A stretch of DNA of 35,135 bases from Acidobacteriaceae bacterium (GTDB lineage Bacteria; Acidobacteriota; Terriglobia; Terriglobales; Acidobacteriaceae), in NCBI GenBank assembly GCA_027311125.1, contig DAICZO010000432.1:1-35135 (forward strand). The letters are read 5' to 3'. The stretch's first letter is position 1, and each line of letters opens with the position of its first letter. This document shows positions 1-35,135 of the stretch, in pieces. The position numbers and the translations under genes were made by a program. The notes beneath the pieces are model-generated. The model was not told where the DNA came from. It ran no database searches and saw only the letters and a list, made by a program, of their open reading frames with translations.

Positions 1-2
1 AT

Positions 3-140
3 CCGGATCTGGAGTATCAATCGATTCCTGTGACGCTGACCCTGAAACGCGTGGGTGCGGCAGGCAGTGACGATGTGTGCCGTCGATACTGCGCCGAGAA
101 TGAGCGCGGCTTTACCTTGACGGAGCGGTATTTCCTCTAA
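3..140 (+). CDS. C-terminal fragment of a DUF1989 urea carboxylase-associated protein (UAAP1-like), truncated by window start
   Basis: Open frame from position 3 to TAA at 138-140 (PDLEYQSIPVTLTLKRVGAAGSDDVCRRYCAENERGFTLTERYFL*), directly upstream of a second DUF1989 gene and urea carboxylase. Confidence 0.6.
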   Translation, partial: PDLEYQSIPVTLTLKRVGAAGSDDVCRRYCAENERGFTLTERYFL

Positions 141-167
141 CACCTTTGCTCAGAAACAGGAGTGCTG

Positions 168-851
168 ATGATGCCAGATGCAGTCGTAGTGACTAGCCCA
201 CGAGTTGAGGAAGAGGCCGTATTTCGAGCTGTCATTGGTGCCGGGGATTCGTTTGTTTATGAGATTCTACGTGGACAGTTTGTGCGTATTGTGGACCTTG
301 AAGGCAACCAGGCGGTGGATACGTTGTTCTACAACGCTCACGACTATGCCGATCGGTATAGTGCGCAGGATACGATTCGCACGCAGCAGAATATCTATCT
401 CACGACGGGTACCAGATTGATATCTACCGAGCGCAATGTGCTGCTGACGATTGTTGCCGATACATGTGGGCGCCATGACACGCTGGGGGGAGCTTGCTCG
501 ACCGAGAGCAACATGGTTCGCTATGCGCTGGACAAACGACACATGCATGCTTGCAGGCAGAGTTTCTTGAAGGGCGCGCTGACCTGGTCGATGAAGACGG
601 GGCAGGAGCTAGGCAAGCGGGATCTGACGGCAAATATCAATTTCTTCATGAATGTTCCTGTGACACCGGCAGGACAGTTGACGTTCGAAGACGGAGTCTC
701 CGATGCGGGGAAATATGTGGAGCTACGTGCAGAGATGGATGTATTGATGGTGATCTCCAACTGCCCGCAACTCAACAATCCATGTAATGCATACAACCCC
801 ACGCCAGTAGAAGTGTTGATTTGGAATGCGGCCGAGGAGAACGATGTTTAA
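168..851 (+). CDS. Urea carboxylase-associated protein 2 (DUF1989 family)
   Basis: ORF 162..851; AGGAG at 158-162 favours ATG at 168. Contains GGACSTESN and [22 protein letters not shown] typical of DUF1989; overlaps the urea carboxylase start. Confidence 0.85.
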
Positions 852-3800
852 GAAAGTATTGATTGCGAATCGCGGAGCCATTGCCTGTCGGATTGAACGG
901 ACGTTGCAACGGATGGGAATTGGATCAGTTGCGGTTTATTCCACGGCTGATAGCCACTCGCTACATGTTTACGATGCGGATGAGGCGGTGTTGATAGGGC
1001 CAGCACCTGCGGCACAAAGCTATCTCTCGTTTGAAGCAATCTTTGCTGCAGCGAGACAGACGGGGGCGGAAGCGATCCATCCCGGGTATGGATTTTTGAG
1101 TGAGAATGTAGTGTTTGCACGGGAGTGCGCTGCACGCGGCATTCGATTTATCGGGCCTGAACCAGAACACATTGAAGCGTTCGCGTTGAAGCATACCGCG
1201 CGGGCGACTGCGCAGCGATGCGGAGTTCCCTTGTTGCCGGGAACTGGACTGCTGACGGACTTGGAAGATGCGCTGATACAGGCCGAACAACTGAAGTATC
1301 CGGTCATGCTGAAGAGCTCCGGCGGCGGTGGCGGGATTGGGATGCGAGTATGTCTATCGGCGGAGCAACTGACTGATGCGTATGACTCGGTACTGCGATT
1401 AAGCCGTGCAAACTTTGGCGATAGCGGAGTGTATCTGGAGAAGTATGTTGCACAGGCTCGACATATTGAAGTGCAGATATTTGGCGACGGCAAGGGTGGT
1501 GTGATCGCGTTAGGGGAGCGGGACTGCTCTGCACAACGACGCCACCAGAAGGTGCTTGAAGAGACACCAGCTCCGGGACTATCCGATACGACACGGGAGC
1601 AGTTGTATGCCTCCGCGATTCTGCTGGGTAAGGCGGTGAACTATGCGTCGGCAGGCACGGTGGAGTTTATCTACGACGACGACAGCGGCGAGTTCTATTT
1701 TCTGGAAGTGAACACCCGGCTACAGGTGGAACACGGCGTGACGGAGCAGGTGACGGGCGTGGACCTGGTGGAATGGATGGTGCTGCAAGCAGCGGGAGAG
1801 ATGGCCCCGCTTGATTCATTCGACATTAGGCGAACAGGAGCTTCGATTGAGGCGCGAGTGTATGCCGAAGACCCAGCACAGAATTTTCAGCCGTCGCCGG
1901 GCAAATTGACGCTGGTTCGCTTTCCGGGTGCGGAGTTGGCACGCGTGGAGACGTGGATTGAGTCCGGAGCAACCATTACGCCTTACTACGATCCTATGAT
2001 AGCCAAGATCATCGTGACAGGAAGAGATCGTGAAGAAGCTCTGCTGAAGCTAGATGCGGCGCTGGCGGCGAGTTCCATTGATGGCACCGAGACGAACCTG
2101 CGTTATTTGCGGAAGATTGCTGCGACACCGGAGTTTGTATCGGGAAATGTTACAACTGCATTTCTAGGCCGATTTACGTTCTCTCGGAATGCAATTGAGG
2201 TACTGGAAGGCGGCACACAGACGACCATTCAGGATTATCCCGGACGGATTGGATACTGGAACGTGGGTGTACCGCCTTCGGGGCCGATGGACCATCAGTC
2301 GTTGCGGATAGCGAATGGACTGGTGGGAAATCCGGAGGGGACGGCTGCGATTGAGTTTGCAACTATGGGCGGTCGGATTCGCTTCCATGCGGATGCTCTG
2401 ATCGCTTTAGCCGGGGCAGACATGGGAGCGAAGCTGAACGGCCAACCGGTGGAGAGATGGGTCGCTATTCCGGTGGCCCGTGGCAGTGTGTTGTCGCTGG
2501 GAGCAGCGGCAAAGGAAGGCATTCGCAGCTACCTGGCCTTGCGCGGCGGAATCGATACGCAGCCGTATCTGGGTAGCCGCAGTACGTTTATGCTGGGTGG
2601 TTTTGGCGGCCATGCTGGACGGGCTTTGCGGGCTGGCGATGTAGTCCATCTCGGAGAGCCAGATATTGCACTGCGCGAGCCAGCAGTGTTGCCGGCAGAG
2701 TATGTTCCAACACTGAGCAGGCGATGGGAGATCGGCGTGTTGTTTGGACCGCATACGGCTCCGGATTTCTTCACCGAAGACGACATTGAGATGCTGTTTG
2801 CGACCGACTGGAAGGTTCACTATCAGAGTGATCGCACGGGTGTTCGCCTGATGGGGCCGAAGCCCCGGTGGGCTCGAGCAGATGGTGGTGAGGCGGGCCT
2901 GCATCCCTCGAATATCCACGATAACGCCTACGCGATTGGGACGATCGACTTTACGGGAGACATGCCGATTCTGCTTGGTCCGGATGGGCCTAGTCTTGGT
3001 GGCTTTGTTTGTCCCGCGACGATTGTGCAGGCCGAGCTATGGAAGCTGGGACAATTAAAGGCTGGCGATCTGATCCAGTTTCGACGTGTCACGTTGGCCG
3101 AGGCAGAGGCGATGGAAGTTGCGCAGGATTTATTCCTGAAGGACTTCAAAAGCGAACCCCCTTCCCTGCCGACGGTATCCGTGCCGGAGCCTGCAGTGAT
3201 CGCAGCCTATACGGACCGGCCGCAGGCGATGGTATTTCGGGCCGATGGCGACAAGTATCTGTTGGTGGAGTACGGCGAGTTGCAACTGGATCTGAATCTG
3301 CGTTTCCGTGTGCATATTCTGGAACAGAACCTGCGTGCGGCAAGTTTACCGGGGATCATCGACATTACGCCTGGAGTACGGTCACTGCATATCCACTATG
3401 ACAGCCGCGTGATGCCTCGGCAGAAACTGATCGAGGTTCTCGATGAGATGGATCGAACGATGCCGGAGTTGACGGACATTACGGTTCCGTCACGCATTGT
3501 TTATCTGCCGCTATCCTGGGACGATCCGCAGGCGAAGCTTGCGCAGCAGAAGTATATGCAGGCCGTGAGACCGGATGCTCCGTGGTGTCCTTCGAATATT
3601 GAATTTATACGGCGGATCAATGGGCTGGATTCGATTGAGGATGTGTATCGGATTGTGCACGAGGCAAGCTATCTGGTGCTTGGACTGGGCGATGTCTACC
3701 TTGGCGCCCCGGTGGCGACACCGATTGACCCGCGGCATCGCCTTGTAACGACCAAGTACAACCCGGCACGGACGTGGACACCGGAGAACGCTGTCGGTAT

Positions 3801-4440
3801 TGGCGGCGCATACATGTGTGTATATGGCATGGAGGGTCCGGGTGGATATCAACTGGTCGGGCGGACGATTCAGGTCTGGAACACGTGGAAGTCTACAACA
3901 GCCTTCGTTGAGGGCACGCCGTGGTCGCTGCGCTTCTTCGATCAGATACGGTTTTATCCGATAACCGCGGACGAACTGCTGCGTGCGCGAGAACTGTTTC
4001 CGCATGGACGATATGAACTGCGCATCGAGGAAACGACATTCAACCTGGCGGAGTACCAGAAGTTTCTTGACTCGATCCGTGATGAGGCGGCGGTGTTCAA
4101 GAAGCATCAGAAGGAAGCCTTCCATGCAGAGCGCGAGCGCTGGCGAGTCGCGGGTCTACTGACGGTAGCCGAGCAGGACGAGGCTCTGGAAGAGGTGGCA
4201 AGCGCAACCGTGGCAGACGGTTGTGAGGCTATTTCATCGCCCGTAACCGCAAGCATCTTTCAGATTGCCGTCGAGCAAGGCCACGTAGTGAAGGATGGCC
4301 AGAAGCTCATCGTGCTGGATGCCATGAAGACGGAGATCGTTGTGGCTTCGCATGTGGATGGCGTAGTGGAAGAGGTGCACTGCGCGCCTGGAGCGTTGGT
4401 TAGCGGCGGACAACTCCTTGTCTCGGTACGCCCAACATAG
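844..4440 (+). CDS. Urea carboxylase (biotin carboxylase + AHS2/AHS1 (KipA/KipI-like) carboxyltransferase + biotinyl domain)
   Basis: [17 protein letters not shown] biotin carboxylase N-terminus, [12 protein letters not shown]-grasp, AHS2/AHS1 segments in the middle, C-terminal biotin motif [12 protein letters not shown] at 844 overlaps the upstream stop (ATGTTTAA). Confidence 0.95.
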
Positions 4441-4486
4441 GGGTCATGGATGGCACGGAGCTAACGCAGAAACGATTAGGAGTGAC

Positions 4487-6298
4487 ATGGACATCACATC
4501 ACTGCAGGCAGCCTATACCGCGGGACATTTGAGTCCGAAGGAAGTAATCGAGAGCGTATACGACAGGATTGCAACCGAGGGTCTTCGGCCTGTGTGGATA
4601 TCGGTGGTGCCGCGCGAGCAAGCAGTTGCTCGTGCGGAAGCGTTGATGCGGACGGATAGTGCTTCGCTGCCTCTTTATGGAATTCCCTTTGCGGTGAAGG
4701 ACAACATCGACGTGGCCGATATGGTGACCTCGGCCGCTTGCCCCGCTTACTCGTACATGGCTGCGGAGAGTGCGACCGTGGTATCAAAGCTTGAAGCGGC
4801 TGGCGCAATCCTGATCGGGAAGACGAACATGGATCAGTTTGCGACCGGACTGGTGGGGACGAGAACGCCTTATGGGACCTGCTCCAGCGTGTTCAATGCC
4901 GAATATATCTCTGGTGGATCGAGTGCTGGCTCTGCTGTTGCCGTTGCGAATGGGAGCGTCACGTTTTCGCTGGGAACGGATACGGCAGGCTCCGGACGTG
5001 TTCCGGCGATGTTCAACAACATTATTGGACTGAAGCCGACACGCGGAGTGGTGAGTACACATGGCGTGGTCCCCGCCTGTCGCACGCTGGATTGCGTTTC
5101 TATTTTTGCGGAGACAGCGCTTGATGCCTCGATGGTACTGCGCGTGGTCAGTGGCTTGGATGCGAACGATCCCTACTCTCGTGAAGCTGGTGTGGGTTCG
5201 GGTGCGACCCCATGGTCTGGAGCGAAGAGCTTTCGATTTGGGGTGCCATACGGCGAGCAGCTACAGTTCTTTGGCGATCCGTACAACGGGTCACTCTACC
5301 AGTCGACTATCGATGCGTTGGTCACGTTGGGCGGTGAGCCAGTGGCTGTTGACCTGGCCCCGTTTCTCGGCGCCGCTCAGTTGCTCTACAAGGGGCCGTG
5401 GGTGGCGGAACGCTACGCTGCTATCTCTACGTTTATACAAGACCACGTTACGGATATGGATGCTACTGTCGCGAGCATCATCGCAGGTGGGGCGAAATAC
5501 AGCGCAGTTGATGCATTTGAAGCGGCCTATCAACTGGCTGCATTTCGCCAGGCGACGACAAGCACCTGGAATTCGATTGACGTGCTGGTACTACCAACCG
5601 CGCCTAGAACCTACACGATTGAACAGATCCACGAGTCACCGATCGAGCGGAATAGCCACCTCGGCTACTACACGAATTTTGTCAATCTACTGGATCTTGC
5701 AGCGGTCGCTGTTCCTGCGGGGATACGTGCAGATGGTCTGCCGTTCGGCGTCAGCATCATTGGACGTGCGTTCTCAGAGCAGGGACTTTTGCCGTTGGCG
5801 GATAGGCTGCACCGTGCACTGACCACACATCTCGGGGGGTCTTCACGTGAGCTATCGATGGTGCCTGTTCTTCGGAATCCCACTGTCCCTCATGCTTGCT
5901 TGCTGATGGCAGTGGTAGGTGCTCACCTGTCTGGACAACCATTTAATTGGCAACTTACACAGCGCGGAGGCCGGCTGCTCCGACGTTGTAAAACTTCTTC
6001 AGACTATCGGTTTTATGCTTTGAGGAATACCATTCCTGCCAAGCCTGGGCTGGTTCGTACACCAGGCTATGTTGGACCAGGTATTGATGTTGAAGTCTGG
6101 TCGTTGCCCGCAAATACTGTTGGAACGTTTGTGGATGGGGTTCCGCAGCCTCTCTCGATTGGGACGCTTGAGTTGGACGATGGCAGCCTGGTGAAGGGCT
6201 TTCTGGTCGAGCCATGTGCTGTTGAAGATGCTATTGAGATCACTCACCTGGGCGGCTGGCGACAGTACCTTGCAACCCTGACCGGTACGGAAGGATGA
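4487..6298 (+). CDS. atzF: Allophanate hydrolase (AtzF-type, amidase signature)
   Basis: ORF 4418..6298; ATG at 4487 preceded by AGGAGTGAC. Amidase signature AVKDNIDV...GGSSAGSAVAVANG...GTDTAGSGRVPA plus AtzF-like C-terminal domain; follows urea carboxylase. Confidence 0.9.
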   Translation: MDITSLQAAYTAGHLSPKEVIESVYDRIATEGLRPVWISVVPREQAVARAEALMRTDSASLPLYGIPFAVKDNIDVADMVTSAACPAYSYMAAESATVVSKLEAAGAILIGKTNMDQFATGLVGTRTPYGTCSSVFNAEYISGGSSAGSAVAVANGSVTFSLGTDTAGSGRVPAMFNNIIGLKPTRGVVSTHGVVPACRTLDCVSIFAETALDASMVLRVVSGLDANDPYSREAGVGSGATPWSGAKSFRFGVPYGEQLQFFGDPYNGSLYQSTIDALVTLGGEPVAVDLAPFLGAAQLLYKGPWVAERYAAISTFIQDHVTDMDATVASIIAGGAKYSAVDAFEAAYQLAAFRQATTSTWNSIDVLVLPTAPRTYTIEQIHESPIERNSHLGYYTNFVNLLDLAAVAVPAGIRADGLPFGVSIIGRAFSEQGLLPLADRLHRALTTHLGGSSRELSMVPVLRNPTVPHACLLMAVVGAHLSGQPFNWQLTQRGGRLLRRCKTSSDYRFYALRNTIPAKPGLVRTPGYVGPGIDVEVWSLPANTVGTFVDGVPQPLSIGTLELDDGSLVKGFLVEPCAVEDAIEITHLGGWRQYLATLTGTEG

Positions 6299-6349
6299 TC
6301 ACCTGACTGCATTTGGAATCAGTGAAACTGATGGCGCGACTTTACTTAG

Positions 6350-7060
6350 CTATTCCTGCGGAAGGTCTTTCCTGTCTGAACCAGCCGACTTAGTTTTGTT
6401 GGGCTTGTAGGTTCCGGCGAGAATCTCTTCAATTGTTGAGATCATCTCTGGAGAATCAGGGGCAACTGCAGGATCGAGCCGCGCGATCACCTTACCATTC
6501 TTGTCTAGTATGAATTTACTGAAGTTCCAATGTACCGGGCCGCCGCCAGGTGCGTCTTCACCCTTGGTCAAATATAGATAGAGCGGTATTTGATCATCTC
6601 CGACTAGCTTGGACAGTGCCATGACAGGGAAATCGACCTTGGCATCAGAGTAGTACTTCTGGATTTCATCTTCTGTCCCGGGCTCCGATGCTCCAAAATC
6701 ATTTGACGGTATCCCAAGTACAATCAGGCCTTTGTCGTGATAGGTGTCGTTCAGCTTTATCAAGGCAGGAAGCTGATTCGCGTAGCTTGATTTCCGTGCC
6801 AGGTTAACAAGCAGAATTATCTTTCCTTTGTAGTTGGAAACTGGGACACCTTTACCGTTGGGACCTGGGAGACTGAAGTCATAAGCTGATTTCTGGGCTT
6901 TCGCAGTCTGCGATTGATTGCCATACCCGCTACCGGAAGAGATCATGGTCTTAGCTATTGCGGACATGGTAGGAAAGGCAGCCAGTCCGACACACCCTGC
7001 TACAGCAACGACAAGCGTCAGACGGCCTCGCCAGATGTGTACACCCATACTCTTCTCCAA
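6350..7060 (-). CDS. Glutathione peroxidase-fold (thioredoxin-like) exported protein lacking catalytic cysteines
   Basis: GPx-like IILLVNLARKSSYANQLPAL, GLIVLGIPSNDFGASEPGT and WNFSKFILDKNGKVI with N-terminal signal/TM segment; canonical Cys positions are Ser. Confidence 0.75.
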   Translation of the reverse strand: MEKSMGVHIWRGRLTLVVAVAGCVGLAAFPTMSAIAKTMISSGSGYGNQSQTAKAQKSAYDFSLPGPNGKGVPVSNYKGKIILLVNLARKSSYANQLPALIKLNDTYHDKGLIVLGIPSNDFGASEPGTEDEIQKYYSDAKVDFPVMALSKLVGDDQIPLYLYLTKGEDAPGGGPVHWNFSKFILDKNGKVIARLDPAVAPDSPEMISTIEEILAGTYKPNKTKSAGSDRKDLPQE

Positions 7061-7412
7061 TGAACTGTAATTGAAGCCGATAGAAGGCAGGAGGAGAGCC
7101 CATACATGAGACTCTCTCCTCGAAGGACTTACTACAGAACGATCAGTGCCTATTGTTTAATTTCGATATTAACGTAATTCGGCGGTGCCGAACATGAGTG
7201 ATACATACTTTCTATTGCCAGAGTAGAAGATTTGCATACGATGATAATTCTGATTTCAGGGATTGTTTTTCTCTATGACTTTTTGCCAGTCTGTGTTTTC
7301 CTGAGTACACAGAAGTACATTCCATGTGGCTGACCTGCGCTGACCCTTATGTCAGCCGCAACGACTACCTGACCCTAAACATAGCCATGCATACCTATTC
7401 GCAGGGGACACG

Positions 7413-8312
7413 ATGGATATCGACCAACTCAAGACATTTCTGGAAGTCAACCGTCAAAAGAGCTTTTCGCGTGCGGCAGAGAAGCTGCATGTGACCCAGC
7501 CATCGATCTCTGCACAGATTCGATCTTTAGAGACATATTTGGGATATCGCCTACTGGAAAGGGGCGGCGGAAAAGTGACGTTGACCGCTGCAGGGCGTGT
7601 ATTTGAGCCATTTGCCGAAGATTGCCTTTCGCGTCTAAATCATATGATGATGACGTTGGCAGACCTGGAGCGGTCTCCGCGAGGAGCTCTGAGTGTGAGC
7701 GCGAACGACTCTACCGCGCTGTATGTTCTTCCTGTCTTCTTTAGTAGGTTTCGAAAGCAGTATCCGCGTGTGGCTCTAAACATTGTGCGGGCAGAACGAG
7801 TGAAGTCGCTTGAATTGGTACTCGATAGAGAAGTTGATTTTGGTGTGGTTTCCTTGCCACTGAAGGACGCTCGGCTGCACATTGAACTCATCCACCAAGA
7901 CACCTTTGTACTCGTAGTCTCTGCCAACCATCCTTTAGCTGGCCTTGAGAAGGCACCGCTCCATGTTGTGGCACAGCACCGACTACTTCTGCCGAAGCAG
8001 GGCCGACGCCGCGAGCAGATCGAAGAACTCTTTGCCAAAGAAAAGCTGATCCCGAAGATTGCGATGGAATTGGACTCCAATGAACTACTGAAGCGGTTGA
8101 TCTTGAATGAGCTAGGGATTGGCTTTCTACCGAAGATCAACGTTTTGGATGAGTTACAGGCAGGCACTTTGAAGATTGTGACGATTGAGAATGTTGAATT
8201 GACGAGAGATCTCGCTCTTATTAGCCGCAAAGATCGACCGCTGACGCGAGCAGGCAACTCTTTTTTCACCTTTGCAACCGGTAGTGTTCGGCCGTCCCCT
8301 GACGAGCAGTAA
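7413..8312 (+). CDS. LysR family transcriptional regulator
   Basis: N-terminal HTH MDIDQLKTFLEVNRQKSFSRAAEKLHVTQPSISAQIRSLE; LysR substrate-binding domain follows. Confidence 0.93.
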   Translation: MDIDQLKTFLEVNRQKSFSRAAEKLHVTQPSISAQIRSLETYLGYRLLERGGGKVTLTAAGRVFEPFAEDCLSRLNHMMMTLADLERSPRGALSVSANDSTALYVLPVFFSRFRKQYPRVALNIVRAERVKSLELVLDREVDFGVVSLPLKDARLHIELIHQDTFVLVVSANHPLAGLEKAPLHVVAQHRLLLPKQGRRREQIEELFAKEKLIPKIAMELDSNELLKRLILNELGIGFLPKINVLDELQAGTLKIVTIENVELTRDLALISRKDRPLTRAGNSFFTFATGSVRPSPDEQ

Positions 8313-8742
8313 CGCTAAGCTCTCCTATACTGCACGCGTCTCGATTCCAAGGAAGAGTCTCATGTATTCCAGCAGCCTAACTGCTTAGGCGGAAATTGCA
8401 CATCGTGGCTCTGTGCTTTTTATCGACTCGGCACTTATTGCACTGCATTTGGTATTTCGACCTTGGTCGAACAAAGCCACAGAAGTAGCAGCTATTGGCA
8501 TAGCTTATCGTCGCTATAGATCAATTCACATTCGATTGATTTCTCATTTTTAACCCCGCATACTACAACACACACCGAACCATAGAGTAGTTTCCCCGGC
8601 TAATTACAAGTCTTCGCAGTCTTGTGTCTGCTGATCGATAACCTGCGTCATAACAAGACCCGTCTGCTTTGGAACATTCCGTTCTAAGCCGTTTTGCCAT
8701 TTCTATCCCAGTTGCTTTGACTTCAACTATGGAGCTTCGCCT

Positions 8743-11700
8743 ATGCGTCGTACTACCGGATCTATTCTTTTACTACTATTCTCGTCCTTATTTTCAGTAT
8801 GTCTTGCACAGACAGCAGCTACATCCGTTCGCGGTGTCGTTACTGACAAGATGGGTGCGCTTGTGAGGGGAGTCGATGTTACGGTAACCGAGAGCTCGAT
8901 TGGCTTTACTCAGACGCACAAGACGAATGCGCAAGGAGAATACAGTTTCCAGCAGATTCCTCCCGGGGCATACAAGATCAAAGTAAGCGCAACTGGGTTT
9001 AGTGAACAGACAACTCAGGTGCAACTGCTCGTGAATCAGCCTGCAACTGTAAATGTCTCACTTTCTATTGGCGGTGATAACACGACCGTCGACGTTACCG
9101 CAGATTCCAATGCGTTGAATGCCACCGATGCAACCATCGGAACCCCATTCAACCAAGCTGAAATTCAAACGCTTCCCTTTCAGGGCAACAACGTTTTATC
9201 GCTTCTGGCTTTGCAGGCGGGCGTCCTGTCGCTAGGAGATCAGAGCAATGCGACGATGGATTCCGACAGCCGTGCAGGTGCGGTAAACGGTGCTCGCTCT
9301 GACCAGGGGAATGTAACGCTCGACGGATTGGACAATAATACACAGACTCAGGGCTATGCTTTTGAGGGCGTACTGCGCCCTACACGCGACTCAGTCGAAG
9401 AGTTTCGGGTAGTTACGACCAGTTCCAATGCAGATTCCGGTCGTTCTTCCGGGGCGCAGATTTCTGTTGTGACGCGGAGCGGCACGAATACACTCCATGG
9501 CAGCTTGTACGAGTATTATCGCCCCTCCAATACGGTGTCCAATGATTGGTTCATCAAGCAGGCGCAGATTGCGAATGGACAGCCTAATATTCCTGGGAAA
9601 TATATTCGTAACACATATGGCGTATCACTCGGTGGAAGCATTATCAAGGATAAGCTGTTCTACTTTGCCAGCTACGAAGGGGACAAGAAGGCCCAAAATG
9701 TCCAAGAGACCAGGGAGGTTCCACTTGGAACTGCGGCAAATCCCGGTCTTAGACAAGGCTATGTTACCTACGTCAATGCAACTGGTGGAACAACTACATT
9801 AAATCCAACCACCATTGGCCAGATGGATCCAAACTGTACTTCACTTGGGACCTGTCCGCTGGGTAACGGTGTTGATCCTGCAGCATTGAAGTATTTTGCA
9901 ACGATTCCACAGGCTAACGGCAGCCTTTTGGGAGATGGCTATAACTTTGGTTCGTACACCTTCTCTTCACCCAATCCGCAGTCGCTGATTACAAACATCG
10001 TCAAGTTTGACTACAACATCAATAGTCGGCAACGCATTTTCTTACGAGGCGATTTGCAAAGTGATAATGCTACGGGAGCAGTCCAGTATCCTGGCGGGAC
10101 GCCGAGCAGTTCTAACTTCGATAATTCACGAGGTATCGGAGTTGGCCATACATGGATGATTACTGACAGTCTTGTCAACAATCTGAGGTATGGATATATA
10201 CGTCAAGGCTTTGCGCGGCGTGGAGCGCTGCATGGCGACTTCGTCACGTTTGCCAATATCGATCCACTGACAGCAACAACGAATGATCTAGTAGTCAACG
10301 TGCCGGTTCATAACCTTATTGATGATCTTAGCTGGACAAAAAAAGCGCACACTTTTCAGGTGGGAGCTAATTATCGATTAATACACAACAACCGACAGAG
10401 CAATGCGACGGCCTATAACAACGCGCAGGTTGACTATTACAATCTGGGTGCAGGAAGCATCGCTAATACGGGCAATAGTCTGGATCCATCGGGTTTCCCG
10501 AGTCTGGGGATACCTAATGTCGCTCAGTCGTTTGGAAGCGCATATAGTAACGCCATTGCTGCCGTCGCTGGTCTGATTCCGGTAGCGACCGAGTACTTCA
10601 ACTACAAAGTAGCAGGTAACAGCCTGTCAGCTCTCCCTGCCGGGCCGCTGACAAGAAACTACAAGTCTAACGAACTGGAGTATTACTTTCAGGATAGCTG
10701 GAAGGTGACAAGAGATCTAACAATTACTTACGGAATCCGTCACAGTATTCTTCAGACACCGTATGAGATCAACGGCCAGGAGGTTGCACCGACGATCAGC
10801 TTGCACGACTGGTTTCAGACCCGTGGTGCAGCGATGTACAAGGGGTTGACGAACCAGCCGGAGATATCTTTTGCAGCCGCAGGACATGCGAACAACGCTG
10901 CTGGACTGTGGGCGAAGGATAAGCTGGACATCGCTCCACGCTTTGCGTTTGCTTACTCTCCGACACGCCTTCCTGGATTTCTGGGGAAGATCTTTGGCTC
11001 TGGAGCAAGTTCAATCCGTGGTGGTTGGGGGTTGTACTACGATCACTTTGGCGAAGGGATCGTGGACACCTTCGACGCAAACGGTGCTTATGGCCTTTCG
11101 TCCCAGGTACGTAGTCCTATTAACCTGACTCCTGATCAGGCGCCGCGGTTCTCATCGACCACGGCAGTACCGACGCAGATAATTCCACCTGTTGCACCTG
11201 CTACCTCCTTCCCCGTTACCCCAGGTAACATCAGCGCACTCTCGTGGACTGTAGACAACAAGGTAAAGACTCCGTACGCCCATGCCATTGATCTCTCGTT
11301 TCAGCGGCAGTTTGCCAAAAGCTGGACAGTGGAAACGGCGTATGTAGGCAGACTGGGCCGTAGATTACTACAGAACCTGGATTTGGCAACACCGCTGGAT
11401 CTGATTGATATGAAGAGCGGCTCCGACTACTTCAAAGCAGCGCAGATCATGTCGCAACAGGCTGCAGCGGGAACACCAACCGATTCTGTCGTTGCGAATC
11501 CTTACTTCGAGAATATGTTTCCCAACGCTGCTGGCAATGGGCGCTCAGCGACCCAGAACATCTATAACGATCTGTGGAGTGCTGCTGTAGGAAATGAGAC
11601 CTACCCTCTTTACACTCTGGACAATGGTTACTATGGCACGCCGGGTGGACCTACTAACCGCTTCTTCGACTCGCAGTACGCTTCACTCTATGCCTGGTCT

Positions 11701-12477
11701 TCTGTTGGAACCAGTAGCTATCACTCTATGCAATTGTCGCTGCATCATGCTGCAACGCATGGCCTGCAGTTCGATATCAACTATGTGCTGGCGAAGTCGA
11801 TCGATCTAGGTTCAGACTCTGAGCGCACGGACTATAACAAGGGTCAGAACTTCAGCAGCATCATTAATGCATGGAACATCAAAGGAAATCGTGGTGTGTC
11901 TGACTTTGATACTCGCCATGCAATCACTGGAAACTGGGGGTACCTGTTGCCGTTTGGTCAAGGTGCAATGTTTGGCTCGAACGTCAGCCCGCTGGTGAAT
12001 AAATTGATCGGTGGTTGGGATCTTTCCGGTTTGACTCATTGGACGAGTGGACTCCCCTTCTCGCCAGTTGACGGACTAGGCTGGAGCACAGACTGGGCAG
12101 TGCAGAGCTTTGCTGTCGTCACTGGCAAGATCGCTTCTGGACATCACCAGATCATCAATGGAGAGCCAAATGCGTTCAAGAGCCAGACCACGGCCTTGGC
12201 CAACATTCGTCCTCCGTATGCAGGTGAGTCTGGACAACGAAACGCCTTCCGTGGAGACGGCTACTTTACGATTGACTCCAGCCTGGCAAAGACCTTTCCA
12301 GTTTTTGAGCGACAGACGCTGAAGTTCCAGTGGGATGTCTTCAATACAACGAATGCAGTTCGCTTTGATCCTGCGAGTGTGCAGAATAACCCCTTCAGTG
12401 CTGGGAGTTTCGGTGTGTATAGCCGGACGCTGGTTGATTCAAGAAGGATGCAGTTCTCTCTGCGCTATGGCTTTTAG
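8743..12477 (+). CDS. TonB-dependent receptor with N-terminal carboxypeptidase-regulatory-like domain (Oar-like)
   Basis: Signal peptide, VRGVVTDKMGALVRGVDVTVTE...GEYSFQQIPPGAYKIKVSATGF, plug domain with GARSDQGNVTLDG, C-terminal ...RRMQFSLRYGF. Confidence 0.9.
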   Translation: MRRTTGSILLLLFSSLFSVCLAQTAATSVRGVVTDKMGALVRGVDVTVTESSIGFTQTHKTNAQGEYSFQQIPPGAYKIKVSATGFSEQTTQVQLLVNQPATVNVSLSIGGDNTTVDVTADSNALNATDATIGTPFNQAEIQTLPFQGNNVLSLLALQAGVLSLGDQSNATMDSDSRAGAVNGARSDQGNVTLDGLDNNTQTQGYAFEGVLRPTRDSVEEFRVVTTSSNADSGRSSGAQISVVTRSGTNTLHGSLYEYYRPSNTVSNDWFIKQAQIANGQPNIPGKYIRNTYGVSLGGSIIKDKLFYFASYEGDKKAQNVQETREVPLGTAANPGLRQGYVTYVNATGGTTTLNPTTIGQMDPNCTSLGTCPLGNGVDPAALKYFATIPQANGSLLGDGYNFGSYTFSSPNPQSLITNIVKFDYNINSRQRIFLRGDLQSDNATGAVQYPGGTPSSSNFDNSRGIGVGHTWMITDSLVNNLRYGYIRQGFARRGALHGDFVTFANIDPLTATTNDLVVNVPVHNLIDDLSWTKKAHTFQVGANYRLIHNNRQSNATAYNNAQVDYYNLGAGSIANTGNSLDPSGFPSLGIPNVAQSFGSAYSNAIAAVAGLIPVATEYFNYKVAGNSLSALPAGPLTRNYKSNELEYYFQDSWKVTRDLTITYGIRHSILQTPYEINGQEVAPTISLHDWFQTRGAAMYKGLTNQPEISFAAAGHANNAAGLWAKDKLDIAPRFAFAYSPTRLPGFLGKIFGSGASSIRGGWGLYYDHFGEGIVDTFDANGAYGLSSQVRSPINLTPDQAPRFSSTTAVPTQIIPPVAPATSFPVTPGNISALSWTVDNKVKTPYAHAIDLSFQRQFAKSWTVETAYVGRLGRRLLQNLDLATPLDLIDMKSGSDYFKAAQIMSQQAAAGTPTDSVVANPYFENMFPNAAGNGRSATQNIYNDLWSAAVGNETYPLYTLDNGYYGTPGGPTNRFFDSQYASLYAWSSVGTSSYHSMQLSLHHAATHGLQFDINYVLAKSIDLGSDSERTDYNKGQNFSSIINAWNIKGNRGVSDFDTRHAITGNWGYLLPFGQGAMFGSNVSPLVNKLIGGWDLSGLTHWTSGLPFSPVDGLGWSTDWAVQSFAVVTGKIASGHHQIINGEPNAFKSQTTALANIRPPYAGESGQRNAFRGDGYFTIDSSLAKTFPVFERQTLKFQWDVFNTTNAVRFDPASVQNNPFSAGSFGVYSRTLVDSRRMQFSLRYGF

Positions 12478-12499
12478 ACCGTTGGCCGATTGACTTGAT

Positions 12500-12533
12500 T
12501 GGCGCGTGGCAGTCTGGACGCGCCAGTTTTTTT
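12500..12533 (+). terminator. Rho-independent terminator downstream of the TonB receptor
   Basis: TGGCGCGT (12500-12507) / ACGCGCCA (12518-12525) stem followed by a 7-T tract at 12527-12533. Confidence 0.85.
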
Positions 12534-12585
12534 GAAACTTGTAGCTGGCGAGTATGCTCTGACTTGACGTCTTGATCGAGGGAAA

Positions 12586-13602
12586 ATGTTGAAGCTATCT
12601 AACTTTGGAGTTCTTCTTTCAGTCGCGATACTGGGTTGTACTTATTCTGTTGTGGCACAGCTTCCGCAGCCTGACGGCGGGACTATTGCTCGTGGAGTCC
12701 TTCCTGCGCACTGGGACAGTGAGGGAGCCAAGTGCATGGAGATACCTGAGTGGCAGGTACATGAGTACAACCCGACTACCTTCCTGTTGCGGCAGTCTGG
12801 GTGTACCGATTTTGAAAAGCCATTCATCTATCTGCTTTTCGGAAACGATAAAGCACTGCTCATGGATACGGGATCGAGACATGGAGACCTGGCTCCTACA
12901 CTGCAACGGACGGTACGGATGTGGCTCCAGCGGAATTCCCGGACGAGCATACCGCTGATTGTCGTACACTCTCATCCGCATGAAGATCATGTCGCTGGCG
13001 ATGCTGAGGTTCAGTCGATTCACGATTCAGCGATGCCGATCACATTTATTCCTGCGGAGTTGGAGGCGACCAAGCGATTCTATGGAGTGGCCCATTGGCC
13101 AACCGATATCGGTCATGTTGATTTGGGAGGACGGGTGATCGATATGATTCCGATCCCGGGACACAGTGACCTCAGTGTGGCACTCTATGACCGCAAGACT
13201 GCCCTATTGCTGGCAGGGGACAGTCTGTATCCAGGGCGGCTGTACGTTGCGGACTTCCCTGCTTTCCAGGCAAGTACCGAGCGGCTAATCCAGTTCACTC
13301 AGGGCAAACCCGTCGCACACATTCTGGGCAACCATATCGAACAGAGCAGTACACCGTTTGTGGACTACCCCGTCGGTACGATCTACCAGCCAAACGAGCA
13401 CGAACTGGCTCTGTCGCGTGGAGCACTGCTTGAATTGGAAGAGGCACTGGTGAGCATGCATGGCACACCCAAGCGGATGGCGCTGCGGGATTTCTCCGTC
13501 TGGCCTGTGGGAGCATCCTTTATGTCACCGAGTGAGAATGCGCAGTTCGAGAAGCATCGGCAAGAGCAGATCGACATGATGTGGGACCATACTACGAAAT
13601 AG
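12586..13602 (+). CDS. Secreted MBL-fold metallo-hydrolase
   Basis: Signal peptide; VVHSHPHEDHVAGD (HxHxDH), IPGHSDLSVALYD, LLAGDSLYPG metal-binding motifs. Confidence 0.85.
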   Translation: MLKLSNFGVLLSVAILGCTYSVVAQLPQPDGGTIARGVLPAHWDSEGAKCMEIPEWQVHEYNPTTFLLRQSGCTDFEKPFIYLLFGNDKALLMDTGSRHGDLAPTLQRTVRMWLQRNSRTSIPLIVVHSHPHEDHVAGDAEVQSIHDSAMPITFIPAELEATKRFYGVAHWPTDIGHVDLGGRVIDMIPIPGHSDLSVALYDRKTALLLAGDSLYPGRLYVADFPAFQASTERLIQFTQGKPVAHILGNHIEQSSTPFVDYPVGTIYQPNEHELALSRGALLELEEALVSMHGTPKRMALRDFSVWPVGASFMSPSENAQFEKHRQEQIDMMWDHTTK

Positions 13603-13652
13603 CTGAGAGGCTGCCGCTTTGTGTTTCGTGTGTGTAGTGGAGTGTCGCAGGA

Positions 13653-15845
13653 TTACGGCTGATCCACTTCGTGTGACAAGGCTGTTGAGGGCACTTGGGT
13701 AAGGAGGATGCCGGGGCCTTGCCACCAGAGGCCGAAGCCGTCTACTCCAGCGGAGTGGGTCTCACTCACCTGGATGCGGTGCTTGCCTCGTGTAAGCATC
13801 ACGCTGAGTGTTGTTGTTTGGACGGCATTGCCGTTGAGTCCACACACCTGTGCGAATGGAGTGGGGGCCTGTCCTTGCACATCTCCGTCAATCACAATTT
13901 TTGCAGCTTCATTGGCGAGCATGGTGAAGGTGTACCCCCCAGTGGTCGGAACATCAATCATTCCTGAGAAGTTGATACCATACTGCTGGTCTCGGGTGCG
14001 AATGGCGGACACATCGAATGCCGTGCTAACGCCGACAGCTACCATACGGCCGAGATCGGCTGGCTGCGTAACTTGCGCTGGGTCCCTGACGTAGTAGCGG
14101 TAGATAAGGCCGCTGACGGTGCTTTGAATATTGATCGCAGGCTTCGCTGTAGCGGCGACGATGATCGGCGTGGCGATCCAGTTGTTTCGGCCGGCTGGAT
14201 CGGTGGTGTGAAGCAGGACTCTAAATCGCCCTGAACCATCGAGCAGGGTTCCAGCGGCATCAGGGAAGCGGTGCGTCACGATTCGTCCCGTTGCGTGCGT
14301 GCCGTCGCCAAAGGTCCATTGATAGCGCAGTGCATGTGTGTTGCTGCTGGTGTCTGGAGTTGCTTCGAGTCGAAGCTCATCTCCGGGCTTAATTAAGCCA
14401 GAGGGGTAGGTGACGTGAAGAGACGGTCCGGTTGTGCTGAACACTGGCTGGTCAGCGCCGTCGCGTTGCTCTATGGGAATATCCGCGCTGCTTCGTGCCA
14501 GCACACTGCCAAGCTGTACACCATCGAGCGTAACACTGTGAATACTTCCCGCTAAGACGGATGGGACGAGCGAAGGTTGTTCCAGAGATGCGACATCGGT
14601 AAAGCGAACATCACGGACTCCTTCTACAGGCTGCCTTAGTTGAACCAGCGAGTACCAGTGTTCCAGGCGGATATTCTCAAAGTAGAAGCCACTACTCTGT
14701 CCTCTGCCCTCAGGGTCTGCCCATATCTCCATCAATGCGAATGGAATGCCGCAACCGCCCATGCCTGCGTGGAGCACATCGGAATCGCGCATGACGAAGT
14801 GACCGCCTTCAAAGTTCTTCCAAGGCCATCCCGCACGGACGACATTGGAGATGCTCGTTGATAGAACGCTGTTTTCGACGGTGATCTTCGTCACCGGATT
14901 GCCCTGAACTGCAAAGGCTTTGGGTCCGTAGCCCTCCCAACTGCCCTGCATGGCGAAGATGTCATCTGCGGCGCGGATAAAGGAGTCGCGCACCACGGTG
15001 TCTCCACCACCCAGCCAGTCCATACCATCGGCGTTGGCGTTACCTGCATTCGCGCCGATGACCTTGATGTTCTGGAACAGAATCTGGCGCGAGTCCTTCA
15101 TCTGTATCTGCCAGGTTCTGCTGCGGACCACGCAGGTGATGCCCTCAATCGTGATATCGGTCGCGTGATCCATCACGATGCAATGCCAGTTGCGTTTGTG
15201 CATCCATCCATCATCGTCGGCTGGATTCTGTGGTCCGTCGTATACGATGACGCCGGTGCCGAAGACTTTGACATGCTGAACGCCCCAGATGTTGAGCGAT
15301 CCAAAGACGACTGCACCGGGCGCGAGGTAGATGCGGTCACCACTTGCGGCATCGATATTTTCGCGGTGAACGCCGGGTCCGTAGTAGCGGAGGCCAACTT
15401 GTGCTGCCGATGGGGGCTTCTTCTCGGGTGAGTTCGCAAACAGAAATAGCATCTCTGCATTGCCGAAGTAGTCTCCTGGCCGTGAAATGGAGATCTTTGC
15501 CGGGCCGTTGAGATCGAACGTGATGGTGTTGCCCTGGCGAACAGGACGAATTCCAAGTCGCCACGGTTGTACTTCGACCCCGGCTGACCAGAAGTTGTCT
15601 GCAGAAGCTGTGACTGAGACTCTGGTTCGCTTGTGTGCGTCGAAGTTGAGGAAGTAGGTATTGACTGCAGCGTGCATGACTGGCGTCGGAATACCGTCTA
15701 ACGTGACGATGAAGGATGTTGATGCGATCTCAGCAGGTACTGATGGGACAGAACGGGCCGTCATGGCTGGCATGGACATGGAGAGAACCATGAGCAGCAC
15801 AAACACGAGCATGCAGCGGATTTTGATAGCACTGAGGGGTAACAT
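13653..15845 (-). CDS. Secreted right-handed beta-helix glycoside hydrolase-like protein (GH28/GH49-like) with PKD and PA14-type domains
   Basis: Signal peptide; helix-like repeats DITIEGITCVVRSRTWQIQMKDSRQILFQNIKVIGANAGNANADGMDWLGG; PKD YQWTFGDGTHATGRIVTHRF; PA14-like YRYYVRDP...GINFSGMIDVPTTGGYTFTMLANEAAKIVIDG. Confidence 0.7.
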   Translation of the reverse strand: MLPLSAIKIRCMLVFVLLMVLSMSMPAMTARSVPSVPAEIASTSFIVTLDGIPTPVMHAAVNTYFLNFDAHKRTRVSVTASADNFWSAGVEVQPWRLGIRPVRQGNTITFDLNGPAKISISRPGDYFGNAEMLFLFANSPEKKPPSAAQVGLRYYGPGVHRENIDAASGDRIYLAPGAVVFGSLNIWGVQHVKVFGTGVIVYDGPQNPADDDGWMHKRNWHCIVMDHATDITIEGITCVVRSRTWQIQMKDSRQILFQNIKVIGANAGNANADGMDWLGGGDTVVRDSFIRAADDIFAMQGSWEGYGPKAFAVQGNPVTKITVENSVLSTSISNVVRAGWPWKNFEGGHFVMRDSDVLHAGMGGCGIPFALMEIWADPEGRGQSSGFYFENIRLEHWYSLVQLRQPVEGVRDVRFTDVASLEQPSLVPSVLAGSIHSVTLDGVQLGSVLARSSADIPIEQRDGADQPVFSTTGPSLHVTYPSGLIKPGDELRLEATPDTSSNTHALRYQWTFGDGTHATGRIVTHRFPDAAGTLLDGSGRFRVLLHTTDPAGRNNWIATPIIVAATAKPAINIQSTVSGLIYRYYVRDPAQVTQPADLGRMVAVGVSTAFDVSAIRTRDQQYGINFSGMIDVPTTGGYTFTMLANEAAKIVIDGDVQGQAPTPFAQVCGLNGNAVQTTTLSVMLTRGKHRIQVSETHSAGVDGFGLWWQGPGILLTQVPSTALSHEVDQP

Positions 15846-15979
15846 AAAATCGGGGTTCTACCTCCTCCATTCCAATATGGACTTTCAATAAGTCAAGCAC
15901 GTAAGGCAATGCCACCTGAACAAGGTACAACAGGCTCGAAGGCTATGCTTCGAGAGCGACTTAGCAACGCTTGCGAGGC

Positions 15980-15995
15980 TGTGATATACGTCACA
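15980..15995. promoter_or_regulatory. Crp/Fnr-family-type operator TGTGA-N6-TCACA
   Basis: TGTGATATACGTCACA; perfect 5+5 half-sites with 6-nt spacer in the divergent intergenic region 15846-16165. Confidence 0.65.
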
Positions 15996-16026
15996 TCCAA
16001 CACCACTCCCAGACGACCATAGTTGT

Positions 16027-16058
16027 CGTAGATTGTTATTGCTGCTCAACAATCTGCG
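16027..16058. promoter_or_regulatory. Inverted repeat upstream of SQR-like gene
   Basis: CGTAGATTGTT (16027-16037) / AACAATCTGCG (16048-16058), 11 paired positions with one G-T wobble and a 10-nt spacer. Confidence 0.45.
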
Positions 16059-16165
16059 TAGGTCAGACGTTGCAGGGATAAGGATATGCGAAGGGTCAGT
16101 TCAGGTTATGCCTAGCTGTTGCGTATTGCTTATGGCGCGTCTGTGGCGGGAAGGGAGCAATTGTC

Positions 16166-17620
16166 ATGGCGCGTGTCGTTGTCCTTGGAGCAGGAGTATC
16201 GGGTCATACGGCTGCTGCGTTTCTTCGCAGATGGCTGCGTGCTGAGGATGAAGTCGTGGTTGTCTCTCCGAAGCCCGACTATAACTGGCTACCTTCCAAC
16301 ATCTGGGTGGGTCTGGGACGGATGCAGCCAAACGATGTGCTGATACCGCTGGCACAAATCTATAAACGTCATGGAATTATCTTTAAACAGGCAAAGGCGT
16401 TGAGTTTGTATCCAGAGGGCAGCGATAAGCTGGATCAACCGCATGTGAAGATTGAATCGACCCTTGCTGAAGGCGCAGCGGCGCAGGAGTTATTGACCTA
16501 CGATTATCTGATCAATGCGACAGGACCCAAGCTGAACTTTGCGGCGACCGAGGGACTGGGCCCTAGTGGAAATAGTCTGTCCGTTTGTACCGCGGACCAT
16601 GCTCAAGAAGCGGCTCATACCTTTCTCGATCATGTAGCAGCGATGAAGCGCGGAGCACGAAGACGCTTTGTGGTTGGAACAGGCCATGGCACCTGCACCT
16701 GTGAGGGGGCAGCCTTTGAATATGTGGTGAACCTGGAGTTTGAGTTGCGCCGCCACAAGGTGCGTGAGCAGGCAGAGGTGGTGTACCTATCGAACGAATA
16801 TGAGTTGGGGGACTTTGGTATGGGTGGTGCCCATATTCGTAGAAATGGATATATCACTCCAACAAATATTTTTACGGAGTCATTATTTGCAGAACGAGGC
16901 ATTGAGTGGATTATTCGCTCGCATGTAACCAAGGTTGAACCATCTCGGATTTTTTACCAGACATTGTCGGGCGAAGAGTATGAACTGCCTTTCGATATGG
17001 CCATGCTACTGCCACCCTTCTCTGGCGTGGGCCTGGATGCCTTTGACAAGATGGGTACCAACATTTCGTCGCGACTGTTTGCACCGAGCGGCTTTATGCG
17101 CGTGGATGCTGCCTATTCCGCGAAACCGTATGACCAGTGGAAGGCAAGTGATTGGCCTCGAAGCTACCAATCGTCCGAGTATTCCAATATCTTTGCGGCA
17201 GGTATTGCATTCGCTCCGCCACACGCTATTTCGCAGCCACACTACACTGCCACCGGCGTTCCGATCTTTGCCGCACCACCCCGCACGGGGATGCCTTCTG
17301 CAATGATCGGCAAAGCGGTTGCACACACTATCGCAGATAGAATTCGCGGTGTTGAACGTGCGCCACACATGGCGTCCATGTCGGAGTTGGGTGCAGCGTG
17401 TGTTGCTTCGGCCGGTGCCGACCTGGTGCACGGCTCTGCAGCCAGTATGACGGTATTTCCAATTGTGCAGGACTATGATCGTTACCCCGAGTACGGACGT
17501 GATCTAAACTTCACTGTTGGTGAAATTGGACTTGCAGGGCATTGGCTTAAGCTGTTGCTTCACTACCTATTTATGTACAAGGCTCGGCTGCTCCCTGGCT
17601 GGACCCTGATCCCGGAGTAA
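16166..17620 (+). CDS. FAD/NAD(P)-dependent oxidoreductase, sulfide:quinone oxidoreductase-like
   Basis: Rossmann start MARVVVLGAGVSGHTAAAFLRR; NWLPSNIWVGLGRM; GTGHGTCTCEGAAFEY; amphipathic C-terminus. SQR-family resemblance recognised by eye. Confidence 0.7.
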   Translation: MARVVVLGAGVSGHTAAAFLRRWLRAEDEVVVVSPKPDYNWLPSNIWVGLGRMQPNDVLIPLAQIYKRHGIIFKQAKALSLYPEGSDKLDQPHVKIESTLAEGAAAQELLTYDYLINATGPKLNFAATEGLGPSGNSLSVCTADHAQEAAHTFLDHVAAMKRGARRRFVVGTGHGTCTCEGAAFEYVVNLEFELRRHKVREQAEVVYLSNEYELGDFGMGGAHIRRNGYITPTNIFTESLFAERGIEWIIRSHVTKVEPSRIFYQTLSGEEYELPFDMAMLLPPFSGVGLDAFDKMGTNISSRLFAPSGFMRVDAAYSAKPYDQWKASDWPRSYQSSEYSNIFAAGIAFAPPHAISQPHYTATGVPIFAAPPRTGMPSAMIGKAVAHTIADRIRGVERAPHMASMSELGAACVASAGADLVHGSAASMTVFPIVQDYDRYPEYGRDLNFTVGEIGLAGHWLKLLLHYLFMYKARLLPGWTLIPE

Positions 17621-17622
17621 CG

Positions 17623-17802
17623 ATGAGCGATCGAATTGTCTGGACCGCAGGAAAGCCGCATATGAAATCCTCCGCCTACGCCACCAAGCCAACCAGGGTG
17701 ACCCGTTGGCTGCGGGTCTTTATCCCTTGGCAGGTGATTCGTTTCATCGTATTGAACTGGAAGATTATCCAGATCACACGGCGGAACGAGCACCTCTCCT
17801 GA
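17623..17802 (+). CDS. Small (59 aa) membrane-associated hypothetical protein downstream of SQR-like gene
   Basis: ATG 17623 to TGA 17800-17802, 2 nt after the SQR-like stop, with GGAG at 17614-17617: MSDRIVWTAGKPHMKSSAYATKPTRVTRWLRVFIPWQVIRFIVLNWKIIQITRRNEHLS. Not in the supplied ORF track. Confidence 0.55.
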   Translation: MSDRIVWTAGKPHMKSSAYATKPTRVTRWLRVFIPWQVIRFIVLNWKIIQITRRNEHLS

Positions 17803-17915
17803 CGAGAGAATAGTAGGTTTCACGGAGCGTGTAGCCTGGCTTGATTCCCGCTGCGGATTTCGAGGATAGGAGCTACGCGCTTGAGGCAAGCGTGATCAAC
17901 CTGTAAGAATAGAGC

Positions 17916-19820
17916 ATGGCAACTCGTCCCCCTGCTCCTGAAGCTACCGCAACGCCAAACACTTCCCATCGCCTGTTCACTCGGTTTCATCGTCTTGTTT
18001 TGATTCCACTCACAGTGATCCTAGTACTGTGCGTCGCGTTCTCGTGGAGGACCCGCGATGCGATGAACAACCTTTCTTTTCTGCAACGAGGAAGCATAAG
18101 CGGCACACCCTCTGGTCAGCAGACGTTGGTTGACCTGCGTCCCTGGCAGACAGCACAGGCTCTGGCTGCTCTTGCTGTAAGCACTGAGGAGAAAGAGCAT
18201 GCTCGAGAAGCGGAACGTCTGGCAGATCACGAGGTTGATCAGGCCTTCGCTGCGGCGTTGCGACAGGCTGACACCTCATCTCAGCCACTGACTGCAGCGG
18301 CAATGGCCCTGAAACAGAAGGTTGTCGACCTGCAGCAGACCGTAAAGAGTGACCAGGCACTGCTGCAGCAGGCAACCGCGGCAAGCCATACAGCCAACGG
18401 TACGAGTACAAACTCGGACGACGTGGACATCGCGAAGGCCCAACTGGGACTGGACTCCGACCAACTGAATGATGCCGAGCAGGATCTGGCGAGAGCTTCG
18501 GGCGATCGGAGGACCGCGATACAGCAGGAGTTGGCGGCCCATGAAGCTACCATGAAGAAATATGACAGCCAAGCCAGCCAGCCTGGGGAGATGGCGGTCG
18601 TTTCGTCCAAGCGCTACGGAACGCTGGCTCATCGTCTGGAGGCCTGGTCGGCACAGCGGTCACGTTATCAACTACTCCAGTTGGCTAAGCAACAGGCGGA
18701 GTCCGACAGTGCAGCGCTGATGGCGGAGCACCATGCTTTGGAGTTGCAGGCCAACGCCGGAGCCAGTGCGGGCAACAATGCTTCGGGGACCGGGGGGCAG
18801 TCCTCACAGAATGACTCAGCAACTTCGGTACTCGCAAAGATCAAGCAAAAGGCAGATCAGCATCAACTGCTGAGCATCTACAACGACCGCTTCCAGACCC
18901 AGCAGCAACTGGCAAGCGTGTATGCCAATTGGTCGGCACAGGTGCTGGTTCAGCACCGCATCGTACTCCACCTGATTCTGCAATCACTGGCAATGATCGC
19001 ATTTACGTTGATCCTGGTGACCTTGTGCGACCTGATGATTCGGCATTTACTGGAGCGTCCGACACTGGACCGTCGACGTACGCAGACCCTGCAGAAGATT
19101 CTGGAGCTTTCAGTACAACTGGTCGGAGTCATCGTGATTCTGCTGATTGTCTTTGGTACTCCGCAACAGATGCCGACGATCTTAGGTCTGGCGACAGCTG
19201 GTATCACGGTGGTGATGCAGGACTTTATTCTTGCGTTCTTCGGGTGGTTCGTTCTGATGGGCAAGAACGGCATACGCATTGGGGACATTGTCGAGATCAA
19301 TGGCGTGGATGGAGAGGTCTCCGAGATTGGCCTGTTTCGCACTTCCGTGATGGAAACAGGCAACTGGACCGATAAAGGCCACCCGACTGGACGGCGGGTT
19401 ACATTCATCAACAAATACGCAATCAGCGGCCAATATTTTAATTTCTCCACGGCTGGACAATGGATGTGGGATGAGATAACGGTGAGTATCCCTACCTCGA
19501 CCGAGACCTATCCAACCATAGAACGTATCCATAAAGCTGTTTTAGAAGCGACCGAGGCAGATGCCAAACAGGCCGAGCAAGAGTGGAAGCGCAACATCAA
19601 GCAGCATGGACTGAGCCAGTACAGCGCTGCTCCTGCGGTGAACCTTCGACCGAGTGGATCAGGGATCGACGTACTGGTCCGGTATGTGACGCGAGCCTCC
19701 GACCGGGTGGAGATGAGGAATCGGCTGTACCAGTGTGTTCTGGATGCATTGCAACCAGGCAGCGAGACAGCAGCGCCTGCCGCAACTGTTGGAGAGGCCA
19801 AAGCGGCAAACGCTCACTAG
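17916..19820 (+). CDS. MscS-family mechanosensitive ion channel with long Gln/Ala-rich coiled-coil N-terminal region
   Basis: Core TILGLATAGITVVMQDFILAFFGWFVLMGKNGIRIGDIVEINGVDGEVSEIGLFRTSVMETG; several TM segments; predicted extracytoplasmic coiled coil. Confidence 0.88.
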   Translation: MATRPPAPEATATPNTSHRLFTRFHRLVLIPLTVILVLCVAFSWRTRDAMNNLSFLQRGSISGTPSGQQTLVDLRPWQTAQALAALAVSTEEKEHAREAERLADHEVDQAFAAALRQADTSSQPLTAAAMALKQKVVDLQQTVKSDQALLQQATAASHTANGTSTNSDDVDIAKAQLGLDSDQLNDAEQDLARASGDRRTAIQQELAAHEATMKKYDSQASQPGEMAVVSSKRYGTLAHRLEAWSAQRSRYQLLQLAKQQAESDSAALMAEHHALELQANAGASAGNNASGTGGQSSQNDSATSVLAKIKQKADQHQLLSIYNDRFQTQQQLASVYANWSAQVLVQHRIVLHLILQSLAMIAFTLILVTLCDLMIRHLLERPTLDRRRTQTLQKILELSVQLVGVIVILLIVFGTPQQMPTILGLATAGITVVMQDFILAFFGWFVLMGKNGIRIGDIVEINGVDGEVSEIGLFRTSVMETGNWTDKGHPTGRRVTFINKYAISGQYFNFSTAGQWMWDEITVSIPTSTETYPTIERIHKAVLEATEADAKQAEQEWKRNIKQHGLSQYSAAPAVNLRPSGSGIDVLVRYVTRASDRVEMRNRLYQCVLDALQPGSETAAPAATVGEAKAANAH

Positions 19821-19829
19821 ATGGAACTT

Positions 19830-19857
19830 CCCTGCAGGGGACTAAAAACCTGCAGGG
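19830..19857. repeat. Perfect inverted repeat spanning the 3' end of the amidase gene
   Basis: CCCTGCAGG (19830-19838) GGACTAAAAA CCTGCAGGG (19849-19857); the amidase stop (CTA on +) is at 19842-19844. Confidence 0.6.
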
Positions 19858-21650
19858 CGTTCGCCAGCAACGTTCAGGGCGGATTCCATCGCAAGGCCTG
19901 CGCGGCCAAGAGTACCTTCATCGAACAGGCGGCCGATGAAGGTGACTCCATGTGGAACGCGACGTGGTGGGGAGAACTTCGGCAGTGGCTTAGCCGGGTC
20001 TGGAGCCCAGTCGCTACGGGCTTCGGAGACCTCGACAAAACCAGCGCGCATAGTAAGCGAGGGGTGCCCGGTAAAGTTCGTCAAGGTCAGCATCTCATCC
20101 CGCAAAGACGGAACGAGAAGCAAGTCAACCTGCGAAAAGATCCGCGCCATCTCCATGGCAACCATACGGCGAAGGCGATCAGTCTGGACAAAATCGACGG
20201 CAGAGAGGAAGCGCGCCTGTCGGAAGAGGTTTGGCCATGCATCGGGGACCTGCGCTTTGAGTTGATCGACCTTATGGCTAAGCGTGAGTTCTTCAAATGC
20301 CGCTGCCGCCTCGGCAAAGAGGATCAGGTTGAGTGAATCATAGGGCCAGTCTGGCAGCGAAACTTCAACCGGAACCATGCCGAGTTGCTTGACCATCTGC
20401 AGTGCAGCGCGGTCGACGTCCGTGGCAGGACTTTCCTTCATCCACTGCGGGAAGTAGCCGACGCGCAAACCTTTGACCGAGGTTGCAGCATCGTAGTCCA
20501 GTTTGCATGGCACACTGGAGAGGTCCTTACCGTCCGGTCCGGTAATGGCATTCAGCACCAGCAGCGTATCTTCTACGCTGCGGGCCATGGGGCCGAGTTT
20601 ATCGAGCGACCAGCACAGTGTCATGGCTCCGGTGCGAGGCACTCGTCCGTAGGTGGGACGCAGTCCGTTTACGCCACAGCGCATACTGGGGCTGACGATG
20701 CTGCCGCCAGTCTCGCTGCCGATGGAAAAGCCAACCAGACCGGCTGCCGTGGCAGAACCCGGACCTGCGCTGGAACCGGAGGAACCCTCCTCCAGCAGCC
20801 AGGGGTTCATGGTCTGTCCGCCAAACCAGATGTCGTTCAGTGCCAGTGCCCCCAGACTCAGCTTGGCAACCAGAACAGCGCCGGCATCGTGGAGACGCTG
20901 CACTACGGTTGCATCCTTGCCTGGAACACGGTCGCGAAAGGGTTCGGCCCCGTAAGTGGTGGGAATGCCAGCAGTGTCGAGGAGATCTTTGGCTCCCCAG
21001 GGAATTCCGTGCAGCGGCCCGCGGTACTTCCCTGCCGCAATCTCGGCGTCGGCCTGCTTGGCTTGTGCCATGGCCAGATCGCGGGTCAGCGTGATCACAC
21101 AGTTCAGCTTGGGATTGAACTTCTCTAGACGGTCAATGTAAATGCGAGTCAGACGTTCCGAGGTGATCTGCTTGCGCTGGATCCACTGCGAGAGCATGGT
21201 TACGGGTGCAAATGCAATATCTTCGTCGCTGGTGGGTAGCGGAGCGGGTTGGCTGTGGCTGCGGACAAAGCGATCTTGTATTGGTCCACTGAACTCTCCG
21301 GGCAGGGCGGCATCCCAACGCGAGTACGGTGGAACGGTCGGCTCGATCGCTACTTTTTTAGGACCCGTGCGGCGCTCATACACTGGTGCGAGGGAGTTAC
21401 GCCAGTTACCTGCGGCCTGTGCGCGCTCTGCCGGAGTCAGTGTGATGCTCACGAGTTTCTCAGCTTCAACAAAGGTTGCCGGGGAGACCTCGGGGCCAAA
21501 AGCAGGCGAAGTGCCAAACGCAGGCGGCGCACCGGGAGTCGCGGTGTCCGGAGCCTGATTGGCCGACGTTTGGGCTTCTCCACGCGTAGCAACTGCTGCC
21601 AGAATGCCCATAGAACTGTGCTGAAGAAACTGCCTTCTTGATTTCGTCAT
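19842..21650 (-). CDS. Tat-exported amidase (amidase signature family)
   Basis: MTKSRRQFLQHSSMGILAAVATRG Tat-like signal; PWGAKDLLDTAG, GSSGSSAGPGSATAAGLVGFSIGSETGGSI amidase signature. ORF extends to 21686; the internal Met fits the signal peptide better. Confidence 0.88.
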   Translation of the reverse strand: MTKSRRQFLQHSSMGILAAVATRGEAQTSANQAPDTATPGAPPAFGTSPAFGPEVSPATFVEAEKLVSITLTPAERAQAAGNWRNSLAPVYERRTGPKKVAIEPTVPPYSRWDAALPGEFSGPIQDRFVRSHSQPAPLPTSDEDIAFAPVTMLSQWIQRKQITSERLTRIYIDRLEKFNPKLNCVITLTRDLAMAQAKQADAEIAAGKYRGPLHGIPWGAKDLLDTAGIPTTYGAEPFRDRVPGKDATVVQRLHDAGAVLVAKLSLGALALNDIWFGGQTMNPWLLEEGSSGSSAGPGSATAAGLVGFSIGSETGGSIVSPSMRCGVNGLRPTYGRVPRTGAMTLCWSLDKLGPMARSVEDTLLVLNAITGPDGKDLSSVPCKLDYDAATSVKGLRVGYFPQWMKESPATDVDRAALQMVKQLGMVPVEVSLPDWPYDSLNLILFAEAAAAFEELTLSHKVDQLKAQVPDAWPNLFRQARFLSAVDFVQTDRLRRMVAMEMARIFSQVDLLLVPSLRDEMLTLTNFTGHPSLTMRAGFVEVSEARSDWAPDPAKPLPKFSPPRRVPHGVTFIGRLFDEGTLGRAGLAMESALNVAGERPAGF

Positions 21651-21865
21651 CTTCCCCTCTGGTGCGAATTGTAACTGTGGAGACACCTTTGTCCAAGCGA
21701 AGGGGCAACCCTGTTTGCGTACGATGAAGACGGCGGGAACAGTCTGAAGACAAGAAGCGCATCAGGGTCTACCTGCTTCCCAGCTAACTCCGCGGGCAAA
21801 CAGCCTACTGGGAAGCTAATAGTGCGGGTTGGCTGATTAGGCATCCAGAAAGCAGCGTCTGACTT

Positions 21866-22477
21866 ATGCTTATTAGTATGTTTCGATTGTCGACGCGTAG
21901 CCTATTTGGAGTTTGCCTGCTGTTCGGCTTGGTACAAGCTGCTTTTGGTGCTGAATTGAAGATATCGGCACAAGCACTGGAGCGAACCCTACGGGCACAA
22001 CTGTTCAACGGACCAAACGGGCGCTACTATATGCGCGGTGATGTGACTACGGCTTGCTACGTGTATGCCGACTCTCCTCAGGTGAGCTTTGTGCAGGATC
22101 GAGTGGTGGTGCATGTTCACACACGATCGAAGTTGGGTACTTCGTTGCGTGGAAGCTGCGTGGGAATTTCGTTGGCAACGGACGCCGACGTATCGTTTAT
22201 TCCTGACGCCGAGGGCGAGTCGATTGGATTCCGCGATGCGCGGATCGAGCGGTTGAGTGAATCGAAAGAACTCAATTTTCTTTTGGTTCCCTTCCTAAGC
22301 CGGAAGCTGCCGACGCAGATGAAGGTCAATGCGGCAGACCTGCTGCGAAAGTTATTGGTGCAGTCGGCACAGACGACTGGCTACTCACTCACGCTAACGT
22401 CTCTCAAGATCCATTCCATGATTGTGGAAGGCAATTCTATGGTGGTCGACGTCGATACTGCACTACAAGTCGATTAG
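21866..22477 (+). CDS. Secreted protein of unknown function (possible DUF1439/YceB-like TULIP fold)
   Basis: Signal peptide LFGVCLLFGLVQAAFGA; alternating beta-rich body ending in GYSLTLTSLKIHSMIVEGNSMVVDVDTALQVD. Fold assignment tentative. Confidence 0.6.
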   Translation: MLISMFRLSTRSLFGVCLLFGLVQAAFGAELKISAQALERTLRAQLFNGPNGRYYMRGDVTTACYVYADSPQVSFVQDRVVVHVHTRSKLGTSLRGSCVGISLATDADVSFIPDAEGESIGFRDARIERLSESKELNFLLVPFLSRKLPTQMKVNAADLLRKLLVQSAQTTGYSLTLTSLKIHSMIVEGNSMVVDVDTALQVD

Positions 22478-22568
22478 AGCGAGCTTACCCGGTGGCGACT
22501 AAGATCGGCCGATGAGCTTTAATCACAAGATAAAACGCAGACAACAGGGATGGACAGTGCCATCTGAA

Positions 22569-23738
22569 TTAGATGGAGCCTTCGTTCATGACGAGGGCAA
22601 CAGCGCTGCGAAGACGTGCGGTATTGCCATCGAGCGAAGGCCTCAACCTGGGACCTTTGGAGAGCGAATTGATTTTAAACTCAGCCTCCACGACCGGGCC
22701 GAAACGGTACCAGGCAGAGGTGATATCGCCGACGACGATAATCTCTCGAGGGGCAAGCGCGGAAGCAATCATACGAAGGCCACGTCCAAGGTAGACTGAC
22801 ATCGTTTCCAGTGCCTTGACGGCATGCTCCTCGCCTGCCTGAGCCAGTTTGATGAGAGCTTCCATGGTCTGTACGGATGCACTGCCACCAGCCTCCTGAA
22901 AGTAGCGAAGAGCCGCGCGATTGGAGGCAACCGTCTCCCAGCAACCGCGATTTCCGCAACCACACAGGGGACCATTCGAGTCAATCTGAATATGGCCGAA
23001 CTCACCCGCCATTCCGTTCTCACCGCGCAAGAGGCGTCCATTGGCAAAGATACCGGAGCCTATGCCTTCGGACACGTTGACAACGACCAGATCGTGGTTG
23101 CCGTCGCTGTCGCCGAACCACACCTCAGACAAAGCACATGCGTTGGCTGCGTTGTCCATCTCGACTCGCAGGCCTGTGGCGCGTTCGATTCGTGGCTTGA
23201 AGCTGAGGACTGGCCAGTTGAGATTTGGGGCGAAGATCAGCTTCTGTAAACCGAGATCAGTACGGCCCGGCAGGCTGATACCGATACCAACAAATGTCTT
23301 GTCCGCATTCGCAGTAATCAGTTTGCGGACACCGGCGATAATTGCCGGAATGGCCTTTGCTGGCTCCTTGGGTAACAGGACCAGATTCTGCGCAACGATC
23401 CTTCCTCCCAGGTCGGTCACAGCAACCGTGGTCTGTGAAGGATGTATATCCACAGCAACTACAGCGCGATGGTGATTCAACTCCAAAAACGTAGGACGTC
23501 GCCCACGGGGGAGACGCCCGATCGAACCTTCCAGAATCCACTTGTCGCGAATCAGATCCTCAACTATCAGCGATACGGTGCTGCGCTGAAGACCGGAGAC
23601 ACGAGCAAGATCTGCGCGCGAGATAGGCTGGCGGGTACGAATAAGATTAAAGACCAGATTACGATTGATCTGGCGGGGTGTCTTATTGGAGGCACTTTGT
23701 CTTTGAGTAAAGGTAAACCGCGATGCAGGAGGAGTCAT
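22569..23738 (-). CDS. ROK family transcriptional regulator (NagC/XylR type)
   Basis: N-terminal winged helix RADLARVSGLQRSTVSLIVEDLI; GEFGHIQIDSNGPLCGCGNRGCWETVAS (ROK CXCGXXGCXE motif). Confidence 0.93.
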   Translation of the reverse strand: MTPPASRFTFTQRQSASNKTPRQINRNLVFNLIRTRQPISRADLARVSGLQRSTVSLIVEDLIRDKWILEGSIGRLPRGRRPTFLELNHHRAVVAVDIHPSQTTVAVTDLGGRIVAQNLVLLPKEPAKAIPAIIAGVRKLITANADKTFVGIGISLPGRTDLGLQKLIFAPNLNWPVLSFKPRIERATGLRVEMDNAANACALSEVWFGDSDGNHDLVVVNVSEGIGSGIFANGRLLRGENGMAGEFGHIQIDSNGPLCGCGNRGCWETVASNRAALRYFQEAGGSASVQTMEALIKLAQAGEEHAVKALETMSVYLGRGLRMIASALAPREIIVVGDITSAWYRFGPVVEAEFKINSLSKGPRLRPSLDGNTARLRSAVALVMNEGSI

Positions 23739-23800
23739 TCGATTTTCTTTCCGGCCGAAGCGAAATTATAGAGAGGCCGTTGCATCTGGCACCGGCCTAC

Positions 23801-23829
23801 TTGACATCTTAGTAGACGAGTCTTTATAT
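23801..23829 (+). promoter_or_regulatory. Sigma70-like promoter upstream of GH2 gene
   Basis: TTGACA (23801-23806), 17-nt spacer, TTATAT (23824-23829). Confidence 0.5.
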
Positions 23830-23966
23830 CACTGACCTAAGAGATTTTGTAGAGTCTATGAACTAAATCTTCCTGCGTGCTCCTCAAGAGATGATTGATG
23901 AGGATTCACAAGGATTGTTTCCAAGCAATTGTTGATCGGCGACCACGTCAGGAGCTCATCATTTCA

Positions 23967-26501
23967 ATGCATTCTCGCCGCCAGTTCATTAAGTCAGGTG
24001 CCAGCGTTGCTGCGGTAGCCATACTTCCCTCGCCGTTCCTGCGCGCCTCCATCGCGACCATGACAGAAGCGGGACAAAGCACCGGCCAAAGTAACAGCAG
24101 GCACAGACTCTCTACAGGATGGGAGTTTCTGCGGGGATCGCTGGGCGGGCCATGGGAGGTTTGGAACAGCGATGAAGTTGCGGTATTTGAGCCAGTAACG
24201 ATGCCACATTGTTTCAATGCCTACGACGGGTGTGATCCGGATGTGCCCTACTACCGCGGGAATGGCTGGTACAAAACATACGTCAAGACTGCAAATCCTT
24301 ACAAAAATGGACGCACGCTGCTGCATTTTGAAGGAGCCGGGCAGACGACCAGTGTGTATGTAGGGGACAAACTGGCTGGAGTCCATACCGGCGGTTATGA
24401 TGAGTTCGTTCTCGACATAACCGATCTAGTTGCTTCTCTTGAGTTGGCAGAGACCAGCGCCGCCCCGACCACAGGGAAGCGACCCGAAGGTGTGCCCATT
24501 GCAGTGTTGTGCGACAACTCCCGCGATCTGGACCGCATACCGTCGGACCTGAGCGACTTCAGTATTTACGGCGGTCTGTACCGCCATGTACATCTGGTCT
24601 ATGTCCCCAATATCTCACTGGAGACCGTACATGTGCAGACCACACAAGATTCTCCCAAGGGTGCAGTAGAGGTCTCCATCGTCGGGACGCTGTACAACCC
24701 TACGCACTCAACGGAGGCAGTGAAACTTGCGGTGCAGGTGCTGAATGCGAGGGGCGAAGCGGTGCATCATTCCACGCATACTCTGAAGCCCTGGGATGAG
24801 GCTACCGAGATTGTGAGCTTTCGCATTGCCAAACCGGAGACCTGGAGCCCAGCAACGCCGCATCTGTACGAGTGTCGGGTGACCCTGAGTGGTGCGGATG
24901 GCGAGTATGTCACGCACGAGCAGTTTGGCGTGCGGCACACGGAGTTCGTAGAACATGGCCCATTCAAGCTGAACGGAGAGCGACTGCTGCTGCGTGGCAC
25001 CCACCGTCATGAGGATCATGCAGGATATGCCGCTGCGATGCCGGATGACCTGCTGGCGCAGGAGATGCACCTGATTAAGAAGATGGGAGCTAATTTTATT
25101 CGGTTGGCTCATTATCAACAGTCGGGCCGCGTGCTTGAGCACTGTGACCGTTTGGGCATTCTGGTGTGGGAAGAGATTCCGTGGTGTCGCGGTGGTGTGG
25201 GAAATGAGATGTTCAAGGAGATGGCTCGGCGGACGCTGCACAATATGATTGGGCAGCACTACAACCATCCCTCGGTTGTGCTGTGGGGGTTAGGCAATGA
25301 AGACGACTGGCCCAACGAATATCCGGAGACCAACGTTGAGAATATCCGCGAGTTCATGCAGGAGTTGAACACGCTCTCCCATGATCTGGATCCATCACGA
25401 ATGACGACCATCCGAAGGTGTGACTTTGCCCGCGACATACCCGACGTCTACTCGCCATCCATCTGGGCGGGTTGGTATCGGGGCACGTATCAGGAGTATC
25501 AGAAGTCGCTGGAGACGGAGCGCGAGCGGGTGAAGCGTCTCATCCACGTCGAGTGGGGCGCCGACAGTCATGCGGGACGACACTCGGAAAATCCTGACAA
25601 GGTTGTGGCAAAGATCGCGACCGGCAGAGGAAGCGATGAACGTGGTTTGGACTATCTCCCGTCGGGTGGACAGTCACGAGTATCCAAGGACGGCGATTGG
25701 TCGGAGACCTATGCCTGCAATCTATTTGATTGGTATCTGAAGGTGCAGGAGACTCTGCCATGGTTTACCGGGTCGGCCCAGTGGGTGTTCAAGGACTTTA
25801 CAACGCCATTGCGCGTTGAAAATCCGGTACCCCGCGTTAATCAAAAAGGGGTGATTCAGCGAGACATGACGCTGAAAGAGTCCTACTTTGTCTTTCAATC
25901 GTATTGGGCTGACGAGCCAATGGTCCACATCTATGGACACACCTGGCCTGTCCGCTGGGGCGACGCCGACGAGATGAAGATGGTTAAGGTGTACTCCAAT
26001 TGCGAGCAGGCCGAGTTATTTATCAATGGCAAGTCAGCAGGAGTGAAGCAACGCGACAGCCAGGACTTCCCTGCTGCCGGTCTGCGCTGGAGCAACGTGT
26101 TTGCACCGGGTAAAAACCACCTGAAGGTAATTGCAACCAAGCATGGCAAGAGGGTTGTCGATGAGATCGAATTTATCTACCAGATAGAGAAATGGGGAGC
26201 CCCAGCCAAGCTGATTCTGACGGAAAAGAGTCGAGCCACAACACAGGGGAAAGATACCGTAACACTCGAAGCAAAGCTGTACGACGAGAAGAACGTGTTG
26301 TGCCTGGAGGCTCGAAGTCAGGTGCGCTTTAGCGTCGCCTGTAGAGCCACGCTGATCGACAATCAAGGCACAACGCGGGGCTCACGGGTGGTGCAGCTCT
26401 ATAACGGACGTGCAGAGATCACCCTCCAGCGGAATGGCGGCTCAAGCACGGTAGCGGTAACCACAGAGGGGCTGCCAAGCAGTTTTTGCCTTATCAACTA
26501 G
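23967..26501 (+). CDS. Tat-exported glycoside hydrolase family 2 (beta-galactosidase/glucuronidase-like)
   Basis: MHSRRQFIKSGASVAAVAILPSPFLRA Tat signal; GH2 WGLGNEDDWP acid/base region and LIHVEWGADSHAG nucleophile region; C-terminal Ig-like domain. ORF opens at 23895, likely start 23967. Confidence 0.88.
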   Translation: MHSRRQFIKSGASVAAVAILPSPFLRASIATMTEAGQSTGQSNSRHRLSTGWEFLRGSLGGPWEVWNSDEVAVFEPVTMPHCFNAYDGCDPDVPYYRGNGWYKTYVKTANPYKNGRTLLHFEGAGQTTSVYVGDKLAGVHTGGYDEFVLDITDLVASLELAETSAAPTTGKRPEGVPIAVLCDNSRDLDRIPSDLSDFSIYGGLYRHVHLVYVPNISLETVHVQTTQDSPKGAVEVSIVGTLYNPTHSTEAVKLAVQVLNARGEAVHHSTHTLKPWDEATEIVSFRIAKPETWSPATPHLYECRVTLSGADGEYVTHEQFGVRHTEFVEHGPFKLNGERLLLRGTHRHEDHAGYAAAMPDDLLAQEMHLIKKMGANFIRLAHYQQSGRVLEHCDRLGILVWEEIPWCRGGVGNEMFKEMARRTLHNMIGQHYNHPSVVLWGLGNEDDWPNEYPETNVENIREFMQELNTLSHDLDPSRMTTIRRCDFARDIPDVYSPSIWAGWYRGTYQEYQKSLETERERVKRLIHVEWGADSHAGRHSENPDKVVAKIATGRGSDERGLDYLPSGGQSRVSKDGDWSETYACNLFDWYLKVQETLPWFTGSAQWVFKDFTTPLRVENPVPRVNQKGVIQRDMTLKESYFVFQSYWADEPMVHIYGHTWPVRWGDADEMKMVKVYSNCEQAELFINGKSAGVKQRDSQDFPAAGLRWSNVFAPGKNHLKVIATKHGKRVVDEIEFIYQIEKWGAPAKLILTEKSRATTQGKDTVTLEAKLYDEKNVLCLEARSQVRFSVACRATLIDNQGTTRGSRVVQLYNGRAEITLQRNGGSSTVAVTTEGLPSSFCLIN

Positions 26502-26648
26502 AAGCAAAGACGCAGGCAGAAGAAGGCGCATTGTTCACAGTAAAAACTATAGAAGCTCGAACGCAGCAGGAGCATAGAACAACTCCCGCATCAGGCGTTA
26601 ATATTAATGCGAGTAGTGGGCCTTAGAGGATGATTACTGATACCTGAC

Positions 26649-27443
26649 CTACTGGACCGGAGTGACCGTCTCTGCTAGTTGGGCACCCATCGCTTCCGAC
26701 AGCTTGCGACTTGCGATGCGCAGTTTGTTCACTACATCACGAACGCCTACGGTGTCTTCCATACGTTTGACGTAGGGAACGGTAAGTCCGGCGATGGCGT
26801 GTCCTTGTACGTTGAGAATTGGAAAACTGACGTTGACGACTCCCGCAATCTCGTAACTGTCTCGGCGCTCATAGCCATGGACGAGGATCTTGGCGAGGTG
26901 ATCCTCCAGATCGGATGGCTTACGTTTTTTTGTCTCCAAGCGCCACTCGTCGATGATGCGTTGACGGTCTTCGACTGGTAGATGTGCCAGAATGACATGA
27001 CCCGTGGCAGCGTGCATCAAATCTACCTTGGAGCCTACCTTGACGTAGAACCCGGTTGGGGCCGGTGAATCAACCTGGGCCAGAATGACGACGTGCCCAC
27101 CGTCGATCACGCCGAGGTGGCAGGACTGTCGAAGTTCGTGGGCCAGCCAGTGCATTGCAGGCAAAGCCTCCGTCACCAACCGCTTGGTTGGCGGATGCTC
27201 CTGCGCCAGGCGGAACAGGCGGAGCGTCAGGTGATACCGCTCTTTATTGGGAGATTGAGCCAGATAGCCCCGTTGCTCGAGACAAAGGATCATGCGGAAG
27301 ATCTCCGACACGGTCCTATCCAACCGCCGTGCCGCCTCGCTCACACTCATCCCCTCCGGAGTGCTGGCGAATAGCTCGAGTATGTCGAGACCCTTTTCCA
27401 GAGCAGGTGTTGGATAGTAGCGCTTTGTGGCAGTCTTCGTCAT
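26649..27443 (-). CDS. IclR family transcriptional regulator
   Basis: ALEKGLDILELFASTPEGMSVSEAARRLDRTVSEIFRMILCLEQRGYL HTH and IclR effector domain DSYEIAGVVNVSFPILNVQGHAIAGLTVPY. Confidence 0.92.
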   Translation of the reverse strand: MTKTATKRYYPTPALEKGLDILELFASTPEGMSVSEAARRLDRTVSEIFRMILCLEQRGYLAQSPNKERYHLTLRLFRLAQEHPPTKRLVTEALPAMHWLAHELRQSCHLGVIDGGHVVILAQVDSPAPTGFYVKVGSKVDLMHAATGHVILAHLPVEDRQRIIDEWRLETKKRKPSDLEDHLAKILVHGYERRDSYEIAGVVNVSFPILNVQGHAIAGLTVPYVKRMEDTVGVRDVVNKLRIASRKLSEAMGAQLAETVTPVQ

Positions 27444-27645
27444 GGATATTGGGGATATTGGCTACTTCCACAACGTAGCAGATATCAGGGCTGTGGGCGT
27501 CAGTTTTTACTGATAAAAATTGCTAGAAAGACAAATGCGCGCGCACCATGACACAGATCAGACTGTGCAAGCGATTTTGCGGCTGATGCAAAGTATCGCA
27601 TCGGAAAATGCAAGGGGACGCAAGGGCAGGAATCTACAATCGTAG

Positions 27646-27679
27646 AAAAAGCGAGTGACTGCTCTTGCAGCCACTCGCT
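27646..27679 (-). terminator. Strong Rho-independent terminator of the cytochrome operon (minus strand)
   Basis: On minus: AGCGAGTGGCTGC-AAGA-GCAGTCACTCGCT (13 pairs, one G-U wobble) then a T tract; 12 nt beyond the cytochrome b-c stop. Confidence 0.9.
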
Positions 27680-27691
27680 CATCAGTGCGTT

Positions 27692-30328
27692 CTATTGTCC
27701 GCCTTTGGGCATCGGCATCGAACGGATGTAGGCCACGATCTCCTTCATGTCCTGCGCATTCATGTTGGTCAGCGGCATTCCACCCTGCTGCATCTTTTTG
27801 CTGTGATGGCGCAACAGATTTTCCAACATAGCGGAGGGCAAGATGGAAGCGGTTCCCGCCAATCCTGGTGCAGCAACCGTTCCGTGCAAACCGCCGACAC
27901 CGTGACACGTCTCGCAGGAGTACTTCTGGAAGACTGCTTTTCCAAGCGTGGCTTCGGGGCTCAGCGGAAGAGCTTTTAGCTCTTCGGTTGCAGCTCGCGT
28001 CATGGCAGCTACTTGACTCGCGCTGACAGGAGCGGACGTTGCCTGATTAGCTGCCGGTGCGGCACCCTGGCTAGTAGCAACAGACTGCGGTGCAGGAGTC
28101 GCACCCAGGCTGGAGAGATACGCAACCAGTTGCTGCATCTCAGTGTCGGAGACCGTAATCGAGGGCATGCCTCCATCACGCATCTTCTTGGTTGGGTGAT
28201 GGATCATTGCCGCGAGTTGAGTTGACGAAAACTTCTTGTCGATGCCGATCAACGCAGGAGCAAAGTGAGTGCCTTGCCCGACTGTGCCATGGCATGCAGC
28301 ACAACCATTGGCGACGAAGACGGCGCGCCCTGGCAATGGCTGAGCACTGGCAGTAACCGCATGGACACCGGCAACAGGCGCAGAAGCCGCGTTTGGAGCC
28401 GACGGTGCGGGAGCCGCGTTGTTGGCAACCTGTTCCACAGGAGCTTCCGCAGTGGCAGCCGCTGCTACCTGCTGCGACTGACCTGCCGGAACAGATGTAA
28501 GCGACCGCAGATACGCCACTACTGAACTAATCTGATCGGGAGTCGCGTCCAGTGCGGCCATGCCACCCGCACGCATCTTCGCGCTGGGGTTGTGTAGCAG
28601 TTGCGCTATCTGGGTATCCGAGTGTTTGGCAATCAAGCCAGCCATCGGCGCTACGCGGGCGGTGCCGATACCAGCCTGACCGTGACAGGCAAAGCAGGCG
28701 TGGCTCTGGAAGAATTGCTGACCAGCTGCGGCCTTGGCCGAGAGTGGAGCAGCTTCCGCAGCCTTCGCCGCGACCGGTGCTTCCTTGCCATTCGCCGCAG
28801 ACTTTGGCTGCTCGGCATTGTAGGTCGCGGGTACGTTTGCAGCACTGGTACCTAGAACGCCAAGATAGCTCAGCAAAGCGGACATATCGCTGGGAGAGAG
28901 ATCGACGGCGGGCATATTGCCGGCACGCATCTTGGGATTGGGGTTGTGCAGCCACTCGGTCAGTTGTTCGGCAGGATATTTACTGGTGACTCCAACCAGG
29001 CTGGGTCCAGCGGGGGTACCCATACCGGTCTCTCCATGGCAACCGGAACAGCCGTTCGCACTGAAGACTCCCTTGCCCTGACCGACGACTGGGTTGACCG
29101 GGCCAGAGGCCGCCGCAACTGCTCCGGCAGAACCACCCGGCGAGGCAACATAAGGCTCAAAGGGAGCCTTGCTGTAGGCCTCTTCCTGGGCATCCTGACG
29201 GGCAATCTGGGCTGCGGTGGTTGGGTCGCGCTCGTCGTCCCGGTGGCTCTTCATGCCGAGGTAGACCATGCCAAGCAGCACGATGGATACGCCCAGCAGC
29301 GGGATCGGTCGACGCCAGGGTCTACGTTCCAGACTGCGATCGAGGAACGGCATCAGGAAGAACATGAGCGCCAGAATTCCAGGGATGACCACGATGGCGA
29401 AGACAACCATCGAGCCTTGCCAGAACTTGAGCCACTCAAACATCGAAAGGTAATACCATTCCGGCCGGGGTAGGAACTGGGTATCGGCAGGATTGGCAAC
29501 AGGGCCCAGTTCTACCGGATGAAAGAAGGCCAGAATGCCGAGACCGATCATCAGCAGCAGGGCAAAGGCCATGTCCATGATGACCTGGCGGGGATAGAAA
29601 CCCTCCGGGGCAAGCTTAGGATGGACGGGGTCTTCATTGATAGGACCAGCCGGGCCAGCCTTCCGAAAGAGCGCAATGTGAACGGCGATAAACAGGAAGA
29701 TTGCGCCTGGAATCAGAAACAGGTGAGCCACATAAAAGCGCGAAAGAGTCAGCGTTCCAAGGGTGTCTCCGCCACGCAGCAGGCGCGTCAACCACTCCCC
29801 TACCAGCGGCACTTCTCCGACAATGTTGGTGCCGACGGCCGTTGCGAAGTAGGCTTTCTGGTCCCATGGCAGCAGGTATCCGGTAAAGCCCATGGCGAGT
29901 ACTAAAAAGGACAGCAGCGCACCCGAAGCCCACAGCAGTTCTCTTCGACCCTTGAAGGATCCATAAAGAAATGTCTGTAGAAAGTGCAGCAACAGCACCA
30001 CGATCATGGCACTGGAGCCGTAGTAGTGCAGGCTACGCAGAAAGGCACCCGCAGCCACCTGCTTGGTGATGTAGGCAACGCTGGTGTGTGCCGTCTCCGC
30101 CGAGGGCACATAGTAGAGCGCTAGGCAGAGACCGGTGATGACCTGAGAGATGAAGATGAAGATCAGGCCTGAGCCGAAGACATAGGCCAGTCGTGCACCA
30201 CCCGGGATAGGTTCATCCAGCGAGGTATGCATCAGGCTGCCAATGCCGGTTCGTCGGTCCAGCCAGCCATACAGACGGGCTGGCGCACTTTTGTTCTGGG
30301 AGAGTTCGGGCTTCACTGGTTCGCTCAC
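27692..30328 (-). CDS. Cytochrome b (bc-complex type) fused to four tandem C-terminal cytochrome c domains
   Basis: Cytochrome b core with RSLHYYGSSAMIVVLLLHFLQ, SRFYVAHLFLIPGAIFLFIAVHIALF, PRPEWYYLSMFEW; then CSGCH, CFACH, CAACH, CETCH at + coordinates 29036-29050, 28682-28696, 28289-28303, 27902-27916. Confidence 0.93.
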   Translation of the reverse strand: MSEPVKPELSQNKSAPARLYGWLDRRTGIGSLMHTSLDEPIPGGARLAYVFGSGLIFIFISQVITGLCLALYYVPSAETAHTSVAYITKQVAAGAFLRSLHYYGSSAMIVVLLLHFLQTFLYGSFKGRRELLWASGALLSFLVLAMGFTGYLLPWDQKAYFATAVGTNIVGEVPLVGEWLTRLLRGGDTLGTLTLSRFYVAHLFLIPGAIFLFIAVHIALFRKAGPAGPINEDPVHPKLAPEGFYPRQVIMDMAFALLLMIGLGILAFFHPVELGPVANPADTQFLPRPEWYYLSMFEWLKFWQGSMVVFAIVVIPGILALMFFLMPFLDRSLERRPWRRPIPLLGVSIVLLGMVYLGMKSHRDDERDPTTAAQIARQDAQEEAYSKAPFEPYVASPGGSAGAVAAASGPVNPVVGQGKGVFSANGCSGCHGETGMGTPAGPSLVGVTSKYPAEQLTEWLHNPNPKMRAGNMPAVDLSPSDMSALLSYLGVLGTSAANVPATYNAEQPKSAANGKEAPVAAKAAEAAPLSAKAAAGQQFFQSHACFACHGQAGIGTARVAPMAGLIAKHSDTQIAQLLHNPSAKMRAGGMAALDATPDQISSVVAYLRSLTSVPAGQSQQVAAAATAEAPVEQVANNAAPAPSAPNAASAPVAGVHAVTASAQPLPGRAVFVANGCAACHGTVGQGTHFAPALIGIDKKFSSTQLAAMIHHPTKKMRDGGMPSITVSDTEMQQLVAYLSSLGATPAPQSVATSQGAAPAANQATSAPVSASQVAAMTRAATEELKALPLSPEATLGKAVFQKYSCETCHGVGGLHGTVAAPGLAGTASILPSAMLENLLRHHSKKMQQGGMPLTNMNAQDMKEIVAYIRSMPMPKGGQ

Positions 30329-30336
30329 ATTGGCTC

Positions 30337-30894
30337 CTAGCCGAGCACTTCTTGGTTCGGAACGTTCGATCGAAAATATTTAAAGTGGACCATGAGTTTT
30401 CCGTTCTCCACCTTATGCGGAAGTGCGTCGAGGCCACGCGGTGGTGGCCCGGCGACGTGAGCACCATCGGCTGCAAAGCGACCACCATGGCAAGGGCAGA
30501 CAAACTCGTTCTGCGCATTCTGCCAGGAGGCGCTGCACCCCAGGTGGGGACAGATAGCCGAGATCACCTTGAGTTGATTGTCCTCAGCTTTGGTGACATA
30601 CACCGACTGGGACGAGACTACCTCGCGCCAGCCATCACGCTGAGCAAAATCAATGGTCTTACGGATAGGTTTGGCCAAATCGGAAAACTCATCGACCGTA
30701 CCCACCACCGACCACTCTCCCAGGCCAGCCTTGGTGTAGAGCGGATACAACACATAGCGCAACACCGGCACAGCGAGTAAAGCCCCCATGCCTGCCGTAC
30801 CGATACCAAGCAACGTGCCAAAGAACGAGCGGCGGTTGATGATGATCACATTTTCTTTTGTTTCGTTCGTGTCCAGCCCAGGGCCGTGTCCCAT
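30337..30894 (-). CDS. Rieske 2Fe-2S protein
   Basis: CPHLGCSASW...CPCHGGRF cluster motifs and N-terminal TM anchor; ATG at 30894 preceded by AGGAGA. Longer ORF to 30918 begins with GTG. Confidence 0.93.
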   Translation of the reverse strand: MGHGPGLDTNETKENVIIINRRSFFGTLLGIGTAGMGALLAVPVLRYVLYPLYTKAGLGEWSVVGTVDEFSDLAKPIRKTIDFAQRDGWREVVSSQSVYVTKAEDNQLKVISAICPHLGCSASWQNAQNEFVCPCHGGRFAADGAHVAGPPPRGLDALPHKVENGKLMVHFKYFRSNVPNQEVLG

Positions 30895-30902
30895 ACTGTC
30901 TC

Positions 30903-32219
30903 CTAGAAATTTAGCCACAAGGCCATATACAGCGTGTTGTTGTCGGACGCGTTGCGATTTGCGCCGTCATAGTTAGTGCTGGCACCGTTGAATTTGGTAT
31001 AGCCGGTGTAGGCCACGTTGATGTCGATATTCTGTACCGGCCAGTAGCCAAACTGGGCGACATATCCGGTACTGTTGGGGCTTCCGTTGTTGCTGCCGCT
31101 TACTGCTGCAGGAGCATAGAGCAGCGCATCGGCGTTGCCACTGGTGGTAAAGACCGCGCCCGTTGCACTGTACTTGTTGGCCCAATGATAGGTGCTGTCG
31201 AGCTTGAACGTATTCAGATGGTTCTTCAGGTTGGTTGAACCACCCGCGGCAGACGTCGCATCGAGGGTCGTTGACTGGTGAATGTACGTTCCATGAACAT
31301 CCAGCAGATTGGGACCGAACGGATGCTCATATTGAAAGTCGACAGCGGGGTCACGGTAATGATCCTGCGGGCCGCTGATGGCTCCCGGATAGGAGTTCAT
31401 GGCGATACCGTAGGTTCCCACCTCGAAGTAGTTGTCGCCTATGGTCTGCTGCCAGGCCGCACGCCAGTAGGGTGCTACGCCGCTGATGTTATACGAACTG
31501 CCGACACCAGTTACCGGCACGGCTGAACCCGCGTGTTCTGATCGATACAGCGTGACATCCGTGTACAGGTGCCCATTCCACATGCTGTAGGCTCCAACTC
31601 CAGCGACATCGCCTCCCAGACTGCCGATCACCGGTGCTGCAATCGGACCAACGGCAGCGCTGGACGAGATCCAGGGGAAGCCCCAGGCGGGGGTGCTGTT
31701 CCATACATCTTCCACCGTGGGATTGTTGTTCAGCGTGATGCCATACATCCAGTCGCGTCCGGCGAGGGTCTTCTGATTGGCATAGCGCAGATCGGTATTA
31801 TCCATGCTGAAGTGGTCGTTCTGATGGGTGTAGGTCAACTGCGCCATTCCCCCAAAGTGCGAAGCGAATCCTCCCGCGAGAAAGAGACTTAGCTGCTGCG
31901 GAAAACCAGCCGTACCGTTTTGCGTTGCGGGCTGCTTCGTCTGTGCAGCGGTATCGGAGAGCAGCACCATCGCGGACAGCGGAATGTATTTGGAGAGCAG
32001 CAGATCTTTGCTGTTGCCCACCTTGTCCGTCGCCGTCATATCCGTCAGCACATAGCCCTTCAGCTTGAAGTTGCGTCCAAACGCCGTAAGTTCGGGTGGG
32101 TTGCTATGACAGACATTGCATGAAAGTCCCGTCTGACGGGCAAAACTGGGGACCGCGTAGGCATCGCCTATGGCAAGTAATAGAAACAGAACAGGTAAAA
32201 TTAGGATTGTTTTCCGCAC
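30903..32219 (-). CDS. Cyc2-like outer-membrane monoheme cytochrome c-porin fusion (438 aa)
   Basis: GTG at 32219 preceded by AAGGAG; signal VRKTILILPVLFLLLAIGDAYA; SFARQTGLSCNVCHSNPPELTAFGRNFKLKGY (CXXCH at 32106-32120); remainder beta-barrel-like ending YMALWLNF (C-terminal Phe). Confidence 0.7.
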   Translation of the reverse strand: MRKTILILPVLFLLLAIGDAYAVPSFARQTGLSCNVCHSNPPELTAFGRNFKLKGYVLTDMTATDKVGNSKDLLLSKYIPLSAMVLLSDTAAQTKQPATQNGTAGFPQQLSLFLAGGFASHFGGMAQLTYTHQNDHFSMDNTDLRYANQKTLAGRDWMYGITLNNNPTVEDVWNSTPAWGFPWISSSAAVGPIAAPVIGSLGGDVAGVGAYSMWNGHLYTDVTLYRSEHAGSAVPVTGVGSSYNISGVAPYWRAAWQQTIGDNYFEVGTYGIAMNSYPGAISGPQDHYRDPAVDFQYEHPFGPNLLDVHGTYIHQSTTLDATSAAGGSTNLKNHLNTFKLDSTYHWANKYSATGAVFTTSGNADALLYAPAAVSGSNNGSPNSTGYVAQFGYWPVQNIDINVAYTGYTKFNGASTNYDGANRNASDNNTLYMALWLNF

Positions 32220-32366
32220 AGCGACTCCTTGGCATTCCGGTACAACTCTGCTACGAAACGGTAAAGTACGGGCGATATTGCTTGATCGCATGCCGGTACA
32301 ACGTCGACCTGATCCTAACCTGACCATCCGACACCACTTAGTCTCCTGCAACGAAACCGGAATGTA

Positions 32367-32382
32367 TGTGATGGCCATCACA
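32367..32382. promoter_or_regulatory. Crp/Fnr-family-type operator, perfect 16-bp palindrome TGTGATGGCCATCACA
   Basis: Self-complementary along all 16 bp; TGTGA-N6-TCACA; about 148 bp upstream of the GTG start of the cytochrome-porin gene. Confidence 0.75.
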
Positions 32383-32415
32383 ATAATCAAACAACTGAAA
32401 AACAAGCGGTTGCCA

Positions 32416-32434
32416 CATGTTATCCGAGAACATG
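32416..32434. repeat. Short inverted repeat CATGTT-N7-AACATG
   Basis: CATGTT 32416-32421 and AACATG 32429-32434 in the divergent intergenic region. Confidence 0.35.
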
Positions 32435-32455
32435 CAGCGTCTCAATCTGCCGGAT

Positions 32456-32473
32456 TTGTGGTGTGATGCACAA
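32456..32473. promoter_or_regulatory. Weaker Crp/Fnr-like site TTGTG-N8-CACAA
   Basis: TTGTGGTGTGATGCACAA; outer half-site bases match the TGTG-N8-CACA spacing, inner A/T positions do not. Confidence 0.35.
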
Positions 32474-32715
32474 TCTGAGTCGATGGTAGCTTACGTATCA
32501 ACATTTAAGCATTTATTTTCATTGACTTAGCTGCTGTTTGGACATGCTGCGAGGTGGACCCGTTACACGTAGCCCGAAACACTGGGTTGGCAACGTCTTC
32601 CATGCTGTAACGTCAAACAGACAGTAAACCTCGCCTGACTCCTGAACAATCGTTGTTCTGATCCCAGGTTGAGCTATGACTGGTTGAACTACGACAGAGA
32701 CGAGCGATCGAAACC

Positions 32716-34110
32716 ATGGCAACGGCACCAGCACTAGAGATACCTACCAAACAAACTGCAGCAACCCAACTCGAGGACGCTCAGTCCTACGCGCAACACG
32801 TCAATCCAATCTGGGTCAGGCTGCTCGACGTGCTGGGGATGAATGTGCAGTACACCCACTGCAGCGGTGCAGAGTTGTTTACCGCCGATGGGCGTACGAT
32901 TCTGGATTGTCTCTCTGGCTACTGCGTCCACAACGTTGGCCACAATCATCCGTACATCGTCGCCGAACTGGTTGCCGAACTACAGCGACAAAGCCCCGCC
33001 ATGCTGCAGAGCAATGTCGTGGAAGAGGCTGGTGCACTGGCCAGAACTCTGTGTGCACACGCTGGCGGCAAGGTATCGAAAGTGTTCTTCTGCAGCTCTG
33101 GTAGCGAGGGTGTTGAGACGGTTATCAAGTTTGCCCGCGCCCACACCGGCAGGACCGACATTGTCTACGCTTCCGGCGCGTTCCACGGTCTCACCTGCGG
33201 AGCGCTTTCGCTGATGGGCAGCGACTTCTGGCGGGAGAGCTTTGGCCCCATGCTGGGCGGCACCCACGAGGTCCCCTTCGGCGAATTGAAGCCGTTGGAA
33301 AAACTGCTCGCAACCCGCAAGATTGCAGCCGTGGTTCTGGAGCCCATCCAGGCCGAGGCCGGCATCGTACTTCCTCCACCCGGCTACCTCGAAGGTGTCC
33401 AAAAGCTTTGTCGCCAATACAACGCCCTCTTTGTGCTCGACGAAGTCCAGACCGGCATGGGGCGTACGGGAAGGTTTCTCGCCTCGCAGCGCTACGGCGT
33501 TGAGCCCGACATGATCGTGATGGCCAAGGCGCTCAGCGGCGGTCTGGTTCCATGCGCCGCCGTGCTGATGACCGATTCGATTTACAAATCCGTATTCCAC
33601 TCCTTGCGCAGAGCGTTCATTCACACCTCAACCTTCAGCGAAAACTCCCTGGCGATGCGTGCCGGCCTTTCGACGATCGAAGTGCTGGATCGCGAACACC
33701 TGATTGAGCGCGGAGAAGCCAAAGGCAATCAGCTTCGGGAGCGTTTGCGAACCGCACTGTCGGGATATCAGATGGTGAAGGAGATTCGCGGTGAAGGCAT
33801 GCTGACGGGTATTGAGTTTCAACCGCCCACCACGTTGGCGGCACGCGTCTCGTTCGAGGCGTTCAAGGCCATTCATGCTGGTCTGTTCGGTCAGATTCTG
33901 GTGATGCGGCTGTTCAAAGAGAAGAACATTCTGGCGCAGATCTGCGGGAACAACTTCATGGTGTTGAAGGTGGCACCGCCGCTTACCGTGTCCGACGCCC
34001 AGCTTGACCACATTGTGGAATCGATCCGCGATGTCGTCGAAACCATCCATGCATCGCCCAGCTTCTGGACCGATGCGCTACAACTGGCACGACGGGCAAT
34101 GGCAGCCTGA
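32716..34110 (+). CDS. Class III PLP-dependent aminotransferase (acetylornithine/ornithine aminotransferase-like)
   Basis: GHNHPYIVAELVAELQ, FFCSSGSEGVETVIKFAR, LDEVQTGMGRTG, DMIVMAKALSGGLVP (PLP lysine). Confidence 0.9.
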   Translation: MATAPALEIPTKQTAATQLEDAQSYAQHVNPIWVRLLDVLGMNVQYTHCSGAELFTADGRTILDCLSGYCVHNVGHNHPYIVAELVAELQRQSPAMLQSNVVEEAGALARTLCAHAGGKVSKVFFCSSGSEGVETVIKFARAHTGRTDIVYASGAFHGLTCGALSLMGSDFWRESFGPMLGGTHEVPFGELKPLEKLLATRKIAAVVLEPIQAEAGIVLPPPGYLEGVQKLCRQYNALFVLDEVQTGMGRTGRFLASQRYGVEPDMIVMAKALSGGLVPCAAVLMTDSIYKSVFHSLRRAFIHTSTFSENSLAMRAGLSTIEVLDREHLIERGEAKGNQLRERLRTALSGYQMVKEIRGEGMLTGIEFQPPTTLAARVSFEAFKAIHAGLFGQILVMRLFKEKNILAQICGNNFMVLKVAPPLTVSDAQLDHIVESIRDVVETIHASPSFWTDALQLARRAMAA

Positions 34111-34156
34111 CATTGCTGGCTAGGCCTTGATCCACCCAACAGGAGGCAGTATTCCC

Positions 34157-34199
34157 CGGCGGTAGTCCTCACCTTTTCCATTGGTGCTGACTACCGCCG
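34157..34199. repeat. 11-bp perfect inverted repeat between aminotransferase and alcohol dehydrogenase genes
   Basis: CGGCGGTAGTC (34157-34167) / GACTACCGCCG (34189-34199), 21-nt spacer, no T tract. Confidence 0.5.
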
Positions 34200-34254
34200 T
34201 AGTCGGTTGTGCGGCCTACGATATACCCTTGCTGTGCGAGGTTCGACGGCAATC

Positions 34255-35135
34255 ATGAAGGCACTACTTCTCTCCGAATACAAACAACTTGCAGTGACGG
34301 AACTGGCGCTGCCGCAAGTAGCCCCTGACGAAGTACTGGTTCAGGTGGCCGCGTGTGGAATCTGCGGAAGCGATGTCCACGGATACGACGGCGCGTCGGG
34401 GCGCCGCATTCCGCCCATCGTCATGGGACACGAGGCCGCCGGTGTGGTCGCCGCAGTGGGGGATCAGGTCCGCGGCTTCCAACCGGGCGATCGTGTCACC
34501 TTCGACTCCACGGTCTACTGCGGCCTATGTGAGTTCTGTCGTCGAGGTGAGGTCAATCTCTGCGATGACCGGCAGGTCGTCGGGGTCTCGTGTGGAGAGT
34601 ATCGCCGCTCCGGAGCCTTTGCCGAGTACGTTGCCGTACCAGAGAGAATTCTCTATCGCCTGCCCGACGGCTTGTCCTTCGTCCAGGCTGCGATGCTGGA
34701 GGCTGTCGCCGTTGCGCTACATGCAGTTCGCATATCCGAGTTGCAGGGTGGAGAGACAGTACTGGTCATCGGTGCGGGAATGATCGGGCTGCTTCTGCTA
34801 CAGGCAGCGCGCGCTTCCGGCTGCTCTCGTATCCTGGTCGCGGATATTGATGCCACCCGGCTGGAGCTAGCCGCCAACCTCGGTGCGGACCAGACGCTGG
34901 AGCAATCCGGCCAACAGTTAGTGAGCGATATAGTTGCGCTCACCGCAGGACGCGGCGTCGATCTCGTGTTGGAGGCGGTAGGTCGCGGCGAGACGGTTGA
35001 TGCGGCCATCGACTGCGTTCGCAAAGGCGGCAAGGTAACACTGGTCGGCAATATTGCTCGCGAGGTGGCACTGCCACTGCAAAAAGTAGTGACCCGCCAG
35101 ATTCGTCTGCAGGGCTCCTGCGCTTCGGCAGGAGA
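34255..35135 (+). CDS. Zinc-dependent medium-chain alcohol dehydrogenase, truncated at window end
   Basis: ATG 34255, open to window end: MKALLLSEYKQLAVTELALPQVAPDEVLVQVAACGICGSDVHGYDG...GHEAAGVVAAVGDQVRGFQPGDRV...CGLCEFCRRGEVNLC...VLVIGAGMIGLL. Missing from the ORF track (no stop inside the window). Confidence 0.9.
   Translation, partial: MKALLLSEYKQLAVTELALPQVAPDEVLVQVAACGICGSDVHGYDGASGRRIPPIVMGHEAAGVVAAVGDQVRGFQPGDRVTFDSTVYCGLCEFCRRGEVNLCDDRQVVGVSCGEYRRSGAFAEYVAVPERILYRLPDGLSFVQAAMLEAVAVALHAVRISELQGGETVLVIGAGMIGLLLLQAARASGCSRILVADIDATRLELAANLGADQTLEQSGQQLVSDIVALTAGRGVDLVLEAVGRGETVDAAIDCVRKGGKVTLVGNIAREVALPLQKVVTRQIRLQGSCASAG

Follow-up and report, generated by a model that had tools for sequence, protein, structure and literature searches.

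Cyc2 of Acidithiobacillus ferrooxidans, Cyc2PV-1 of Mariprofundus and Cyt572 of Leptospirillum are fused cytochrome-porins, and the protein described here appears to belong to the same family. Such proteins combine one c-heme with a 16-strand porin in a secreted chain of 400-500 residues (PMC8406198). Our protein has one heme site, a length in this range, 16 predicted strands and a putative signal peptide. The mark of the family, as defined by Keffer et al., is AXPXFAR[Q/K][T/Y] before CXXCH and PXL after it (PMC8406198); this AXPXFAR[QK][TY]-CXXCH-PXL signature lies near the N-terminus in known members and in ours. MtrCAB, PioAB and MtoAB likewise pass electrons through an outer-membrane barrel. 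Their barrel has 26 strands and is served by a separate decaheme protein, whereas the protein studied here has one heme site and 16 predicted strands in a single chain. Homologues in Acidobacteria have already been mentioned as relatives of Cyc572 (PMC10654088).

The gene lies in a 35,135-nucleotide stretch of DNA from an Acidobacteriaceae bacterium, which was analysed as a whole and is called the window. An earlier note, made from the sequence alone, had read it as a Cyc2-like cytochrome-porin fusion and had named no strand; the gene is on the minus strand. The two adjoining genes, one for a Rieske protein and one for a cytochrome b/c protein with four c-hemes, are absent from that note and are the most telling on function. 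The features are collected in Table 1.

Table 1. Positions in the window of the operon genes and of the features of the cytochrome-porin gene
Feature	Position	Strand	Details
Cytochrome b fused to four monoheme cytochrome c domains	27692..30328	-	878 aa; 8 bases past the Rieske gene
Rieske [2Fe-2S] protein	30337..30918	-	193 aa; Pfam PF00355, E 2e-12; overlaps the end of the cytochrome-porin frame, spacing -16
Cyc2-type cytochrome-porin gene	30903..32219	-	438 codons; positions include the stop; GTG start at 32219
Predicted 16-strand beta-barrel	30909..31979	-	residues 81-437; AlphaFold2, Foldseek
Cyc2 signature AVPSFARQT-GLS-CNVCH-SNP-PEL	32088..32156	-	CXXCH at 32106-32120
Putative signal peptide	32154..32219	-	residues 1-22, ending AYA; by inspection
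AAGGAG, putative ribosome-binding site	32225..32230	-	5 bases upstream of the GTG; read from the sequence
CRP/FNR-family-type palindrome TGTGATGGCCATCACA	32367..32382	.	perfect; 148 bases upstream of the GTG

The cytochrome-porin and its predicted fold

The GTG start and the AAGGAG ahead of it, both named in the earlier note, are present. The protein begins with VRKTILILPVLFLLLAIGDAYA followed by VPSFARQTGLSCNVCHSNPPELTAFGRNFKLKGY, and inspection by eye suggests a signal peptide with a typical n-region, a hydrophobic run and the AYA site. The mature N-terminus, VPSFARQTGLSCNVCHSNPPEL preceded by A, agrees with the Cyc2 consensus of Keffer et al. An alternative longer frame opens at TTG 32405; the GTG start is preferred because the signal peptide and the ribosome site fit it. 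As the earlier note had also observed, the protein has a single CXXCH (residues 34-38), which presumably carries a heme. AVPSFARQT occupies residues 22-30, just ahead of the heme site, PEL follows three residues past CNVCH, and the length of 438 residues compares with the at least 365 required of a Cyc2.

The full signature occurs once in the six frames of the window and in none of 200 shuffled windows. Its columns are invariant or nearly invariant across alignments of orthologues, which rules out a chance CXXCH in an ordinary porin, and the strict AXPXFAR[Q/K][T/Y] motif is found in 35 of the 37 operon-type proteins described below. Orthologues that are 58-97% identical over the whole length are present in many genomes, indicating a real conserved gene. 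Sequence searches of Pfam, NCBIfam and the PDB with the cytochrome-porin gave no family match, and a PDB profile search returned chance-level matches only.

AlphaFold2 predicted 16 strands both from 25 aligned sequences (pLDDT 71) and, with the signal peptide removed, from 53 sequences (pLDDT 84.7, pTM 0.84). The alignment for the latter, better model was restricted to the fetched loci, without rows from plasmid records. Its first nine residues have a pLDDT below 50, and the heme-site region (mature residues about 10-40) averages 65-78. Foldseek matched the model in the PDB to 16-strand-type porins of the outer membrane (OmpT, OmpU, OmpF, OmpC and DcaP, E about 1e-8 to 1e-6), and also to OprP (2o4v, TM 0.53), one of two porins named as structural homologues of Cyc2 (PMC8406198). 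The barrel that the earlier note had proposed, and had suggested checking by structure prediction, is thus upheld by the models, in which it takes up about 357 residues; the chain ends in ...LWLNF. The Cyc2-like identity likewise agrees with the published motif and length (PMC8406198). By motif, length and predicted fold, the window protein is a Cyc2-family cytochrome-porin, and it probably resides in the outer membrane. One heme site, 16 strands and a single chain rule out a conduit of the Mtr/Pio type.

A conserved operon with a quinol complex

The 878-residue protein matches the Pfam families Cytochrome_B (6e-48) and, in four stretches, Cytochrom_C (3e-41). In all 37 operon-type loci the b/c protein has the PEWY quinol-site motif and a pair of His residues spaced by 14, and the Rieske protein has CPCH; stricter patterns hold for most of them (C[PT]HLGC in 33 and the first His pair in 32). 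Judged by these motifs, the two neighbours are a quinol complex of the cytochrome bc/b6f type. In the window, a candidate Met ligand is present in every one of the four c domains. The linkers joining them are 32-45 residues long, with Ala, Pro, Ser, Thr, Val, Gln and Asn as the main residues. We read the four-heme tail as a putative flexible heme arm that could bridge the periplasm. Three loci that form an early-branching sister group of the operon clade (L094, L096 and L119) have five c-heme domains in the b/c fusion instead of four, so the length of the arm varies.

The three genes stay together. At 36 of the 37 loci with at least 58% identity (58-97%), including that of Acidipila rosea, the cytochrome-porin, Rieske and b/c genes are found side by side; at the sole exception (L077) the stretch stops at a contig edge. 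Most spacings fall between -16 and +27 and between 0 and +51 bases, and one locus (L094) has the order Rieske, b/c, porin. The other genes that flank the operon in the window are common only to a near-identical locus (L091), apart from two that recur in two to three loci. In the tree, the operon type forms a single clade (38 rows, support 100/100). Less similar members from Acidobacteriota adjoin other Rieske/cytochrome b complexes, or none within the stretch examined, and shuffling the labels on the tree never produced so clustered an arrangement. It is very improbable, then, that the gene order is a relic and that the cytochrome-porin exchanges electrons just with the common pool of cytochrome c, independently of its neighbours: some family members of about 50% identity do have no bc genes in the stretch examined, but the trio persists where sequences have diverged by about 40%. 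Its frames overlap or lie close together, and its flanks change.

Ten Cyc2-like genes of about 50% identity (L104, L106, L116, L118, L123, L129, L131, L134, L137 and L139) have a different Rieske/cytochrome b cluster within a few kb. It includes an octaheme c protein in all except L129, where the stretch ends too early. These clusters suggest that a second type of unit linked to quinones exists.

Most of the 24 operon genomes searched have an additional bc-type cytochrome b, 32-42% identical to that of the operon. In 17 of these genomes a second bc complex, 33-36% identical, lies 3.0 to 4.6 kb from COX1, which indicates that the operon complex is an additional branch and not the oxygen branch, and rules it out as the housekeeping bc complex. 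The genome of the window has a Rieske/b pair near COX1 on contig 360, and a further Rieske and one-heme b/c pair of 60% identity on contig 167. It also has a second, distant Cyc2-like gene, encoding 527 aa with AIPAFSRQY-GTSCTTCH-IDFPKL. This gene belongs to a group (L036, G000:C10, 534-6110) that also encodes a Rieske protein, a cytochrome b, an FAD/4Fe-4S oxidoreductase and a protein with a plastocyanin domain.

Most relatives of the cytochrome-porin come from metagenome-assembled genomes. The closest named ones, at 97% identity, are from Acidobacteria (L091), and the isolate Acidipila rosea DSM 103428, a member of the Acidobacteriaceae, has a homologue of 76% identity (L064). In a sample of the family, homologues were found in 47 of 201 genomes, and in about 28 of these the identity reaches 58% or more. 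Among 37 sampled genomes of the window's genus, an operon-type homologue is present only in the window's own. The distribution within Acidobacteriaceae is patchy. The earlier note had cautioned that related fusions may also occur in organisms that do not oxidise iron. This is borne out for organisms not known to do so, since Acidobacteriota make up most of the carriers and RuBisCO is absent from the majority. Full-length homologues of 31-40% identity are found on plasmids of Caballeronia, Paraburkholderia, At. ferrooxidans, Acidiphilium, Polymorphobacter, Methylocystis and Ideonella. A c-type cytochrome adjoins the homologue or lies near it in all five plasmids examined, and in Caballeronia a HiPIP is nearby as well.

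A perfect TGTGA-N6-TCACA palindrome lies upstream of 16 of the 37 operon-type genes and of 10 of the 52 remaining members of the family, where chance would give 0.02 in either group. Within these loci it occurs at 0.525 per kb in the upstream zone, compared with 0.009 per kb outside it. Scans for sigma-70 promoters and terminators found no excess over shuffles. The second Cyc2-like gene of the window's genome has a perfect box at 6556, 446 bases upstream. Another in the window (15980-15995) precedes a pyridine nucleotide-disulphide oxidoreductase gene (16166-17620, PF07992).

Elsewhere in the window, genes for a DUF1989 protein, a biotin-dependent carboxylase with carboxyltransferase domains and an allophanate hydrolase stand in a row (162-6298) and are a urea amidolyase-type set. 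A divergent class III aminotransferase (32716-34110), whose top NCBIfam score is for the prodigiosin enzyme PigE and falls far under the cut-off, lies beside the operon only in the window and in the near-identical locus.

Proposed electron flow between menaquinol and iron

The coupling of the cytochrome-porin to the quinol complex is well supported; direction and substrate are inferences. We see the operon as a private wire between menaquinol and dissolved iron, most likely directed outward for Fe(III) reduction, and give this reading an even chance. The Cyc2-type protein would place a small periplasm-facing c-heme domain, fused to its 16-strand porin, at the outer membrane. Its partners would be the Rieske protein and a b6-type cytochrome b that carries four C-terminal c-heme domains on flexible Ala/Pro-rich linkers. 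The wire would join menaquinol in the inner membrane to a partner in solution at the outer-membrane pore, one that exchanges single electrons and is most likely dissolved iron. Menaquinol would be oxidised at the cytochrome b/Rieske site, and electrons would move from heme to heme through the arm to the heme of the porin, which the arm presumably contacts, and on to Fe(III) outside. The tethered hemes would stand in for the soluble carriers of acidithiobacilli (Cyc1 and rusticyanin), and outward flow would give proton translocation without oxygen. Tentatively, we go a step further: the three genes may be a self-contained respiratory unit of Acidobacteriota, in which a tethered-heme bc complex docks directly on a Cyc2-type porin and passes electrons from menaquinol to Fe(III) outside, without soluble carriers or multiheme conduits.

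Outward flow is favoured because the partner is a quinol complex and the operon has no gene for an oxidase or a soluble carrier. Of a rus-type operon (cyc2 with cyc1, rusticyanin and aa3 oxidase) only the cyc2-like gene is present, together with the Rieske and cytochrome b/c genes. Outward flow is also favoured because the genomes make menaquinone, whose potential is low. Electron flow from iron into this quinone is very uphill; from menaquinol to Fe(III) at acid pH it is steeply downhill, and the reverse steeply uphill. The menaquinone route (PF02621) was found in nine of the ten genomes examined, and no ubiA_proteo match exceeded its cut-off. MK-8 occurs in Granulicella and Edaphobacter (PMC4148992, PMC11354219). 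Moreover, the heterotrophic Acidobacteriota Acidicapsa ferrireducens, Acidicapsa acidiphila and Acidobacterium capsulatum are Fe(III) reducers (PMC8790237). In a model for At. ferrooxidans, drawn from proteomics and transcriptomics, electrons pass from quinol through bc1, cytochromes and Cyc2 to Fe(III) (PMC7735108, PMC8790237).

The same proteins could instead work inward and, like the Cyc2 of the classical pathway, oxidise dissolved Fe(II). Electrons would then leave the heme arm partly for soluble cytochromes and a terminal oxidase, and partly run backwards via the bc complex into the quinone pool. We regard this as possible but doubtful. The gene content of the operon speaks against it, as does menaquinone, which makes the backward branch costly. 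Ferric reduction by Cyc2 is based on expression data and loss of function. The Cyc2 proteins tested biochemically are described as Fe(II) oxidases, which counts against the outward reading, and Cyc2PV-1 oxidises Fe(II) at +208 mV (PMC8406198). The carriers are largely from mine and acid sites, as judged by record titles. COX1 was found in all 30 operon genomes searched; these haem-copper oxidases provide an aerobic sink for Fe(II) oxidation, and this too counts against outward flow. RuBisCO-family genes, which would fit inward flow, were found in four of 29 operon genomes (G061, G062, G075 and G080, as candidates for the large-subunit family). The other 25, several of them incomplete, show none, Acidipila rosea among them, and reverse flow for CO2 fixation would thus rarely be needed, which favours the outward direction. 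The literature searched holds no report of Fe(III) reduction by Acidipila rosea, which counts against it. Acidobacterium capsulatum reduces Fe(III), yet no locus titled as that strain is among the best 80 matches; members of the family may thus be able to reduce ferric iron without the operon.

Another partner than iron in either of these roles is unlikely. The wire might be a safety valve for surplus electrons, might serve other soluble oxidants, metals, humic compounds or an electrode, or might protect against Fe(II). Keffer et al. call additional functions of Cyc2 possible (PMC8406198), and the different Rieske/b complexes beside family paralogues hint at several uses. Yet the signature and the barrel are typical of an iron-linked family, and the named proteobacterial homologues adjoin HiPIP and c-type cytochromes, the usual neighbours in iron pathways.

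Significance and comparison with known systems

Iron reduction and oxidation by soil and mine Acidobacteriota without Mtr-type conduits is unsettled, and opinion is divided on whether Cyc2 works in one direction, as an iron oxidase, or as a gate in both. The three-gene operon, which couples a Cyc2-type gate to a quinol complex of its own, is present in Acidipila rosea DSM 103428, a heterotroph in culture, and so opens both questions to direct genetic test. If the outward mode proves true, cyc2 would be misleading as a metagenome marker of iron oxidation in Acidobacteriota.

Cyc2-family proteins are already known; the operon with the Rieske protein and the tetraheme b/c fusion appears to be new. 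The literature searched holds no report of a Cyc2-type gene in one operon with these two. Classical Cyc2 systems have genes for cyc1, rusticyanin and aa3 oxidase alongside, whereas the window has the Rieske protein and the tetraheme fusion, and its type is carried, in contrast to the classical one, by menaquinone-type Acidobacteriota mostly without RuBisCO. Other Cyc2-like genes of Acidobacteriota (L116, L137) encode a homologous porin and also lie by a quinol-type Rieske/b complex, but that complex has an octaheme c subunit and these genes stand elsewhere on the tree than the operon type. A functional parallel is the proposed route of ferric reduction in At. ferrooxidans, where the petI/petII bc1 complexes and Cyc2 follow the same logic of quinone pool, bc complex, c hemes, Cyc2 and iron (PMC7735108, PMC8790237). 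There the bc operon is separate and soluble or anchored carriers form the link; in the window, all three genes form a single unit, with the c hemes attached to cytochrome b itself.
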